From NCBI GenBank assembly GCA_018436095.1, contig JAHDMJ010000003.1:62001-126000 (forward strand): a stretch of 64,000 nucleotides of DNA, written 5' to 3'. This document shows, one piece after another, positions 1 through 64,000 of the stretch. How positions within the stretch are numbered: the stretch's first letter is position 1; each line of letters begins with the position of its first letter. A program made the position numbers and the translations under genes. The DNA comes from Clostridia bacterium (GTDB taxonomy: Bacteria > Bacillota > Peptococcia > DRI-13 > UBA5745). The notes under the pieces are model-generated. The model was not told the origin of the DNA. It saw only the letters and a list, made by a program, of their open reading frames with translations, and made no database searches.

Positions 1-2
1 TG

Positions 3-1664
3 TCATTATCACCGGCTCAGGGTCAAGCTTTTGACAGGATCAGAAGGGATATAGAAGAAGGTACAAGAAATCAGTATTTGCTCTTTGGGGTTACCGGCAG
101 CGGCAAAACCGAGGTTTATCTGCGGCTGGCTGCCGCCGCCGCTGCCAAAGGCAAGCAGACGATCTATTTGGTGCCGGAAATCAGCCTGGTGCCTCAGTTG
201 GCGGCCAAAGCCCGGCAATGGTTTGAGGGACAGGTGGCCATTTTGCACAGCAATTTAACGGCCAGCCAACGTTTTGCCGAATGGGAAAGAATCCGCCAGG
301 GTGAAGTTAAGCTGATTATCGGACCCCGGTCAGCTCTGTTTGCACCGGTGGCCGGCCTGGGCTTGATCGTTATTGACGAAGAGCACGAGAACACTTATAA
401 ACAAAGTGAGCCGGAGCCCCGCTATGACGCCAGAAAAACCGCGGAAACCCTGGCGCGAATCTGGCGGGTGCCCTTGGTACGGGGTTCTGCCACACCGGAT
501 CTGGAAAGCCTTTACCGTTCGGAAAAGGGGCGGATCCAGCTTTTAACCTTACCGGAACGGGTAGAGGGCAGAGCTATGCCGCCCATTCAATGGGTCAACA
601 TGAATAAAGAGATGAAAGAAGGCCATCCCCATCCCGTCAGCCGGCCCCTTCTGGAAGCCTTGCGGAATCGCAAGGCCAAAGGCGAGCAGGCCATTCTGCT
701 GATGAACCGGCGGGGGTTTCACACCTACGTTTTATGCAGGGATTGCGGCAAGAGTCTGGAATGCCCCAGGTGCAGCATACCCTTAACCTACCACCGGGCC
801 GAGGGCCCGCCGTCACAAAAAGGGGACAACAAGCTGCCGGGCCGCCTGCTCTGCCATTACTGCGATTATCAGAGCCCTATGTGGCAGTCTTGCAGCCATT
901 GCGGCAGTACCATGCTGCAATATATGGGTACCGGCACCCAGCGGGTGGTGGATTATCTGGCCAAGGAAATACCTGAGCTGAGGATTTTGCGCCTGGACAT
1001 GGACAGTACCGGACGGGCCGGCAGCCATATGGAGATTTTGAAGGCTTTCCAGGAGGGCCGGGCCGATGTGCTGGTAGGCACCCAAATGGTGGCCAAAGGC
1101 TTTGACTTCCCGAAAGTAACCTTGTCTGCAGTGCTTCATATCGACGGTATTATCAATCTGCCGGATTATCAAAGCAGCGAAAGAGCCTTTCAGTTGATCC
1201 TGCAAACTGCCGGCCGGGCCGGCCGGGGAGAACGGCCCGGGGAAGTGATGGTCCAGACCTTTTATCCGGAAAACCCGGTATTTAAGCTGGTACAGGATCA
1301 TGATTACCTGAGCTTTTACCGCAATGAGATAGCCCTGCGCCAAGCCCTGGATTATCCGCCGGTCAAGAAAATTGCCAGAATATTAGTTACCGGACTGCAG
1401 GAGGATAAGGTAAAAGAGCGGCTGGAGGAAATCATGATCCGCTGCCGCCAAAGCCTGCCGGCAGAAAGCGGTGTGATTACCTGGCTGGGTCCCGCCAAAG
1501 CGCCTTTAGAGAAAATCAAAAACCGCTGGCGCTGGCACCTGATCCTTTTGGCGCCGACCTGGGCTCCCTTGGCTCATTGCCTGAGCTCCGTCAGAGCAAT
1601 AACGGCAGCCTGGCCTGAGGAACCCAGGATAATTTTGGATATGGAACCCAAGAGTTTATTATGA
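3..1664 (+). CDS. priA: Primosomal protein N' (replication restart helicase), 5' truncated by window edge
   Basis: PriA is a superfamily 2 DNA helicase that recognises stalled forks and reloads the replicative helicase. The reading frame is open from base 3, so the N-terminal DNA-binding domain lies outside the window. Visible in order: Walker A GVTGSGKT (about nt 87-110), Walker B DEEH (about nt 378), paired zinc-binding cysteines CRDCGKSLECPRC and CHYC/CSHCGS between about nt 735 and 910, then helicase motifs GTQMVAKGFDFPKV and QTAGRAGRG. This arrangement with zinc fingers inserted in the helicase core is specific to PriA. A TTG at 78 lies inside the ATPase motif region and is not the true start. 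The gene is followed by a hairpin terminator, so it ends its transcription unit. Confidence 0.97.
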   Translation, partial: SLSPAQGQAFDRIRRDIEEGTRNQYLLFGVTGSGKTEVYLRLAAAAAAKGKQTIYLVPEISLVPQLAAKARQWFEGQVAILHSNLTASQRFAEWERIRQGEVKLIIGPRSALFAPVAGLGLIVIDEEHENTYKQSEPEPRYDARKTAETLARIWRVPLVRGSATPDLESLYRSEKGRIQLLTLPERVEGRAMPPIQWVNMNKEMKEGHPHPVSRPLLEALRNRKAKGEQAILLMNRRGFHTYVLCRDCGKSLECPRCSIPLTYHRAEGPPSQKGDNKLPGRLLCHYCDYQSPMWQSCSHCGSTMLQYMGTGTQRVVDYLAKEIPELRILRLDMDSTGRAGSHMEILKAFQEGRADVLVGTQMVAKGFDFPKVTLSAVLHIDGIINLPDYQSSERAFQLILQTAGRAGRGERPGEVMVQTFYPENPVFKLVQDHDYLSFYRNEIALRQALDYPPVKKIARILVTGLQEDKVKERLEEIMIRCRQSLPAESGVITWLGPAKAPLEKIKNRWRWHLILLAPTWAPLAHCLSSVRAITAAWPEEPRIILDMEPKSLL

Positions 1665-1720
1665 GGACGAAGCAGGAATTCCGGTTTCTTTGTCAAATAT
1701 ATTTTATTAACATGGGTTAG

Positions 1721-1754
1721 ATAGGGACCTGAATATTTCAAGGTTCCTATTTTT
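1721..1754 (+). terminator. Rho-independent terminator after priA
   Basis: ATAGGGACCT (1721-1730) pairs with AGGTTCCTAT (1741-1750) with one G-U pair and a 10-base loop, and is followed by a T run. It lies 57 bases after the priA stop. Confidence 0.8.
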
Positions 1755-1796
1755 CGGCCCATTTTGCCAAGCTGAAGGATTAGGAAGAAGGGAGTG

Positions 1797-2360
1797 ATGG
1801 CTATCAAACGCCTTTCTGTGGCGGCAGTCAGCCTGCGGCCGGAGATATGTACCATGCTGCAGCGCTATGTAGGAGGGATTTTAAAAGACCTGGCGGTAGT
1901 GGAGGCCTGCGATACGAAGCAGGCTTTGGCAAAACACTACGATCTTTATATAGTTTATACCATGGGTATCGTTTTCCGTCAGCTAAACAAGACCATTGAG
2001 ACGGAAAGGATTATTCCCGCTCAGCTCTTTCCTATGCCCCAGGGAATTAAGCGGGTTTTGATGCTGCCGGAAGGCAGCCATCTGGGAGTTGTCGGCGGCC
2101 ATGTATGGGACGCTGCCGATCTTTTAGGTCAACTGGTCAATGTAGGGGTAAGAAATTACCGCTTTAGCACCGGCACTCAGGAAATGATGGGAGCCATGAA
2201 CGTGGACTGGTTTGTTTTGCCGGAGGAGATCGCCCCCTATATCAAAGACGAAGGATTCAAAAAAAAGATGGTGGTGATACCCCGGGCCTTAGATTCCCGC
2301 AGTGTGGCAGATATCATATCAAAAGCAATCAAGTATAGTGAAAAATTAGGTTATTCATAA
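1797..2360 (+). CDS. Conserved-looking protein of unknown function, 187 aa
   Basis: I do not recognise this family. The protein is soluble, with no signal peptide or clear membrane segment. It looks like alternating beta strands and helices: hydrophobic strands near RLSVAAVSL, DLYIVYTMGIVF, RVLMLPEG and KKMVVIPRA suggest a Rossmann-like or receiver-like fold, and a GVVGGHVWDAADLLG stretch is Gly-rich. The start could be GTG 1794 or ATG 1797; the purine-rich tract AGGAAGAAGGGAG precedes both. It has its own terminator on each side (1721-1754 and 2400-2429), so it appears monocistronic. Its position directly before the molybdenum hydroxylase operon may be meaningful, but nothing in the sequence proves a link. 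Confidence 0.7.
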   Translation: MAIKRLSVAAVSLRPEICTMLQRYVGGILKDLAVVEACDTKQALAKHYDLYIVYTMGIVFRQLNKTIETERIIPAQLFPMPQGIKRVLMLPEGSHLGVVGGHVWDAADLLGQLVNVGVRNYRFSTGTQEMMGAMNVDWFVLPEEIAPYIKDEGFKKKMVVIPRALDSRSVADIISKAIKYSEKLGYS

Positions 2361-2399
2361 AAATTAATGTAATTCATCAACAAGGTTTGGTTAGAACGG

Positions 2400-2429
2400 G
2401 ACCAAGGCTGATAGCCTGGTCTTTTTTTT
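2400..2429 (+). terminator. Rho-independent terminator between the unknown gene and the Mo-hydroxylase operon
   Basis: GACCAAGGCT pairs with AGCCTGGTC across a 3-base loop with a one-base bulge, followed by eight T residues. It stands 24 bases before the start codon of the molybdenum subunit, so it could also work as an attenuator for that operon. Confidence 0.8.
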
Positions 2430-2452
2430 GTAGTTTTTTGGAGGTGAAATGG

Positions 2453-4789
2453 ATGACTTATAAGCATGAAGGCGTTGGCAAAGCGCCCTGGCGCATTGAC
2501 GGCGGCATTAAGGTGACGGGTAAAGCCGAGTATCTGCAGGATTTGGAATATGCCAATCTTCTGGAAGCTGCCGTATTGACCAGCCCCTATGCCAGCGCCA
2601 AAATTCTTGCTATCGATGTTAGCGGCGTTTGGCAGGTGGCAGGCGTTAAAGCCGTAGTTACCGGCCAGGATGTCCAGGAACTATATGGTACAACCGTCCA
2701 GGACCGGCCGGTGTTGGCCCGGGATCGGGTACGCTATGTGGGAGAGCCGGTGGCGGCGGTAGCGGCGGTAGATAAAGAGGCGGCAATGCTTGCCTTAACA
2801 AAAATCCGGGTGGAGTATGAAGAAACGGCCGCAGTATTCGATGCCGTTGAAGCTGCGGGCATGAAAGAAGGCCAAAAGCCTGCGCCCCTGCTTCATGAAA
2901 ACCTGATGGATTATGAACGGGAGATTACCGCTATGCCGGTGGCGGACAGCAACATTTGCAGTCATTTTAAGCTGCGCAAAGGTGATGCGGAAAAAGCCTT
3001 CGGTGAGGCTGATTTAGTTCTCGAGGAGGAATATGAGGTGCCCCGCAATCACCATTCCTGCATTGAGCCTTACGGCGTAGTGGCTCAAATGGAGAGAGAG
3101 GGTACCCTTCACATTTGGACCTGCAATCAGTCGCCCTATGTTTTACAAAGGAATTTAGCAGCTCTTTTCGGTTTGTCCTGGAATCAGGTACGGGTCACCA
3201 TCCCCACTTTAGGCGGCGGCTTCGGCTCTAAGATATACCCCAGCCTGGAGCCTCTTGTGGTGGCTTTGGCCCAAAAAACCAACCACCGGCCGGTGCGGCT
3301 TTTGCTGTCCCGGGAAGAGGAATTTCTCCGCATCACTAATCATGGCTGCAAAATCAAAATCAAGTCCGGCGTCAAAGAGGGCAAACTCACGGCCCGGCAG
3401 ATGGCCATTTATTGGGATACAGGAGCTTATGCCGATTGCGGACCTTTGGTGGCGAGAAACTCCGGATTTACCGCTGCCGGTCCTTATAAAATCGATAATG
3501 TAAAGCTGGACGCCTTTTCTGTATATACCAATTTACCGGTAGCTACGGCCTTCAGAGGCTACGGCATTCCCCATGTGACTTGGGCTTATGAGCTGCATAT
3601 GGACCGGCTGGCGGAGAAGCTGGGCATAGATCCGCTGCAGTTTCGCCTGGATAACGTGATTCAAACGGGGGAGATCAGCCATACCGGCGAAAAGATGCAG
3701 GCTGCGGGCATGAAGGATTGCGTGCTGGCCGTAGCAGAGGCTGCCGGCTGGCAGCCCGGGCATAGACCCTTGCCTGTGGATTTAGGCAATGGCCGCTACC
3801 GCAGTTTAGGCCTGGCCTGTTCCTGGAAGGGCACCATGCGCCATTACGGTTCTACCGCTACGGTACGGATCATGGAGGAAGGCTCCGTAGAGGTCAACGT
3901 CAGCAATGTGGATATGGGTCAGGGTTCTTCTACGATCTTTGCCCAGATGGTAGCCGAGGAAACCGGTATTCCTTTGAGCAAAATCCGGGTGCAGCATCCG
4001 GATACCTTTATTACGCCCTATGACAGAACCACCAGCGCCAGCCGGGGCACCTTCCATGCCGGTACGGCGGTAATGGAGGCGGCCAAGGATGCCTGGCGGC
4101 AAATCCAGGAATACGGGGCCCAGGTTTTCGGTTGCCGTCCTGACGAGGTAACGGGCAGCGAAGGAAAAATCCTTAATCCCCAAACGGGAGAGGCCATTAC
4201 CATCGGTAAGCTGATCAATCAAGGGGTTCTGGGGGGCATCGATATTATCGGCAAAGGCCATTCCAGGATGAAGGGAGGCACCGGCCTGGATAAAGAAACG
4301 GGCCAGGGCGCCAATCCCACCAGCTTCTGGATGTATGCTGCCGATATTGCCGAAGTGGAAACGGATACCCTCACAGGAGAATTAAAGGTAGTAAAAATCT
4401 ATGCCGCCAGCGATGTAGGCAAAGCCATCAATCCCGTAAACTGCCAGCAGCAGATAGAGGGGGGCGTTACCATGGGCCTGGGCATCGGTTTAATGGAGGA
4501 AATGGTTTTTGATGAAAAGGGCCGGTTGCTAAATGGTAACCTCCATGATTACAAAATCCCTACGGCTGTAGATGTACCGGAAATCATTCCGCTTTTAGTA
4601 GAGGTACCTCATCCTTTGGGACCTTATGGCGCCAAGGGTTTGGGGGAAGCTCCGGTAGGACCGGCAGCCCCTGCGGTGGCCAACGCCGTCTATCAGGTAA
4701 CGGGTATTCCCGTGCGGCGTTCACCTTTGCGGCCGGAAAACCTGATGCTCTCCTGGCAAAAAGAGAAGGAGGCGGAAAAGCGTGATTGA
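2453..4789 (+). CDS. Xanthine dehydrogenase-family molybdenum-binding subunit
   Basis: Large catalytic subunit (778 aa) of a molybdenum hydroxylase that inserts water-derived oxygen into an aromatic or N-heterocyclic substrate (xanthine, nicotinate, aldehyde or hydroxybenzoyl-CoA types). Seen: N-terminal a/b hammerhead region starting KAPWRIDGG; the molybdopterin-binding loops GGGFGSK and AFRGYG; a DMGQG loop; and the C-terminal GLGEAPVGPAAPA, which holds the catalytic glutamate of the family. The start is ATG 2453, seven bases after GGAGGTG; the frame is open upstream but runs through the terminator. It overlaps the FAD subunit by 8 bases. The substrate cannot be read from the sequence. The adjacent TAXI-TRAP transporter suggests an imported organic acid. 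Confidence 0.95.
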   Translation: MTYKHEGVGKAPWRIDGGIKVTGKAEYLQDLEYANLLEAAVLTSPYASAKILAIDVSGVWQVAGVKAVVTGQDVQELYGTTVQDRPVLARDRVRYVGEPVAAVAAVDKEAAMLALTKIRVEYEETAAVFDAVEAAGMKEGQKPAPLLHENLMDYEREITAMPVADSNICSHFKLRKGDAEKAFGEADLVLEEEYEVPRNHHSCIEPYGVVAQMEREGTLHIWTCNQSPYVLQRNLAALFGLSWNQVRVTIPTLGGGFGSKIYPSLEPLVVALAQKTNHRPVRLLLSREEEFLRITNHGCKIKIKSGVKEGKLTARQMAIYWDTGAYADCGPLVARNSGFTAAGPYKIDNVKLDAFSVYTNLPVATAFRGYGIPHVTWAYELHMDRLAEKLGIDPLQFRLDNVIQTGEISHTGEKMQAAGMKDCVLAVAEAAGWQPGHRPLPVDLGNGRYRSLGLACSWKGTMRHYGSTATVRIMEEGSVEVNVSNVDMGQGSSTIFAQMVAEETGIPLSKIRVQHPDTFITPYDRTTSASRGTFHAGTAVMEAAKDAWRQIQEYGAQVFGCRPDEVTGSEGKILNPQTGEAITIGKLINQGVLGGIDIIGKGHSRMKGGTGLDKETGQGANPTSFWMYAADIAEVETDTLTGELKVVKIYAASDVGKAINPVNCQQQIEGGVTMGLGIGLMEEMVFDEKGRLLNGNLHDYKIPTAVDVPEIIPLLVEVPHPLGPYGAKGLGEAPVGPAAPAVANAVYQVTGIPVRRSPLRPENLMLSWQKEKEAEKRD

Positions 4790-5663
4790 AAGCAAAGGCT
4801 ATGAATATTACCGGCCCGGTTCTTGGGAGGAGCTGGCGGCAATATTATGTAAGAAGGAAGAAGGGGTTTTGTTTCTGGCCGGCGGCACCGATTTGTTTGT
4901 GGATCTGCGGTCAGGGAAGAAAAGCTGCGCTCACCTAGTGGATTTAAAATGTTTGAAGGATTTAAAAGGCATAGAAGAGGCTGCCGGGGAGCATGGGGAA
5001 AGGGAGCTGCGGATCGGCGCTTTAACGGCTATCCACCAGTTGGAGACTTATCCTCTATTGCAAGAAAAGGCCGGGGCGTTGCCGGAGGCAGCTTGCCAGC
5101 TGGGTTCCCGGCAGGTGAGAAACCGGGCCACCCTGGGAGGCAATCTGGCCAACGCTTCCCCTACGGCTGATACGGCAGCCCCCTTACTGGCTCTGGATGC
5201 GGTTTTAGAGTTATGGTCCCCGGCAGGGGAACGCCGCATACCTGTGGAGGAACTGTGGCAAAAAGCAGGGAAAACCTTTTTGGCGCCGGATGAGATTATC
5301 CGTCAAATCATCATACCTCTTGTTCCCCGCAGGGGTTCGGCATTTATGAAGCTGGGTCCCAGGCAGGCCATGGATATAGCAATCATCAGCGCCGCCGCCA
5401 GCCTAATTCTTGAGAAGGGCCGGATTAGCCAGGTGAGGATCGCCCTGGGCGGAGCCGGCGAGAAGCCTCTGCGGATGAAGGCGGCGGAAGAATTTTTATT
5501 GGGTAAAGAAGGGACGGCAGAGCATTTTGCGGCAGCCGGCAGGCTGGCCGCCCGGGAGAGCAGCCCCAGAAGCTCCCGGCGGGCTTCCCGGGAATACCGT
5601 TTGGCCACGATACCGGTTTTGACGGAACGGGTTTTGCTGCAAGCCCTGAGCCGTCTTAGCTAG
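4782..5663 (+). CDS. Xanthine dehydrogenase-family FAD-binding subunit
   Basis: Medium subunit (293 aa) carrying FAD, which passes electrons from the 2Fe-2S clusters to the external acceptor. The N-terminal FAD PCMH domain shows LAGGTDL (phosphate-binding loop), then the ATLGGNLANASPTAD motif, followed by a CO-dehydrogenase-flavoprotein C-terminal domain ending near residue 280. The start codon overlaps the end of the molybdenum subunit by 8 bases, indicating translational coupling. The length is normal for CoxM/XdhB-type proteins. There is no 4Fe-4S insertion loop as in HcrB, which argues mildly against hydroxybenzoyl-CoA reductase. Confidence 0.94.
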   Translation: MIESKGYEYYRPGSWEELAAILCKKEEGVLFLAGGTDLFVDLRSGKKSCAHLVDLKCLKDLKGIEEAAGEHGERELRIGALTAIHQLETYPLLQEKAGALPEAACQLGSRQVRNRATLGGNLANASPTADTAAPLLALDAVLELWSPAGERRIPVEELWQKAGKTFLAPDEIIRQIIIPLVPRRGSAFMKLGPRQAMDIAIISAAASLILEKGRISQVRIALGGAGEKPLRMKAAEEFLLGKEGTAEHFAAAGRLAARESSPRSSRRASREYRLATIPVLTERVLLQALSRLS

Positions 5664-5696
5664 CCGGTATAACGTGACAAAAGGAGAGAGGATCGG

Positions 5697-6188
5697 ATGG
5701 AGCATAAAGAAGCAAAAAACAGCAGAAAAATTAAGCTTCAGGTAAATAATAGCATTTATGAGGATATTGTGCCGGTGGATTTGCGTCTGGCCGATTATCT
5801 GCGGGATTGGCTGAATCTGAAAAGTGTTAAGGAGGGATGCGGCGCCGGTGACTGCGGGGCCTGCACGGTATTGCTGGATGGTAAAGCTGTGGTTTCCTGT
5901 ATTATCATGGCGGTGGAGGTTGACGGCAGTTCTATTGTTACCCTGGAAGGTTTAGCAGCCCCAGGTAAAATGTCGGATTTGCAGGAAGCTTTTCTAGCTA
6001 AAGGCGCCGTTCAATGCGGCTTTTGCACACCGGGAATGATCATGACCGCCGCCGGTCTTTTGGCGGAGAATCCCCAGCCCACTGCGGCGGAAGTAAAAAG
6101 GGCTATGGCCGGCAATCTTTGCCGCTGCACCGGGTACCAAAAAATAATAGAAGCCGTTCTTTATACTGCGGAGATAAGAAATCAATAA
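5697..6188 (+). CDS. Xanthine dehydrogenase-family 2Fe-2S subunit
   Basis: Small subunit (163 aa) with two [2Fe-2S] clusters that conduct electrons from molybdenum to FAD. The plant-ferredoxin-like N-terminal domain has [15 protein letters not shown] with a later Cys in VVSC. The C-terminal helical domain has CGFCTPGM and [12 protein letters not shown]. All eight cluster cysteines are present. It starts at ATG 5697 behind AGGAGAGAGG and lies 33 bases after the FAD subunit. This completes the L-M-S heterotrimer. Confidence 0.95.
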
Positions 6189-6245
6189 GTGCTTTGTGAC
6201 AACTTTTAGTGGTCGCAGAGTACTAAATTAAGGGAGGCAATATTT

Positions 6246-7280
6246 ATGAAAAAAGGGATAAAATTAGGTCTTGCCATGTTGCTTGTCACTTTAATGACCC
6301 TAATGGCCGCTTGCGGCAATACAGCCGGCTCTTCGGCTCCCACGTCCGCCAGCTCCGCCGGTTCTTCCGCCCCCGAACCCACAGAATCTGCCAAAATGCA
6401 ATTCGTTTCTATTGCCACCGCCAGTATGGGCGGCTCCTATTATCCTATCGGCGTAGGTATGGCCGATGTCTTCCAGAAAAGTATCGCCAATATTGAGCCT
6501 AAAGTAGAAGTTACCGGCGGCGCTACGGAAAATCCCAAACTGGTAGGCGCCGGAGATTCCGATATCGGTATCACTAATGCCAATTTGGCTTATGCGGCTT
6601 ATGAGGGCACCGGAATCTTTGAGGGCAATCAATATGCCGATTTGCGCATGATGTTCGGCGGTGTGGCGCCCGGCACCATCCATATGGTTGTAAAGGACTC
6701 GGCCATCAAGACCTATGCCGATTTAAAAGGCAAGAAGGTGGCTGTGGGACCCCAAGGCGGCGGCGGCTTGAGCCTTTTACCGGATCTTTTTGCCATTTAC
6801 GACTTTGGTATGGAGGATATTAAAGCCAATTACATGTCCTATGACGAAGGGGTTCAGGCCCTCATCGACGGCCATGTGGACGCTGCGTTTATCCAGGCGC
6901 CCCATCCGGCTCCCGCCATTAAAAACATTCAAGGCTCCAATGTAGCTTTCCGGCTCCTGGAATTGGAGGAAGAGGAGCGGGTTCCTTTCCTGGAGGAATA
7001 TCCGTATTATAATCCGGTGGATATTCCTAAAGATATTTACGGCACAGACCATGATATCAAAACCATCGGCAGCAGCAACGTTGTTGTCATCAATGCCAAT
7101 ATAGACGAAGAACTGGTTTACCAAATGACAAAAGCTATCTTTGAAAATCTTGAAGATATCTACGTAGTGCATCCGTCGGCAGCTTCCATAAAGCTGGACA
7201 CGGCGGTTAATGAAATGATTCCTATGCATCCCGGAGCCATGCGGTACTTTAAAGAAGCAGGAGCAGCCGGCGCTAAATAA
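6246..7280 (+). CDS. TAXI-family TRAP transporter substrate receptor, lipoprotein
   Basis: Extracytoplasmic substrate-binding protein (344 aa) of a TRAP transporter, TAXI family. The N-terminus is a lipoprotein signal with lipobox LMAAC (Cys about residue 23) followed by a Ser/Ala/Pro-rich tether. The mature part has the family features: FVSIATASMGGSYYPIG near the start, GATENPKLVGAGDSDIGI, then DLKGKKVAVGPQGGG. It begins behind AGGGAGG and is followed 11 bases later by the permease. Location after the Mo-hydroxylase genes suggests it binds the hydroxylase substrate or a related acid, which is inference. Confidence 0.93.
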   Translation: MKKGIKLGLAMLLVTLMTLMAACGNTAGSSAPTSASSAGSSAPEPTESAKMQFVSIATASMGGSYYPIGVGMADVFQKSIANIEPKVEVTGGATENPKLVGAGDSDIGITNANLAYAAYEGTGIFEGNQYADLRMMFGGVAPGTIHMVVKDSAIKTYADLKGKKVAVGPQGGGGLSLLPDLFAIYDFGMEDIKANYMSYDEGVQALIDGHVDAAFIQAPHPAPAIKNIQGSNVAFRLLELEEEERVPFLEEYPYYNPVDIPKDIYGTDHDIKTIGSSNVVVINANIDEELVYQMTKAIFENLEDIYVVHPSAASIKLDTAVNEMIPMHPGAMRYFKEAGAAGAK

Positions 7281-7291
7281 GGAGAGAATCG

Positions 7292-9193
7292 ATGATGAAA
7301 AGTGAACCCGTCAAGCCGGCAACCAACAGGAGAACACCGGCAGGATTTCTTGGCAAGGCTGTCAGCCTGCTGATGATCGCCGGCTCCCTCTTTCATATTT
7401 ATACCGGCGGCTTCGGTTTATTATCCACCATGTCTCAACGGTCCCTGCATCTTCTGTTTATGCTGGTTCCTGCCATCTTCTTGTATGGCGCAGCCCAGAA
7501 GGAATATAAGAAAATACCCTGGTACGATATCCTGCTGGGCAGTTTGGTGCTGGCGGCCTGCCTCTATCTCTTTTTCACCTGGCCCCGGCAAACCATGCGG
7601 GTAGGAGACCCCGGCATGCTGGATCTGTTCTTTGGAGCTGTACTGATTTTGGCGGTTTTGGAAGGAGCCAGGCGTACTGCCGGCAATGCTTTGGCAGGCA
7701 TTGCAACCCTGATGGTGCTGTATTGCTACTTTGGCAAATATCTGCCGGGAGGCCTGGCCCACCGGGGCTATAGCGTTACCCGGATCATTTCCTTCTTTTC
7801 TTCCACTGCCGAAGGGATCTTCGGCGTTCCCCTGGGGGTTTCGGCTTCCCTGATCGTCTTGTTCGTTGTCTTTGGCAGCGTATTAAACGCCACCGGCGGC
7901 GGCCAGTTTTTCATTGACGCCACCTATTCGATAGCCGGCAAATACAGGGGCGGTACCGCTAAAACCGGTGTTGTGGCCAGCGCCTTAATGGGTATGATCT
8001 CCGGCTCCCCTATCGCTAACGTGGTGACCACAGGCACCTTCACCATCCCGCTGATGAAACGGGGAGGTTTTTCACCCAATCTATCCTCGGCTATCTGTGC
8101 TATCGCCTCTGCCGGCGGCATATTGATGCCTCCGGTGATGGGCGCCGCCGCTTTTATCATGGCGGAGTATCTGTCCATGAGCTACGGTCAGGTAGTGCTG
8201 GCGGCTATCATTCCCTCGGTGTTGTTTTATCTTTCCATCTTCGTTATCGTGGACCTGGAGGCGGTGAAGCAGGGGCTGGTGGGAGAGGAGAAGTCCGCCC
8301 TGCCGGTTTTGAGCAAGGTAATGGCTTCCGGCTGGCATTTGCTGATTCCCATCATAGCCCTGGTTACTTTCCTGATGATGAAATGGTCTGCATCGAAGGC
8401 TGTATTTTGGTCCATTGCCTTGCTGGTGATAGTATCTACTTTCAAGAAGGCAACCCGTCTGAACAAGGATAAGGTGATCAAAACCCTGCTGGACGGCGCC
8501 AAGGAGTCCATTCCCATCGCCGTGGCCTGCGCCACTGCCGGGTTGATCGTAGGCACTCTGGCTCTTACCGGCCTTGGTGTGAAATTTTCCAGCTCCGTCA
8601 TTGCCTTATCCGGCGGTTCAAAGATGTTGGGCCTGATTATGGCCATGCTGGCCAGCCTGGTTTTGGGCATGGGTATGCCTGCCACTGCCGTGTATATCCT
8701 TTCCGCCTCTTTGCTGGCGCCGCCCTTGATCAAGCTGGGCATTGCCCCCATCTCCGCCCATTTCTTCATCTTCTATTTCAGCGTCATCAGCTGCATCACG
8801 CCGCCGGTGGCCCTGACGGCCTATGCCGCCGCCGGCCTGGCAGGCACCGATCCCAATAAAGCGGGCTGGACGGCTTTTTATTACGGCATACTGGCCTATA
8901 TCATTCCTTATATCTTTGTCTATGATCCTGTTTTGCTGTGGCAGGGAAGTCCCTTATCCATCTTCCTGGCTTTCATCACGGCCTTCATAGGAATATTCGG
9001 TATAGGCATTGCCTTGGAAGGGTATGTGGACCGCCACATTAGCATTGTCCAACGGTTAATTTTCTTTGCCGGCGGTATTATGGCTCTGATACCCCACTTG
9101 CTGCTCAGCATAGCAGGTATCGCTATGATGGTCATACTGTATGTTTCTCTGAGAAAGGGAGGCAAACAAGTAAATAAGCAAGTCAGCCAATAG
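7292..9193 (+). CDS. TRAP transporter fused permease (DctQM type)
   Basis: Membrane component (633 aa) that drives sodium- or proton-coupled uptake of the substrate delivered by the TAXI receptor. The small (DctQ) and large (DctM) subunits are fused, as is usual in TAXI systems: about four N-terminal helices (residues 15-115), then the DctM domain. Diagnostic stretches are GGGQFFIDATYSIAG, GMISGSPIANVVTTG, PPVMGAAAFIMAEYL, LGMGMPATAVYI and SCITPPVALTAYAAAG. Two adjacent ATGs (7292, 7295) follow GGAGAG. A strong terminator follows at 9229, closing the operon that begins at 2453. Confidence 0.95.
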   Translation: MMKSEPVKPATNRRTPAGFLGKAVSLLMIAGSLFHIYTGGFGLLSTMSQRSLHLLFMLVPAIFLYGAAQKEYKKIPWYDILLGSLVLAACLYLFFTWPRQTMRVGDPGMLDLFFGAVLILAVLEGARRTAGNALAGIATLMVLYCYFGKYLPGGLAHRGYSVTRIISFFSSTAEGIFGVPLGVSASLIVLFVVFGSVLNATGGGQFFIDATYSIAGKYRGGTAKTGVVASALMGMISGSPIANVVTTGTFTIPLMKRGGFSPNLSSAICAIASAGGILMPPVMGAAAFIMAEYLSMSYGQVVLAAIIPSVLFYLSIFVIVDLEAVKQGLVGEEKSALPVLSKVMASGWHLLIPIIALVTFLMMKWSASKAVFWSIALLVIVSTFKKATRLNKDKVIKTLLDGAKESIPIAVACATAGLIVGTLALTGLGVKFSSSVIALSGGSKMLGLIMAMLASLVLGMGMPATAVYILSASLLAPPLIKLGIAPISAHFFIFYFSVISCITPPVALTAYAAAGLAGTDPNKAGWTAFYYGILAYIIPYIFVYDPVLLWQGSPLSIFLAFITAFIGIFGIGIALEGYVDRHISIVQRLIFFAGGIMALIPHLLLSIAGIAMMVILYVSLRKGGKQVNKQVSQ

Positions 9194-9228
9194 TAAACAA
9201 TCTGAGAATACTGCTGGAGGTAATTTGA

Positions 9229-9290
9229 AAAAAGGCTAGGTCAGCTACAGCGAACATGCGAAGCGTGAGCGTAGCTGACCTAGCCTTTTT
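9229..9290 (+). terminator. Strong terminator with a 20-bp perfect stem
   Basis: AAAAAGGCTAGGTCAGCTAC (9229-9248) is perfectly complementary to 9271-9290, which ends in TTTTT. The A/T ends make it usable in both directions. The 22-base loop is unusually long and holds two GCGAA/GCGTGAGC-like strings. Confidence 0.9.
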
Positions 9291-9305
9291 ATGTTTTGCG
9301 GTTGA

Positions 9306-9334
9306 TTGCCAAAGATCGAATGTAGTTGTATAAT
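9306..9334 (+). promoter_or_regulatory. Sigma-A promoter for the ArsC/Spx-like gene
   Basis: TTGCCA (9306-9311), 17-base spacer, TATAAT (9329-9334). Predicted transcription starts about 65 bases before the start codon at 9407. Confidence 0.7.
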
Positions 9335-9406
9335 CTAAGGCAGTATATACAAATATTAAATAAATGCTGTTTAAGCATTAGGTCAACTATAGCAAGGAGG
9401 ATTTTT

Positions 9407-9757
9407 ATGCTGTTTATTTGCTACCCAAAATGCGGCACCTGCCAAAAGGCCAGAAAATGGCTGGATGAAAATAAAATTGCTTACGATAGCAGAGATATCA
9501 AAGAGCAGCGGCCGGCTTTGGAGGAGTTGCGGGACTGGTATAAGAAAAGCGGCTTGCCCCTAAAAAAGTTTTTTAATACCAGCGGCCAGCTCTATAAAGA
9601 AATGGCCTTGAAGGATAAGCTGCCGGCCATGAGTGAAGAGGAGCAATTGAAGCTGTTGGCCGGAGACGGCATGCTGGTTAAAAGGCCTTTGGCGGTGACC
9701 GGTTCCAAAGTACTGGTGGGATTCCGCCAGGAAGAATGGGAAGAGCTACTAAAATGA
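9407..9757 (+). CDS. ArsC/Spx/YffB-family thioredoxin-fold protein
   Basis: 116-aa member of the ArsC/Spx superfamily. The N-terminus MLFICYPKCGTCQKARKWL carries a CxxC redox motif at residues 10-13. The C-terminal half (GMLVKRPLAVTGSKVLVGF) has the RP loop of this superfamily. It is closest to the YffB/YusI branch, whose substrate is unknown. It may be a thiol-dependent reductase or a Spx-like regulator. The start at ATG 9407 follows AAGGAGG. There is no ars operon around it, so arsenate reduction is not supported. The stop overlaps the next start as ATGA, indicating coupling. Confidence 0.88.
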   Translation: MLFICYPKCGTCQKARKWLDENKIAYDSRDIKEQRPALEELRDWYKKSGLPLKKFFNTSGQLYKEMALKDKLPAMSEEEQLKLLAGDGMLVKRPLAVTGSKVLVGFRQEEWEELLK

Positions 9758-10473
9758 GGGGCCCCCTAAAGCATGATGACATGGGTTATTTGTACCGCCG
9801 CCGGCTGGTTAGCATTCTATCGTTGCTGGCCTTGCTGGCCTTTTTTTTGCTGATTACCCTGACCATCGGCCGTCAACTGCTGCAGTTTATCGGTGAGCCG
9901 GAGCGTTTCCAAATCTGGGTGGAGCAAAAAGGCTGGCTGGGCCGGTTGATCATGATCGGCATTATGTTCTTCCAAGTGGTCATCGCCATTATTCCCGGAG
10001 AGCTGATAGAAATTGCTGCCGGCTACGCCTTTGGCGCCGTTGAAGGGATGGTTCTCTGTTTGGCCGGCGTAGCTTTGGGCTCGGTGGTGGTTTTTGCCTT
10101 TACGAGAAGATTCGGCATAAAACTGGTGGAGGCTTTTATCAGCCGGGAAAGAATTAATTCTTTGAGCTTCATCAAAAACGAAAAACGGCTGAATAACCTG
10201 CTGTTCCTTTTGTTTTTTATCCCCGGCACCCCTAAAGATGTGCTGACGTATTTTGTTGGCCTGACGCCTATCAAGCTGGCGGATTTTCTGATCCTCACCT
10301 CTATTGCCCGGATTCCTTCAGTGATCACCTCGACGGCAGGGGGAGCAGCTTTAGGTACGGAGAATATTCCTATGGCCCTGACGGTTTTTGGAGTTACCGG
10401 GGCCATCAGCGGCGCCGGTCTGCTGGCCTATCAAAAGATCACCCGACGAAGACGTCATCACGATAAAAGATAA
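9754..10473 (+). CDS. TVP38/TMEM64 (VTT-domain) membrane protein
   Basis: Integral membrane protein of about 239 aa, related to TVP38/TMEM64 and DedA proteins, which are linked to lipid scrambling or membrane homeostasis. It has an N-terminal helix (about residues 25-50), then the VTT core with GELIEIAAGYAFGAVEG and FFIPGTPKDVLTYFVGLTPI, the motif that defines the family. ATG 9754 overlaps the previous stop; ATG 9781 is an alternative start. The physiological role is unknown here. Confidence 0.88.
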   Translation: MRGPLKHDDMGYLYRRRLVSILSLLALLAFFLLITLTIGRQLLQFIGEPERFQIWVEQKGWLGRLIMIGIMFFQVVIAIIPGELIEIAAGYAFGAVEGMVLCLAGVALGSVVVFAFTRRFGIKLVEAFISRERINSLSFIKNEKRLNNLLFLLFFIPGTPKDVLTYFVGLTPIKLADFLILTSIARIPSVITSTAGGAALGTENIPMALTVFGVTGAISGAGLLAYQKITRRRRHHDKR

Positions 10474-10476
10474 AAA

Positions 10477-10530
10477 TTTATCGATAATCGATAAAAATAT
10501 ATTGCAATATGATATATGTAGTGCTATACT
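10477..10530 (+). promoter_or_regulatory. Promoter with adjacent palindromic operator for the DUF2975/YozG pair
   Basis: TTTATCGAT and ATCGATAAA form a 9-bp-arm palindrome around one central base (10477-10495). Seven bases later comes TTGCAA (10502-10507), a 17-base spacer and TATACT (10525-10530). A palindrome just upstream of -35 is typical of an activator or repressor site. The HTH protein encoded at 11066 is a candidate binder (inference). Confidence 0.6.
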
Positions 10531-10567
10531 CTCCTTGAGGCAAAAAATTGGAAAGGATTATTCTTTC

Positions 10568-11014
10568 ATGTGGACGAAATCCCGATCTTTGGCATTATCC
10601 AGGATCATGATCCTGATGTTTCTGGTTTTGCTTATTGCAGGCTCCCTGGCCCTTCCGGCTTTACTCAAATGGTATATAGGCTATTCCGGCAAAAGCGCCT
10701 CGATCATGCTGCCGGCTTTGCTCAGCTTGTGGGCCTGCACCTTGCCGGCTTTTATTGCCTTGTTTTATCTGGGCCGGATGCTGAAGAATATTTCCCGTGA
10801 GCAGGTCTTTATTCCGGACAATGTCCGGGCCTTGAGGATTATTTCCTGGTGCTGCTTTGCCGTAGCCCTGGTTTTTCTCTGTTTTTTCTTCTACTATGTT
10901 CTGGGATTGATCATCGCCATATTGGCGGCCTTTATGGGTTTAATCCTGCGGATAGTCAAAAATGTTTTTCAGCAGGCCATTGAGATCAAAGAAGAAAATG
11001 ACCTGACCGTTTAG
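10568..11014 (+). CDS. DUF2975 domain membrane protein
   Basis: 148-aa protein with four predicted membrane helices (about residues 12-34, 45-67, 95-117 and 119-137), matching the DUF2975 family. In Firmicutes these proteins are commonly encoded beside a small YozG-like HTH protein, as here (11066). Function is unknown. The start is ATG 10568 with GGAAAGGA upstream; the frame is open further upstream but overlaps the promoter. It probably forms a membrane sensor/regulator pair with the next gene. Confidence 0.8.
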   Translation: MWTKSRSLALSRIMILMFLVLLIAGSLALPALLKWYIGYSGKSASIMLPALLSLWACTLPAFIALFYLGRMLKNISREQVFIPDNVRALRIISWCCFAVALVFLCFFFYYVLGLIIAILAAFMGLILRIVKNVFQQAIEIKEENDLTV

Positions 11015-11065
11015 AATCTGCGGGCGCCAATCAGTAAAGCCAATCAGCGAAATGGGAGTGGAGCA

Positions 11066-11272
11066 GTGCCGATCATCGTAAATATTGACATAATGCTGGC
11101 CAAACGAAAAATGTCCTCGGGGGATTTAGCGGCCCGGGTAGGTATTACGCCGGCAAATTTATCGATATTGAAGACAAATAAGGCTAAAGCCATCCGCTTT
11201 TCGACTCTGGAGGAGATTTGCCGGGTTCTGGAATGCCAGCCCGGCGATATTCTGGAATACCGGGAGGAATGA
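11066..11272 (+). CDS. YozG-like Cro/C1-type HTH regulator
   Basis: 68-aa DNA-binding protein that is almost entirely one XRE helix-turn-helix: RKMSSGDLAARVGITPANLS with the recognition helix around SILKTNKAKAIRF, then EEICRVLECQPGDILEY. It starts at GTG 11066 behind GGGAGTGGAG. Proteins of this type accompany DUF2975 genes. Likely target: the palindrome at 10477-10495, upstream of its own operon (inference). Confidence 0.88.
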   Translation: MPIIVNIDIMLAKRKMSSGDLAARVGITPANLSILKTNKAKAIRFSTLEEICRVLECQPGDILEYREE

Positions 11273-11283
11273 GCTCAGCCCAA

Positions 11284-11475
11284 TGTACAAAATTTGAGGT
11301 TTTACGGCTGTATGCATTGCCTAACTGCTCGAAATTTCAAGTTTTGCGGTTGCAAACACGGCTTTGAGCCCATATTTAGTGTCGAAAATGGTTTGAGTCC
11401 ACTGTTGCAAAGGAGCTACTCACCTAAAATCTCAAATTTTGCACAAGGGGTTGGTTGAAAGCGACTTTTTCAATG
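11284..11475. repeat. Composite intergenic repeat, locus A
   Basis: First of five composite repeat loci. Modules in order: TGTACAAAATTTGAGG (11284-11299); a block centred on GAAATTTCAAGTTTTGC (11331-11347); CATATTTAGTGTCGAAAATG (11371-11390); CTCAAATTTTGCACA (11431-11445), which is an inverted copy of the first module with one mismatch; and AAAGCGACTTTTTCAATG (11458-11475). The same module order occurs at 54653-54821. The last module runs to within 25 bases of the start codon at 11500. Confidence 0.75.
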
Positions 11476-11499
11476 TGGAACTCGGAAAGGATTGAGTTT

Positions 11500-13110
11500 A
11501 TGGACAAGGAAAACAAGGGTTCGATCCAGGAAAATCAGAATATTCAATTAAATGTTTTTGATTTTGAGCTATTAAAAAAGAAGACAGAAAAAGAGTCATT
11601 ACAATATAGAAAGGAGGATTTCCTTTTTTCTCTGGCTATGCCCCTATTAGGTTTTTTATTTATTAAATGGATTGCCGCGCCCTGGGCCAACAGCCATCAG
11701 ACTGGGGCCGGCGTTGCCGCCTTTACCCTCTGCTTTATTGTGGCGGTGCTGGCCTGGTTTGGTCCCCAAAAAATATGGCGGCAATCCGGAGCCGTAATCT
11801 ACTTTGCCATCGTTCTCCTTGCCGGCAGCCATTTTATGATTTATGAAAATCCCCTGCTGCAAAGAACGGGCTTGGGCCTTCTGATAGCTCTGGCTGCTTA
11901 CTGCGTACTGGTGTTGGGAGAAAAACGCATAGAAAAGCGGCTTGGCTCCTATTTGCCTCTGGATATGCTGGGAGCCCTGGTGCAGCTGCCCTTTGAGTAT
12001 TTTGGCAAGCTCTTTGCCATACTGCTGGACGGCGTCAAAAAACGCAAGAACGGCCGCAGCCTGATTATGCTGCTGCTGGGTATGCTGCTGGCTTTACCGG
12101 CTTGTCTCTACATCGGTTTGCTTTTAAAAAGCGCCGATGCCGCCTTTGAGCAGTTTTGGCATTACGTCATGGAAAACTTTTTCGAGGATGCGGCCATAAC
12201 CGCCTTTCAGATTTTTATCTCTATTCCCGTAAGCATGTATCTGTACGGCTTGGTTTACGGCTGCCAAAAACATGCCGGCAAGGCCTGGCTTAGCCGGGAG
12301 ACGGCGGAGGGGCTGGCGGAGAAGTCCCGGTTTTTACCCTTTTATCTTGTTATTGGCGTCATTACCCCGATTCTGATCTTGTACCTGATGTTTTTCTTTT
12401 CCCAAACCGCTTATTTTCTTTCGGCTTTCAGCGGCTTTTTGCCTGAGGGCATGGTATATTCCGAATACGCCAGACGGGGATTTTTTGAGCTTTGCACCGT
12501 CAGTACCATTAATTTGGCCTTCATTGCCCTATTGCTGTTTTTTACGAAAGAAAGCGGCAGTCAACTGATTTCGCGGATCTATGGCAGCCTGTTTTCCTTG
12601 TTTTCCGTTGCCCTGATCACCATATCTTTAAGCAAAATGCTGCTTTATATCGATATATACGGCTTGACGCCGAAAAGGCTTTATACCTCATGGTTCATGG
12701 TTTTTTTACTTTTGGTTTTTCTGTTTGTTATTATCAGGCTTTGGCGGCCTTCCTTCAACATGATCAAATGGTGGGCGGCGGCGGCCATGGTTATGTTCCT
12801 GGTCTTGTGCTATGTCAATACCGACAAGCTGATTGCCCGTTATAATCTAGAGGGATACCGCGCAGGCAAGCTGCAGCAGTTGGATGTTTACCTGATGGAT
12901 GAATTAGGAGCTGAGGCTACGCCTTATTTAATTGACTTGCTCAAGGATGAGCGCGAAAAAAATATCTACAGGGACGAAGCAAGGCAAATATTAAAAAATA
13001 AAATAGATAACGGAGACAGGGAAGGGGACTGGAGAAGCCTGACTTTAAGCGGTTACCGCTCCCGGCAGCTTCTGACGGAGCACAGGGACCTGGTTCTTGC
13101 CGGGTCATAG
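11500..13110 (+). CDS. DUF4173/DUF4153-like polytopic membrane protein
   Basis: 536-aa protein with a short hydrophilic N-terminus (residues 1-45), about twelve hydrophobic segments between residues 50 and 450, and a soluble C-terminal tail of about 90 residues after NTDKLIARYNLEGYRAGKL. The layout and the YNxxxY element are characteristic of the DUF4173 family of unknown function. The tail (YLMDELGAEATPYLIDLLKD) resembles a single helical repeat. The start is ATG 11500 behind GGAAAGGA; earlier in-frame codons lie in the intergenic repeat. It may belong functionally with the DUF2975/YozG genes upstream, which often keep such company. Confidence 0.75.
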   Translation: MDKENKGSIQENQNIQLNVFDFELLKKKTEKESLQYRKEDFLFSLAMPLLGFLFIKWIAAPWANSHQTGAGVAAFTLCFIVAVLAWFGPQKIWRQSGAVIYFAIVLLAGSHFMIYENPLLQRTGLGLLIALAAYCVLVLGEKRIEKRLGSYLPLDMLGALVQLPFEYFGKLFAILLDGVKKRKNGRSLIMLLLGMLLALPACLYIGLLLKSADAAFEQFWHYVMENFFEDAAITAFQIFISIPVSMYLYGLVYGCQKHAGKAWLSRETAEGLAEKSRFLPFYLVIGVITPILILYLMFFFSQTAYFLSAFSGFLPEGMVYSEYARRGFFELCTVSTINLAFIALLLFFTKESGSQLISRIYGSLFSLFSVALITISLSKMLLYIDIYGLTPKRLYTSWFMVFLLLVFLFVIIRLWRPSFNMIKWWAAAAMVMFLVLCYVNTDKLIARYNLEGYRAGKLQQLDVYLMDELGAEATPYLIDLLKDEREKNIYRDEARQILKNKIDNGDREGDWRSLTLSGYRSRQLLTEHRDLVLAGS

Positions 13111-13181
13111 AAAAACCTTGGGGAAACAGAAGAAAAATGAAACTTTTGGCAAATATACTATTCTTTTTAGCGGATATTGTG

Positions 13182-13187
13182 TATAAT
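13182..13187 (+). promoter_or_regulatory. Probable -10 element before the SARP-like gene
   Basis: TATAAT sits in an AT-rich tract 75 bases before the start at 13262. No good -35 is visible at the right spacing, so activation by a regulator is possible. Confidence 0.4.
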
Positions 13188-13261
13188 GATTAGGAAATAT
13201 TATCAAAATCCATCTCAGTTTTTATATCCAGGTATACCCGGGTAAAGAGAAAGGGTTGAAC

Positions 13262-14509
13262 ATGACAATTTCTGAAAACGCAGATGATGGAACGGCCACC
13301 GTTCGTATTTGCATGCTGGGCCAGTTTAAGATTTTTGTAGGCGATCAAATGATTGACGATAATATAAGCCGCTCTCATAAAATGTGGGCTTTGTTGGCTT
13401 ATCTGATCATCCATCGTCAGCGCAGCATTCCTCAGGAGGAGTTAATCAGTACCCTATGGCCTGAGGAGGACAACGGCAATCCCGCCAATGCCTTGAAGAC
13501 TTTGCTCTACCGCACCCGGGCCAGCCTGGTGCCTCTTTTGGGGGAAGACTGCCAGCTGATCCTTTCCCAGCGGGGATCCTATTCCTGGAACCATAATCTA
13601 ACCTGTACGGTGGATGCCGAAGAGTTTGACCAGTTGGTCACGAAAGCCGCCGACCGCCAGTTAAGCTCCCAGATTCGCAAAGAGCTTTATGCCCAGGCTA
13701 TGGAGCTCTACCAGCATGATTTCTTGCCGAAGCTGTCGGATCAGATTTGGGCCATCTCTTTTACCACATATTATCACTATTTGTATCTGGACTCTGTCTT
13801 TTCTTATGGCGCACTTTTATTACAAGATGAAGAATATACTAAAATAATTGATTTGTGCAATCAAGCCATCCAAATTGAACCTTGTGAAGAAAAGCTATAC
13901 GTGCTTTTGATCAAAGCCCTCTTGGCTCAGGACAATGTGGCGGCGGCTCTCAGCCATTATAAGGCGGCCAGCGATATCCTTTACCGGGTTTTGGGGTTGC
14001 GTCCCTCAGAGGAGCTTCAAAATTTATACCAGGAGATCATGAAGGAGCAAAAGGAGCAGGAGACGGACCTAAGCGTGATTCAGCAAGATCTGAGAGAGGC
14101 TATAGACGCCCCCGGCCCCTTTTTTTGTGAATACGCCTTTTTCAGGCAGGTTTACCGTTTGGAGGCCCGGCGGGCCCGGCGTTCCGGAGGTATCATACAA
14201 ATTGCCTTAATTACGCTATCCCTGCCTGACGGCAGCAGCCCTACCCCGGCTCTGGTCAATAAAACCATGGACCAACTGCAGCAGGTGATGCAAAGCTGTC
14301 TGCGCAGCGGTGATGTGGTTGCCCGCTATAGCAGCTCTCAATACGTTTTGATGCTGCCCAGCGCTTCTTCTGAGGACTCCGTCATGGTCATTGGGCGCAT
14401 TATCAACGCCTTTAAACAAAAAAACCGTAAAAGGTTCCTGATCTTGAATTATAAGATCCAGCAAATGGACCTAGATAAAATAAAAGTTTACCGAAAACAA
14501 AAATGCTGA
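13262..14509 (+). CDS. SARP/BTAD-type transcriptional activator with C-terminal GGDEF-like domain
   Basis: 415-aa regulator. Residues about 14-105 form an OmpR-like winged helix (VRICMLGQFKIFV, then KMWALLAYLIIH, EELISTLWPEE, ALKTLLYRTRASL). Residues about 115-270 form the helical bacterial transcriptional activator domain (AEEFDQLV, DFLPKLSDQIWA, EEKLYVLLIKALL, YKAASDILYRVLGLRPSEEL). The C-terminal part (about 300-400) contains RSGDVVARYSSSQYVLMLP, resembling a degenerate nucleotidyl-cyclase/GGDEF fold without a GGDEF motif. It starts at ATG 13262 behind AGAAAGGG. It lies 18 bases before the transglutaminase and pilus-like genes and probably controls them. Confidence 0.85.
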   Translation: MTISENADDGTATVRICMLGQFKIFVGDQMIDDNISRSHKMWALLAYLIIHRQRSIPQEELISTLWPEEDNGNPANALKTLLYRTRASLVPLLGEDCQLILSQRGSYSWNHNLTCTVDAEEFDQLVTKAADRQLSSQIRKELYAQAMELYQHDFLPKLSDQIWAISFTTYYHYLYLDSVFSYGALLLQDEEYTKIIDLCNQAIQIEPCEEKLYVLLIKALLAQDNVAAALSHYKAASDILYRVLGLRPSEELQNLYQEIMKEQKEQETDLSVIQQDLREAIDAPGPFFCEYAFFRQVYRLEARRARRSGGIIQIALITLSLPDGSSPTPALVNKTMDQLQQVMQSCLRSGDVVARYSSSQYVLMLPSASSEDSVMVIGRIINAFKQKNRKRFLILNYKIQQMDLDKIKVYRKQKC

Positions 14510-14527
14510 TAGGGAGGATCTGTTCAC

Positions 14528-15433
14528 ATGAGAAAAATTGCAGGCAAAAGTACGCTATTAAAAGCAGTAGCTTTTAGTTTGATTTTAGGGCTTGCTCCCG
14601 TTTCTCCTTTGTTTGCCGGCGCTATAGTCAAAAAAGCGGCGGTTCAGACAGGCGTTGCCGTCCACAGCAACGACAAAGCCGCTATTGACGCTTCTAATCT
14701 GGCGGAAGGCTATGTAATGATCAAATATACAGGGGGCCGGGATACAAGAATCAAAGTACAGATTGCCAAGCAGGGCGGGGCTACTTATAGTTATGATCTC
14801 AACGCCAAGGGCGTTGCCGAGCATTTTGCCCTGACGGAAGACGACGGCAAATACACAATCACTGTCTTTGAAAATATCGCCGGCAGCAAATATACTCAGG
14901 CTTACAGCACTACTTTGGAGCTAAAACTGAGAGATAAGCTGCTGCCTTACCTTTACGCCAATCAGTACGTCAACTTTAATGAGGACTCAAAGGTGGCCAA
15001 AAAGGCCAAAGAGCTGGCCAAGGACACAAAAACGGATTTGGAAGCCCTCGCCAATATTTATTATTACGTTACCGAAAATCTGACCTATGACGATAAGCTG
15101 GCTGCGGCAGTGCCCGCCGGTTATTTGCCCGATGTAGAAAAAGTACTGGAAACAAAAAAGGGCATATGCTTCGACTATGCTGCTTTGATGGCGGCTATGC
15201 TGCGGCTGGAGGGCATCCCCAGCAAGCTGGTGGTGGGTTATGCCGGCAGTATTTATCATGCCTGGATCAACGTATACATTAAGGATGTGGGCTGGATCGA
15301 CCAGGTTATCTATTTTGACGGCGAAAAGTGGTCCTTAATGGACCCCACCTTTGTGTCCACCTCCAAATCGGCTAATGCGGTGAAGGAGTTTATTAATGAG
15401 GGCAATAGCTACAACCAAAAATTCGTTTACTAA
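14528..15433 (+). CDS. Exported transglutaminase-like cysteine protease/cross-linking protein
   Basis: 301-aa secreted protein. A Sec signal peptide (about residues 1-30, ending PLFAGA) precedes a beta-rich region and a transglutaminase-like core. The catalytic triad is visible: Cys214 in KGICFDYAALMAAML, His244 in SIYHAWINVY and Asp272 in WSLMDPTF. Family members act as proteases or cross-linking enzymes on the cell surface. The 3' end overlaps the PilC-like gene by 38 bases, so it is part of the pilus-like operon, which is an unusual partner for these genes. Confidence 0.9.
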   Translation: MRKIAGKSTLLKAVAFSLILGLAPVSPLFAGAIVKKAAVQTGVAVHSNDKAAIDASNLAEGYVMIKYTGGRDTRIKVQIAKQGGATYSYDLNAKGVAEHFALTEDDGKYTITVFENIAGSKYTQAYSTTLELKLRDKLLPYLYANQYVNFNEDSKVAKKAKELAKDTKTDLEALANIYYYVTENLTYDDKLAAAVPAGYLPDVEKVLETKKGICFDYAALMAAMLRLEGIPSKLVVGYAGSIYHAWINVYIKDVGWIDQVIYFDGEKWSLMDPTFVSTSKSANAVKEFINEGNSYNQKFVY

Positions 15434-16481
15434 GATTAATGCCAATATGCTGACTGCCGAAGAACTCTCTTTGTTTTTCCTGCAAATATCCCTGATGTTA
15501 AAATCAGGGATATTGTCTGTGGATGGCATAGCCTTATTAGAAGATGAGGCTTCCACCCAGCGGGAGAAAAGCTTGCTGCAGGCAATGAAGGAGGTACTGG
15601 AGCAGGGCCAGCCTCTATATGCGGCCATGGCTGCTTCCGGCAGCTTTCCGGAGCATGCCCTGCGGATGGTGCAAATCGGCGAGGAAACCGGCCGCCTGGA
15701 GCAGGTGCTGACGGCCTTAGCCCAATACTACCAGCAGGAGCATGAGCTGCGGCAGAGTATGCGTCAAGCGGTGCTTTATCCCGCTTGGCTGGCAGTGGTT
15801 ATCGCCCTTGTGACTTTTGTGCTGGTGGCCAAAGTTTTGCCTGCCTTCCAACAGGTTTTGGAACAGCTTGGCTCCGGTCTTTCGCCATGGGCAGTTTCTT
15901 TGATGAGGTTAGGTGTTTTCAGCAAATGGGGAGTTGTTGTTTTTGCCGCTCTGTTGCTGGCTGTGGCTTTTTACTTGTTTTTCAATTCCCGGCGGCAGTC
16001 GGGTCAGGAAAAATTGCGGCAATTAGCGGATACCTTGTTTTTCCGGGGAGCCTTAGGCTTGTCGGCAGCCAGGGAAAAGTTTTCTTCTGCCCTCGCTCTT
16101 AGCCTGGCCAGCGGTCTGAATTTAAATGAGGCTTTGGATAAAGCCTATGTCTTGGCGGATGACGCCAAAATGCGTCAAAAGATCGAACAATGCCTGGACT
16201 TTTTGGAGCAGGGCTTGACCTTTGCCGCCGCTGTAGAAAATGCCGGAATATTCAGGGGCCTGGAAGCAGGACTGGTGGCTGCCGGCTTTAGAGCCGGCGC
16301 CGGTGAAGCCGTAATGCTGGAGCTTTCCCGCCGTTTTCACCGTCAGACGGAAGAACTTCTGTCACAGGTCATGTCCAGGACTGAGCCGGTTTTGGTGGTT
16401 CTGTTGGTTTTAGTGGTGGGAATGCTGCTGCTTTCCGTGATGCTGCCTCTTCTGGCCATGATGAACGCCATCGGCAGCTAG
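15396..16481 (+). CDS. Type II secretion/type IV pilus inner-membrane platform protein (PilC/GspF family)
   Basis: 361-aa platform protein with the two T2SF domains typical of PilC/GspF. The first, about residues 22-140, includes ISLMLKSGILSVDGIALL, FPEHALRMVQIGEETGRLE and the helix LYPAWLAVVIALVTFVL. The second, about 225-345, includes FSSALALSLASGLNLNEALD and ends in a long hydrophobic helix. It interacts with the motor ATPase and pilins in the membrane. ATG 15396 is supported by AAGGAG 7 bases upstream, inside the transglutaminase gene; ATG 15447 is an alternative. The protein lacks the N-terminal extension of canonical PilC. Confidence 0.9.
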   Translation: MRAIATTKNSFTKINANMLTAEELSLFFLQISLMLKSGILSVDGIALLEDEASTQREKSLLQAMKEVLEQGQPLYAAMAASGSFPEHALRMVQIGEETGRLEQVLTALAQYYQQEHELRQSMRQAVLYPAWLAVVIALVTFVLVAKVLPAFQQVLEQLGSGLSPWAVSLMRLGVFSKWGVVVFAALLLAVAFYLFFNSRRQSGQEKLRQLADTLFFRGALGLSAAREKFSSALALSLASGLNLNEALDKAYVLADDAKMRQKIEQCLDFLEQGLTFAAAVENAGIFRGLEAGLVAAGFRAGAGEAVMLELSRRFHRQTEELLSQVMSRTEPVLVVLLVLVVGMLLLSVMLPLLAMMNAIGS

Positions 16482-16497
16482 GACGAAAGGAAAAATC

Positions 16498-16818
16498 ATG
16501 TTCATCCTTCCTAAAGGGCGAAAGTTTATTCGCATACTGCTGCCTCTTAGCCTGACGGTTTTGCTGCTGATAGCTCTGGGCTGGGCGGCTGCCCGGGCCG
16601 AGAGCCAGACTGCCGCCCAGGCTTTGCGGCTGACGGAAGAAAGCATTCGCCGGGCGGCAGTGCAGTGCTATGCCTTAGAAGGTTTTTACCCTGCAAACAT
16701 AAATTATCTGATGGAGCATTACGGTATCCGCCCTGATACCAGCCGTTTTATTATCCATTATCAATTTATTGCCGACAATTTATTACCGGATATTACCGTA
16801 TTGCCTATTGAGAGATAA
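16498..16818 (+). CDS. Small membrane-anchored pilin-like protein
   Basis: 106-aa protein with one N-terminal membrane helix (about residues 12-32) and a soluble domain starting ESQTAAQALRLTEESIRRAAVQCYALEG. There is no classic prepilin cleavage site, but the helix-plus-small-domain layout and the ALEGFYPANINYL segment resemble minor pilins. AAAGGA precedes the ATG. Unknown function; from its context a pseudopilin or assembly factor. Confidence 0.65.
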   Translation: MFILPKGRKFIRILLPLSLTVLLLIALGWAAARAESQTAAQALRLTEESIRRAAVQCYALEGFYPANINYLMEHYGIRPDTSRFIIHYQFIADNLLPDITVLPIER

Positions 16819-16859
16819 GGGGGAGCAGGCCTATCGGTATCCTCAGCGAGAAATCAAGA

Positions 16860-17336
16860 TTGCAGGCAGATAGCGCCGCCGTCTTTTTATTGGGCGCGGT
16901 ATTCCTTTTTCTGTCCATAGGGCTTGTTATTTTAGGGGGCTCCGTTTATCGCCAAACCTTATCTGCCGCTTCCGAAAACGACGAATTGCGAACTGCTTTT
17001 TCCTATATTGCCAATCAGATACGGCGGGCTGATGCCGGCGGCGCTGTGGAAGTAGGCCGTCTGGCGGAGGCGCCGGCTCTTTTGCTCAATCAGGATTTTG
17101 AGGGTATAGCTTGCGTCACTTATTTGTACTATTGGGAGGGCAGCCTGCGGGAGCTTTTTGTGGAAAAAGGCTCGGAATTGGGGCCGGAAGCGGGATTGCC
17201 GCTGATTAAGCTGGCTGCCTTGGACTTTCACATGGATGAGCGGGGACTATTGGCTATTGAAGCTGCTTTCAATTCCGGCGGCAGCAGGCGGATGCTCTTG
17301 TCTTGCCGCAGCCGGAGAAAGGAAGCCGGGTATTAA
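16860..17336 (+). CDS. DUF4860-like membrane-anchored pilus-cluster protein
   Basis: 158-aa protein with an N-terminal hydrophobic helix (AVFLLGAVFLFLSIGLVILG) and a soluble domain with ELRTAFSYIANQIRRAD and CVTYLYYWEGSLRELF. This pattern matches DUF4860, a family found in pilin-like clusters of Firmicutes; I assign it with moderate confidence. TTG 16860 is the only canonical start in a frame open from 16812 and has a weak ribosome site. GGGGGAG at 16819-16825 is well placed for a non-canonical ATC at 16833, so the true N-terminus may be longer. The stop overlaps the next ATG by one base. Confidence 0.65.
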   Translation: MQADSAAVFLLGAVFLFLSIGLVILGGSVYRQTLSAASENDELRTAFSYIANQIRRADAGGAVEVGRLAEAPALLLNQDFEGIACVTYLYYWEGSLRELFVEKGSELGPEAGLPLIKLAALDFHMDERGLLAIEAAFNSGGSRRMLLSCRSRRKEAGY

Positions 17337-17761
17337 TGAGACGCCAACATTCCCGCTCCGCGGTTTTTTTGACAGAGATACTACTGGCGCTGCTGATTTT
17401 TGCCCTGTGTTCTTCCGTTTGTGCCGGCCTTTTAGTCCGGGCTTACCGGCTGAGTAAGGAAAGCGGCTGCTTAAATCAGGCGGTGATTGCGGCCCAAAGC
17501 GGCGCCGAGGCATTCAAGAACAGGCCAGAGGTTGATGATCTGGCTTTGAGCCTGGAAGGGGTTGCCGAAGACGGCGTCTGCTACGTTTATTATGACGAAA
17601 GCTGGCTGCCTACTACAGCCCCGGAAGCCGCTTATATTATGCGTATTGCGCCGGAACAGCAGGATGACCTGCAGGTTGCCGAAATCCTGGTGTCCGATAG
17701 GGAGGCCAGAGAGATTTTCAGGCTGGAGGCCGCCTTGTGGACAGGAGGGGGGGCGTCATGA
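17336..17761 (+). CDS. Prepilin-like protein (type IV pilin N-terminus)
   Basis: 141-aa protein with a short basic leader (MRRQHSR) and the hydrophobic helix SAVFLTEILLALLIFALC. Cleavage after Ala would place Glu at position 5 of the mature protein, as in type IV pilins and pseudopilins, although the usual glycine at -1 is replaced by Ala. The soluble domain contains QAVIAAQSGAEAFKN and is small. The ATG overlaps the previous stop (TAATG), and the 3' end overlaps the next gene as ATGA. Confidence 0.7.
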   Translation: MRRQHSRSAVFLTEILLALLIFALCSSVCAGLLVRAYRLSKESGCLNQAVIAAQSGAEAFKNRPEVDDLALSLEGVAEDGVCYVYYDESWLPTTAPEAAYIMRIAPEQQDDLQVAEILVSDREAREIFRLEAALWTGGGAS

Positions 17762-18243
17762 GCAGAATAAAGCAGGGGCCCTTGTATGGCATCGGCGGCG
17801 TAACGCTTTTGACGGTTCTCCTGGTTTTATGCCTGACCATGTTTGCCGTATTGGCCTTAAGCTCCGCCCAGGCTGACCGGCGGCTAAGCGAAAAAAATGC
17901 CCGGGCGGTGGCGGCTTATTACCGGGCGGATAATCAAGGAGTGGTATTAATGAGCCAGGCCGTTAAATTGTGGCCTGCCGGCGGCGCCAGACCTGAGGCG
18001 GAGGCCTTGGCCCAGGATCTATCCGCTGTTTTTGATGCTGCTCTCGAGATAAGGGTGGAGGCCGCAGAAGAGAGATTTTTGTTGTCTGCCGCCATACCGG
18101 TACAGGAAAACCAGATTTTACGGCTTTCTCTTTATCTGGGACCGCCGGAAAGCCCCAGGCGGTGGGAAATCAGAGGATGGCAGGTGGAGCCTCTTCTTCA
18201 GAATGAAGACCAGGCCGTTTTTCTGCCGGTATGGCAGCCTTGA
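17758..18243 (+). CDS. Small membrane-anchored protein of the pilus-like operon
   Basis: 161-aa protein with one N-terminal helix (GVTLLTVLLVLCLTMFAVLAL) followed by SSAQADRRLSEKNARAVAAYYRADN, which resembles the N-terminal coiled region of minor pseudopilins of the PilX/GspK type. No Glu5 or clear cleavage site is present. It starts at ATG 17758 behind GGAGGGGGG and overlaps the previous stop. Function is inferred only from its place between the prepilin and the ATPase. Confidence 0.6.
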   Translation: MSRIKQGPLYGIGGVTLLTVLLVLCLTMFAVLALSSAQADRRLSEKNARAVAAYYRADNQGVVLMSQAVKLWPAGGARPEAEALAQDLSAVFDAALEIRVEAAEERFLLSAAIPVQENQILRLSLYLGPPESPRRWEIRGWQVEPLLQNEDQAVFLPVWQP

Positions 18244-18274
18244 TCAATATTGTTTAATAGAAGAGGTGAAGCAG

Positions 18275-19339
18275 ATGGAGCTCTACGATATATTAGCAGG
18301 GGCGGCAGAAAACAGGGCCTCCGATATCCTTTTGATAACCGGCTTGCCGGTTTCTTATAAAGTAGACGGCAATATTTTGTGGCAGGATGAACAAAAGCTG
18401 ACGCCTGAAATCTGCTTAGAGATGATTAAAAGCATTTACAAGATGGCGGACAATCGCAGTATGGAGGATCTGCTGGACAGCGGTGATGATGATTTTTCTT
18501 TTTCTTTGCCGAAGTGCTGCCGTTTTCGGGTCAACGCCCTGAAGCAAAGGGGGTCTCTGGCTGCCGTTATTCGGGTGGTAGCCTTTGAAATGCCCAATTA
18601 CCGGGAACTGCATATCCCTGATACCGTCATGAATTTCTCCTATTTTAATAAAGGCCTGGTGCTCGTTACGGGGCCGGCGGGCAGCGGCAAATCCACCACT
18701 TTAGCCTGCCTCATCGACGCCATCAACTGCCAGCGCAGCGGTCACATCATCACCATCGAGGACCCTATTGAGTTTTTACACCGCCACAATAAGAGCATCG
18801 TCACCCAAAGGGAGTTGGGCAGCGATACCAAAAGCTATGAAGCGGCTTTGCGGGCAGCCCTCCGCCAGGCCCCTGATGTGATCCTGCTGGGCGAGATGAG
18901 AGACTATGAAACCATGAAGGCGGCAATCACGGCGGCGGAGACCGGCCATTTGGTAATTTCCACCCTCCACACTATCGGCGCTGCCAATACCATCGACCGT
19001 ATCGTGGACAGTTTTCCCGCGGCCCAGCAGCAGCAGATCAGAGTGCAATTGGGCATGGTTATGCAAGGGGTGATTTCCCAGCAGCTAGTGCCTAAGCTTG
19101 GCGGCGGCGTTTTGCCGGCCTTTGAGATCATGATCGCCAACAATGCCATCAGGAACCTGATCCGGGAGTCGAAAGCCCATCAGATAGACAGTGTGATTTT
19201 TTCCTCGGCCGCCGAGGGGATGATCAGTATGGATTCCTATTTAATCAATATGGTAAAGCAAGGCTTGATTGGGCCGGAGCAGGCTTTGCAATACAGCAGC
19301 AACACGGAGCAGGTAAAGAAAAGGCTGCAGGCCATATAA
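18275..19339 (+). CDS. PilT-family twitching/retraction ATPase
   Basis: 354-aa hexameric secretion ATPase of the PilT/PilU branch. Seen: N-terminal PAS-like domain (ASDILLITGLPVSYKVDG), Walker A GPAGSGKST (about residues 133-141), the Asp box ITIEDPIEFLH, Walker B ILLGEMRDYETM, and the His box ISTLHTIGAANTIDRI. PilT normally powers pilus disassembly. Here no PilB-type assembly ATPase is encoded nearby, so this enzyme may be the only motor of the system, or PilB is encoded elsewhere. ATG 18275 follows GAGGTG by 6 bases. It is the last gene of the operon. Confidence 0.92.
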   Translation: MELYDILAGAAENRASDILLITGLPVSYKVDGNILWQDEQKLTPEICLEMIKSIYKMADNRSMEDLLDSGDDDFSFSLPKCCRFRVNALKQRGSLAAVIRVVAFEMPNYRELHIPDTVMNFSYFNKGLVLVTGPAGSGKSTTLACLIDAINCQRSGHIITIEDPIEFLHRHNKSIVTQRELGSDTKSYEAALRAALRQAPDVILLGEMRDYETMKAAITAAETGHLVISTLHTIGAANTIDRIVDSFPAAQQQQIRVQLGMVMQGVISQQLVPKLGGGVLPAFEIMIANNAIRNLIRESKAHQIDSVIFSSAAEGMISMDSYLINMVKQGLIGPEQALQYSSNTEQVKKRLQAI

Positions 19340-19405
19340 GCCCGGAGCAGAGCCCGCAGGCTTTGAAGGGGGCTAAGGCTATCCGGTTCCGTGAAAACAA
19401 ACAAA

Positions 19406-19482
19406 AATAGAGCATACTCCTGCCGGTCCTGCATGTGAAACCGTGAGGCTTCAATGCTAAGAAAAGGGGAGTATGCTCTATT
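19406..19482. repeat. 15-bp perfect inverted repeat with 47-base loop
   Basis: AATAGAGCATACTCC (19406-19420) is the exact reverse complement of 19468-19482. It lies 67 bases after the pilT-like stop. No T run follows, so it is not a classic terminator. It could be a processing or protein-binding hairpin, or a small mobile-element remnant. The 19340-19713 interval holds only this and the control region at 19526-19671. Confidence 0.55.
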
Positions 19483-19525
19483 GCATTATGCCGGAATGAC
19501 CCATTCTATCATACGGCGGTTTTCA

Positions 19526-19671
19526 ATCAAGTTATTTTGAAAAATAACCTGATATCAATATAGTAACATTATCATTCGTCAAAAGCAATAAGGTTTTTAA
19601 TGTAACATTGACGAAAGAATGTCTGATACGTATAATGATTCCTATCAAGTTATTTTTAAAAATTATTTGGG
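19526..19671 (+). promoter_or_regulatory. Promoter and repeated operator-like elements before the DUF364 gene
   Basis: TTGACG (19608-19613), 17 bases, TATAAT (19631-19636) is a strong promoter. It is flanked by related sequences: ATCAAGTTATTTT with a near-complete inverted copy (19526-19553) and a second ATCAAGTTATTTTTAAAAAT at 19644-19663. TTCGTCAA (19575-19582) is an inverted copy of TTGACGAA (19608-19615), and GTAACATT occurs at 19563 and 19602. The density of symmetrical elements suggests regulator binding. Confidence 0.65.
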
Positions 19672-19713
19672 TGGCGGGGTAACTGGAATCAAAAACGGGG
19701 AGGCAAGAAGATT

Positions 19714-20556
19714 ATGCAGCAAAGGGCAGGCAATCCTATTTTGCAGGAAACGGTTGCGCTTATTGAAGAACGGCTGGGGGATTCCCTTAAATCCATTACG
19801 GTTGAGCGGGCCGTATTAGGCTTGTTTTTTTCCGGGGTGATACTTAGCAACGGTCAGGGCGGTTTATGCTTCACCCCCATCAAAGAGATGCCTGAGGCGG
19901 TATGCTGCCCCAGTTCCGCTAAAGCCATGCCCCTTTCCGGGCGGCTTTCCGGCCGGCCGGTGACGGAATACCTGAAAGATATCTTTTGCGGCAATATCCT
20001 CCGCAAAACTTTGGGCATTGCGGCATTAAACGCCTTGAGCGCCGCCTGCTGGGCTGATGAGGCTTTTGACGGCGGCTATGAGCTGGCTGCCGGGATTGAC
20101 GCCTTTGACGAGGTCGAGATTAAGTCGGGCGAGAAGGCTGTAGTGGTAGGGGCTTTAATACCGATCATCAAGAAGCTGCGGGGAGCAAAAGCGGATTTTC
20201 ACATACTGGAGATGGAGCCCAAAACCTTAAAAGAGTATGAGCTGCCCTATTACCTGCCGGCGGACAGAGCCGGAGAGGTGGTGCCCGGAGCAGACTTGTT
20301 GGTGATCACCGGCGTCACCCTTATTAACGATACGTTGCCGGATTTATTGGCCCTGGCTAAACCCGGCGCCCGCATCGTGGTTACCGGCCCTACGGCCAGT
20401 ATGCTGCCCGATGCCTTTTTTAAGAGAGGGGTAACTCTTTTGGGAGGCATCTTGGCCACTAAGCCGGAAGAGCTTTTGAATGTCATTGCCGAAGGAGGCT
20501 CAGGCTACCATTTTTTTGGCAAATCGGCGGAGCGGCTGGTTATCCGCAGATATTGA
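19714..20556 (+). CDS. DUF364 (putative heavy-metal chelation) domain protein
   Basis: 280-aa soluble protein with an N-terminal DUF4213-like region (residues 1-90, TVERAVLGLFFSGVILSN) and a C-terminal Rossmann-like DUF364 domain (about 120-275) including EKAVVVGALIPIIKKL, ADLLVITGVTLINDTL and ARIVVTGPTASMLPDAFF. The family is predicted to bind metals or a metal-cofactor precursor; biochemistry is lacking. It has a strong promoter of its own and lies directly upstream of the hydrogenase-maturation genes, whose promoter overlaps its 3' end. A role in metal supply for hydrogenase is plausible but unproven. Confidence 0.88.
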   Translation: MQQRAGNPILQETVALIEERLGDSLKSITVERAVLGLFFSGVILSNGQGGLCFTPIKEMPEAVCCPSSAKAMPLSGRLSGRPVTEYLKDIFCGNILRKTLGIAALNALSAACWADEAFDGGYELAAGIDAFDEVEIKSGEKAVVVGALIPIIKKLRGAKADFHILEMEPKTLKEYELPYYLPADRAGEVVPGADLLVITGVTLINDTLPDLLALAKPGARIVVTGPTASMLPDAFFKRGVTLLGGILATKPEELLNVIAEGGSGYHFFGKSAERLVIRRY

Positions 20557-20580
20557 CATTCTCCCGGGCTGTGATATGAT
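20553..20580 (+). promoter_or_regulatory. Promoter of the hydrogenase-maturation operon
   Basis: TTGACA (20553-20558), 16-base spacer, TATGAT (20575-20580), overlapping the stop codon of the DUF364 gene. Predicted transcription starts near 20586, at the first base-paired segment of the leader RNA. Confidence 0.7.
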
Positions 20581-20584
20581 TAGA

Positions 20585-20711
20585 GCATCTGAGCCGTAAG
20601 TAGCTATCTTCCGGCGAAGTAAGAATTTCTTTACTGACACAAAGATTCGTTCTGCGTGAAAGGCCAGCTATCGATATTTGACAGATGCGCTTTTCATAAG
20701 CGCATTTTTTT
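20585..20711 (+). promoter_or_regulatory. Riboswitch-like leader RNA with mutually exclusive antiterminator and terminator
   Basis: GCATCTG (20585-20591) can pair with CAGATGC (20682-20688) to close a multi-hairpin domain. Inside are TAGCT/AGCTA (20601-20605 with 20666-20670), hairpin CTTC-CGGC-GAAG (20608-20619) and AGTAA/TTACT (20618-20635). The closing helix shares 20685-20688 with a terminator, ATGCGCTT (20685-20692) pairing with AAGCGCAT (20698-20705), followed by seven T residues. The two folds exclude each other, so a bound or folded leader would prevent termination. I could not assign it to a known riboswitch class. Confidence 0.65.
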
Positions 20712-20796
20712 ATTGTAAAGTTGTACATATAAAGGCTGTACAAACATCGAGGCAATGCCGGAAAGCGGGAATGAAAATAAAGCAGGAGGATGGAGC

Positions 20797-21048
20797 ATGG
20801 AAACAAGAGTAGCGATTATCGGCATTATCGTGGAAAACCCCGATTCTGTGGAGAAGCTCAACAGTATATTGCACACCTATTCACCCTACATTATCGGCCG
20901 TATGGGCATACCCTACCGGGAGAGAAAGGTCTCCATCATCAGCGTAGCCGTGGATGCGCCCCAGGATACGATCAGCGCCCTGTCCGGCAAGGTGGGTAAG
21001 CTGCCCGGCGTCAGCGCCAAGACGGCTTATTCCAATGTGGGAGCGTAA
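20797..21048 (+). CDS. TM1266-family iron-only hydrogenase system putative regulator
   Basis: 83-aa ACT-like protein (TRVAIIGIIVENPDSVEKLN, IIGRMGIPYRERKVSIISV, SGKVGKLPGVSAKTAYS). Members of the TM1266 family are encoded with the [FeFe]-hydrogenase maturases and have a ferredoxin-like fold related to NikR effector domains. Role unproven, possibly sensing. ATG 20797 is preceded by AGGAGG at ideal spacing. It is the first gene of the operon, after the leader RNA, and is followed by hydE one base later. Confidence 0.9.
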   Translation: METRVAIIGIIVENPDSVEKLNSILHTYSPYIIGRMGIPYRERKVSIISVAVDAPQDTISALSGKVGKLPGVSAKTAYSNVGA

Positions 21049-21049
21049 T

Positions 21050-22111
21050 ATGAATCATGACAGCAAGCTTCTGATTGACAAGCTGGAGAGCGACGGGGCT
21101 TTAAGCTCCGGCGAGTACCTGGCCCTGCTGGCCGGCAATCGTCCAGAAACAGCCCAATACCTTTTCGAGCGGGCCCGGGCCGTCAGGCAACGTGTATATG
21201 GCGATGAAGTTTATACCCGGGGACTGATTGAGTTTACAAGCTATTGCAAGAATGATTGCTACTATTGCGGCATCCGCAAAAGCAACCAGGCGGCGGAGCG
21301 GTACCGGCTGGATAAAGGCCAGATTCTGGAGTGCTGCGCCGCCGGTTATGACCTAGGGTTTCGCACCTTTGTTCTCCAGGGAGGCGAGGATCCTTTTTAT
21401 AGTGATGAGAAAATTGCGGATATTGTCCGGGCCATCAAAAAAGCTCATCCCGACTGTGCCGTGACTCTTTCTCTGGGCGAAAAAAACCGCGAAAGCTATG
21501 AAGCTTATTATGCCGCCGGGGCCGACCGCTACCTGCTGCGCCACGAAACCGCCGATGAGAATCATTACGGCAAGCTGCACCCGCAAGAGATGTCTTTGCA
21601 GCGGCGCCAGCAATGTCTTTGGGACCTGAAGGATATCGGCTATCAGGTGGGCTGCGGCTTTATGGCAGGATCTCCTTACCAGACCAATGAATGCCTGGTA
21701 GCGGACCTGCTCTTTATCAAGGAGTTGGATCCCCATATGGTCGGCATCGGTCCTTTTATTCCCCACAACGCCACGCCCTTTGCAGCTCATCCTGCCGGCT
21801 CCCTGGAGCTTACCTTGTTTTTGCTGGGGATTATCCGGCTGATGCTGCCGGGGGTGCTGCTGCCTGTGACCACCGCCTTGGGAACCATCCATCCCGCAGG
21901 CCGGGAAAAAGGGGTTTTGGCCGGAGGCAACGTAGTAATGCCGAATCTTTCACCTCTGAATGTGCGTAAAAAATATATGCTCTATGATAATAAAATTTGT
22001 ACCGGGGACGAAGCCGCAGAATGCCGCAACTGCCTGGCCGGGCGTATGGAATCTGTAGGTTATCGTCTGGTGGTGGACAGAGGCGACTATAAGGCTGTTA
22101 AGGCCATATAG
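21050..22111 (+). CDS. hydE: [FeFe]-hydrogenase maturase HydE, radical SAM
   Basis: 353-aa radical SAM enzyme that helps build the dithiomethylamine bridge of the hydrogenase H-cluster. The SAM-binding [4Fe-4S] motif is Cys66, Cys70 and Cys73 in TSYCKNDCYYCGIR. It has the TIM-barrel pattern with LQGGEDPFY, LRHETADENHYGKLHP and MAGSPYQTNE, which are typical of HydE/BioB. The start at ATG 21050 is one base after the TM1266-type gene. A second set of cysteines near the C-terminus (CTGDEAAECRNCLAG) may hold an accessory cluster. The protein works with HydG and HydF encoded downstream. Confidence 0.95.
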   Translation: MNHDSKLLIDKLESDGALSSGEYLALLAGNRPETAQYLFERARAVRQRVYGDEVYTRGLIEFTSYCKNDCYYCGIRKSNQAAERYRLDKGQILECCAAGYDLGFRTFVLQGGEDPFYSDEKIADIVRAIKKAHPDCAVTLSLGEKNRESYEAYYAAGADRYLLRHETADENHYGKLHPQEMSLQRRQQCLWDLKDIGYQVGCGFMAGSPYQTNECLVADLLFIKELDPHMVGIGPFIPHNATPFAAHPAGSLELTLFLLGIIRLMLPGVLLPVTTALGTIHPAGREKGVLAGGNVVMPNLSPLNVRKKYMLYDNKICTGDEAAECRNCLAGRMESVGYRLVVDRGDYKAVKAI

Positions 22112-22170
22112 ATAGAAACCGGATTAACCTGCCGGGAAAGAAAAATCTGACCCGAAAGAAAGGAGCAGCT

Positions 22171-23589
22171 ATGTACAATCCCAAGTCTTTACGTGCAGAA
22201 GAATTCATTGCCCATGAGGAGGTTCTGGAAACCCTGGCTTCTGCTGAGGCCAATAAGGAAAACAGGGAGCTCATTGACGCAATTATTGCCAAAGCCAGGC
22301 TGCGTAAGGGCCTGTCCCACCGGGAGGCCGCCGTTTTGCTGGATTGCACCCTTGAAGAGAAGAACAAGGAAATCTATGCTTTAGCGGAACAGATCAAAAA
22401 GGATTACTATGGCAACCGTATTGTGATGTTTGCCCCCTTGTACCTGTCAAATTATTGTATTAATGGCTGCGTGTACTGTCCTTATCACCAAAAGAATACC
22501 CATATCGCCAGAAAGAAGCTGACCCAGGAGGAAGTGGCCCGGGAGGTCAGGGCTTTGCAGGATATGGGCCATAAGCGGCTGGCTATTGAGTCGGGGGAAG
22601 ACCCCGTCCATAGTCCCATCGAATACATTCTGGAATGCATTGATACTATCTACGGTGTCAAGCACAAAAACGGCTCCATCCGCCGGGTTAATGTGAATAT
22701 TGCGGCCACGACAGTGGAGAACTACCGGAAGCTCAGGGACGCTGAGATTGGAACATACATCCTTTTTCAGGAGACCTATCACAAAGATAGCTACGAGAAG
22801 CTCCATCCTACGGGCCCCAAGCATAATTATGCCTACCATACCGAGGCCATGGACCGGGCCATGGAAGGGGGCATCGATGATGTGGGCTTAGGGGTGCTCT
22901 TTGGCTTAGAGTTTTACCGCTATGAATTTGCCGCTTTATTGATGCACGCGGAGCATTTGGAGGCAGCCCACGGCGTGGGGCCCCATACCATCAGCGTACC
23001 CAGAATTCGTCAGGCCGACGGCATCGATCCCGGGGCCTTTGACAACGGCATTGATGATGATACCTTTGCCAAAATCATTGCCTGCGTCCGTATTGCCGCC
23101 CCTTATACCGGCATGATTGTTTCCACCAGAGAAAGCCAGGACTGCCGGGAAAGGGTACTCCATTTGGGTGTTTCGCAGATCAGCGGCGGTTCCAAAACCA
23201 GCGTGGGCGGCTATTACGAACCTCAGCCGGAAGATGAGAACTCCGAGCAATTCGACGTCAGCGATAAGAGAACCTTGGATGAGATTGTGGAATGGCTGAT
23301 GAAATTAGGCTACATTCCCAGCTTTTGCACGGCCTGCTACCGGGAAGGCCGCACCGGCGACCGGTTTATGAGCCTGTGCAAAAGCGGCAACCTGCAAAAC
23401 TGCTGCCATCCCAATGCTTTGATGACGCTTAAAGAATATGTGACGGATTACGCCTCCGCTTCAACGAAGACCCTGGGGGAAGCTTTAATCGGGGCGGAGA
23501 TTGGCAATATACCCAAGGATAAGGTAAGACAGCTTGTCCGGGATAACCTTTTACGTATTGAACAAGGCCAAAGAGATTTTCGATTGTAG
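22171..23589 (+). CDS. hydG: [FeFe]-hydrogenase maturase HydG, tyrosine lyase
   Basis: 472-aa radical SAM tyrosine lyase that cleaves tyrosine to p-cresol and produces the CO and CN ligands delivered as an Fe(CO)2CN synthon. The SAM cluster is Cys96, Cys100 and Cys103 in SNYCINGCVYC. The C-terminal CTAC followed 22 residues later by Cys (NCCHPNA) is the auxiliary-cluster motif that separates HydG from ThiH. The start is ATG 22171 with AAAGGAG upstream. It is cotranscribed with hydE and hydF. Confidence 0.97.
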   Translation: MYNPKSLRAEEFIAHEEVLETLASAEANKENRELIDAIIAKARLRKGLSHREAAVLLDCTLEEKNKEIYALAEQIKKDYYGNRIVMFAPLYLSNYCINGCVYCPYHQKNTHIARKKLTQEEVAREVRALQDMGHKRLAIESGEDPVHSPIEYILECIDTIYGVKHKNGSIRRVNVNIAATTVENYRKLRDAEIGTYILFQETYHKDSYEKLHPTGPKHNYAYHTEAMDRAMEGGIDDVGLGVLFGLEFYRYEFAALLMHAEHLEAAHGVGPHTISVPRIRQADGIDPGAFDNGIDDDTFAKIIACVRIAAPYTGMIVSTRESQDCRERVLHLGVSQISGGSKTSVGGYYEPQPEDENSEQFDVSDKRTLDEIVEWLMKLGYIPSFCTACYREGRTGDRFMSLCKSGNLQNCCHPNALMTLKEYVTDYASASTKTLGEALIGAEIGNIPKDKVRQLVRDNLLRIEQGQRDFRL

Positions 23590-23601
23590 GGGATGATTAA
23601 T

Positions 23602-24873
23602 ATGAGTCTTAATGAGACTCCCAGCGCTAACCGTATTCATATCGGTATTTTTGGCAACCGCAATGCCGGCAAATCCAGTGTGATCAATGCCGTTACCGGC
23701 CAGGATTTTGCCATTGTCTCTGAAATGAAGGGCACGACTACGGACCCGGTTTACAAAGCTATGGAGCTTTTGCCCCTGGGACCGGTGATGATCATCGACA
23801 CCCCCGGTATAGATGATGAGGGAGTATTGGGAGAGCTGCGCATCCGCAAGGCCAAGCAAGTGCTGAACAAGACGGACGTGGCCTTGTTGGTGGTGGATGC
23901 TTCAGTGGGCCAAGGTGAACAAGACAGAGAGTTGATCGGACTCTTCAAGGAAAAGCAGATTCCTTATATCATCGTCTGGAATAAGGCCGACCTCTTGCCG
24001 GCAGCGGTGGAGGAGCAGGCGCCAGAAACAGGTCAGGAGCCGGGGGCAGGAGCGGAGTCCCAGTCCGCAGCGGAGCCGGAAAAAGTCAATGAAATATGGA
24101 TCAGCGCCAAAAGCGGTTTGCACATTGAGGCGTTGAAGAACAAAATTGCCGACCTGGCCCTGACAGAGGAGCCTCAGCAGCGGCTGGTGGCTGATTTGAT
24201 CCAGCCTATGGATTTTGTGCTTCTGGTTACCCCCATTGACAAAGCCGCCCCTAAAGGCCGCTTGATTCTGCCTCAGCAGCAAACCATCCGGGATATTCTT
24301 GACACAGGGGCTGTGTCTATCGTGGTCAGGGAGTCTGAATTGGCGGAGACTCTGGAAAAGCTGGGGCAGAAGCCTAAACTGGTCATTACCGACAGCCAGG
24401 TTTTTGCCCAGGTTGACGCCATAGTGCCCGGGGATATCCCGCTGACTTCTTTTTCGATCCTCTTTGCCCGCTACAAAGGTTTGCTGGATACCGCCGTAAA
24501 GGGAGCGGCAGCGCTGAAAGGGCTGCAGGATGGAGATAAAGTATTGATTTGCGAAGGCTGTACCCACCACCGTCAATGTGACGACATTGGCACGGTGAAG
24601 CTGCCCCGCTGGGTCAGGAGCTATACGGGCAGGGAGCCGGATTTTAGCTTTGTTTCCGGCCGGGAATTCCCCGATGAGCTGCAGCAATATAAGCTGATCA
24701 TCCATTGCGGCGGCTGCATGCTCAATGAGCGGGAAGTCAAATACCGCCAGAAATGCGCGGTGGACCAGCAGGTGCCCATCACTAATTACGGTATTGCCAT
24801 TGCCGCCATGCAGGGCATTCTGGGGCGCAGCATCGCCATGTTTCCTCAGCTCTTGGCGGAAACAGAAAAATAA
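23602..24873 (+). CDS. hydF: [FeFe]-hydrogenase maturation GTPase HydF
   Basis: HydF (423 aa) is the scaffold on which the 2Fe subcluster is assembled before transfer to the hydrogenase. The N-terminal GTPase domain has GNRNAGKSS, KGTTTDP, DTPG and NKAD. The C-terminal cluster-binding region has CEGCTHH and later IHCGGC, matching the CxH...HCxxC signature. Unusually, an approximately 30-residue Glu/Gln/Ala/Pro-rich stretch is inserted after NKAD and before the SAKSG motif (about nt 24001-24090). ATG 23602 is chosen over ATG 23593 because GGGG at 23588-23592 gives better spacing. No hydrogenase structural gene lies in the window. Confidence 0.95.
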   Translation: MSLNETPSANRIHIGIFGNRNAGKSSVINAVTGQDFAIVSEMKGTTTDPVYKAMELLPLGPVMIIDTPGIDDEGVLGELRIRKAKQVLNKTDVALLVVDASVGQGEQDRELIGLFKEKQIPYIIVWNKADLLPAAVEEQAPETGQEPGAGAESQSAAEPEKVNEIWISAKSGLHIEALKNKIADLALTEEPQQRLVADLIQPMDFVLLVTPIDKAAPKGRLILPQQQTIRDILDTGAVSIVVRESELAETLEKLGQKPKLVITDSQVFAQVDAIVPGDIPLTSFSILFARYKGLLDTAVKGAAALKGLQDGDKVLICEGCTHHRQCDDIGTVKLPRWVRSYTGREPDFSFVSGREFPDELQQYKLIIHCGGCMLNEREVKYRQKCAVDQQVPITNYGIAIAAMQGILGRSIAMFPQLLAETEK

Positions 24874-24882
24874 AATACCACA

Positions 24883-24933
24883 AAAAAGAAGCCGGCGCAA
24901 ATAATGTGTTCCCATTTGCGCCGGCTTCTTTTT
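24883..24933 (+). terminator. Terminator of the hydrogenase-maturation operon
   Basis: GAAGCCGGCGCAAAT (24888-24902) pairs perfectly with ATTTGCGCCGGCTTC (24914-24928), preceded by six A and followed by T residues. It is usable in both directions. Confidence 0.92.
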
Positions 24934-25010
24934 CCTATGGCCAAAGAACCATAATCGAGAGCTTTTCATATCTTGTATATCGGAAAGAACCGAGGAGGGA
25001 GCTGGTCGAT

Positions 25011-26501
25011 TTGGATATTTGTCTTTGGGGCCTCGGAGGTCATATCGTCCTGCCGGAAGATCCTGGCTACAACCAAGCCCGTCAGGATTACAACCGGGCC
25101 ATTCAACAGTATCCGCTGATTATCAATTATTGCCGGAATAAAGAGGATGTGGCAAAGGCGGTAAACTGGGCAAGAAGGTATAGAATACCTTTGCGCATCC
25201 GCAGCGGCGGTCACAATTATGAAGGCTATTCCAACGGCAGCAGCACCCTGGTTGTGGATGTAAGCGAGATGAATAGCGTTAGTTTGGATGAAGAGAGAGG
25301 CCTATTAACGCTGGAGGGAGGCGTAACCAACCGCCAGGTCTATGAATTTGTATCTGCCAGAGGCTATCCCTTTCCCGGCGGCACTTGTCCTACCGTGGGA
25401 GTCAGCGGCTATGTGACGGGAGGAGGCTGGGGCCTGTCCTGCCGCTATCTGGGCTTGGGATGCGACAGCCTTGAAGAAATTGAGCTTGTCAATGGCGAAG
25501 GACGTTTGATCAAAGCCAGCCGGCGCCGTAATGCCGAACTTTTTTGGGCTTGCCGCGGCGCCGGCGGCGGCAATTTCGGCGTCATTGTGTCCATGGTATT
25601 CAGGCTGCCGCCGAAAACGGACAACGTGACTTTGATAGAAATCGATTACCTCCATGCCACGGCGGCAGGACAGGAGATATTCCTGGCAACCTGGCAGCAA
25701 TGGCTGAAGGACGCCGATCCCAGAATTACGCTGATTGCAAGGATATACAACTCCGCAAACGACGGTTTGGCTATGCTGGTCCGAGGTGTTTTTTACGGCG
25801 AAGCCGATGAGGCGAAGGTGCTCATGGAACCTTTCACCAGGCTGGAAGGAGCAGAATGCAGTTTTCAGTATGTGCCGTTTCTTGAAGCTGTAACGATCAT
25901 CGGCAGCAATTATCCCGATTCTGAAAAATTCCAGTCCGTCAGCCGTTTTGTTGTGCGCAGTTTTAATCAAAGGGAAATTACGGAGCTTGTAAAGCTAATC
26001 GGTTCGCCTCCGCCAGGCTCTTTATTTGCCGGACTATCCATGTATGCCTTGGGCGGCAAGGTCCGGGAAATAGGGACAGATCAAACAGCCTTTTTTTACC
26101 GGCAGGCAGACTATATTATTTGGCTGGAGACGATATGGGAGGAAAACAGATTTGCCGGGGTCAACAGAAGCTGGATCAACCGCCGCTTTCCGGCGCTGGC
26201 CTCCGTGACAACGGGATCTTACGTTAACTTTCCTTACAGCCGGCTGGCCAACTATTTGGAAGAGTATTATGGTGATCACGCCGCCTTGCTTAAAGAGATC
26301 AAAAAGGAGTATGACCCCTGCAATATTTTCACCTTTCCTCAAGGACTCAAAAGCAGAGGCCCCAAGCAAGCCAAAGCGGCGGTTTTAACGGGTTCGGAGA
26401 CGGAAGAGGCAAAGAAAAAGCCGGCAGATGACAGAGCGTATCGCCGGTTCCGTTATGTTAAAAACCATGCGGACTCCGGCCGTCAGGATTTCTTAAAATA
26501 G
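25011..26501 (+). CDS. FAD-linked oxidase, berberine-bridge-enzyme type
   Basis: Flavoprotein oxidase or dehydrogenase of 496 aa with a PCMH-type FAD domain and a C-terminal BBE domain. Both covalent-flavin attachment residues of the BBE group appear present: His68 in RSGGHNYEGYS and Cys126 in GGTCPTVG. The C-terminus has the family signature YYGDHAALLKEIKKEYDPCNIF. Bacterial homologues oxidise sugars or secondary-metabolite alcohols. TTG 25011 is the best start, 9-10 bases after GAGGAGGGAG; the frame is open to 24906 but runs into the hydF terminator. The 3' end overlaps the convergent FemAB-like gene by 44 bases. A short Lys/Ala-rich tail follows the BBE domain. Confidence 0.88.
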   Translation: MDICLWGLGGHIVLPEDPGYNQARQDYNRAIQQYPLIINYCRNKEDVAKAVNWARRYRIPLRIRSGGHNYEGYSNGSSTLVVDVSEMNSVSLDEERGLLTLEGGVTNRQVYEFVSARGYPFPGGTCPTVGVSGYVTGGGWGLSCRYLGLGCDSLEEIELVNGEGRLIKASRRRNAELFWACRGAGGGNFGVIVSMVFRLPPKTDNVTLIEIDYLHATAAGQEIFLATWQQWLKDADPRITLIARIYNSANDGLAMLVRGVFYGEADEAKVLMEPFTRLEGAECSFQYVPFLEAVTIIGSNYPDSEKFQSVSRFVVRSFNQREITELVKLIGSPPPGSLFAGLSMYALGGKVREIGTDQTAFFYRQADYIIWLETIWEENRFAGVNRSWINRRFPALASVTTGSYVNFPYSRLANYLEEYYGDHAALLKEIKKEYDPCNIFTFPQGLKSRGPKQAKAAVLTGSETEEAKKKPADDRAYRRFRYVKNHADSGRQDFLK

Positions 26502-27471
26502 CCGAATCTTTAAAAACCCTGTACGAATAGCCCTGGCAGCGGTATTGCAGCAGAGGGCTCAATATCCGCAGCAGCAGATTGATACCGCTATAGCGGCTGA
26601 AGGCGGCCATATAGCGTTTTTCGATACTGCAGCCCAGTTTGCACTTGAGATCTTCCGCCGTTTGGCCAAAGTCAATGGTGGGGCAGCCTTTTTCGATGCC
26701 GATCCGGATGATGGCAAGCAGCATGTTGCAGTACAAATCAAATGGGTCCCTTTGGGCATAGTCCATTCCTCCAAAGAGAAAATGCAGACCTTCGCCATGT
26801 TGGGACAGGCAAAAAAAGGCTATTTGTACATCCCCGTGGTAAAAGGCGTAGATTTCGCCGCCGATTTCCTGGAAGAACTCCTTTTTCAGGGTTTCCAAGG
26901 GGTATTGGGAGCGGTTCAGCACATTCAAATAAAGACGGTGGGTTTCGCCGGAAAATTCCCGGGGGCTGATTCGCTTTAGTTGGAGCCCAGCCCCCTTTTC
27001 TAAAGCGGTTTTGACCCGGCGCCGATAGCCGCTGCGCAAGCAGTCCAGATATTCCTCAAAACTGGCAAAGGAATTTTGGAAGATGCAGGCGCCAAGGGTT
27101 TCGCCCCTGGCCACGCCTGTGGGCAGGGACTCCCGGGACAGAAGGTTTAAGAGCAGAAACAGTCCTGCTCTTTTGCGGTAATCGGCAATCAGCTCCCGGA
27201 GGTTGCCGCTGTAGCCGGGCATATCTAAAGAAGCGGGCAGCCCTACCACCGTCATGGGTATTTCCAGGCGCAGCCTGCCGAAGGTAAAGAGATTGAGTTT
27301 GCTTTTATATTCACAGCAGATATACTCCCGATGGGTGACGTAAGAAAAAGGAGTATCGGAGTGCCGCGCCGCATTTAAAACAGCGGAATGAAGGAAGGGG
27401 TTGCCGCCTATCCGCTTATCCCAATGGGGCGGGCAGGTATTATGGCGTTCACCCAGAAATATTTTTTTCAT
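26458..27471 (-). CDS. FemAB-like/GNAT-fold aminoacyl or acyl transferase
   Basis: 337-aa protein with the double-GNAT pattern of FemAB-like and BioF2-like acyltransferases: SFEEYLDCLRSGYRRRVKTALEK near the middle, then DVQIAFFCLSQHGEGLHFLFGG, DLYCNMLLAIIRIGIEKGCPTIDFGQ and LKCKLGC near the C-terminus. Such enzymes transfer amino acids or acyl groups to peptidoglycan precursors, lipids or small molecules. It is the last gene of the radical-SAM operon and overlaps the preceding GNAT gene by 23 bases. The ATG at 27471 has GGCGGAAG upstream. Confidence 0.78.
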   Translation of the reverse strand: MKKIFLGERHNTCPPHWDKRIGGNPFLHSAVLNAARHSDTPFSYVTHREYICCEYKSKLNLFTFGRLRLEIPMTVVGLPASLDMPGYSGNLRELIADYRKRAGLFLLLNLLSRESLPTGVARGETLGACIFQNSFASFEEYLDCLRSGYRRRVKTALEKGAGLQLKRISPREFSGETHRLYLNVLNRSQYPLETLKKEFFQEIGGEIYAFYHGDVQIAFFCLSQHGEGLHFLFGGMDYAQRDPFDLYCNMLLAIIRIGIEKGCPTIDFGQTAEDLKCKLGCSIEKRYMAAFSRYSGINLLLRILSPLLQYRCQGYSYRVFKDSAILRNPDGRSPHGF

Positions 27472-28522
27472 AAACAACAAAACTTCCGCCTTTATGTTTG
27501 GTATAACGCCTTGTAAAAAGGCTGGACTTGGTGTTTGTATCAACAATCCAACTGCTGATTATGGTTTTGATGTCCGGATAATTTTTGAGGGCAGTATTCA
27601 TTGCCTGCTGAAAGGCAAGGGTGACCACGCCTTTATTTTGATATTCCGGCAAAACGCCGATTTCCGCCATTTTCGCTCTTGCGGGGCTAAAGCGAAGATG
27701 GCGCTTTATTGCCGAGACGATGCCGAAGCCGCGGCCCGGGGGGACCAGCTCGTTAAAATCGGGATAGTAGAATAGCAGACCAATATCGGTTTGGCCATCC
27801 TTGATAAAAAGCAGGGCTCCCCGGTCAAGAATCAGTTTCATTTGCTCCAAAAGCTCGGCGTCCTCCTGATACTCTCTTTTAAAATAAAAATCGTGGCCTT
27901 CAAATATAGTGTTGGAAAGGTCGGTGTACCGCTTCAGATTCCGGTCATTGATCCTAGCCGGCTCAAAGCTGTATTGGGGGCAACGTCCCATAATCCGGGC
28001 ACAGTCATCGTCGACGCGCTGCCGTACCAAGGGGGCCTCATCCTGAAAGCAGCTCAGCCTGACTTCGGAAAATCCGCTAAAATAGCCGGCGTAATAGGAG
28101 GGATTGTAGCTTTCGCCAAAGCTGGGCGGAGCGGTATTTTCCAGGGAAAAACCCAGGGCGTAATTGAGGTGGCCATCCATGCCTGCAATAATTCTGGTGC
28201 ATTTTTCGGCAGCAGCCCAAATCTCTGCATATTCCAGCATATGTGCCACTGCCCCGCCACTGTCGGGCAGGGCTTCAAAAAAGGCGATATTGGCGGTAGC
28301 GCCGGCATTTTTGTGGTGAATCAGAACACACTGGCAAAGCCTTTTTCCCTTGTGGAGAACTGCGATAATTTCCTGCTTGGAATTTTGATAAAAACTGCTT
28401 TGTCCCCCGCAAACCAGAGGCAGCAGGCTGGACTTATTGTCCTTAAAATTAGGGTCTTTTCCGTACACAGACGGATAGAAGCTTCTTAGCTCCCCCGGGG
28501 AGCCTAGCTTTATAATTTCCAT
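27449..28522 (-). CDS. GNAT-family N-acyltransferase
   Basis: 357-aa protein with a C-terminal acetyltransferase pattern: KMAEIGVLPEYQNKGVVTLAF, where the Q/N-x-x-G loop binds acyl-CoA, preceded by YTDLSNTIFEGHDFYF. The long N-terminal part (CQCVLIHHKNAGATANIAFFEAL, then AGMDGHLNYALGFS) resembles the N-acyltransferase half of proteins that act on amino acids or lipid head groups. It lies 9 bases after the third radical-SAM gene and overlaps the next gene by 23 bases. The substrate is unknown; by context it acts on the product of the radical-SAM enzymes. Confidence 0.82.
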   Translation of the reverse strand: MEIIKLGSPGELRSFYPSVYGKDPNFKDNKSSLLPLVCGGQSSFYQNSKQEIIAVLHKGKRLCQCVLIHHKNAGATANIAFFEALPDSGGAVAHMLEYAEIWAAAEKCTRIIAGMDGHLNYALGFSLENTAPPSFGESYNPSYYAGYFSGFSEVRLSCFQDEAPLVRQRVDDDCARIMGRCPQYSFEPARINDRNLKRYTDLSNTIFEGHDFYFKREYQEDAELLEQMKLILDRGALLFIKDGQTDIGLLFYYPDFNELVPPGRGFGIVSAIKRHLRFSPARAKMAEIGVLPEYQNKGVVTLAFQQAMNTALKNYPDIKTIISSWIVDTNTKSSLFTRRYTKHKGGSFVVYEKNISG

Positions 28523-28531
28523 ATGACCATC

Positions 28532-29842
28532 CTAAATAATATTTGGGGTGATGCCCCTGTCGATCTGATACTTATAATAGAAATTCACGTAAAGGTAAAA
28601 GAGATATTTCAGGGGGTGCCTTAAAAAGTCTGCCCGCAGAAGGGTGCGCCTGAAAATTCCGCTTACGGTAAACACCTGTTTGTATAGGCGCCAGTAGGCC
28701 TCCGTCAGCTCCCGGGGGGACATATGCTTTGGCTGGTGTACCGCCTCAGTGCCGTTGTAGCTGTAAATATCGTTGTTGACGATCCGCCCCTGCCCCAGCA
28801 TCTGTTGGTAAAACAGGGTGCCGGGAATGGGAGTCAGGATGTAAAACCGGGGGACGGTGATTTTGTTGCGGATAATGAAAGCTCCGGTCATGGCGATGCT
28901 CTCCGGCGTATCGCCGTCAGCCCCTACCACCATCTCGGTGGAAACGTCAATCCCTGCACGGGTTATCTGCCGGATCTGCTGGTCGTAGCGGTCCGCCTTG
29001 GCCCAGCTCTTTTGCATTGCGTCAAGGCTCTCCTGGGAAATGCTTTCCACCCCGAAGGAGAGAGTGATGCAGCCGCTTTGGCGCAGGATAGCCAGAAGCT
29101 CCCCGTCGTCGGCTACGCTGATGGAGCATTGGGACATCCACTGCATGCCCAGGCTCTCAATCTGGCGGCAAAGCCGGATGGTGTACTCCCTGTCGGCCAG
29201 GATATTGTCATCAAGCAAGAGGAATTTTTTATAGCCCAGCCGTTTGACCTCTTTGATATCGCGGATCACCTCTTCAATCTCACGGCGCAGATAGCGGTTT
29301 TGATAAAGGCAATAAACCGAACAGAAGCTGCAGGAATTAGGACAGCCCCGTCCTGCCTGCACCGGCAGAAAGTCGCCGATTCTTTTTGAGGTCAACAGGT
29401 CATAGCGGGGCAGAGGCCAGGAAAGTGTCTCCAGTGGCATATCATAAACAGGCTTTAATGTTCCTCTGAGGTAGTCCTCAAACATGGCTTTAAAGCTTTC
29501 TTCACCGTCGCCGATGATGACGCTGTCACAGTATTTTTTTGCTTCCTCAGGCATCAGGCTTACCATGTACCCCCCCATAACCACCGTCTTGCCCCGGCGT
29601 TTAAATTCTTTGGCCAGGTCGATGCTGCGGATAACGGCGTGGCCCATAGAGGAAATGGCAATCAGATCGGCGTCGGTTTCAAAATCCACATCCTCAATGG
29701 TCTCGAAGCAAGCCTCAAACTGAAGGCCGGGAACGAGGGCCGCCAAAATCGCCGGAGCCAGTCCCACGAAATAGAGCCGCTTTTTTTTAATTAGTTTTTT
29801 GCCGGCATAATAGGGGGTAGGCTGAATAAACAGTATTTTCAT
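28532..29842 (-). CDS. B12-binding-domain radical SAM protein (third of three)
   Basis: 436-aa class B radical SAM enzyme. Residues about 1-130 form a cobalamin-binding Rossmann domain (MKILFIQPTPYYAG, DADLIAISSMGHAVIRS, KTVVMGGYMVSL, DSVIIGDGEESF). The radical SAM core has the cluster motif GCPNSCSFCSVYC around residue 170, followed by LLLDDNILADREY and LSFGVESISQESLDAM. Enzymes of this class methylate unreactive carbons or rearrange ring systems; some act on lipids or natural products. The start is one base after the preceding stop. The C-terminal region (about 400-436) is rich in aromatic and basic residues, suggesting membrane association. Confidence 0.9.
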   Translation of the reverse strand: MKILFIQPTPYYAGKKLIKKKRLYFVGLAPAILAALVPGLQFEACFETIEDVDFETDADLIAISSMGHAVIRSIDLAKEFKRRGKTVVMGGYMVSLMPEEAKKYCDSVIIGDGEESFKAMFEDYLRGTLKPVYDMPLETLSWPLPRYDLLTSKRIGDFLPVQAGRGCPNSCSFCSVYCLYQNRYLRREIEEVIRDIKEVKRLGYKKFLLLDDNILADREYTIRLCRQIESLGMQWMSQCSISVADDGELLAILRQSGCITLSFGVESISQESLDAMQKSWAKADRYDQQIRQITRAGIDVSTEMVVGADGDTPESIAMTGAFIIRNKITVPRFYILTPIPGTLFYQQMLGQGRIVNNDIYSYNGTEAVHQPKHMSPRELTEAYWRLYKQVFTVSGIFRRTLLRADFLRHPLKYLFYLYVNFYYKYQIDRGITPNII

Positions 29843-31237
29843 TCAGCGCCCCCCAATCTTCCGGGTGAGATAGTCCATGAGCATGTTCCTGTAGAAAGCA
29901 AGATCCATAAAATCATAAATTCCGGCCTTTCTCGCTATTTTGTAGAGACGCAGAAACAGCCGGCGGTATTCCCGGTAAAACTCCCGGCGGGAGAGCTTGG
30001 CGGGCTCCACCACAAGGTGCAGAAAATCCCAGTCAACAATGTCCGCTGAAGTGATGCGGTCCTTGTATTCTTCGTAAAGAGGTGTTCCCGGAATCGGGGT
30101 GAAAATGGATACGGTAACGTATTGGAGCCCCGCTTTGACGATCCAGTTGTAAAGGTTTTCAAAGTAGGCCTTGTCTGCGTCAAGGGGAGCGATCATCAGG
30201 GCAATGCATTGGGCCGGCGTTTCCCCGATGATTTCCAGGCAGCGCCGGTTCATGTCCACGCTGGTTTTTTTGTTCATGCCCTCCAGCTCGGCGTCGGTAA
30301 CCGCCTCCAGCCCCACCAGAAAATAGCGAAAGCCGATTTCCGCCAGGGCCCGGACAATATCCGGATTTGCACAGATGAAATCGGCCCGGGCATAGCAGAT
30401 ATAGGTCTTTTTGATTTGCTTTTCTTTCACCAGGCCAATAAAGCGCCAGAGCCGCTTGGGGTCCACAAGGAAGTCGTCGTCTACGATTTGGATATTAGCC
30501 GCATCGATACCGGCAAGCTCTTCGATGACAAGATCAAGATCCCGGGGCTGATAGCTGCCGCCTCCAAGCAGTGTGCAGTAGCAAAAATTGCAGTCGTAAG
30601 GACAAGAAAAAGCGGTCTTGATGGAAGCCACCCCGTTTAGCTCCAGATAGCGGAAGTGCTGCCGGTTGCCATAAAAGAAGCTGCGGTCGGGGATGGGCAG
30701 GCTGTTGATGTCCACGGGGCTCAAGGGATTTTCCCGATACTCCCCATTTACTTTATAGCAAAGCCCATTGATGCTATCAAACCCATTGATGCTGCCAAGC
30801 TCATTGATACCGCCAAGCCCCAGGCAGTCCCTTGCCTGGCCATTGCCTACAAGGGAGACAAGCCCTGCATAATCCGCCGGGGATTCGCTGCGAAAGACAT
30901 AGTCCACCCAGTCAGAATAAAAGCTTTTGTAGTTAAGCTGGGCGTGAACTCCGCCCACAATGGTTACCGTTTGGGGATTGTATTTCTTCGCCAGCTCACA
31001 GAACCGGATCATCAGGTTTTGCTGGGTGATATAGCCTGTCACGGAAAGGACGTGGGGCCTTTCCCGCTCCAGGGTCTCCTCAAAGTCATTGCTGATCAGC
31101 CCGTCAAAAATAACGCTGGCGATGCCTTTTTCTTTAAGGGCCGTATAGAGATATTCCAGATCCAGGGGCTCGTTGTCTAAAATTCTTGTAAAACTCAGCA
31201 GATTCGGGGCTTGGGGCCGTACCAAAAGCACCTTCAT
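29843..31237 (-). CDS. B12-binding-domain radical SAM protein (second of three)
   Basis: 464-aa paralogue of its neighbours. The N-terminal cobalamin domain is visible as MKVLLVRPQAPNLLSF, HVLSVTGYITQQNLM and TVTIVGGVHAQLN. The radical SAM cluster is in FSCPYDCNFCYC near residue 215, followed by IQIVDDDFLV, CYARADFICANPDI and FLVGLEAVTDAELEGMNKK. A segment at about residues 140-160 (GGINELGSINGFDSINGL) is encoded by three 18-base tandem repeats, unlike the paralogues. It lies 35 bases after the first radical-SAM gene. Substrate unknown. Confidence 0.9.
   Translation of the reverse strand: MKVLLVRPQAPNLLSFTRILDNEPLDLEYLYTALKEKGIASVIFDGLISNDFEETLERERPHVLSVTGYITQQNLMIRFCELAKKYNPQTVTIVGGVHAQLNYKSFYSDWVDYVFRSESPADYAGLVSLVGNGQARDCLGLGGINELGSINGFDSINGLCYKVNGEYRENPLSPVDINSLPIPDRSFFYGNRQHFRYLELNGVASIKTAFSCPYDCNFCYCTLLGGGSYQPRDLDLVIEELAGIDAANIQIVDDDFLVDPKRLWRFIGLVKEKQIKKTYICYARADFICANPDIVRALAEIGFRYFLVGLEAVTDAELEGMNKKTSVDMNRRCLEIIGETPAQCIALMIAPLDADKAYFENLYNWIVKAGLQYVTVSIFTPIPGTPLYEEYKDRITSADIVDWDFLHLVVEPAKLSRREFYREYRRLFLRLYKIARKAGIYDFMDLAFYRNMLMDYLTRKIGGR
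30764..30817. repeat. Three 18-bp tandem repeats inside a radical SAM gene
   Basis: Units at 30764-30781, 30782-30799 and 30800-30817 share the core ATTGATG/ATTGATA; the first two differ mainly in CTATCAAA versus CTGCCAAG. On the coding (minus) strand they encode repeats of the type INxLGS/SINGF in the linker between the B12 and radical SAM domains. The in-frame length allows expansion without frameshift. Confidence 0.7.
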
Positions 31238-31272
31238 CGTCTCTTTACCTTCGTAAGCAAAACTCTCATTTG

Positions 31273-32550
31273 TTACCCCTTTATGATTTTTTTCAGATAC
31301 TGTCCGGTAATGTGAAGGGCGCCAAAAGACAGCTTAAAGGTAGTGGTGACGCCGTATTTGCGGAACATGTAAAGGGTATTGCGGGGCGTCACCGTGATCT
31401 TGTAATACAGGGCCAGGATATTCCAATAGTACCTGCGTACGCTCATGCCCGTGGGGCGGATGACCAGATGGGCCATATCCCATTTTTCATGTTCGGCGTA
31501 GGGAATCAGCAGGGAGTCTTCATATTTTTCGAAATAAGGAGTGCCCGGCATGGGGGTAAAGGGCTGAAGATTGACGAAAACCAATCGGTTTTCTTTGATA
31601 AACCGGTAAAGCCGGCGGAAGTTTTCTGCTTGCCAATCCACGCCCAGAATGACGGTGGCATAGCATTCGACGCCGTGCTTTCTCAGAATGCGAATTGCTT
31701 CCCTGCTTTGGGCTACCTGGGATTTCTTATTGTAGGAGTCAAGCTCCTCCTGGCTGGCGGCTTCAATTCCCACGATGACTGCCGCCAGGCCGATTTCCTG
31801 CAGCTTTATGATAATGTCTTCGTTTTCGGCGATAAAATCAGCCCGGCCGTAAACGAGATAGTTTTTGTGGATGCCATGCTCTTTGACCTGGCAGTAAAAC
31901 TCCAGCAGCCGCGCCCGGTTGAAAAGGAAGTTGTCGTCAACAATATAGACCTCCCGCTGGGGGATGGCCAGCAGCTCACGGATGACCTGCTTCACCGGCC
32001 GGGCGGCGTAAGGCGTAATCTCCTTGCAAAAGCAGAAATTACAGCTGTAGGGACAGCCGAAGGAAGTCTTGATCAGGGCACAATCCTGTTGAAAAAGATA
32101 GTAATAGCGACCGGCATACTCCTTCACCGCCTCCCGGTCAGGCAGAAAATCCTCCTGAAGTTCACAGCCCAGAAGATCGTACAAATCCCGGTCCTTACGG
32201 CAGACCTGGTCGATGGAGGGGTGAAAAAAATCCGCCGGACAGACAGCGGCGTGAACTCCTCCTACGAAAACCTGGGTTTGGGGACATAGCTTTTTGGCGG
32301 TGTCGGCGTACTCTTTGATAACTCCGATATGGCTGATGTACCCGGCAATGCAGACAGCCTCCGGCGAAAAATGCCGCAGATGGTATTCCAGGGGTTTTTG
32401 TTCCAGTATCATATCCGCAAGCTTAATCTCATGACCGTTGTTTTTCAGCACCGCCGCCAGCTGCATCAGTTCCAGAGGCTCGCAGATCATAACGCTTTGC
32501 AGGCCGATGGTCTCTTTGTGCGGCCGGGGCCTTACCAGCAATATTTTCAT
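31273..32550 (-). CDS. B12-binding-domain radical SAM protein (first of three)
   Basis: 425-aa class B radical SAM enzyme with a cobalamin domain (MKILLVRPRPHKE, PEAVCIAGYISHIGV, TQVFVGGVHAAV) and the cluster motif FGCPYSCNFCFC near residue 190. It shares IVDDNFLFNRAR, YGRADFIAEN and VGIEAASQEELDSYNKK with its neighbour, so the two are clear paralogues. The ATG at 32550 overlaps the stop of the methyltransferase (ATGA), indicating coupling. The gene is followed by 35 bases and then the second paralogue. Confidence 0.9.
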   Translation of the reverse strand: MKILLVRPRPHKETIGLQSVMICEPLELMQLAAVLKNNGHEIKLADMILEQKPLEYHLRHFSPEAVCIAGYISHIGVIKEYADTAKKLCPQTQVFVGGVHAAVCPADFFHPSIDQVCRKDRDLYDLLGCELQEDFLPDREAVKEYAGRYYYLFQQDCALIKTSFGCPYSCNFCFCKEITPYAARPVKQVIRELLAIPQREVYIVDDNFLFNRARLLEFYCQVKEHGIHKNYLVYGRADFIAENEDIIIKLQEIGLAAVIVGIEAASQEELDSYNKKSQVAQSREAIRILRKHGVECYATVILGVDWQAENFRRLYRFIKENRLVFVNLQPFTPMPGTPYFEKYEDSLLIPYAEHEKWDMAHLVIRPTGMSVRRYYWNILALYYKITVTPRNTLYMFRKYGVTTTFKLSFGALHITGQYLKKIIKG

Positions 32551-33167
32551 TGTTCCAAATCCTTTAGCTTCATGGCATAGCCGCAAATGGAAGGCATAAA
32601 CCATTTTTCTTTGATAGAGAATTCTTCGATTAGGCAAAGCCGGTCTGCGGTAAGCTCCAGGAAGTCCGTCTTTGAAAGATATTCCGCTTTTTCCGCCGTT
32701 TTCTCAATAAAGTACATAACAAGCCCATCGTAAAGACGGTTGACGGAGGCCTGAACGAAAAATAAGATAGTCTCTTCGTTCATCAGTCCGGCAATTTTAT
32801 GAATGACCTCCCGCTTATTTTCGTAATAAGGCAGAGAGTGGGTGCAGGTAATCACATCAAAAGGTCCCCGGATTGCTTCCGGAAGGGGGGCGGCAATATC
32901 CAGAGTATAAAATTCTGCGTTTAAATTCTTGGCCTTTGCCCTTTCGGTCATAGCCCCGGATTTATCGATTCCCACACATTGAATCTCTGTGGCAGCGAGA
33001 ACATCGGCAATCATCTGGCCGGTGCCGCAGCCAATGTCCAGCAGGCGTTTGGCTTTCAAGGCTTGGATGCGGCCCAGCAATTCCCGGCGGGTGGGTTCAA
33101 GGGAATACTTCTGAACCCAGAGCTTATCATACTTTGCCGCCAGCCTATCCCATATCAAACAGATCAC
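32547..33167 (-). CDS. Class I SAM-dependent methyltransferase
   Basis: 206-aa methyltransferase. SAM-binding motif I is LLDIGCGTGQM near residue 43, then CVGIDKSGAMTERAK (motif II acidic loop) and FDVITCTHSLPYYEN. Small-molecule methyltransferases of this kind act on O, N or C of metabolites. It is the first gene of the radical-SAM operon and is translationally coupled to the first radical-SAM gene by a 4-base overlap. Substrate unknown. Confidence 0.9.
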   Translation of the reverse strand: MICLIWDRLAAKYDKLWVQKYSLEPTRRELLGRIQALKAKRLLDIGCGTGQMIADVLAATEIQCVGIDKSGAMTERAKAKNLNAEFYTLDIAAPLPEAIRGPFDVITCTHSLPYYENKREVIHKIAGLMNEETILFFVQASVNRLYDGLVMYFIEKTAEKAEYLSKTDFLELTADRLCLIEEFSIKEKWFMPSICGYAMKLKDLEQ

Positions 33168-33189
33168 CTGCCATCATCGTAATTATTTC

Positions 33190-33231
33190 ATTATATCAAG
33201 ATGAGGATGCCTTGGCTAGGCTAGTCTAGCC
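33190..33231 (-). promoter_or_regulatory. Probable promoter and palindrome upstream of the radical-SAM operon
   Basis: On the minus strand TAGCCA (33218-33213), 17 bases, TATAAT (33195-33190). The -35 lies at the edge of an 18-base near-palindrome of the form GGCTAG..CTAGCC (33214-33231), which also covers the serpin stop codon. It may be an operator, or a weak hairpin ending the serpin transcript. Confidence 0.5.
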
Positions 33232-34476
33232 GGCATCATTTAACACACCCATGAAAATCGGCAGACTAAACTGATTATCCAGGATCATAAAGAAGAAGGG
33301 ACGGTCCAGGTTGACTCTCTTTGGCTCTGCCGGAGCGGCAGACGAACCAGACATCTCTACAGCGGTAACGGCGCCTGCTTTTGTGCCTTTTTCGTCCACC
33401 TCGATTTTCGTCTTATGAATAACACGGCTTATAAAGATATTGCCATCACCCAACTGACCAAGGGAGCTGAAATCCGCAAGCTCTCCATCAAAAGCATCCT
33501 TTATACCAAGCTCCTGCAATATTTCGGAAAGCTCCTTGCTATATTCGAAGGAAAATTTAGGCATAGAGGCATATACCTGGTCACCCCTTTGATTTCTAAC
33601 GGCGTCAATCAGCACTTTGCCGTCTAGGGAGGCGATAAAATCCGGTACCGCAAGCCCCTGATCGGGCAATAAGGCCACAAAAGAATATTGATTATCGGCG
33701 TAAGGCTTTGAAAAGCCGATGGCTCCCGGCATCTCAATATAGCCGTATTCAGTGCTGTGCATGAAGTCAACCGTCTTTTTGTCGCCGTCCTGCGCAGTGA
33801 ATTCGCCCTGGCGCACAGAAGTATTTTTGTAGATATTCAGCCACTCGGCGTCAAAAGATAGCGCATTGATAAGGTACATTACCGCATCTGCGGGAGGTTT
33901 TTCCTCTAAAAGCTTTTTAATCTGCCCGGCAGTTTTTTCATTTACCCAGGCATTAATGTCATTTTTCGTGCCGTCGTCAAAAGGAGCTTGATAAACCTCA
34001 GCGTCGTAATAGTTCTTGTTTTTCTGCAAAAACTCCTTTTTTATCTGTAAACTCTCTTGATCCTTAAACCAAATGGAATTGGCAAGGCTCACCTTATATT
34101 TTTCGGCAGTGGGAAGATAAGTTTTATAGGCATAGAGATAGTCGTTCAGGCTGCTGATGTCGGCGCCGAAAACCTTTTCCATTTGGGACAGCGTTTCTCT
34201 GTCCGCGCCGTTTGCCGTCATTGATAGGGCGGAAATGATAGAGAGCGGAGAGATAAGCGTATTTTTACCCTCATGGATTTTTTCGAAAATAGCCAGGGAA
34301 AAATCAGCGATGGCGGTTGTTTTATCCGCACCGTTCTCCTGAGAGCTGTCTATGGCGATGGGAGCGATGTTATTTCTGTCGATGCCTGCCATTAAGTTGG
34401 CGGCAGCCAAATTTGTATTGCCGCTGCAAGCTGTCAATGTCAATAGTAACACAAGCAGTAAAATAGTTTTCCTCAT
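33226..34476 (-). CDS. Serpin-family protease inhibitor, lipoprotein
   Basis: 416-aa serpin, a suicide inhibitor of serine or cysteine proteases, here anchored outside the cell: signal peptide with lipobox LTAC near residue 17. Seen: NTLISPLSIISALSMTANGAD, VSLANSIWFKDQ, VMYLINALSFDAEW, FVALLPDQGL, SFEYSKELSEILQELGIKDAF, and the shutter/C-terminal DRPFFFMILDN. The hinge GTKAGAVTAV has small residues as in inhibitory serpins. Counting from it, the predicted scissile bond is Ser-Ser, which is an inference. It starts at ATG 34476 behind AGGAGG. It lies 59 bases upstream of the methyltransferase on the same strand. Confidence 0.95.
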   Translation of the reverse strand: MRKTILLLVLLLTLTACSGNTNLAAANLMAGIDRNNIAPIAIDSSQENGADKTTAIADFSLAIFEKIHEGKNTLISPLSIISALSMTANGADRETLSQMEKVFGADISSLNDYLYAYKTYLPTAEKYKVSLANSIWFKDQESLQIKKEFLQKNKNYYDAEVYQAPFDDGTKNDINAWVNEKTAGQIKKLLEEKPPADAVMYLINALSFDAEWLNIYKNTSVRQGEFTAQDGDKKTVDFMHSTEYGYIEMPGAIGFSKPYADNQYSFVALLPDQGLAVPDFIASLDGKVLIDAVRNQRGDQVYASMPKFSFEYSKELSEILQELGIKDAFDGELADFSSLGQLGDGNIFISRVIHKTKIEVDEKGTKAGAVTAVEMSGSSAAPAEPKRVNLDRPFFFMILDNQFSLPIFMGVLNDAG

Positions 34477-34550
34477 ATGCAACACCTCCTAATGATTGAG
34501 ACGATAATTCTTGATAAATGTTCCCCATTTGGACAGCCCAAAGGGGCGCC

Positions 34551-34817
34551 TCAAAAAATGGGACGCCCCTTGCTATATCTCATCATACACCAATCAAATT
34601 TTCTTGCGGATAAATTCGTATCGACGATTTGCTCCACAGAAAAAATAAAACAGCCGTCTCCATTCATTGCGAGCAGCAGTTCCTTTAAATCGGCAGGTAA
34701 TTCATTGCCAAGCAGTTTTTCTGCATCAAGGATCTGTTGCTGTGCAGCCGGCGGATTTGGCTTTATATAATCAAGTTTACTCGTCAATCCTTTATATAGC
34801 GTATTCCAATTCTTCAT
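34551..34817 (-). pseudogene. Truncated SMI1/KNR4 (SUKH) family protein
   Basis: 88-aa frame matching only the N-terminal half of SUKH domains: NWNTLYKGLTSKL, ADLKELLLAMNGDGCFIFSVEQI. SUKH proteins usually have 130-150 residues and often serve as immunity proteins to toxins. The frame stops inside an 8-bp hairpin (AAGGGGCG at 34541, CGCCCCTT at 34564) soon after the conserved I/V-E-E-I region, so the C-terminal sheet is missing. No toxin gene is adjacent. It could be expressed as a short protein, but a remnant is more likely. Confidence 0.6.
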
Positions 34818-34894
34818 ACAGCCATCCTCTAAAAATATATTTTCTTAATATATTAAATCATAACCGCACTTTTATCCAGGGTGCCATGTCTGAC

Positions 34895-34915
34895 TGTTCA
34901 AAAATTGCAGGTTTT
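34895..34915 (+). repeat. Isolated copy of the 20-base intergenic motif
   Basis: TTCAAAAATTGCAGGTTTT matches the consensus GTGCAAAATTGCAGGTTTGT with a few changes. It lies 10 bases beyond the end of the uracil-DNA glycosylase gene. Confidence 0.5.
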
Positions 34916-34924
34916 CCCCCAATA

Positions 34925-35500
34925 TTAGTGCGGCAGCCGCTGTGCCAGCATATTCCAATCCTCCATAAACAGGCCCATAAGATTGGGCCGCCTTCTGACC
35001 GCCAACGGATGGTAGGATACCATGCAGGGATAACCTAAAACAGCAGCATGCCACATCCCTCTGAGGTTTTTTACGCAGGCATCCTTATTGTTGAACATTG
35101 TTTGAACAACAACGTCTCCCAGGCACATAATAAACTTTGGCTGTAACCTTTCTATTTGGCGAAAAAGGAAGGGCTTGCTGAAATTGCGAACCCTTTCTTT
35201 GTCATAGCGGCGAAGGGGCCTGCATTTCAGGAGATATGTCAAATAAATATCATCCGCCGTCAAATTTACCCGATGCAAGGCCGTCTGCAAGGTCTGTCTG
35301 GTTGGGCAGACATATTCATTTCCATCTTTATTTTCCCGGGCGCCTGGGTTATCTAAAATTACAATGATAGGCGCCTTGGGGTTTCCTTCTCCCCAAATGA
35401 TGCGAGACTTTTGCGTGCATATTTCACATTCCCGATAGATTTCGGCCTCTTCCGAAAATTTGTCTTCCGGCCAGAGCGCCGGCTTAAAGTAGGAATCCAT
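34925..35500 (-). CDS. Uracil-DNA glycosylase family protein
   Basis: 191-aa member of the uracil-DNA glycosylase superfamily, nearest to the Fe-S types 4/5. Seen: CEICTQKS near residue 25, motif A region IWGEGNPKAPIIVILDNPG, YLLKCRP, CLGDVVVQ and motif B SYHPLAVRRRP. It would excise uracil from DNA, or belong to the related SPO1-polymerase-like group. The motif A residue following GxG is Asn-Pro-rich as usual, but DNPG replaces the common EAPG. The ATG at 35500 follows GGAGGG. Confidence 0.82.
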   Translation of the reverse strand: MDSYFKPALWPEDKFSEEAEIYRECEICTQKSRIIWGEGNPKAPIIVILDNPGARENKDGNEYVCPTRQTLQTALHRVNLTADDIYLTYLLKCRPLRRYDKERVRNFSKPFLFRQIERLQPKFIMCLGDVVVQTMFNNKDACVKNLRGMWHAAVLGYPCMVSYHPLAVRRRPNLMGLFMEDWNMLAQRLPH

Positions 35501-35863
35501 CCTTAACCCTCCAAAGCCTGTTGGGATAATTTGAATCAAATAGCTAAGACCTAAGACCTAAGACAGGCGTTAATGGATTATATACTGTCCTCAATTTTAC
35601 GATATATTCCGTGGAGGGATGACCTATTTTTACGGCCTTGGTTTGGAGGGACCGTTCTCGGTTATTTTTGTGCAAAGGGTTCAAGGTTTAAAGTGCACCA
35701 TTGCCTTTAAATAATATAGTCAAAATAAAAAAAAGGTAACACGCAGATTTGATAAATGCGGTTACCAGTTTTTTTATTTATACTTATATTACCACAAAAT
35801 GAGAGAAAATTCAAGTCTGGTATTTGTTTTGCTCATGGTGTATTAAGAATAGGAGAGGGAGTG
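35501..35863. other. Intergenic region with CTAAGAC triplet and a repeated hairpin
   Basis: No convincing gene. CTAAGAC occurs three times in tandem at 35544-35564. A hairpin at 35735-35766 (GGTAAC/GTTACC with inner CGCA/TGCG, followed by AGTTTTTTT to 35777) is a close copy of the one at 45835-45878. The hairpin lies upstream of the DUF6323 gene rather than after a gene, so here it would act as an attenuator or is a mobile hairpin. AT-rich sequence at 35620-35700 shows no strong promoter. Confidence 0.6.
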
Positions 35864-36361
35864 ATGTGTTTGGGCTTTGAACTGATACCTTTTGCTTCTG
35901 CCGGTTTAATCCAAAAACAAGCAGTAAGTGAAGTAGTAAAATGCAACGATTATACGCAGCGGTTCGGCCTTGTTCTCACTCAGGCACAGGCGGTAGAGCT
36001 TGTTGAAACCCGTTCTGTTGCTTTGAGCGATAACGGGCGCATTGAATTTGGCGGCGGCGTGATTGATAAAATTATCAAAGAGTTTTGCGACTCCCCCTAT
36101 ATCTCCATGCATAACTACACGCAGACACTACACGAACTGATTGAACTCTTCTACTACTATAAAAATGAAGCAATGGATTTAATAAGCGATGACGATTTGA
36201 TAAAATTTATGAAATCGTCGTTTGAAGGCATTTGCCAAGGTTCACTCGATTTGCTACCTGGCCGCGAATTGTATCGCCTTGCAAAAAATCTTCGCTTTGG
36301 TCTTTCAGGAGATTACTCCGAGGACAATATTTCAGAGGACGAGGAGGATGAGGATGAATAG
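35864..36361 (+). CDS. DUF6323-like protein of unknown function
   Basis: 165-aa soluble protein: FELIPFASAGLIQKQAVSEVVKCN, then RFGLVLTQAQAVELVETRSVAL and FYYYKNEAMDLISDDDLIKFMK, ending in a very acidic tail (SEDEEDEDE). I associate it with DUF6323, encoded as a pair with DUF6179 in other Firmicutes. ATG 35864 is preceded by AGGAGAGGGAG. It overlaps the next gene by 8 bases, so the products are made together and probably interact. Function is unknown. Confidence 0.72.
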   Translation: MCLGFELIPFASAGLIQKQAVSEVVKCNDYTQRFGLVLTQAQAVELVETRSVALSDNGRIEFGGGVIDKIIKEFCDSPYISMHNYTQTLHELIELFYYYKNEAMDLISDDDLIKFMKSSFEGICQGSLDLLPGRELYRLAKNLRFGLSGDYSEDNISEDEEDEDE

Positions 36362-37715
36362 CGGCCTTGATAAAATCAGCGTAATTGAAGTAGGCAAGTT
36401 GGATAGTGAGTATTATTTTCAGTCTTTACTTGAGCAGGCATATAGCAAATGGCTTTTGAGCGGCAGCGATATTGAACGGTTGCAATATGAGTGTCTTAAC
36501 CTTCTTGCCTATAAAACAGAGCGGTTTAATGCCGGTGACAGCAGTTCTATCCGCATTGAAAAGGCGCAGGATATTATGACCTCGAACCTGTTCACAATCA
36601 GCCTATGGCTAAAAACTTATACCAACCCTGACGACGCTGTAACCGCCTTGCAGAATGAAACCATAAGTGAGATATACCAGAAAGGCCGGGGGCGTATTGA
36701 TATTATGCTTGCGTCGGCTAAAACAATCCATGCAAGGCTACTGCAGCAGCTTGTGGATACCCCAAACGTATTTTACAGCTCCACGATTGACGGCGGGATA
36801 AAAGGATTTTTCAAGCTGTATTATCCCGACTTTACGGCACACGAAATCCATATTACCGCCGACTATCCGACCTTTAATCCAATGCCAAAGCTGGCGGGGA
36901 TAGAGTTTATTCAGGCATATTTGAATTGCTTGTACTATGAAAATCTGTTTTGTAGTCATTTTGCAGCTGCAGACATTCATCATCTGTTATGTGGCTATGT
37001 GGAAGATTACAAAGAGCATTTAATCAATATTTACGAGCCGGTACTATTGGCGGCTTTGTGCTGTACGATTGCGGGGACAGACCTAAAGTGTTTGGACATC
37101 ACCGAATATGGGGCGACACATTTGTACCATCAATTTACGGATATGCTACAAAATGAGATTGCCACAACAATCCAAAATGCCACAGCCAAACTTATTCGTG
37201 CTTTCGAGTGTCCACAAGGGCTTATCCAGTACATTCAGAACGGATTGCCTGTCATTATAACAAAAGTACAAGTAGCGGCGCGGGAGAAAACTCTTGACCA
37301 AATTTTTATCCTGCCCTCTTTCCCCGAAAACAAACCGAAAATTATTATGCCTTTTGGCTACAAAATGGACGACGAGCAATACCGCAAGATAATTGAAGAA
37401 ATTGCGGAGTGTCGTTATGCTGCCGATAAGGTAGCAATCATAAAAGAACATATTCATTCTCTGGCCGATTTGGAGGATGTGCTTTTAGATGCTGGCCTTA
37501 CCGGGGAAGAAATAAAGACCATTTTGCAGGAGTTAGCATTGCCGGAAATTGCGGCACTTTCAAAGCGGTATATGTCTATGGCCGATATGGATACCTTTGA
37601 CTTACGGGAGCAAGAGCAGTTATTACGGAACAATCTGCATGATTTTATTGTCGCGTTGCCGCAGAACCGACAAGACGCGATTGCAAAAGCCAGGGAAGCT
37701 ATACAAGAGAAATGA
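36354..37715 (+). CDS. DUF6179-like protein of unknown function
   Basis: 453-aa soluble, largely helical protein: EYYFQSLLEQAYSKWLLSGSD, ERLQYECLNLLAYKTERFN, SEIYQKGRGRIDIMLASAK, DFTAHEIHITADYPT. The size, order and partner match the DUF6179 family. ATG 36354 is 6 bases after GAGGAGG and overlaps the upstream stop. I see no catalytic motif, membrane segment or known binding site. The family's tight pairing with DUF6323 suggests a two-protein complex. Codon use is more AT-rich than nearby operons. Confidence 0.72.
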   Translation: MNSGLDKISVIEVGKLDSEYYFQSLLEQAYSKWLLSGSDIERLQYECLNLLAYKTERFNAGDSSSIRIEKAQDIMTSNLFTISLWLKTYTNPDDAVTALQNETISEIYQKGRGRIDIMLASAKTIHARLLQQLVDTPNVFYSSTIDGGIKGFFKLYYPDFTAHEIHITADYPTFNPMPKLAGIEFIQAYLNCLYYENLFCSHFAAADIHHLLCGYVEDYKEHLINIYEPVLLAALCCTIAGTDLKCLDITEYGATHLYHQFTDMLQNEIATTIQNATAKLIRAFECPQGLIQYIQNGLPVIITKVQVAAREKTLDQIFILPSFPENKPKIIMPFGYKMDDEQYRKIIEEIAECRYAADKVAIIKEHIHSLADLEDVLLDAGLTGEEIKTILQELALPEIAALSKRYMSMADMDTFDLREQEQLLRNNLHDFIVALPQNRQDAIAKAREAIQEK

Positions 37716-37807
37716 AGTATAAAGACAACTTGTGGAGGGTTAAGACAAACTGAATACGAAGAATTCTCCTCTCCTTTTGGCTACACGGGGGTTTATTTGG
37801 CGCTTAC

Positions 37808-37840
37808 ATAAAAAAGACCCCGCACTATAGGCGGGGAAGA
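37808..37840 (-). terminator. Terminator of the sodium:solute symporter gene
   Basis: Read on the minus strand, CCCCGCC, a short TATAGT loop and GCGGGG are followed by TCTTTTTT. It lies about 75 bases beyond the symporter stop. Confidence 0.75.
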
Positions 37841-37910
37841 AATCCGTGAAAACTCCTAACTATATACGCGATAGCAACCCAATGTCTTGCTGAAATTTTC
37901 TGCAAGCCGA

Positions 37911-39368
37911 TCAATCTTCCGCCTCGGGAACCAGCTCGGTAGTTTCATTCTTCGGAGGCATGACAAAGGAAAAAATAATAAATCCAATGAAAGCAGCCAC
38001 CAGTCCCGGTATAATGGGCTGGCTGAATTTGATTCCCAACAGCATCCCTTTGGAAATATGCTCTAAATATACTACCACAATGGTTCCGGCGATGAGAGAA
38101 GCAATGGTTCCTGCCGGCGATGCTTTTTTCCAGTAATGGCCCATAACATAAGGGAAGAAAGAGCCTGCAGCCCGAAGGGTGAAGCAGAACATGAGAATGG
38201 ATACGATGCTCTGGGTATTAAACAGGGCAATGAACATGGAAGCCACGCCTACCAGACACATAACAAGTTTTGTAACTTTTATGACAGTTTGACTGGAAGC
38301 ATTGGGCTTTAAAACGGCTTTATAAATATCATTGGCGAAGATGGAGCCTGCTCCTAAAAGGTCGGAATCCGCACTGGACATTGTGGCGGAAATAATGCCG
38401 GAAAACAAAAGTCCGCAAATTATTGCCGGCATGGTATTGATGGCCAGAATAGGCAGCGCATATCTGGCGCCCACCTCTGCAAACTGAGCAGAGCTAAATT
38501 TACCCATATTTATCAGTGCCAGAGTGATAATGCCAAGGATTGTGGGAATAAAAGCATAGATGAAATTAACAAGAGCTGCCAGCCAGGCGCCGCTTTTTGC
38601 CGCCTTTTCATCTTTGGCTGCGTAAAAACGGGATACCGCCTCCTGGCCTACCGAGAATGTTGCCGTGTACATAATAACAAGGGAAATGATCCCGAATAGA
38701 TCATAACCTTGGAACATGCTCAAGGTTCCAGCCGGAATGTTAGCCGTTATATTTTCCCAGCCGCCGGCATACCGGAGTGCGAAGGGAACAGAAATGAGCA
38801 TACCGATAACGATCAAAAACACCTGGACAAAATCCGTTAAAGTGACACTCCACAAACCGCCCATAATGGAATAAACCGTTACGACAACCGCCACGATAAT
38901 GACAGCCACTTGATAATCAATGCCAAGCATTGTGGATAGAATGACCGCTGAAGCGATGAATTGTCCTGCCGTGAGTCCTACTAAAGGAAGAAGCATGATA
39001 ATAGCGGTGATAAGCCCGCTGGATTTGCCATAGCGTCTCCGGAAATATTCCGGTACGGTCTTAACTGTTGCAGCCCTGAACTGAGGCGCCAGAAAGCTTA
39101 AGATAACGAAGGCGATTCCCATGGTGATTATGTACCAGGCGGCACTGAGGCCAAAGCCTGACATGCCGTTTTGCACTACGCCCAGGGAGCTTCCTCCTCC
39201 GATTTCTGTGGCAGCCAGCGTTCCGGCCATGAGCAGGGGCCCCAGGCGGCGTCCGGCCACCAAAAAGTCGGTGCTGGTAGTAATTTTCGTAGATGAATAC
39301 CAACCGATCCACAGCATGAGCAACAGATAAATGATAACAATAGCGGTTACAACAATATTTGCTCCCAT
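37911..39368 (-). CDS. Sodium:solute symporter (SSS) family transporter
   Basis: 485-aa secondary transporter with about 13 membrane helices. Family features: TDFLVAGRRLGPLLMAGTLAATEIGGGSSLG near the N-terminus, VPEYFRRRYGKSSG, then the region GIISATMSSADSDLLGAGSIFANDIYK, which carries sodium-site serines. The substrate cannot be deduced; organic acids, amino acids or pantothenate are usual. It starts at ATG 39368 behind AGGAGGG, and is divergent from a LytTR/AgrC-type two-component system that probably controls it, a common arrangement for carboxylate uptake. Confidence 0.95.
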   Translation of the reverse strand: MGANIVVTAIVIIYLLLMLWIGWYSSTKITTSTDFLVAGRRLGPLLMAGTLAATEIGGGSSLGVVQNGMSGFGLSAAWYIITMGIAFVILSFLAPQFRAATVKTVPEYFRRRYGKSSGLITAIIMLLPLVGLTAGQFIASAVILSTMLGIDYQVAVIIVAVVVTVYSIMGGLWSVTLTDFVQVFLIVIGMLISVPFALRYAGGWENITANIPAGTLSMFQGYDLFGIISLVIMYTATFSVGQEAVSRFYAAKDEKAAKSGAWLAALVNFIYAFIPTILGIITLALINMGKFSSAQFAEVGARYALPILAINTMPAIICGLLFSGIISATMSSADSDLLGAGSIFANDIYKAVLKPNASSQTVIKVTKLVMCLVGVASMFIALFNTQSIVSILMFCFTLRAAGSFFPYVMGHYWKKASPAGTIASLIAGTIVVVYLEHISKGMLLGIKFSQPIIPGLVAAFIGFIIFSFVMPPKNETTELVPEAED

Positions 39369-39537
39369 AAATACCCTCCTTTTTATGAAAATTCTTTACA
39401 ACTTTAATTTAACACAATTATCAGTTTAATCACACAACCGAATCTGCTAATTTCTTACCAAATATGCAGATTCTTTTAACTGCTTGATTTCTATAAAAAT
39501 TTTCAATAAAATGGGAGGGGATCGGAGGGATTTTTCT

Positions 39538-40245
39538 ATGCTGCGCATTGCCATCTGTGACGACAATAGGGAAGACAGGAAGAGTATTCTTGACTTTGTA
39601 TGCAACTACTATAAAATGCAGGATATAGATGCCCAGATTGATGATTTTGAAAGTGCTGAACAATTACTTTCTGTCAAAGAAAGCTATGACATCTATCTTT
39701 TGGACGTCATCATGCCCCACATGACCGGTATTACGGCTGCCAAGGAACTGGTGAAAAAGAAAGAAACTCCTGTAATCATATTTATTACCTCATCCTTAGA
39801 ATCCGCCGTGGATGGTTACCGGGTTAATGCCGCAGGCTTTGTTTTAAAACCATTGGCAGAAAAGGACTTTGAGGAAACCTTGAAACGGATCATGGAGCAG
39901 AACTTCAAATCCAGGGAAGCTGTAATTTCCATCGTCCATAATCGGATTCCCATGGAGCTAAAGCTAAGCAGGGTCTTGTACTTTGAAAACAGGCTGCACC
40001 GGATCTACATTACCCTTAGAAACGGAGAAGTTCTTTCCATTCACCAAAAGCTCAATGAGCTTCAGGAGGTATTACAGTCGCAGCCTGCCTTTCTCCGCTG
40101 CCACCAAAGCTATATCGTAAACTTGAACCATGTGGAAGCTTTGAAAGACACAGGCTTTCTAATGATAAACGATGATATTATCCCTATCTCCCGCAATTTT
40201 TACAAAGAATGCAAGTACGTTTACTATCATTTTCAATTGAAGTGA
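39538..40245 (+). CDS. LytTR-family response regulator
   Basis: 235-aa response regulator. The receiver domain has the acidic pair DD in IAICDDNRED, the phosphoacceptor Asp in YLLDVIMPH, the switch Thr/Ser in IIFITSS and Lys in VLKPL. The C-terminal LytTR DNA-binding domain runs from about residue 140 (RVLYFENRLHRIYI, FLRCHQSYIVNLNHV). LytTR proteins usually bind paired direct repeats. The partner kinase follows 7 bases downstream. Likely target: the divergent symporter gene. Confidence 0.95.
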   Translation: MLRIAICDDNREDRKSILDFVCNYYKMQDIDAQIDDFESAEQLLSVKESYDIYLLDVIMPHMTGITAAKELVKKKETPVIIFITSSLESAVDGYRVNAAGFVLKPLAEKDFEETLKRIMEQNFKSREAVISIVHNRIPMELKLSRVLYFENRLHRIYITLRNGEVLSIHQKLNELQEVLQSQPAFLRCHQSYIVNLNHVEALKDTGFLMINDDIIPISRNFYKECKYVYYHFQLK

Positions 40246-40252
40246 GGCCTGC

Positions 40253-41551
40253 GTGAACGAAGCAGTATGCAATGTTATATTAAATCTGATCAATCTGGCA
40301 GTCCGCATGATGCCTATTTTTGTCTGCCTGGAGCCCAAAAGAAAAAACCGTGAGAATATTGCGGCCGTATCCGTCTATCTTTGGGTCATCATGGTATCCC
40401 TCCAATCCCTATTTCACATTAAAGAACCGGTGTTTCTCCTTATCCAGGGGATTTTTTCCTGCCTCTTTTTTCTGCTGCTTCTCATCTTTTTCAACGGAGA
40501 GCTGATCAAAAAAGTTTTTCTTTATTTATCGGCCTGGCTTTTTGCAGTTCTGTCCATGTCGTTAAACGAGTTTTCAGCTTCTGTTTTAGGAAAGTCTATA
40601 TTTCTCTCCTACAGTCAGGTCTGTGTCATTGTTTCCTTATTGTCGGCCTGCGGTTTCTATCTTTTTATTCGTTATTGGCTGAAAGACAGAAGCAGCCGGC
40701 TTTTTACCCAGCTGCCTAAACGTACCCATTTGCTTCATGCAGCATACCCAGCCATTTCCCTGGCCGTTTTACTGTTTGGTACTTCCACCATCTTTTCCAG
40801 GGAATCCCTTGCCAAAAGAGGCTTTGAAGATGTGGTGTTCTATCTGGCCTTTTGCGCCATGATCCTGGTGCTTTATGTCATGGTTCTGGAGGGTACGCTG
40901 GAGGCTGTTTCCAGAAAGAAAACAGAGGAAGAGCTTTTGTTTGCAAGGCAGCTTATTGGAAAGCAAAGAGAGCATTACAACAAGATGCTGGAACATGCGG
41001 AGGAGCTTCGGATCATCCGCCACGATTTCAGGCATCATATTCATGCGCTTCTCCATATGGACAGAGATCGGCAACGAAAATACTTGCTTGACTTAAACAA
41101 GGAGTTGGATAACGCAAAAGAGCAGAATTACTGTGAAAATCCTGCTGTTGACCAAGTCCTTCAGGAATATGGCGCCCGCTGTCAGGAAAACCAGATTGAA
41201 TTTGTGGCAAGTACAGATATATCCGCCCACATTCCCATCGACGACCTGACTCTTTGCGTTGTCATAGGCAACCTTCTTGAAAACGCCATGGATGCCTGCT
41301 TAAAGCTTAAGGAAGGCCGTTTTATTCATTTGCAGGCAAGATGGATAAAGGATCATCTTATGATGCTTGCCGAAAATTCTTATAACGGCCAGATCAAAGA
41401 AAGCGGAGGGAAGCTTTTATCCAGTAAACAGGATGGGGGCCTGGGGCTTTTAAGCATTCGCAGGATATTAAACCGGCCGGGAGATGATTTTGATGTATGC
41501 TTTAACGATACCACCTTTACGGCTATGGTGAACATCATGGATCGCTCTTAA
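40253..41551 (+). CDS. AgrC/CitA-like sensor histidine kinase (GHKL, six-helix sensor)
   Basis: 432-aa membrane histidine kinase. About six N-terminal helices (residues 1-215) form the sensor, then a coiled linker (KTEEELLFARQLIGKQREHYNKM), the H-box IIRHDFRHHIHALL and the GHKL ATPase with N-box NLLENAMDAC and GGLGLLSIRRI. Such kinases sense peptides or small ligands at the membrane. GTG 40253 starts close behind the LytTR gene. It should phosphorylate that regulator. Confidence 0.92.
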   Translation: MNEAVCNVILNLINLAVRMMPIFVCLEPKRKNRENIAAVSVYLWVIMVSLQSLFHIKEPVFLLIQGIFSCLFFLLLLIFFNGELIKKVFLYLSAWLFAVLSMSLNEFSASVLGKSIFLSYSQVCVIVSLLSACGFYLFIRYWLKDRSSRLFTQLPKRTHLLHAAYPAISLAVLLFGTSTIFSRESLAKRGFEDVVFYLAFCAMILVLYVMVLEGTLEAVSRKKTEEELLFARQLIGKQREHYNKMLEHAEELRIIRHDFRHHIHALLHMDRDRQRKYLLDLNKELDNAKEQNYCENPAVDQVLQEYGARCQENQIEFVASTDISAHIPIDDLTLCVVIGNLLENAMDACLKLKEGRFIHLQARWIKDHLMMLAENSYNGQIKESGGKLLSSKQDGGLGLLSIRRILNRPGDDFDVCFNDTTFTAMVNIMDRS

Positions 41552-41639
41552 GATGGCAATAAAACACAGCGTGAAGTTAACTGTTCCAAAAAGGGAAGCG
41601 TTTAAGGATTTACAGGAGCAGTATTGGGCAGATCCTCAA

Positions 41640-41871
41640 GTAAGTAATATTATATACAATATTGTACGATCAAGGGATAGTCGGTATTCTGCTGGCCTTG
41701 CCTTATCTGATCGGCATGTACGTTTTATCCTTCTTCTCCGGCAGAATACAAAGGATTGGGGTAAAATACAATATATCGTCAATACCTGATTTGATGGAAT
41801 ATAAGATTTGGTCCCCAAAAGCCGGCAGCTTTTCCCGATTGATATTGACATTTCCTGAAACAGTATGCTAG
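41640..41871 (+). pseudogene. Remnant of a second sodium:solute symporter
   Basis: A frame at 41662-41871 encodes GIVGILLALPYLIGMYVLSF, SGRIQRIGVKYNISSIPDLMEYK, a segment characteristic of SSS transporters near their second to third helix. Nothing before or after continues the family: the frame ends within 70 residues and upstream similarity is lost. A different short frame at 41553-41789 overlaps it and looks spurious. This is a decayed fragment of a transporter distinct from that at 37911. Confidence 0.65.
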
Positions 41872-41893
41872 ATTAGTCCTGAGGTGACCGACT

Positions 41894-42295
41894 ATGTCTG
41901 ATATGACCAATATCCCTATAGGTAAAAGAGGCAAATGCTCCTGTAAAGGATATAATCTTGACAAGCTGCTGCAACCTAATATCTTGATTCTTCTTGCCAA
42001 GCAGAACCTTCACGGCTATTCCATCATACAGGAGCTGGAAAATAAAAACCTGTTCAACGGTGAAAGGGCCGACAATACGGGAGTTTACCGTACCCTGAAT
42101 ACTTTGGAAGAGAAAGGCCTGGTGCAGTCAGAATGGGAAATGGAGAAGACCGGTCCGGCAAAGAAGGTTTATCGAATCACGGAGGATGGCTTGGAATGCT
42201 TAAGCTATTGGATCGGCACATTGGAAACCTATAGCAAAACAATCCATTCAATTATTGATGAAGCAAAAGCTTTGTCGATAGCAAACGGTAAATAG
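41894..42295 (+). CDS. PadR-family transcriptional regulator
   Basis: 133-aa winged-helix protein: LDKLLQPNILILLAKQNLHGYSIIQELE, then TGVYRTLNTLEEKGLVQSEWE and KKVYRITEDGLECL, which are the winged-helix motifs of PadR repressors. The short Cys-containing N-terminus (GKCSCKGYN) is unusual and might bind metal. Many PadR proteins sense phenolic acids or drugs and repress adjacent transporters; the DUF939 exporter downstream fits. The start is ATG 41894; CCTGAGGTGACC upstream supplies a GAGGTG site. Confidence 0.88.
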   Translation: MSDMTNIPIGKRGKCSCKGYNLDKLLQPNILILLAKQNLHGYSIIQELENKNLFNGERADNTGVYRTLNTLEEKGLVQSEWEMEKTGPAKKVYRITEDGLECLSYWIGTLETYSKTIHSIIDEAKALSIANGK

Positions 42296-42568
42296 ATAAA
42301 ATCTGGTAAAATCAGCCCTGATGTATAAGGAAAAGTATGCTATCATAAACTTACAAATAGGAGTTGCCGCTTTGGTAGAGCGGCAGGTTCCGAAGAGTGG
42401 ATACACGGAAGACCGCCGCAGGCGGTCTTCCGTCATTTACTTAAAGTACTTTAAGCAAGTGGCGAATGCTACGAGAAAAGTCAACAGAGCAAAAAGCTCT
42501 ATCCAACTGAACATCCGCGTGTTAGGCATCTACGGATAGCGGATTGAGATCGCAGGTCCTTATGGGAA
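42296..42568. other. Hairpin-rich untranslated region of unknown role
   Basis: Three strong symmetrical elements lie within 91 bases: TGCCGCT/AGCGGCA (42365-42385), a perfect 13-bp stem ACGGAAGACCGCC/GGCGGTCTTCCGT with a 3-base loop (42405-42433), and the palindrome CTTAAAGTACTTTAAG (42440-42455). A further stem AGAGC/GCTCT lies near 42485-42502. No protein frame fits. It may be a structured leader for the exporter gene or the relic of a transposon end. Confidence 0.5.
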
Positions 42569-43609
42569 GTGAACCGGCCGCTAAGCGACAATACTTCCTT
42601 ATTTTACCATGCAGTGAGTGCGGTGTGGCTCAAAGCAGTCAAGGCAGCGGCAGGAGCCTGCATGGCTATTGCTCTTGCAATGGCCATGGGCCTTGCTTAT
42701 CCGACTTCCGCCGGTATTATCACTTTGCTTAGCCTGCAGGAAACCAAAAAAGCAACGCTGCGGGTTGCATGTCAAAGACTGCTGGCTTTTTTGGCAGCGG
42801 TTTTGATTGCCTATACTGCCTTTGCTATACTGGGTTACACCCTTTGGGGGCTGGGAGCTTATCTGCTGCTGTTTGTGGCGCTGTGCCAGCAGTTTTCCAT
42901 AACCGGAGCCATTGCCATGTGTTCGGTGTTGATCACTCATTTTTGGGCAGAGGGCTACATGAGCCTTGCTTTTGTGGAAAATGAGCTGCTCCTTCTGCTT
43001 ATCGGGGCGGGGATGGGGATTTTACTAAATCTATTTTTGCCGGTACAGGTGCAGCTTATTCGGCAAGCTCAGCGGGAGATTGAAGAAATTAACCGCCGGA
43101 TTTTAACGGCAATAGCAGACGGGATCGAGGCAAAAGGGCCAAAGGAACTTGTGGACCTGCCCCCGCTGGAACAGCGGTTGGCCCAGGCCCGAAAACAGGA
43201 GCAGCAAATCGAAGGCAACGCCCTGACCCTTGACTTGAGCTATTACAAGGAATATATTGACATGCGGGGCAACCAACTATTGGTGCTGCAGCGGATTCAA
43301 AGGGCGCTGTGGCGGCTGGAAAGCGTTCCTCCCCAGGCGGAGCTGCTGGCGGCTTTTTTGCGCAAAATTGCCTGCAGCTTTAGGGAATCCAACAATGCGG
43401 TGCGATTATTGGCCTCTGCCGCCGAGCTGCGCAGCTTGTTTCAGAGCAGTGCCCTGCCCCAAAGCCGGGAGGAATTCGAAGCAAGAGCTACGCTGCTTTA
43501 TATATTTAACGAAGTCGAGCATTTTTTGCTGCTGAAATATACTTTTGCAAAGTCCTTAACCCAGGAACAACGCAAACATTATTGGAATGAACAGGCGGCA
43601 AGGCAATGA
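42569..43609 (+). CDS. Aromatic acid exporter family membrane protein (DUF939/YqjA-like)
   Basis: 346-aa protein with about six N-terminal membrane helices (residues 15-165): VWLKAVKAAAGACMAIALAM, PTSAGIITLLSLQETKKATLR, GYMSLAFVENELLLLLIGAGMG. A cytoplasmic C-terminal domain follows, as in YqjA/DUF939 proteins related to FUSC-type aromatic acid exporters. GTG 42569 is the best visible start but its ribosome site is weak, so the N-terminus is uncertain. It follows a PadR gene and a structured untranslated region. Confidence 0.85.
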   Translation: MNRPLSDNTSLFYHAVSAVWLKAVKAAAGACMAIALAMAMGLAYPTSAGIITLLSLQETKKATLRVACQRLLAFLAAVLIAYTAFAILGYTLWGLGAYLLLFVALCQQFSITGAIAMCSVLITHFWAEGYMSLAFVENELLLLLIGAGMGILLNLFLPVQVQLIRQAQREIEEINRRILTAIADGIEAKGPKELVDLPPLEQRLAQARKQEQQIEGNALTLDLSYYKEYIDMRGNQLLVLQRIQRALWRLESVPPQAELLAAFLRKIACSFRESNNAVRLLASAAELRSLFQSSALPQSREEFEARATLLYIFNEVEHFLLLKYTFAKSLTQEQRKHYWNEQAARQ

Positions 43610-43626
43610 GCCAGGCTCCGGCAGCC

Positions 43627-43850
43627 TTGCACAAAAAGGCCAGATGCTCAAAAGACCAATTGCACAAAAAACGAGGTTGTGAGACAGTCTTATACAAAAG
43701 CGAGTGCATATATGCGGAATCCGCCAAATTATGCACATAATCATTCAGAAAGTGGCTTTTAGAGCCGTAATAATTATTATTAAGACCGCACAACCTCGTT
43801 TTTTGAACAGTTAGCCTCCTCAAACAGCGATAAACCTGCAGATTTGTGCA
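43627..43850. repeat. Composite intergenic repeat, locus E
   Basis: AAAAAACGAGGTTGTG (43666-43681) is the exact reverse complement of 43789-43804, enclosing 107 bases. TTGCACAAAAA occurs at 43627 and 43660. AAACCTGCAGATTTGTGCA (43832-43850) is a copy of the 20-base motif family. CCTCGTTTTTTG recurs at locus B (50643). The gap 43610-44003 has no gene; these repeats fill its first 240 bases and the rest shows nothing recognisable. Confidence 0.65.
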
Positions 43851-44003
43851 GCTAGCTATATCTAACATCTGATTTTGGTAAGAATTCGTTGTCCACCGCC
43901 TTTTTGCATGAACAGGCCCTGATTTTTTGTTTGCTCTTGACCTGAACCCGGCTTTAAGTTGTATGATAAAAGTTATCACAGCAGATTAACAGGAGGAAAA
44001 TAG

Positions 44004-45149
44004 ATGGATTACCGCATATTAGGCCGTACGGGCTTTAAGGTGAGCGAGATCGGCATGGGCTGCGAAGGTTTTTTAGATAAGCCCTATGCAGAGGTGGAGG
44101 CTTTTGGGGATGCTATGGAGGCTGGGGGTGTCAATTGCATTGACCTGTACACGCCAAATCCGGAATTTCGCTCCAATCTGGGTAGGGCATTGCGGGGCCG
44201 CCGGGAAAAGTTTGTACTGCAGGCTCACCTTTGTACTATTTGGAAGGACGGACAGTACAAACGCACCCGCAATCTGGCCAAAGTGAAGGCCGGTTTTGAG
44301 GATCAACTGCAGCGGCTGGAGACCGGGTATGTTGAGATCGGCATGATTCATTATGTAGATTCCATGGAGGATTGGTATACCGTTATTAAAAACGGTATTC
44401 TTGATTATGTACAGGAACTTAAAAACAGGGGACGCATAGGCTCTGCCGGCCTTTCCAGCCACAATCCGGCTGTAGCTTTGGCTGCAGTCAATACCGGCCT
44501 TATTGATGTACTGATGTTCAGTGTTAACCCTTGCTACGATCTGCTGCCGGCCAGCGAAGACGTGGAAACCCTTTGGGACGAGGAGACTTACAAGGCTCCC
44601 TTGGTTAACATGGATCCCCAGCGCCAGGAGCTGTACGAGACCTGTCAGAGACTGGGCGTGGCTATTACCGTGATGAAAGCCTTTGGCGGCGGCGATTTGC
44701 TGAGCAACAACTCTCCGGCAGGCAAGGCGTTGACTCTTTATCAATGTCTCAGCTACGCTTTGACCCGTCCGGCTGTAGCCACGGTGATGCCGGGGGCCCG
44801 GACCTTAGAGGAACTGAAAACTTCTATTGCTTATGCCACAGCTTCGGAAGAGGAGAAGGACTACGCTTCTGCCCTGGCTGCCCTGCCAAAAGTCAGTTGG
44901 AAGGGCCATTGTATGTATTGCGGCCATTGTGCTCCTTGCCCGGCAGGGATTGATGTGGCTGCCGTTACTAAGTTTTTGAATTTGGCTGTTGCCCAAGGGG
45001 CGGTTCCCGAAACCGTTCGGGAGCACTACGCCGCTTTGCTCCACCTGGCCGGCGAATGTATACGCTGCGGAGCCTGCAACAAACGCTGCCCCTTTGAGGT
45101 TGCCGCCATGAGCAATATGGAGAAAGCGGCAGAGTTGTTTGGGTACTAA
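44004..45149 (+). CDS. Aldo/keto reductase with C-terminal 4Fe-4S ferredoxin domain
   Basis: 381-aa NADPH-dependent oxidoreductase of the bacterial Fe-S aldo/keto reductase group. The TIM barrel (residues 1-290) begins MDYRILGRTGFKVSEIGMG and includes CIDLYTPNPE, GMIHYVDSMEDW, GSAGLSSHNPAVA and VMKAFGGGDLL. Two cluster motifs follow, CMYCGHCAPCPAGI (about 305-318) and CIRCGACNKRCPFEV (about 353-367). Substrate unknown. The ATG follows AGGAGGAAAATAG. It is monocistronic or coupled to the GNAT gene 36 bases downstream. Confidence 0.93.
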   Translation: MDYRILGRTGFKVSEIGMGCEGFLDKPYAEVEAFGDAMEAGGVNCIDLYTPNPEFRSNLGRALRGRREKFVLQAHLCTIWKDGQYKRTRNLAKVKAGFEDQLQRLETGYVEIGMIHYVDSMEDWYTVIKNGILDYVQELKNRGRIGSAGLSSHNPAVALAAVNTGLIDVLMFSVNPCYDLLPASEDVETLWDEETYKAPLVNMDPQRQELYETCQRLGVAITVMKAFGGGDLLSNNSPAGKALTLYQCLSYALTRPAVATVMPGARTLEELKTSIAYATASEEEKDYASALAALPKVSWKGHCMYCGHCAPCPAGIDVAAVTKFLNLAVAQGAVPETVREHYAALLHLAGECIRCGACNKRCPFEVAAMSNMEKAAELFGY

Positions 45150-45185
45150 ACTCCAATAATCAAAAAAATGAAAGGGAGTGGCCCC

Positions 45186-45695
45186 ATGGATTGCAAAATA
45201 AGGCCTTGGCAAATAGAAGATGCCGCCAATCTTGCGGCGGCATTAAACAATAGAAAGATTCAAGATAATTTACGGGATGGTTTACCCTTTCCTTATACGA
45301 CGGAAGACGCCAAAGAGTATATTACAGCCATGCTGGCGGCAGACAAAGAGGCGAATTATGCCTTTGCCATAACCCTTGATGATAAGGCCATTGGAAGTAT
45401 GGGGGTGTTTCGTAAGAACAATATCCATTGCCGCACTGCCGAAATGGGCTATTATATTGCCGAGCCTTATTGGGGAAAGGGCTTTGGCACAAGTGCGGTG
45501 AAGCAAACCTGCGATTATATTTTCAAACACACCGACATTATAAGAATCTTTGCCGAGCCCTTCGCCCATAATGCCGCGTCCTGCCGCATCCTTGAAAAGG
45601 CGGGGTTTCAATGTGAAGGCCTTTTGTGTAAAAATGCGGTTAAAAACGGTAAAGTCCTGGATATGAAAATGTATGCTTTGATCAGGGAGGACTAA
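45186..45695 (+). CDS. GNAT-family N-acetyltransferase (RimJ/RimL-like)
   Basis: 169-aa acetyltransferase. The GNAT core is visible: KAIGSMGVFRKNN, then EMGYYIAEPYWGKGFGTSAVK with the acyl-CoA-binding Q/R-x-x-G loop, RIFAEPFAHNAASCRILEKAGF, and a C-terminal KVLDMKMYALIRED. Proteins of this type acetylate ribosomal-protein N-termini or small amines. ATG 45186 is spaced correctly from AAAGGGAG; ATG 45168 lies too far upstream. Confidence 0.92.
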   Translation: MDCKIRPWQIEDAANLAAALNNRKIQDNLRDGLPFPYTTEDAKEYITAMLAADKEANYAFAITLDDKAIGSMGVFRKNNIHCRTAEMGYYIAEPYWGKGFGTSAVKQTCDYIFKHTDIIRIFAEPFAHNAASCRILEKAGFQCEGLLCKNAVKNGKVLDMKMYALIRED

Positions 45696-45825
45696 GCAAA
45701 GATTTCCGAAGCAGATATTTATAAAACGGTTCAGGAGAAGGTTATATGACCGACACAATACAGCTATATATAAACATCCATATTAGATTTTCGAAAACGC
45801 AAAACTTCTTCCCAGTTATAGTATA

Positions 45826-45880
45826 GTCAAAAGAAAAGCCGGTAGCACGCAGATTTTATAAATGCGGTTACCGGCTTTCT
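45826..45880. terminator. Bidirectional terminator hairpin, second copy of a repeated element
   Basis: AAAGCCGGTAGCACGCA pairs with TGCGGTTACCGGCTTT (45835-45878), with a T run on the plus side and TCTTTT on the minus side. It separates the convergent GNAT and NifX-like genes. The whole segment, including the flanking TATAGTCAAAA, is closely similar to 35713-35777. Confidence 0.8.
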
Positions 45881-45911
45881 TTTAGTCTGTACTTTTTATA
45901 TCGCCTCAGGT

Positions 45912-46331
45912 TTAATGTTCAGATTGACAGCGGTGCTCTCCGCCATGATTGCCGCAACTATGCCCGCCATGATGGTCCTCACCGTGATGACCCTCACCAT
46001 GATGATTGCACATGACATCAGGATCATAGCCCAGCTTGCCGGCCAATAAATCGTTTACGGCTGCATCGGCGTCACCGCTGACGCCGCCGTAAAGCTCGAT
46101 TCCGGCTGCAGCAAGAGCGCTTTTTGCACCGCCGCCAATACCGCCGCAGATCAATGTGCTTACATTATGTTCGTTCAAAAAACCGGCTAGAGCCCCGTGG
46201 CCGTTGCCATTTGTGCCAATCACGGAAGTACCCTGAATTTTACCGTTTTCTATATCATAAATCTTAAATTGCTCCGTATGACCGAAATGCTGAAAGATCT
46301 GACCATCTTCATAGGTTACCGCAATTTTCAT
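45912..46331 (-). CDS. Dinitrogenase iron-molybdenum cofactor (NifX/NifB) family protein
   Basis: 139-aa protein: a NifX/NafY-like domain (MKIAVTYEDGQIFQHFGHTE, FLNEHNVSTLICGGIGGGAK, GIELYGGVSGDADAAV) followed by a tail very rich in His with Cys, Gly and Glu (residues 105-139). Members of this group bind Fe-S or Mo-Cu type clusters and work with Mrp ATPases, as in the orange-protein systems; no nitrogenase is needed. The tail suggests metal storage or delivery. It overlaps the Mrp gene by 4 bases. Confidence 0.92.
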   Translation of the reverse strand: MKIAVTYEDGQIFQHFGHTEQFKIYDIENGKIQGTSVIGTNGNGHGALAGFLNEHNVSTLICGGIGGGAKSALAAAGIELYGGVSGDADAAVNDLLAGKLGYDPDVMCNHHGEGHHGEDHHGGHSCGNHGGEHRCQSEH

Positions 46332-47170
46332 TTTTGCACCTCCCTTTTTTCGAGGAAACTGATTAGCGGATTCAGGCTGTCTTCCTCAAACAACTCAATG
46401 GTGCCGGCGTCGCTGGCGGCGGCCAGTTTGGGATTGATGGGCAGCTTACACACAATATCTATACCATGCTTGGCAGCGGCTTCGCCTACATGGCTCTCGC
46501 CAAAAACAGAATGCCGGCCGCCGCAATCGGGACATTTGAAGAAACTCATGTTTTCCACTAGGGCGAGAACAGGAATATTCATGGCCGAGGCCATATTGAC
46601 CGCTTTTTCGACGATCATGCCTACCAACTTCTGCGGCGAGGTGACAATGACGATGCCGTCCAGAGGCAGAGATTGAAAGACGGTAAGGGGCACGTCGCCG
46701 GTACCGGGGGGAAGGTCCACAAACATATAGTCGATATCGCCCCAAATCACGTCGGTCCAAAATTGCTTGACCATTCCGGCGATGATGGGGCCTCTCCATA
46801 TTACGGGGTCTGTGTCGTTTTCCAGCAGCAGATTGGTGGACATGATGGAAATGCCTGTCTTACTTTTGGCCGGAAGTAATCCAAACTCACCGGCCCGGGC
46901 CTTTTCCTGAATCCCAAAAGCCCGGGGGATAGAAGGGCCTGTCACGTCGGCGTCCAAAATGGCTGCCTGATATCCGGCCCTTTGCATGGATACGGCCAGC
47001 AGCGAAGTAACCAGGGTTTTTCCTACGCCGCCTTTGCCGCTGACTACGCCGATAACTTTCTTCACATTGGAATGTTTATTTAATGGTTCCTGGAGACTAG
47101 CGGGTTTTCTGTCTCCGCAGTTTTCTACCCCGCATCGGTCGCAGCTTCCTGTGTTGCATTGTTCACTCAA
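46328..47170 (-). CDS. Mrp/NBP35-family Fe-S cluster carrier ATPase
   Basis: 280-aa P-loop ATPase that assembles or transfers Fe-S clusters. The deviant Walker A is SGKGGVGKT (about residues 44-52), with DADVTGPS, DLPPGTGD and the cluster-binding CPDCGG (about residue 210). The N-terminus has an extra cysteine set, CNTGSCDRCGVENC, like NBP35 proteins. It is encoded between DUF134 and NifX-like genes with short overlaps on both sides (8 and 4 bases), so the three make one operon. Confidence 0.95.
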   Translation of the reverse strand: MSEQCNTGSCDRCGVENCGDRKPASLQEPLNKHSNVKKVIGVVSGKGGVGKTLVTSLLAVSMQRAGYQAAILDADVTGPSIPRAFGIQEKARAGEFGLLPAKSKTGISIMSTNLLLENDTDPVIWRGPIIAGMVKQFWTDVIWGDIDYMFVDLPPGTGDVPLTVFQSLPLDGIVIVTSPQKLVGMIVEKAVNMASAMNIPVLALVENMSFFKCPDCGGRHSVFGESHVGEAAAKHGIDIVCKLPINPKLAAASDAGTIELFEEDSLNPLISFLEKREVQK

Positions 47171-47528
47171 TGTCGGTTTCTTCCTTTCCGTTTAGGCAAT
47201 TTTCCCGCCGGCAGCAGCTCTTGCCGCAAGAGGGATTGTGGTGCTCGCAAAAACGAACGTCGCCGCCGCCGATTTGCAAAGACTGTCCCAGCACGATGCA
47301 TTGGGCCAGTTTTTTTCTGGCGCTGCCATAAATGGACTGTACCGTGGTCCGGGCCACTTCCATTAGCTCTGCGCATTGCTCTTGGGTCAGTTCCTCAAAA
47401 TCAATCAGACGGATGGCTTCATATTCGTCAAAGGTCATTGAAATTAATTCATCACTTCCTTCGCAAGGCCTGAAGCTGGTACAGCGGGGACGGGAGCAGA
47501 CGCGGCGGTGTTTTCGGGGTCTTGCCAT
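47163..47528 (-). CDS. DUF134/UPF0251 family probable DNA-binding protein
   Basis: 121-aa protein beginning MARPRKHRRVCSRP with a helix-turn-helix region resembling sigma-70 region 4 (TFDEYEAIRLIDFEELTQEQCAELMEVARTTVQSIYGSARKKLA) and a cysteine-rich tail (CEHHNPSCGKSCCRREN). UPF0251 proteins often accompany NifX/Mrp genes and are likely metal- or cluster-responsive regulators. The ATG at 47528 has GAGGTGAGG before it. The palindrome in the promoter region (47550-47559) is a candidate self-binding site. Confidence 0.9.
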   Translation of the reverse strand: MARPRKHRRVCSRPRCTSFRPCEGSDELISMTFDEYEAIRLIDFEELTQEQCAELMEVARTTVQSIYGSARKKLAQCIVLGQSLQIGGGDVRFCEHHNPSCGKSCCRRENCLNGKEETDIE

Positions 47529-47549
47529 GGCCTCACCTCTCTTGTTATC

Positions 47550-47594
47550 GACATATGTCATTAATTATTTTACTCCATTTTGGGTATATGTCAA
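47550..47594 (-). promoter_or_regulatory. Promoter and palindrome upstream of the DUF134-Mrp-NifX operon
   Basis: On the minus strand TTGACA (47594-47589), 16 bases, TAAAAT (47572-47567). A perfect 10-base palindrome GACATATGTC (47550-47559) lies downstream, and ATATGTCA recurs in the -35 region (47586-47593). The arrangement suggests a repressor bridging two half-sites. Confidence 0.65.
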
Positions 47595-47743
47595 TAATAA
47601 AAAATCCGGACAGGAGATATGCCTGTTGCTATGCAGAAAAACATGGTATTATTGATTTAGTTTTTTAGGTTCGAGTTGTTGTATTATTGTATGTTTTAGA
47701 GCTATCCGCCATAGTCACGAAGGATAAGGGGGGAGCTTATACT

Positions 47744-49342
47744 TTGGATAATGTCGACATCGTTTATATATTGTTGATTCTATCTACATTGGTTGTTCTG
47801 TACTTTTTATTAGCGGTAGCGGGAAGGAAAACGAAAAAGCAAATCCATCATGCTGTTATAAGTATGACAGCCAGCATTTTCTTATGGAATATCGCAGTAT
47901 TATTTTATATGACCTTTAGCGATGTGCCATGGATATTGGCGGTTTGCGAGAAACTGTACTTTTTGGGGACAATTCTTGTATCAATTTCAGTATTATTTAC
48001 TGGATTGATCTTTGCCCGGACCAAAATAAAATTTACCTGGAAGCATGGGCTGCTGCTTGTCGTTCCCGCTATCTCTATCACTGTGCTGCTTACGAACCAG
48101 AGCCATCACTTGTTTTATACTACTTTTAGCCTGATCCCCTCCATGCAAGATTTTGGGGTCTATTTTACGGTCCACACAATATACTCCTATTTATGTATAG
48201 GGATTGGCCTCACTTATCTTATGGTTTTTTCCATAAAAAATTATGGCGTTTTTTCTAAGCAATCCACGTTGATATTTATTGGCATTATGATATCGCTGGT
48301 CATTGATGCATTCAGCACATTTAAGATCTTCGATTGGTCAACGGCAATCGAAAACATTGCCTTTGCTGTGACCATTAGCTTTTTTATATTAGCTACGGTA
48401 AAGTTTAATTTTTTGAACGTCATACCCATTGCCCTGCAAACGGTCATCGATTTGATTTCCGACAGCTATGTGGTGATTAATGAAGATTTTGAGATCATTG
48501 ATTATAACAAGGCTTTTGTAGGCGGTTTTAATGGGGTGTCCAGAAAAATCGGCATTATGACAATAATCAAAAAGAATTATAGCAATTTTGATGTCAAGAG
48601 GTTCGAGGAATTTTTGTATGAAGCGGTTCGTGAGCAAAAAAAAGTAAACTTTGAAATATCCAGAAATATGGGTGAAGATATTATTCAGTATATGGTTGAA
48701 ATTATCCCTATCTATGTCAGCGGTAATCATATAGGAACTATCATTTTAAAACGGGATATTACTCAGCATAAAAATGATTTAGAGAAAGTTATGGAGCTCA
48801 ATGAGCGACTACAGAGTCTGGCAACCCGGGATTGGCTGACCCAGTCTTATAATCGATATTTCTTTGATGAAAGATTACAGCAGGAGATTGACCTCGTAAA
48901 CAGGCTGCAAGTCTACGGTCAGGATTCGAAGAAAGATATCAATAATTTTGGATTAATCATGTTTGATATAGACTATTTTAAAATCTATAACGATAATAAT
49001 GGGCATCTGGCGGGAGATGAGCTATTGCAAACAATTGTTACGGTTATCAAAGGTGTGTTGTATCCAACCGATATAATTTGCAGATACGGTGGAGAAGAGT
49101 TTGCCGTTATTTGCTGCCAGACTTCAGAACAAGGAATTAAAATAGCCGCGGAGAAGATCAGAAAGATTGTGGAGGAGTATGAGTTCAGGTTTCAGGATAA
49201 ACAGCCGGGCGGCAACTTGACCGTTAGTGTTGGCGCAGTCTATTACTCGACGGCTAACATGATAAGAGAGGATTTAATAAAAAAAGTCGATCATAATCTT
49301 TATTTAGCCAAAAGCAGAGGAAAAAATCAGGTGGTCTTCTAA
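47744..49342 (+). CDS. Diguanylate cyclase with 7TM sensor and PAS domain
   Basis: 532-aa membrane enzyme predicted to make cyclic di-GMP. About seven N-terminal helices (residues 1-220) match the histidine-kinase N-terminal 7TM sensor type, followed by a PAS domain (about 230-345: DSYVVINEDFEIIDYNKAF) and a GGDEF domain with FGLIMFDIDYFKIYNDNNGH and intact RYGGEEFAV. The RxxD inhibitory site is absent. TTG 47744 is 8 bases after AAGGGGGGAG; an earlier TTG 47687 has no ribosome site. Nothing links it to its neighbours. Confidence 0.9.
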   Translation: MDNVDIVYILLILSTLVVLYFLLAVAGRKTKKQIHHAVISMTASIFLWNIAVLFYMTFSDVPWILAVCEKLYFLGTILVSISVLFTGLIFARTKIKFTWKHGLLLVVPAISITVLLTNQSHHLFYTTFSLIPSMQDFGVYFTVHTIYSYLCIGIGLTYLMVFSIKNYGVFSKQSTLIFIGIMISLVIDAFSTFKIFDWSTAIENIAFAVTISFFILATVKFNFLNVIPIALQTVIDLISDSYVVINEDFEIIDYNKAFVGGFNGVSRKIGIMTIIKKNYSNFDVKRFEEFLYEAVREQKKVNFEISRNMGEDIIQYMVEIIPIYVSGNHIGTIILKRDITQHKNDLEKVMELNERLQSLATRDWLTQSYNRYFFDERLQQEIDLVNRLQVYGQDSKKDINNFGLIMFDIDYFKIYNDNNGHLAGDELLQTIVTVIKGVLYPTDIICRYGGEEFAVICCQTSEQGIKIAAEKIRKIVEEYEFRFQDKQPGGNLTVSVGAVYYSTANMIREDLIKKVDHNLYLAKSRGKNQVVF

Positions 49343-49413
49343 CACGGAAATAATGGAAAGCCAGGGAGAGGCTGCTTAGCGAAAAAAGGCAGGCAGAAAA
49401 GGATAAAGCCCAT

Positions 49414-49887
49414 ATGGACAAAACGTTGATTGTTTATTATTCTCTTTTTCAGAACACAGAAAATTTGGCATTAGAAATCGCAATACAGACTGGCGGTACT
49501 TTAAGGGAGCTGATTCCTGATCAGGCTTATTCCTTTGATTACAATACGGCTTCTAAAGAAGTAAGAAATCAAATCTCCCGGGGATACTGTCCTAAACTAA
49601 TATCCGGGTCTGAGTCAATAGATGATTATAAAACCATATTTATAGGAACACCTAACTGGTTCAAAACAATAGCCCCGCCGGTTTTGAGCTTCCTCAGGCA
49701 ACATGATTTTAAGGGCAAAACTATAGCCCCCTTTTGCACTCACGGAGGCGGCGGCTTTGGCCAAATCGAAAATGACATAGCTAAAGAATGTCCTAAAGCT
49801 ATAATCTTGCCTGGCTTTGCTGCCAACGGTATCGCTGCATCGGCAGACGTAGGCAACTGGCTTGAGAAAATTGGCTATGGTTCATAA
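49414..49887 (+). CDS. Flavodoxin-family protein
   Basis: 157-aa flavodoxin-like electron carrier or quinone-related reductase. FMN-phosphate loop TLIVYYSLFQNTENLA (residues 4-19), then TIFIGTPNWFKTIAPPVLSFL and PFCTHGGGGFGQIENDIAKECP, typical of the Flavodoxin_4 group. The start is ATG 49414 with AAAAGGAT upstream. The next small gene follows 21 bases later. Confidence 0.9.
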   Translation: MDKTLIVYYSLFQNTENLALEIAIQTGGTLRELIPDQAYSFDYNTASKEVRNQISRGYCPKLISGSESIDDYKTIFIGTPNWFKTIAPPVLSFLRQHDFKGKTIAPFCTHGGGGFGQIENDIAKECPKAIILPGFAANGIAASADVGNWLEKIGYGS

Positions 49888-49908
49888 TCAAACAGAGGAG
49901 AAATGAAG

Positions 49909-50154
49909 ATGGATAATCCGAATAAAACAGATAACAAAGACTTAGAAGAAAGCCTCTCTCAACCGGATGACGAAAATATAGATGAAGATGAGGCAAGCGA
50001 AACGAATTATACCGGCGTTTTTCTTTCTATCGGCACCGGTTTGGGCGTTGCCTATGGAACCATGTTTGATAATTTAGCTATGGGCATTTCCCTTGGCACT
50101 GCACTTGGTTTAATGATTGGTGCAGTCATTGAATCTTCAAAGAAGAAAAAATAG
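49909..50154 (+). CDS. Small membrane protein with glycine-zipper helices
   Basis: 81-aa protein. The first 35 residues are acidic and hydrophilic (SQPDDENIDEDEASE). The second half has two hydrophobic helices with regular small residues: YTGVFLSIGTGLGVAYG and MGISLGTALGLMIGAVIE, ending KKKK. This pattern resembles glycine-zipper membrane proteins of unknown role. ATG 49909 is 8 bases after GAGGAG; ATG 49903 is too close. A terminator follows at 50266. Confidence 0.7.
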   Translation: MDNPNKTDNKDLEESLSQPDDENIDEDEASETNYTGVFLSIGTGLGVAYGTMFDNLAMGISLGTALGLMIGAVIESSKKKK

Positions 50155-50265
50155 GGGGATATGTAAAATAGTTATTTTCAAAATTGAGCGCATGGATGAG
50201 GAAGTATAGCGTGAGGGTTGCGCCAGCTTTGGTTGGCCGGGTTTTGAATATTGATAATTTGTGCA

Positions 50266-50306
50266 AAAAAGGTATAGCCTCCCCTAAAGGGCAGCTATAC
50301 CTTTTT
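50266..50306 (+). terminator. Rho-independent terminator after the flavodoxin operon
   Basis: AAAAAGGTATAGC pairs with GCTATACCTTTTT (perfect 13-bp stem including the A/T ends) with a 15-base loop. Confidence 0.9.
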
Positions 50307-50382
50307 ATTTTATTGAGCAGAAGGGGGACCAGCAAAGCCTCTGTTTGAGTAGTTGGCTGATTTGCGTTTGGTGCGAGCTGGC

Positions 50383-50693
50383 TGCTCAATTTTGCAGGTT
50401 TGTAGGGACCCCCGGGAGTCAAGACTGGAGAAAAATAAGCAAAATAGCAGGTTTAAAGTATCTCGAACAACCTCTCATGAGGCTGAACACTACTTTTGGC
50501 TGTATTAAGTATCGTATTCGGAATAAGTGCCCTGTATAGGTATTTCAATCCTGCTTATACACTAAATGTAGGCAAAGGACGGTACTCAGGGCGGCAAAAC
50601 TTGAAATTCCGAGCAGTTAGCTGAGGCAAATAGACATAATACCTCGTTTTTTGTACACTCGGCTGGATAGGAAGCGACTTTTTCAGTGCCCTC
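50383..50693. repeat. Composite intergenic repeat, locus B
   Basis: Modules: CTCAATTTTGCAGGTTTGT (50385-50403) and a degenerate copy at 50436-50458; CTGTATTAAGTATCG near 50500; an inverted copy (50593-50629) of the 37-base block found directly at 54653-54689; CCTCGTTTTTTGTACA (50642-50657); and AAGCGACTTTTTCAGTGCCC (50672-50691). The 50155-50864 gap holds only a terminator and these modules. TTGACA at 50761 has no matching -10 at normal spacing. Confidence 0.75.
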
Positions 50694-50864
50694 GGTTAAA
50701 AGTATCTTGGTGGGGTGGTCAAAACTGGACTAAAACTAGCTAAAAGTGTAAAGGGAAAACTTGACATCCCTAAAAATCTATGTTAGCTTAAAAAGCAACA
50801 ACATTAAAAATTTTACGAGTTGTTACTTGGACGACTGCAATCAGGTAGGAATAAGGAGGAATTT

Positions 50865-51761
50865 ATGTTTAAAAAAGTAATGGTAATACTTCTGGCCGTG
50901 CTGCTAGCAGCGTCGATTCTCGCAGGCTGCGGCAATAGGGGGGCGGAGGGTCTTTCAGAAGATGGAGCAAAAGGAACGGTCAAGCTTGGTTATGTCAACT
51001 GGGTAGATGTTATTGCCCTAACTAATGTGGCAACAATCATTCTGGAAGATACCATGGGTTATCAAGTGGAAAGCACACTGGCTGATTTGGCCCCTATTTA
51101 CACCTCCATTGCATCAGGTTCCACAGATGCCTATTTAGGTACCTGGCTGCCCTTGACCCACGCTGTTCATATGGAGAAATACGGCGATGACTTGGAAATC
51201 CTGGGGACTGTTTACGAAGAAGGGGTCCAGGGGCTTGCCGTACCGGCCTATATGGACATCAATAGCATAGAAGAGCTTGTGGGCAATGAAGCCCTTGTAG
51301 ATAATAGAATCGTTGGTGTTGACCCGGGAGCGGGCATCATGAAAGCTGCTGAAGAGGCGATTGAAGAATACGGCCTGGACTTAAAATTGATTAACGGTTC
51401 CGATCCAACTATGACCGCTGCCCTGAGCAAGGCCATTGCAGCAGAGGAACCCATTGTCATAACGGGCTGGAAGCCCCATTGGAAGTTTACCCGATACGAT
51501 TTGAAGCTTCTTGAAGATCCGAAATTATGCTTTGGTGAAGAAGAGAAAGCTTATAATATCGCCAGGCTGGGCCTTTCGGAAGATATGCCGGAGGTAGCGG
51601 AATTCTTGCGCAATATGTATCTTTCAATTGATCAGGTACAAGAAATCATTTACATGATGGAAACCAGCGATGCAGATGACAAAGAGGTATGCAGAGGGTG
51701 GATTTCACAAAATATTGAGGTGGTCAATTCCTGGCTGCCTGAAGGCTATACAGTGCAGTAA
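50865..51761 (+). CDS. Glycine betaine/proline-type ABC transporter substrate-binding lipoprotein, orphan
   Basis: 298-aa receptor of the OpuAC family, which captures glycine betaine, choline or related quaternary amines for ABC uptake. The signal peptide ends in lipobox ILAGC (Cys23). The domain shows VKLGYVNWVDVIALTNVA, GSTDAYLGTWLPLTHAVH, VGVDPGAGIMKAAEEAIEEYGL and ITGWKPHWKFTRYDLKLLEDP, including the aromatic Trp residues that form the cation-binding cage. The ATG follows AAGGAGG. No ATPase or permease gene is nearby, so it must serve a transporter encoded elsewhere or be a stand-alone receptor. Confidence 0.95.
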   Translation: MFKKVMVILLAVLLAASILAGCGNRGAEGLSEDGAKGTVKLGYVNWVDVIALTNVATIILEDTMGYQVESTLADLAPIYTSIASGSTDAYLGTWLPLTHAVHMEKYGDDLEILGTVYEEGVQGLAVPAYMDINSIEELVGNEALVDNRIVGVDPGAGIMKAAEEAIEEYGLDLKLINGSDPTMTAALSKAIAAEEPIVITGWKPHWKFTRYDLKLLEDPKLCFGEEEKAYNIARLGLSEDMPEVAEFLRNMYLSIDQVQEIIYMMETSDADDKEVCRGWISQNIEVVNSWLPEGYTVQ

Positions 51762-51788
51762 GGATAATAGGCGTGTAAAAGAAAACCA

Positions 51789-51813
51789 GGGGCTGTCTCA
51801 ATGAGACAGCCCC
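51789..51813. terminator. Bidirectional terminator hairpin
   Basis: GGGGCTGTCTCA and TGAGACAGCCCC form a near-continuous palindrome. On the minus strand it is followed by TGGTTTTCTTTT, so it could end both the receptor gene and the minus-strand peroxiredoxin remnant. Confidence 0.75.
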
Positions 51814-51833
51814 AACTCGATTAAGGTGCAGAA

Positions 51834-52130
51834 TTATTTTTTTTCCCGGCGGAAGCACATGAACCAGTCAAGGCAATACTGATCGTCATTTTGGTTTTCC
51901 ATGCGTTCTTTTGCAGTGCCGCAGGACCCGGCAGTAGGAACGATTACATCCTGGCCGGGGCGCCAATCGGCAGGGGTAGCGACACCGTCACTGTCAGCTT
52001 TTTGCAGAGCAAGAATAATCCGTTTGATCTCGTCAAAATTGCGGCCGGTACTCAAAGGGTAATATAGAATTGTGCGAATTTTCGAATCAGGGTCAATAAC
52101 TTCCCCCACTGTAAAGCTGCTTAAGCGCAT
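51834..52130 (-). pseudogene. C-terminal remnant of a 1-Cys peroxiredoxin
   Basis: 98-aa frame matching only the C-terminal half of Prx6-type (AhpC/TSA) peroxidases: VIDPDSKIRTILYYPLSTGRNFDEI, LALQKADSDGVATPADWRPG, DVIVPTAGSCGTAKERME, YCLDWFMCFRREK. The N-terminal thioredoxin fold with the peroxidatic cysteine (about 120 residues) is absent, and the DNA upstream encodes nothing similar. The intact neighbour at 52246 begins 116 bases away in the other direction, so the lost part was probably deleted. A short product could still be made from ATG 52130. Confidence 0.8.
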
Positions 52131-52245
52131 TACAAAAGTTTTACATGCAGTTGACAGGGGCTTGCTTGAGCTTCAAACCTCGTCACAGTATATTAATGAT
52201 ATACAGAACATTAAAAGGGTAAATAATTTTGGATTAGGTGATTAA

Positions 52246-53625
52246 ATGATAAAAAATTACGTTCTTGATACAAATGTTTTAATACAATCACCCCAAGCAC
52301 TAAATTGCTTCGAAGATAACAACATTATTTTACCTCTTGCAGTTTTGGAAGAATTGGACAGCTTGAAAAATGCCGACGGCGAAAGAGGGGCTAATGTCAG
52401 GCAGGTAATCCGCTGCTTGGAGAACTTGCGCCTGAAGGGAAATTTGCTGGAGGGAGTTACCCTGCCTTCCGACGGTTTATTGAGGTTGGAGCTGAATTAT
52501 AAAAGTGTCGAAATACATCCAAGCTTTACCTCGGAAAAGAATGATGACCGTATCCTGCGTATGTGCCTTGGTCTTAAATCCGATGGGATAAAGCCGATTT
52601 TAGTGACGAAAGATATTGTAATCCGGCTTAAAGCACAGGCTTTAGACATAGATTCAGAGGATTTTATAACGGAACGGGTATCACCTGAAACGGACCAGTA
52701 TACAGGCCGCCTTGAGGTATACGCAGCTGATGAACATTTCAGCGGATTGAAAAAGAAAGGGATACCCCTTGAGTCCTTATATATACAGGATGAAAGCGGT
52801 GAGCATCAGCCTATTAATTTATTCGAAAACCAGTTTGTAACGGTGCATTCCGAATTATCAAACAAAAAAACGATACTGGCCAGAGTTAATGGCTCATTGG
52901 CCGTACCTCTTAAATTTCTGGACGAAAGACCTTTCTCTGTAAAAGCAAGAAATGCGGGACAGCGCTTTTTACAGGAAGCTTTAATGAAAAGTGCGGACAA
53001 GATACCCCTGGTCATTATAAAAGGAACTGCCGGTACGGCTAAAACTTTTTATTCCCTCGCGGTAGGACTCCACTTTATGATTGAGTCGAAAGAGAAGCCC
53101 TACCGAAGGATCCTTATAACAAGGCCTAATACTCAATTTGATGACGAAATTGGCTATTTACCAGGCTCAGAGCTGGAGAAGATCGCCCCTTTGATGCGTC
53201 CTATTATCGATAATCTTGAGATTTTGGTGGATAGAGATGAAAAACAGCGTTATGAAAATGAAAGTGAGCTTCGCGATAAGGTTGACGAACTGTTTAAAAG
53301 AGGTTATATCGCTGCGGAAGCGATGAATTTTATCAGAGGCAGGTCGATAACGCAAACCTATTTAATTATTGACGAGGCACAGAACCTGACTCCCCGCCAG
53401 GCCAAAGGCATTATAACCCGGGCGGGAAAAGGCACAAAGATCATTATGCTGGGGGATATTAACCAAATCGATCACCCTCTTTTAGACGACAGGACAAACG
53501 GTTTGAGCTATGCTTCCGAGAAAATGAAGGGGAGTCCCTTATGCTGCCAAATCACTATGCTGGCAGAGGAATGCGAGCGGTCTGAATTAGCATTTGATGC
53601 GGCAGTCAGGATGGGAATACGATAA
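52246..53625 (+). CDS. PIN-domain/PhoH fusion ATPase (YlaK-like)
   Basis: 459-aa protein. Residues 1-140 form a PIN nuclease domain with acidic residues in LDTNVLIQSP, EELD and NDDRILRM. Residues about 245-459 form the PhoH ATPase with Walker A GTAGTAKT, PNTQFDDEIGYLPG, Walker B LIIDEAQN and GDINQIDHPLL. PIN-PhoH proteins are predicted RNA helicase-nucleases. The ATG follows AGGTGATTAA. It is 22 bases upstream of the chimeric Ppx gene and probably cotranscribed. Confidence 0.93.
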   Translation: MIKNYVLDTNVLIQSPQALNCFEDNNIILPLAVLEELDSLKNADGERGANVRQVIRCLENLRLKGNLLEGVTLPSDGLLRLELNYKSVEIHPSFTSEKNDDRILRMCLGLKSDGIKPILVTKDIVIRLKAQALDIDSEDFITERVSPETDQYTGRLEVYAADEHFSGLKKKGIPLESLYIQDESGEHQPINLFENQFVTVHSELSNKKTILARVNGSLAVPLKFLDERPFSVKARNAGQRFLQEALMKSADKIPLVIIKGTAGTAKTFYSLAVGLHFMIESKEKPYRRILITRPNTQFDDEIGYLPGSELEKIAPLMRPIIDNLEILVDRDEKQRYENESELRDKVDELFKRGYIAAEAMNFIRGRSITQTYLIIDEAQNLTPRQAKGIITRAGKGTKIIMLGDINQIDHPLLDDRTNGLSYASEKMKGSPLCCQITMLAEECERSELAFDAAVRMGIR

Positions 53626-53647
53626 TTTTGAAAGGAACTTATTCGGC

Positions 53648-54727
53648 ATGTGCTATGCAATTATTGACTTGGGTTCAAATACCATACGCCTTTGCGTCTA
53701 CGATTACGCCGACGGGGTGATAAATACCATTGTTAATCAAAAGGAAACCGGGGGCTTGGCCGGATATGTTACCTCCGGTATTCTCAGTCAAGATGGAATA
53801 GAAAAAGCCTGCGAGATATTAAACGCTCATATCGCTTTGGCCAAAAAGCTGGTAGATAAATCAAATATTCATATTTTAGCTACGGCTTCCCTGAGAAACA
53901 TTGATAACCGGGAGGAGGCAGCAGAGGCAATTTACCGTAAAACCGAAATGCTGCCGGAGGTTTTGACAGGTGAAGAGGAAGCTTTATTGGATTTTATAGG
54001 GGCTTCTTATCATATCAATTATCAAAGGGGTCTTCTTATTAATATTGGTGGAGCCAGCACGGAGCTTGTATTATTTGACAATCACGAGCCTGTGGCTCTG
54101 GCCAGTATGCCCGTCGGTTGCTTAACTCTTTATCGGAAGTATGTGGACAATATTTTTCCCAGCCAAGAAGAAGAAAAACAGATAAAGAAGGAAGTGCTGC
54201 GCTTTTTGCAAGAAACAAATCTGCAAAAGGGTGAAGTTGGCAGCATTATTATTAAATGCAACTCATTGACTGATCTGAATATCATTGAGAAATTGATAGA
54301 AGCTTCCCGTTCCGGTGTAAAAGTAACGATGATTATCAGAGGTATTTGCTGCCTTATTCCCCAGGTCAAAAATTATACCGAGAACATTAAAGTAATAAGT
54401 ATAATCGGTAGATTTCTGGAACATTCGAGGGTGTTCTGCTTTGGGACAGGCCCTGAAATGGAAGTGTTTATTTCTTCGGCAGATTTAATGACCCGCAATA
54501 CGGAGCGCCGGGTAGAGGTTGCCTGCCCTATATATGATCCTGAGCTAAAAGCCAAAACCCACAAAATTCTTGAATATTTGATGGAAGATAACACGAAAGC
54601 TTGGGAGCTGCTTTCCAGCGGAGAATATAACTGCGCCGAGATATTATGTGTATTGCCTCAGCTAACTGCCCGGAATTTCAAGTTTTACCGCACCGAGCAC
54701 CACCTTTTGCCTGTATTTAGTGTCTAA
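53648..54727 (+). CDS. Chimera: Ppx/GppA phosphatase N-terminus fused to polyphosphate kinase 1 C-terminus
   Basis: 359-aa frame in two unrelated parts. Residues 1 to about 195 are the Ppx/GppA exopolyphosphatase fold: AIIDLGSNTIRL, ATASLRNIDN, LTGEEEALLDFIGA, LINIGGASTELVLF. From about residue 199 (nt about 54240) the sequence changes to the C-terminal PPK1 domain: IIKCNSLTDLNIIEKLIEAS, IIRGICCLIP, ISIIGRFLEHSR, FISSADLMTRNTERRVEV. PPK1's catalytic histidines lie upstream of this point and are missing; the C-terminal half of Ppx is missing too. From about residue 336 the frame enters an intergenic repeat that supplies the stop. An internal deletion joining neighbouring ppx and ppk genes explains all this. 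Activity is unlikely. Confidence 0.88.
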   Translation: MCYAIIDLGSNTIRLCVYDYADGVINTIVNQKETGGLAGYVTSGILSQDGIEKACEILNAHIALAKKLVDKSNIHILATASLRNIDNREEAAEAIYRKTEMLPEVLTGEEEALLDFIGASYHINYQRGLLINIGGASTELVLFDNHEPVALASMPVGCLTLYRKYVDNIFPSQEEEKQIKKEVLRFLQETNLQKGEVGSIIIKCNSLTDLNIIEKLIEASRSGVKVTMIIRGICCLIPQVKNYTENIKVISIIGRFLEHSRVFCFGTGPEMEVFISSADLMTRNTERRVEVACPIYDPELKAKTHKILEYLMEDNTKAWELLSSGEYNCAEILCVLPQLTARNFKFYRTEHHLLPVFSV

Positions 54728-54900
54728 GGTGGATGAAATGCCTATTTTACCAGAGCGAACCACAGAATACTTCAAATTTTGTACACCTGGCTGAGACTGA
54801 GGCGACTTTTTCAGTGCCCTCCTATAAACCTGCATTTTTGTGCAATTGGCGCCCTTACTGGATACAAACCTGCATTTTTGCACTGAGCGGACAAAACCTG
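54653..54900. repeat. Composite intergenic repeat, locus C
   Basis: Modules in the same order as locus A: the 37-base block 54653-54689 (35 of 37 bases match the inverted copy at 50593-50629), CTGTATTTAGTGTCTAAGG (54711-54729), TTCAAATTTTGTACA (54771-54785), GGCGACTTTTTCAGTGCCCT (54801-54820), then AAACCTGCATTTTTGTGCA at 54826 and AAACCTGCATTTTTGCAC at 54866, exactly 40 bases apart, and a partial copy at 54894. The first module overlaps the end of the chimeric gene. The 54728-55283 gap holds these repeats and the tRNA-derived units. Confidence 0.78.
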
Positions 54901-55009
54901 CAGAGCGGACAAAAGCGAATTCCGAGTCAAGCTTGGCAAGACAGACTGGTCATCGGCAGTTTTCTCGATGTATGGTTTAATTTTGCGGGAACTCAGGTTT
55001 TAAGCACTC

Positions 55010-55304
55010 GTTCAAGTCCCTTTCCTTAGCCAAGACCATAAAAGAAAAACCACCCCTTGTAAAAGGAGTGGTGATTTTTCTTTAATGCCGGCGAAGGGAC
55101 TTGCGCCGCTCGCCTGATCCTGGAAGCAAGGCCTGGCAGCTCGCTATCACGCCAGGGCGGGCAAGCCCTCCCCATAGGTCGGCCTTGCTATTTCCTAAGT
55201 CCGCCCGTTCAAGTCCCTTCCTAAGCACAGAGAAAAAAGAAATGGGAAGAGAACTTTTTAGCTCTCTCCCCATTTCTTTTTAATGCCGGCGAAGGGACTT
55301 GAAC
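55010..55304. repeat. Tandem units bounded by inverted copies of the tRNA-Leu T-arm
   Basis: Two related units: 55010-55103 and 55207-55304. Each begins GTTCAAGTCCCTT and ends with (AAT)GCCGGCGAAGGGACTTG, which is the reverse complement of the first string plus the tRNA 3' end, and each encloses a terminator hairpin (55045-55079; 55233-55280). The right end of the second unit is the real tRNA-Leu 3' end. Between the units is a 103-base segment with its own stem GCAAGGCC/GGCCTTGC (55126-55133 with 55181-55188). They look like duplicated attachment-site or tRNA-end fragments. Confidence 0.65.
55231..55283 (-). terminator. Terminator downstream of tRNA-Leu
   Basis: On the minus strand AAAAAGAAATGGG pairs with CCCATTTCTTTTTT around an inner GAGAG/CTCTT stem; a T run follows. 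It begins immediately after the tRNA 3' end. A second, unrelated hairpin at 55045-55079 (ACCACCCCTT/AAGGAGTGGT) follows the duplicated tRNA end. Confidence 0.8.
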
Positions 55305-55366
55305 CCCCACATAGTTGCCTATGGTAGATTTTGAGTCTACTGCGTCTGCCATTCCGCCACGCCGGC
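55284..55366 (-). tRNA. tRNA-Leu (anticodon CAA)
   Basis: 83-base tRNA on the minus strand. Acceptor GCCGGCG pairs with CGCCGGC, with discriminator A. The D-arm follows (GCGGAATGGCAGACGC). Anticodon stem GTAGA/TCTAC holds loop CTCAAAA, giving anticodon CAA. A long variable arm is present (as in class II leucine tRNAs), then T-arm GGGGGTTCAAGTCCCTT. CCA is not encoded. The gene is preceded by a bidirectional terminator (55394-55439). Confidence 0.95.
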
Positions 55367-55393
55367 TTGTTCTTGCGAACATCACCTATTTTA

Positions 55394-55439
55394 TGCAAAA
55401 AACCCGAAGCTGTCAATAGGCAGTTCCGGGTTTTTTGCA
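55394..55439. terminator. Bidirectional terminator upstream of tRNA-Leu
   Basis: TGCAAAAAACCCG (55394-55406) is the exact reverse complement of CGGGTTTTTTGCA (55427-55439), with an inner GAAGCTG/CAGTTC pairing. It insulates the tRNA gene from the sigma-factor operon side. Confidence 0.8.
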
Positions 55440-55444
55440 TAGGG

Positions 55445-55648
55445 ATGAAAGAGGAGAATAGGAGAGTTGAGGATAGAAAATGCTTATTTTGTCTTTTTGC
55501 TCTTTGGCTGCTGTTTTTTGGTTTGGCTTTGATTCATTTCATAGGTTTTGCTTTGGACGAATTCATCGGCAAACTCTTGACTGGACTGCTTGAAATTACC
55601 TTTTTTTATCTGATCTTTCATGTAAGGAATCGCCGCCTCCTTCTGTAG
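55445..55648 (+). CDS. Possible small membrane protein, 67 aa
   Basis: Hypothetical protein with a charged N-terminus (MKEENRRVEDRK) and two hydrophobic segments (FCLFALWLLFFGLALIHFIGF and LLEITFFYLIFHV) ending in NRRLLL. ATG 55445 has no good ribosome site and the frame is open upstream through the tRNA. It is plausible because of the clean two-helix pattern and its place before the sigma operon, but it may not be expressed. Confidence 0.4.
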   Translation: MKEENRRVEDRKCLFCLFALWLLFFGLALIHFIGFALDEFIGKLLTGLLEITFFYLIFHVRNRRLLL

Positions 55649-55752
55649 TTTACTATAGTAGTGGCCAAAATTAGAATCTTTTATTCATAGCTTTTAAAAT
55701 CGGGAAATGGTATAATTGGCAAGCAAACTTCTGTCTTGAAGGAGGGATAATT

Positions 55753-56433
55753 TTGGGACAGGAAGAGAAGAATTACCAGTGGCTTGAAGAAAAAGCCCTG
55801 ATTGAGATGTGCGTTAAAAACGATATGAGGGCTTTTGAAGAATTGGTGCTGCGTTATGAGAAAAAAATCGTTGCGGCAGCATTCCGCTTGTGCGGTGAAC
55901 GCCAGGAGGGAGAGGATTTAGCCCAGGAGACTTTTTTAAGAGCTTGGCGGGCCCTGTCCGGTTATCGGGGTCAGGCTTCCTTCGGTACTTGGCTGATGGC
56001 CATATTGACCAATCTTTGGCGGGACAAGCTGAGAAAAAACCAGATACCTCAAGAATCTTTGGATGAGGCTTTCGAGAGTGAGGAAGGTACGCTGCAAAAG
56101 CAGTTTGCGGATCAAGAACCCGGACCGGAGGTGCTGGCCGAAGCGGCAGAGACTGGCCAGGTATTGGGGCATCTGCTGCAAGAGCTAAAGCCGGAATATA
56201 AAGAAGCTTTAGTTTTAAGGGATGTTCAGGGATTCAGCTACGAAGAAGTGGCTGTGATTACCGGCAGCAATCTGGGAACGGTGAAATCCAGAATCAACCG
56301 GGCACGTACATTGATGAAAGAAAAGATATTGGATTTTCAGGAACAAAACCCGGGCTTTTTTCGTCTAAACCAGGCAAAGGAAGACAAAAATAAAGCCGGA
56401 AAGGCGAAAGGAGGTGTACCCCATGAAGGATGA
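55753..56433 (+). CDS. ECF-like RNA polymerase sigma factor
   Basis: 226-aa sigma-70 family protein of the ECF type. Region 2: MRAFEELVLRYEKKIVAAAFRLCG, then DLAQETFLRAWRAL and FGTWLMAILTNLWRDKLRKN. Region 4: ELKPEYKEALVLRDVQGFSYEEVAVI and GTVKSRINRARTLMKEKI. The linker is about 50 residues and the C-terminus carries a short Lys-rich tail. TTG 55753 follows GGAGGG by 6 bases. A TATAAT at 55711-55716 is a possible -10. The next gene overlaps by 11 bases and probably encodes its membrane-bound anti-sigma partner. Confidence 0.93.
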   Translation: MGQEEKNYQWLEEKALIEMCVKNDMRAFEELVLRYEKKIVAAAFRLCGERQEGEDLAQETFLRAWRALSGYRGQASFGTWLMAILTNLWRDKLRKNQIPQESLDEAFESEEGTLQKQFADQEPGPEVLAEAAETGQVLGHLLQELKPEYKEALVLRDVQGFSYEEVAVITGSNLGTVKSRINRARTLMKEKILDFQEQNPGFFRLNQAKEDKNKAGKAKGGVPHEG

Positions 56434-57907
56434 GCAGAGGACTGCAAGAATTATGGATTGGTTGGAGGACCGGTTAAGCCCTGAAGAAATTCAAGCCTTT
56501 GATAGAGAAAGGGCAGCCGATGCAGATTTTGCTGAAGAATGCAGAATCATGACAGAGCTGATTGCCGGTCTCCATGATTTAGACAGCGATATAGAGCCTT
56601 CCGGGGATTTTCACCAAAGCCTGATGGCGAAGCTCTATCAAGAGCAAGACAGCCGGGAGGGTTATCCGGCGCAGGTTATCCCGGCAGATCCGGCAGCATC
56701 TATTAAGACGGAGACGGCTGGTTCCGGCAAAGAGGAGAGCTATGACTGGCGCAAAGGCCTTGACGCCGGTAAGGTTAAAGACAAAGAAAGACGGAGATCA
56801 CTTAAGGACTTTTTTAATTTCTTACGTTACCGGCCACTGGTGCCTTTGGTGGCCGCCTGCTCTTTGCTTTTGGTTGTGGTTTACGGCGGCGGCGGCTCCT
56901 TGCCCTTTGGTGCCAAAGAGGACGCCAGCCCCAGCCAGCCGTTTTACAACAGCAGCACTTCTTCGGACAATGGCGCTGGCGAAGCGGCGCCTATGGCCCC
57001 GAGGGCCGGACTTTTCGGTTCTGCCGGCGATATCGCCATGGAGAGCCGAAAAATGGCTGACAGTGCTGCGGCTCCCGAAATGATGCAGTATGAAGAGCAG
57101 GATGTTTCCTTTAGCCGCGGAGCCGGCAGCGCGGCCCGGGAAACAGGGGAGCTGGCGCAGAACCACTCAAGCCAAACAAATGCCCTGTCGGACAGCCCTA
57201 TTGAGCAAAAGATTATCCGGACGGGAAATATAGACCTGGAAGTTGACCGTCACGACGAAACCATAGCCACCATCAAAAATACGGTCCTTTCTCTGGGCGG
57301 CTATGTCACCGGCCAATCCAGCTACCTGATTGACGGCAGAGAGCGCAAGGCAGGCAATATTCAAGTTAAAGTTCCTTATGACCGTTATGATCAGTTAGTA
57401 GAGCAGGTCGGAGCTTTAGGGAAGGTGACAAACAGCAGTTCAAACGCTGTGGATGTGACCAGCCAATATGTGGATTTACAAGCCAGAATCCAGGTCTATG
57501 AGACAAAACAGGAGAGACTGCTGTCCCTGCTCACCCAAAGCGGTGACTTGGCCACCATACTATCCATTGAAAACGAACTGGCCAATACCAATGCTGAGCT
57601 GGAATCGTTAAAAGGCCAAATGCGTTATTTGCTGGATCGTACGGACTATTCCACTTTGGATATTTCTCTGGTGGAAAAAATGCCGGAGGCCGTAGAGATC
57701 AAAACCACGGGCTTTGCCGGGTTTGTCCAGAAGCTGAAGGAGTCTTTCTTCTTAGGCGTAAACAGCTTGATTGGTGAAATCGGCAGCTTTGTTCTCTGGC
57801 TGGCTGAAAACCTGATTGGGATAATAATAGTATTAGTCCTTCTTTGGTTCTTCTGGATTAAGTTCTTGAGACGGCGCTGGAAAAGCCGGCATTCTCAGGG
57901 TGACTAA
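56423..57907 (+). CDS. DUF4349 membrane protein, probable anti-sigma factor
   Basis: 494-aa protein in four parts: an N-terminal acidic helical region like anti-sigma cytoplasmic domains (DWLEDRLSPEEIQAFDRERAA), a membrane helix at about residues 137-155 (PLVPLVAACSLLLVVVYGG), a Ser/Ala/Gly/Met-rich extracellular linker, and a DUF4349 domain (from about 260: IIRTGNIDLEVDRHDETIATI) with a coiled coil (RLLSLLTQSGDLATILSIENEL). A second helix (about 455-478) and basic tail follow. ATG 56423 lies behind GGAGGTG and overlaps the sigma gene, so the two are coupled. DUF4349 proteins are often found beside sigma factors. Confidence 0.88.
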   Translation: MKDEQRTARIMDWLEDRLSPEEIQAFDRERAADADFAEECRIMTELIAGLHDLDSDIEPSGDFHQSLMAKLYQEQDSREGYPAQVIPADPAASIKTETAGSGKEESYDWRKGLDAGKVKDKERRRSLKDFFNFLRYRPLVPLVAACSLLLVVVYGGGGSLPFGAKEDASPSQPFYNSSTSSDNGAGEAAPMAPRAGLFGSAGDIAMESRKMADSAAAPEMMQYEEQDVSFSRGAGSAARETGELAQNHSSQTNALSDSPIEQKIIRTGNIDLEVDRHDETIATIKNTVLSLGGYVTGQSSYLIDGRERKAGNIQVKVPYDRYDQLVEQVGALGKVTNSSSNAVDVTSQYVDLQARIQVYETKQERLLSLLTQSGDLATILSIENELANTNAELESLKGQMRYLLDRTDYSTLDISLVEKMPEAVEIKTTGFAGFVQKLKESFFLGVNSLIGEIGSFVLWLAENLIGIIIVLVLLWFFWIKFLRRRWKSRHSQGD

Positions 57908-57950
57908 AGTAAAAATCCGCAGTGACTAAAATTAAGCAGATGCAGGTAAG

Positions 57951-57982
57951 ACCCGGGAGTTGTTTTGGGCTCCCGGGTTTTT
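57951..57982 (+). terminator. Terminator of the sigma/DUF4349 operon
   Basis: ACCCGGGAG (57951-57959) and CTCCCGGGT (57970-57978) form a 9-bp GC-rich stem followed by TTTTTG. Confidence 0.92.
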
Positions 57983-58078
57983 GTTTTGCTGATGGGATAT
58001 CAAGTATTATAAGGAATCAAGAACTGACGGGTGGCACAACTCGAGGACACTGAAGAAGCCGCTTCCCATCCAGTCGCG

Positions 58079-58540
58079 TGTACAAAATTTGAGGTTTTTA
58101 GTGGCCACCTCCTTTGAGACAGGGGCCAATAAACATAAAGCCTCAAATTTTGTACATTTCAGCCGCTAAGGGGTTACTGCCCCCACGACAGTCAGCTTGC
58201 TCTGACTTTTTCAGTGCCCTCGGTTTGTTGACCTGACATCCGCGCCCTTAGTCCGTACGGATAGGCATAGCGGAAATGTGCAAAATTTCAAGTTTGTAGG
58301 CTCCGGAAAAGCGGAAATGTGCAAAATTGCAGGTTTGTCCCGTGTTCGGATAAAGCGTTAATGGACTTGAAAATGCTTTTTGACTGTATCTAGTGTTGAA
58401 GTCGGAATAGGTCACCTATTTTAAAGCAGGCAACGGACAACAAACTTGCACTTTTGCTCAAAATGACCGGCCAACAGTCACAAACCTGCAATTTTGCACA
58501 AAAGGCAGAGAAAATCTTTACAAACTTGCACTTTTGCTCA
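58079..58540. repeat. Composite intergenic repeat, locus D, with two short arrays
   Basis: TGTACAAAATTTGAGG (58079-58094) and CCTCAAATTTTGTACA (58141-58156) are a perfect 16-bp inverted pair with an inner TGGCC/GGCCA. Then CTGACTTTTTCAGTGCCCTC (58202-58221), TGTGCAAAATTTCAAGTTTG at 58277 and TGTGCAAAATTGCAGGTTTG at 58318 (41 apart), CTGTATCTAGTGTTGAAG near 58384-58401, and three inverted copies at 58441, 58481 and 58521, exactly 40 apart: CAAACTTGCACTTTTGCTCA, CAAACCTGCAATTTTGCACA, CAAACTTGCACTTTTGCTCA. The 57908-58641 gap holds only these, the terminator and a promoter. Confidence 0.82.
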
Positions 58541-58571
58541 AAGCTACCCGGCAGCGACCAAACCCTTTTAT

Positions 58572-58599
58572 TTGACAAATAATCATAAAACGATACAAT
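58572..58599 (+). promoter_or_regulatory. Promoter of the MATE transporter gene
   Basis: TTGACA (58572-58577), 16-base spacer, TACAAT (58594-58599). It begins 32 bases after the last unit of the repeat array. Confidence 0.72.
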
Positions 58600-58641
58600 A
58601 GTTCTGCCGCTATTAAACAAACAAGGGAGAAGCTAAGTAAA

Positions 58642-60063
58642 ATGGCCGAAGCAATCGAACAAATCAAAATAAAGAGATTAAGTGTAGACAAAAATCAAAA
58701 CGAATTTGCCGACACTCCCATAAATAAGCTGCTTTTTCGCTTTGCCGTACCAAGCATCATTTCTCTGCTGGTCAATTCTTTATATAATATTGTGGATCAG
58801 ATTTTTATCGGCTGGGGAGTGGGATACTACGGCAATGCCGCCACCAACGTGTCTTTTCCTTTAGTTACGCTATGCCTGGCTTTGGGACTATGGATCGGCA
58901 ACGGTACTGCCGCCGTATTCAGCCTGAAGCTGGGGGCGGGGCAAAAGGAGGAGGCGGCGGTAACGGTAGGCAACAATACTGTGCTGTCTATCATTACGGG
59001 TATTAGCGTATTGATTGTGGGAGCTGTGTTTTTGGAGCCCTTGCTGCGGCTTTTTGGGGCCACCGACCAGGTGCTGCCCTATGCCAAAACTTACGCCGGC
59101 ATTTGTCTTTTAGGCATGCCTTTCGTCGTTGCTTCTTTGAGTATCGAAAATGTGATCAGGGCCGACGGCAGCCCCCGTTTTGCTATGGTGGCTACTTTAT
59201 CCGGGGCTGTGATCAATACGATCTTAGATCCGATTTTCATTTTTGTTTTTGACTGGGGTGTGGCGGGAGCGGCTTATGCCACCGTTATCGGCCAGGCAGT
59301 GGCCTGCTTATTATTCTTATCGTACTTGCCCAAATTCAAATTGATTAAGTACAGCGTAAAGCATTGGCGGCTGCGCAGAAGCGTTTGCCACAATATTTAT
59401 AGTATGGGGGCGGCCAGCTTCCTGACCCAAAGCTCTTTTTTGCTTTTGCAGATTGTGATGAACAATACCCTGGGCCGTTATGGCGCCTTATCTCCTTATG
59501 GCGAGGTTATACCCTTGGCCTGTATGGGTATCGTAATGAAGGTCAACCAGATCATGATCGCCTTCGTAATTGGTATCTCGATCGGCGTTCAGCCCATTAT
59601 AGGCTACAACTACGGAGCGAAGGCCTATGGCCGGGTCAGAGAAGCTTACCGTTTGGCGGTAATTGCCTCCAGTGGAATAAGCATTATCGGCTTTCTGGTG
59701 TTTCAACTTTTTCCCGTGGCCATTATCAACATTTTTGGCCAGGAAAACCAGTATTATGTGGACTTTGCCGTGAAATGCTTCCGCATATATTTGATGCTGA
59801 TCTTTACGGTGGGCTTCCAAATCATTTCCGCCAACTTTTTTCAGTCGGTGGGTAAGCCTTTAAAAGCCGCTACTCTGACTTTATCCAGGCAAGTGCTTTT
59901 TTTAATTCCTCTTATTTATTTGTTTGCAGGACTTTTTGGCCTGGAGGGAGTGCTTTATGCCGGACCGGCCGCCGATTTGATGGCGGCTGTGGTGACTGCC
60001 GTATTTATTTTTAAAGAATTACACAGGATGAAGCCGGATGAAGGAAATTTGAAAACGATATAA
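58642..60063 (+). CDS. MATE-family multidrug/metabolite efflux transporter
   Basis: 473-aa transporter with 12 predicted helices in two homologous halves. Family features: TPINKLLFRFAVPSIISLLVNSLYNIVDQIFIG at the start of the first half, then ENVIRADGSPRFAM and ATLSGAVINTILDPIFIFVF, and GISIGVQPIIGYNYGAKAYGRVREAY in the second half. It exports cationic compounds using sodium or proton gradients. It starts at ATG 58642 behind AAGGGAGAAG. It has its own promoter next to repeat locus D. The long N-terminal hydrophilic lead (about 28 residues) is slightly unusual. Confidence 0.95.
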   Translation: MAEAIEQIKIKRLSVDKNQNEFADTPINKLLFRFAVPSIISLLVNSLYNIVDQIFIGWGVGYYGNAATNVSFPLVTLCLALGLWIGNGTAAVFSLKLGAGQKEEAAVTVGNNTVLSIITGISVLIVGAVFLEPLLRLFGATDQVLPYAKTYAGICLLGMPFVVASLSIENVIRADGSPRFAMVATLSGAVINTILDPIFIFVFDWGVAGAAYATVIGQAVACLLFLSYLPKFKLIKYSVKHWRLRRSVCHNIYSMGAASFLTQSSFLLLQIVMNNTLGRYGALSPYGEVIPLACMGIVMKVNQIMIAFVIGISIGVQPIIGYNYGAKAYGRVREAYRLAVIASSGISIIGFLVFQLFPVAIINIFGQENQYYVDFAVKCFRIYLMLIFTVGFQIISANFFQSVGKPLKAATLTLSRQVLFLIPLIYLFAGLFGLEGVLYAGPAADLMAAVVTAVFIFKELHRMKPDEGNLKTI

Positions 60064-60067
60064 AAAT

Positions 60068-60195
60068 AACGAGGCGTCTGCGGCGCGTACTATGCCTTTG
60101 CGCTTTGCGTTCATCAGATAGCCCCGCCTCGTTAAAACGCCCGGAGGCAAGAAAATTTTTCCGCAGTCGAAAATTTTCTGCTGAGGCGTTATAAT
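60068..60195 (+). promoter_or_regulatory. Two hairpins and a promoter upstream of polA
   Basis: AACGAGGCG (60068-60076) pairs with CGCCTCGTT (60125-60133). A second imperfect palindrome, AACGCC...GGCGTT (60136-60190), contains GAAAATTTT/AAAATTTTC. Neither is followed by a good T run. TCGAAA (60167-60172), 17 bases, TATAAT (60190-60195) is a plausible promoter that overlaps the second palindrome. Confidence 0.5.
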
Positions 60196-60238
60196 AAAAT
60201 CAGATAGTCAAAATGCCTTGGCAGAAGGGAACGCAAAT

Positions 60239-63181
60239 ATGGTTAAATTGATGTTGATTGACGGCAATAGTCTGGCGAACCGGGCCTTTTATGCCGTCCC
60301 TCCCCTGACGAACCGGGAGGGCTTCACCACTAATGCAATTTACGGGTTTTTAAATATGCTGAGCCGGGTTCGCAAGGAAGAAAAACCGGATTATCTGGCG
60401 GTAGCTTTTGATGCGGGCAAAGTTGTCTTTCGCCATCAAATGTATGAAAACTATAAAGGCAGCCGCAAAGCTACGCCGGATGAGCTGAAGGCTCAATTTC
60501 CGGTGCTGAGAGAAGTGCTGACGGCTATAGGTGTGCCATGGCTGGAGCTGGAAGGCTATGAAGCCGATGACCTGATCGGCACTTTGGCGGCTATGGGCAG
60601 CGCCCAAGGCATGAGCGTCAGCATCATTACCGGCGACAGAGATTGTTTTCAGCTCATCGACGATCATGTTTCCGTTTTGTTTACCCGCAAAGGCATTTCT
60701 GAGCTGGAGCTGTTTGATGCAGACCATCTGCAGGAGGTTTACGGACTCAAACCCTGGCAGATTGTGGAGCTTAAAGGCTTAATGGGCGACAGCTCCGATG
60801 ATATCCCCGGTATTCCGGGAGTAGGCGAGAAGACGGCGTTGAAGCTGTTAAACGAACATGAAAGTGTCGAAGGCGTGCTGGCTGCTGCCGGCGATTATGC
60901 CGGCAAAAAGCTGGGCGAAAAATTAGTTGAACATGGGGAATTGGCCCGTCTCAGCAGAGAATTGGCCAAAATCGACAGCCAGGTTCCATTGGATATATCC
61001 CTGGAATCTCTTTTGCCCAAAGAAGGGGATAGGGAGGAAAAAATCCGCTTATTCCGGGAGCTGGAGTTTAAAGGAATGCTGGCGGAGGCGCTGAAAGAAG
61101 CTGGAGGTGAGCCGGGAAGCCTCTCCGGCCAAAAGGCTGCAAATACAGAAGGACGAAAGGCCGGGGCTGGGAAGCAAGGAGCTGGCCAGTCTAATGACCC
61201 TGGCAAGGGGCAGCTAGGCATGTTTGAGGGGGCACTTGCAGCAGATACAGACCGCTGCGGAGCCGCCGCCACCGGGCGGCCTGTTCCCCGTCCATTGGCT
61301 TCCGCTGCGGAGCTCCGGGATTATTTGGCGCCGTTGCAGGCAGGGGGCCGCTTGTACATCCTGCCGGTTACCAAGGGACAAAGTTGGCGTTCCTTTGACT
61401 GGCAGGGCCTGGGTTTGATGAGGGAAGGACAGGAGCCTGTCTGGCTGGAGGAGTCTGCGGCTGTTGCTGGCAGCGATGCCGGAGCTGGCGGCAATGCCGA
61501 TACCGGAGCAGGCGTACCTGCCGAAAAGGCCGCTGCCGATGTGGTGTGCTCCGGGGCTGGTGCCGCCGGCGCCGTTGACGCTGGCGCCGCCGCTGCAGAG
61601 GCTGCTTTCGGACCGGCGGCAGCTTTGCCTATCTTGCAAGCCTGCCTGGAAGCTTCGCAGGTAACGAAAATTTTTATTGACGCCAAGCAGGCATATCTAT
61701 ATTTTCGGGCTGCCGGCAGCCTGCTGCAAGGGCCTTACGAAGATCTGCATTTGATGAGTTATTTGCTGAACCCCGCCAATCCCTGGCAAATGCTGGCGGG
61801 GCTGGAGGAATTGGAGCCGGCCCAGTTGGTTCGCAGCGGCAAGGAAGCTGCCAAGCTGGGCTACAGCCTTTGGACATTGTCTAAGGCCGCCGGCTTTTTA
61901 GAGGCTATGGAAGAGCTGGCTGGCGGGCTGCGGTCAAAGCTTGAAGGCAATAACCTCTGGCAGCTTTATAAAGACGCGGAAGAGCCTTTGGCTTTGATTC
62001 TGGGAGAGATGGAATGGCAGGGAATCTGCCTGGACAGTGAGGTTTTGCGGGAACAAGGCCTGGGGCTGAAAGAAAAAATTGCCGCCACGGAAGAGGAAAT
62101 CCACCAAATGGCGGGGGTGCGGTTTAATATTAATTCTCCTAAGCAGTTGGGAGAAGTGCTCTTCGAGAAAATGGGCTTATCCCGGGGCAAAAAGACGAAA
62201 ACCGGTTATTCCACCGATGCTGAGACCTTGGAATATCTGGCGGCAGAGCATGAGATTGCCCGCAAGATATTGGAATACCGCCAGTACACCAAGCTGCAAA
62301 GCACTTACATCGAAGGCTTAATGGCTATTGCCGATCCGCTGACGGGCAAAATTCATACTTCGTTAAATCAAACGATTACCGTGACAGGCCGTCTTTCCAG
62401 CACCGAACCTAATTTACAGAATATCCCCATCCGCATGGAGGAAGGCCGCCAAATCCGGCGGGCTTTCGTACCTTCCCCAGGCTGCTGTCTGCTTTCCGGC
62501 GATTATTCCCAGATCGAGCTGCGGGTTTTGGCTCATTTTTGCGGTGACGAAGCTTTGCAGCAGGCCTTTCGCCAAGGCCAGGACATCCACCGCAGTACGG
62601 CTGCCGAGGTTTTTGGCGTAGACCCAGAAGCGGTGACGCCGGCTTTGCGCCGGGCAGCCAAAGCCGTAAACTTCGGCCTGATCTACGGGATCAGTGATTT
62701 TGGCTTGGCCCAGGATCTGGGCATTGCCAGAGGCGAAGCCAAAGCCTATATGGACCGGTATTTCAGCCGTTATCCCGGCGTAAAGCGCTATTTTGACCAT
62801 TTGCTGCTGGAAGCGGCGGAAAAAGGCTATGTAGAAACCATGTTCCACCGCCGCCGCTACTTGCCGGAATTAAAAAGCGCCAACTTCCATACCCGCAGCT
62901 TCGGCCAGCGGGCGGCCATGAACGCTCCCCTTCAGGGTACGGCGGCAGATATCATGAAACTGGCCATGATCGGCGTCAAGAAGCTGCTGGAGCAGGAAGG
63001 CCTGGGGCAGGTAATGGTGCTGCAGGTTCACGACGAATTGCTTTTTGATATGCCCAGAGAAAAAGCTTTGGAATTAAAAGATAAAATCCGTAATATCATG
63101 GAAAATGTAGTGGTCTTAGAGGTGCCTTTGCAGGTTGACATGAAAATGGGCGAAGATTGGTATGCTATGGAGGCCTTTTAA
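60239..63181 (+). CDS. polA: DNA polymerase I
   Basis: 980-aa Pol I for Okazaki-fragment maturation and repair. The 5'-3' nuclease domain (about 1-290) shows LIDGNSLANRAFYA, YEADDLIGTLA, ITGDRDCFQLI and GDSSDDIPGIPGVGEKTA. The polymerase domain has motif A DYSQIELRVLAH, motif B RRAAKAVNFGLIYGIS and motif C VHDELLFD. The middle exonuclease-like domain lacks the DxE catalytic residues, so proofreading is absent as in many Firmicutes. It is also interrupted by low-complexity Gly/Ala/Asp-rich stretches near residues 295-330 and 410-460. The length is about 100 residues above the usual. ATG 60239 follows AGAAGGGA; it overlaps coaE by one base. Confidence 0.97.
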   Translation: MVKLMLIDGNSLANRAFYAVPPLTNREGFTTNAIYGFLNMLSRVRKEEKPDYLAVAFDAGKVVFRHQMYENYKGSRKATPDELKAQFPVLREVLTAIGVPWLELEGYEADDLIGTLAAMGSAQGMSVSIITGDRDCFQLIDDHVSVLFTRKGISELELFDADHLQEVYGLKPWQIVELKGLMGDSSDDIPGIPGVGEKTALKLLNEHESVEGVLAAAGDYAGKKLGEKLVEHGELARLSRELAKIDSQVPLDISLESLLPKEGDREEKIRLFRELEFKGMLAEALKEAGGEPGSLSGQKAANTEGRKAGAGKQGAGQSNDPGKGQLGMFEGALAADTDRCGAAATGRPVPRPLASAAELRDYLAPLQAGGRLYILPVTKGQSWRSFDWQGLGLMREGQEPVWLEESAAVAGSDAGAGGNADTGAGVPAEKAAADVVCSGAGAAGAVDAGAAAAEAAFGPAAALPILQACLEASQVTKIFIDAKQAYLYFRAAGSLLQGPYEDLHLMSYLLNPANPWQMLAGLEELEPAQLVRSGKEAAKLGYSLWTLSKAAGFLEAMEELAGGLRSKLEGNNLWQLYKDAEEPLALILGEMEWQGICLDSEVLREQGLGLKEKIAATEEEIHQMAGVRFNINSPKQLGEVLFEKMGLSRGKKTKTGYSTDAETLEYLAAEHEIARKILEYRQYTKLQSTYIEGLMAIADPLTGKIHTSLNQTITVTGRLSSTEPNLQNIPIRMEEGRQIRRAFVPSPGCCLLSGDYSQIELRVLAHFCGDEALQQAFRQGQDIHRSTAAEVFGVDPEAVTPALRRAAKAVNFGLIYGISDFGLAQDLGIARGEAKAYMDRYFSRYPGVKRYFDHLLLEAAEKGYVETMFHRRRYLPELKSANFHTRSFGQRAAMNAPLQGTAADIMKLAMIGVKKLLEQEGLGQVMVLQVHDELLFDMPREKALELKDKIRNIMENVVVLEVPLQVDMKMGEDWYAMEAF

Positions 63182-63777
63182 TGAAAGTCATCGGTCTCAC
63201 CGGCGGTATTGCCACGGGCAAAACCACAATTACGGATTACCTCCTGAGCCTGGGCGCCGCCGTCATCGACGCCGATAGTATTTCCCGGCGGCTGACGGAG
63301 CCGGGCAATGCCGCTCTTTTAGAAATAGGGGCTGTTTTTGGCAAGGAATACTTAGATGAGCAGGGCTCCCTAAAGCGCAAGGAGCTGGGCCGGCTGATTT
63401 TTAGCGATGAGGCCAGCCGTTTAAAACTCAATCAGATTTTACATCCTAAAATTGCCGACGGAATCAGGGAGGAATTGGCCCGGTACCAAAGGGCCGGTCA
63501 TGCTGCAGTAGTGCTTTCAGCTCCCCTTCTATTTGAGGCAGGGCTGGACGCTCTGACGGATGAGGTCTGGTTGGTAGCTTTAGCGCGTTCGGAACAGATT
63601 AGGCGGTTAATGGCCAGAGACGGCATCAGTGAAGAAGAAGCCAAGAAGCGTTTAAATGCGCAAAGCAGTTTACAGGATAAGCTGGCCAAAGCCCACCGGA
63701 TTATTGATAATAACGGCAGCTCCGCAAAGGCTAGAGAAACGGTGAGAAAATTTTGGGAGGAGATCAGTGGCCAATAA
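63181..63777 (+). CDS. coaE: Dephospho-CoA kinase
   Basis: 198-aa kinase for the last step of coenzyme A synthesis (3'-phosphorylation of dephospho-CoA). Walker A GLTGGIATGKTT is at residues 5-16, followed by VIDADSISRRLTEPG, LHPKIADGIREEL and PLLFEAGLD, the conserved CoaE motifs. The start ATG overlaps the polA stop (TAATG). The 3' end overlaps the transglycosylase gene by 11 bases. The polA-coaE-transglycosylase order forms a single operon. Confidence 0.96.
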   Translation: MKVIGLTGGIATGKTTITDYLLSLGAAVIDADSISRRLTEPGNAALLEIGAVFGKEYLDEQGSLKRKELGRLIFSDEASRLKLNQILHPKIADGIREELARYQRAGHAAVVLSAPLLFEAGLDALTDEVWLVALARSEQIRRLMARDGISEEEAKKRLNAQSSLQDKLAKAHRIIDNNGSSAKARETVRKFWEEISGQ

Positions 63778-64000
63778 AGGGAGACGCCAGGGACGTCGGG
63801 GGAAGACCATACTTCTTCTGGTTATGATTTTTCTAATTACCATAGTCGCGTCCAACAAAGATATTTTGCTGCGGACCTTGTATCCGGCTCCTTATTATGA
63901 TGAGATTGTTCCTTTATGCCAGGAGTTCGGAGAAGAGCTGGCTCTGGTGCTGGCTCTGATTCAGACCGAAAGCCGTTTTCGTGAGACAGCCCTTTCTTCC
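63767..64000 (+). CDS. Lytic transglycosylase, 3' truncated by window edge
   Basis: First 78 codons of a membrane-anchored lytic murein transglycosylase. A basic N-terminus (NKGRRQGRRGK) precedes a membrane helix (TILLLVMIFLITIVA), then YPAPYYDEIVPLCQEFGEELALVLALIQTESRFRETALSS, where the Glu in TESRF is the expected catalytic acid of the Slt/MltE fold. GTG 63767 is preceded by GGGAGGAG and overlaps the coaE stop. The remaining catalytic domain lies beyond the window. Confidence 0.88.
   Translation, partial: MANKGRRQGRRGKTILLLVMIFLITIVASNKDILLRTLYPAPYYDEIVPLCQEFGEELALVLALIQTESRFRETALSS

Follow-up and report, generated by a model that had tools for sequence, protein, structure and literature searches.

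A fused ppx-ppk1 reading frame in a Clostridia genome is very probably a deletion-derived pseudogene of an adjacent gene pair

Introduction

Does an open reading frame that begins as an exopolyphosphatase (Ppx) and ends as a polyphosphate kinase 1 (PPK1) encode a new kind of protein, or is it what remains of two neighbouring genes? Such a frame lies in the window analysed here, a 64,000-nucleotide stretch of contig JAHDMJ010000003.1 from a Clostridia bacterium. A first-pass annotation made from the sequence alone had proposed that an internal deletion fused the two genes, and that the product, if expressed, would be a new polyphosphate-binding protein without either full activity. We follow both proposals here with profile searches, comparison with relatives and structure prediction.

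Results

The fused frame and its parts

The fusion lies 22 nt behind a phoH2-like gene, with which it probably shares a transcription unit.

52246..53625, + strand: phoH2-like gene (PIN + PhoH; Pfam PIN_4 and PhoH), 459 aa, directly upstream of the fusion
53648..54727, + strand: chimeric ppx'-'ppk1 open reading frame, 359 aa (ORF list, Pfam, NCBIfam)
53648..54208, + strand: Ppx part, covering roughly the first 187 of about 307 residues, gapless against Ppx residues 1-187 of a congener (G002) and containing the substitution D132N
54209..54226, + strand: deletion junction, given as its uncertainty interval (codons 187-193), from ungapped two-parent scoring against Ppx and PPK1 of G002
54227..54628, + strand: fragment of PPK1 C-terminal domain 2, corresponding to G002 PPK1 residues about 541-674, with His259 kept

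The frame is free of stops over its 359 codons, while 27 and 22 stops interrupt the two remaining frames of that strand, and codon usage is gene-like in the Ppx part and in the PPK1 part. The start region looks normal: the ATG at 53648 corresponds to the start of homologous Ppx proteins (MCYAIIDLGSNTIRL), and a ribosome-binding-like stretch, GAAAGGAA, stands just 5' of it. An alternative TTG start 54 nt upstream would give a frame of 377 codons (53594-54727) that reaches into the end of phoH2.

That a Ppx/GppA N-terminal half is joined in frame to the last domain of PPK1, as first proposed, is borne out by Pfam and NCBIfam alike, and the two-domain match is far beyond chance. On the Ppx side, the Pfam Ppx-GppA profile matches fusion residues 17-194 (E 2.4e-30, profile positions 2-180 of 285) and TIGR03706, the NCBIfam Ppx model, extends up to residue 196 (profile positions 2-196 of 300) with 144.3 bits against a cut-off of 307, so that the full two-domain Ppx described by TIGR03706 and PF02541 is not present. 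Residues 1 to about 187 share the DLGSNTIRL and GEEEA motifs and the IGGAST loop with the short form of Ppx/GppA (PF02541; TIGR03706 exo_poly_only; the Aquifex aeolicus-type Ppx, PDB 1t6c/2j4r), but much of domain II is missing, the fusion lacking the C-terminal 120 residues of the short form, including the GGT motif. It also differs from that form at a catalytic position, having Asn at residue 132, where all 30 of the aligned Ppx homologues have the Asp that, by alignment offset, is equivalent to D143 of the E. coli enzyme. E. coli Ppx is reported to need E121, D143 and E150 for its activity (PMC5417653).

The PPK1 side is similarly incomplete. Whereas PPK1 depends on N, middle and C1 domains, the last with its phospho-histidine, the match in the fusion starts near E. 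coli residue 520, and with the C1 domain the autophosphorylated His435 is absent. Pfam PP_kinase_C matches residues 190-329 (E 5.3e-56, profile positions 21-160 of 172); TIGR03705, the NCBIfam PPK1 model, begins at fusion residue 180 and covers only profile positions 503-655 of 673, its 195.9 bits falling well below the cut-off of 465.85, so that the fusion is not a member of a family defined by that cut-off and by N, middle, C1 and C2 domains together. What is retained is the C2 core that the fusion has in common with E. coli PPK (1xdo/1xdp; PF13090 C-terminal domain 2; TIGR03705), with LEHSR and SSADLMTRN; nearly every invariant residue of the fragment is kept as well. His259 within LEHSR is conserved in 18 of 18 sequences and aligns to chain position 591 of 1xdo, which is His592 counting Met1. 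The first-pass view that the PPK1 part has no catalytic histidines is thus correct for the C1 histidine, in the E. coli His435 region, but not for the C2 histidine. PPK1 carrying H435A/H592A serves as a catalytically impaired control (PMC6537752).

Origin of the junction

The congener G002 has just the arrangement that a deletion between neighbours calls for: ppx (L053 7207-8130, 307 aa) and ppk1 (8108-10288, 726 aa) lie on the same strand with a 23-nt overlap, each gene with complete Pfam domains. The fusion shares gene order, strand and the sequence of both halves with this pair, which provides the best matches in the class (52% identity for the Ppx part, 58-62% for the PPK1 part), and differs from it in that G002 has two full overlapping genes without a deletion. 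No phoH2 gene was found in the 17 kb around the G002 pair. Eleven more genomes of the phylum likewise have a separate full-length ppx followed by an adjacent full-length ppk1 on one strand, so the check for intact neighbours in relatives that the first-pass annotation had called for comes out in favour of its reading.

Along the fusion, gapless alignment to G002 Ppx (residues 1-187) gives way to G002 PPK1 from about residue 535-541. The junction, first put at about nt 54240, is real but is better placed slightly 5' of this, at about 54209-54226; as the stand-in for the ancestor is another species, with proteins about 51-62% identical and DNA too diverged to reveal microhomology, the breakpoints are placed to within about 18 nt. 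In G002 coordinates a single deletion of 1,942 bp gives the fusion, and it does so in frame because the two G002 genes are offset by one base and 1,942 is 1 mod 3.

The join could instead be an artefact of assembly, a mis-joined contig from an organism that has intact ppx and ppk1, and the genome is indeed a 38-contig draft. We consider this quite unlikely, since the assembly holds no other ppk1 fragment and the locus bears two other lesions, D132N and a PPK1 tail truncated by a repeat, which are independent of the join and yet fall in the same gene pair. The frame is moreover kept across the junction, and assembly collapse usually needs a repeat at both ends, whereas a search for repeats of at least 18 nt found none that pairs with the junction.

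A second lesion and dispersed repeats

Similarity to PPK1 ends at Tyr327 (nt 54628), and the C-terminal tail of the fusion, unlike that of PPK1, consists of repeat-coded residues. The end of the frame had been read as running into a repeat, and from nt 54637 it does.

54637..54821, + strand: 5'-truncated copy of a MITE-like repeat (terminal inverted repeats GAGGGCACTGAAAAAGTCGC), of whose about 234 bp the final 185 or so are left, encoding the last 28-29 codons of the frame and its stop
54822..54900, + strand: beginning of a second dispersed repeat, of which the genome has many copies, directly to the right of the MITE-like one

The MITE-like repeat occurs at some 15 other places in the genome, where full copies measure 233-235 bp and carry 20-bp terminal inverted repeats (GAGGGCACTGAAAAAGTCGC / GCGACTTTTTCAGTGCCCTC). 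Several copies stand between duplications of about 8-9 bp, such as GTGCAAAGT in L006 and GCGGCAAAG in L007, as read directly from their flanks; these are the signature of a transposed element. The copy at the end of the fusion is short of roughly its first 47 bases; with its left end missing and the PPK1 tail cut, both parts have been lost, and they presumably went together in one second deletion.

Other sites of this repeat lie at 50536-50646 of the window and in L002-L008. The second, shorter repeat has the unit TAYAAACCTGCATTTTTG, sometimes in tandem, and is found at 54822-54900 and at some 25 other places. At least two MITE-like copies (54637-54821 in the window, and that in L003) sit inside a CTAYAAACCTGCA-like motif of the second repeat, so that the repeats appear nested, the one inserted into the other.

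Distribution of the fusion and of polyphosphate kinases

Wide conservation of the fusion would have pointed to a real fused enzyme, but no other ppx-ppk1 fusion was found in the family (9 genomes), the order (25), the class (46) or the phylum sample (249). The close relatives within an 84,980-species contig collection gave no fused copy, nor did plasmids, on which the matches listed were separate ppx and ppk1 genes or were unannotated. A literature search on ppx-ppk fusions or ppk1 pseudogenes returned nothing relevant.

The organism's own genome (98.5% complete, 38 contigs), which the first-pass annotation had proposed to search for another ppk, contains no other PPK1 match or ppk1 piece and no PPK2. 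It does contain one further Ppx/GppA homologue, a distant one (26% identity) on contig C38. Within the order, PPK1 occurs in only 2 of the 25 genomes, the fusion remnant included; members of the group thus commonly lack polyphosphate kinase 1, and the fusion locus is one instance of its loss.

The surroundings of the locus leave room for another origin, in which the fusion was imported ready-made by horizontal transfer. The closest relative, G004, shares the downstream sigma/anti-sigma genes at 81% DNA identity, everything upstream of these differs, and at the corresponding place there is no tRNA-Leu, fusion or phoH2; because this upstream region is wholly different, G004 reveals no ancestral state. 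Among the family's eight other genomes, likewise, none gave a full-length PIN-PhoH counterpart, and matches were confined to the PhoH part. As G004 and most of the family have neither phoH2 nor the fusion, the segment may have been imported, or repeatedly lost elsewhere. Import of the fusion already formed is nevertheless highly improbable, the slimmest of the prospects weighed here: no fused homologue was found elsewhere, and the best class matches of both halves are the intact pair of a congener.

Two further observations concern the neighbourhood. The tRNA-Leu(caa) gene at 55284-55366 (minus strand) has its 3' end duplicated 198 bp away (55074-55103 versus 55272-55301, 93% over 30 nt), which resembles an attachment-site scar, and synteny with G004 breaks nearby. 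Two genes for OpuAC-type glycine-betaine binding proteins, about 53% identical, are present in the genome, one upstream of the fusion (window 50868-51761), the other close to the end of contig C5 (L097 463-1332).

Predicted structure and prospects for function

AlphaFold2 gave the fusion a mean pLDDT of 72.3 and a pTM of 0.64, from a 15-row alignment that has no homologous rows over residues 165-177 or the tail and so permits a limited reading. Ppx domain I is predicted confidently (block pLDDT 83-97, residues 1-120) and C2 moderately, and confidence is poor over residues 161-200 (average 41-62) and over the last 30 residues (29-36).

A retained, functional small chimera of Ppx domain I and PPK1 C2, for instance one with a regulatory role in binding polyphosphate or nucleotide, would be in keeping with the open frame, the plausible ribosome-binding site and the position 22 nt behind phoH2, with the well conserved C2 residues including His259, and with the confident predicted fold of domain I. 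We nonetheless regard it as very unlikely, given that the chimera is absent from all other sampled genomes of the class and phylum, that the catalytic Asp is changed, that the chimera lacks the PPK1 tail as well as a large part of domain II of Ppx, that junction and tail are poorly predicted, and that the genome has no polyphosphate kinase to supply substrate. More doubtful still is one specific form of this, an expressed and retained small regulatory protein that would use Ppx domain I and the C2 core to bind polyphosphate or nucleotide but not turn it over, the cell itself being without a polyphosphate kinase. The new fused polyphosphate-binding protein first envisaged is therefore disfavoured by D132N, by what is lost from domain II of Ppx and from the tail of PPK1, by low model confidence at junction and tail and by lack of conservation.

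Discussion

Our comparisons point to ordinary gene decay, not a new enzyme, and no new kind of protein is called for: the fusion is very probably a pseudogene derived by deletion from adjacent ppx and ppk1. The origin first proposed is well supported by G002, whose intact overlapping pair matches the arrangement supposed for the ancestor, and by the single 1,942-bp deletion that converts this pair into the fused frame. We suggest that the ancestor carried ppx and ppk1 with overlapping ends, 3' of phoH2, and that about 1.9 kb was then lost, taking away the part of ppx that codes for its C-terminal 40% and all but the last quarter of ppk1, with the frame restored by chance. A second rearrangement would have cut into a MITE-like repeat lying in or beside ppk1, removing the repeat's left end together with the 3' end of the gene, with the consequence that the frame now ends within that repeat.

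If this is decay, it is young, for the frame is open, its start normal, its codons gene-like and the invariant residues of C2 mostly kept. On our best reading, the deletion thus appears to have been fairly recent and to have occurred in a lineage from which polyphosphate kinase has disappeared. Any protein made from the frame would be expected to lack both exopolyphosphatase and polyphosphate kinase activity, and the fused frame is almost certainly a non-functional remnant that happens to be open.

The locus provides a clear case in which polyphosphate metabolism is lost through a deletion between neighbouring genes, in a group that retains these genes patchily. Annotation pipelines may label the fused frame as polyphosphate kinase or as exopolyphosphatase, and neither label warrants inferring polyphosphate metabolism in the organism.
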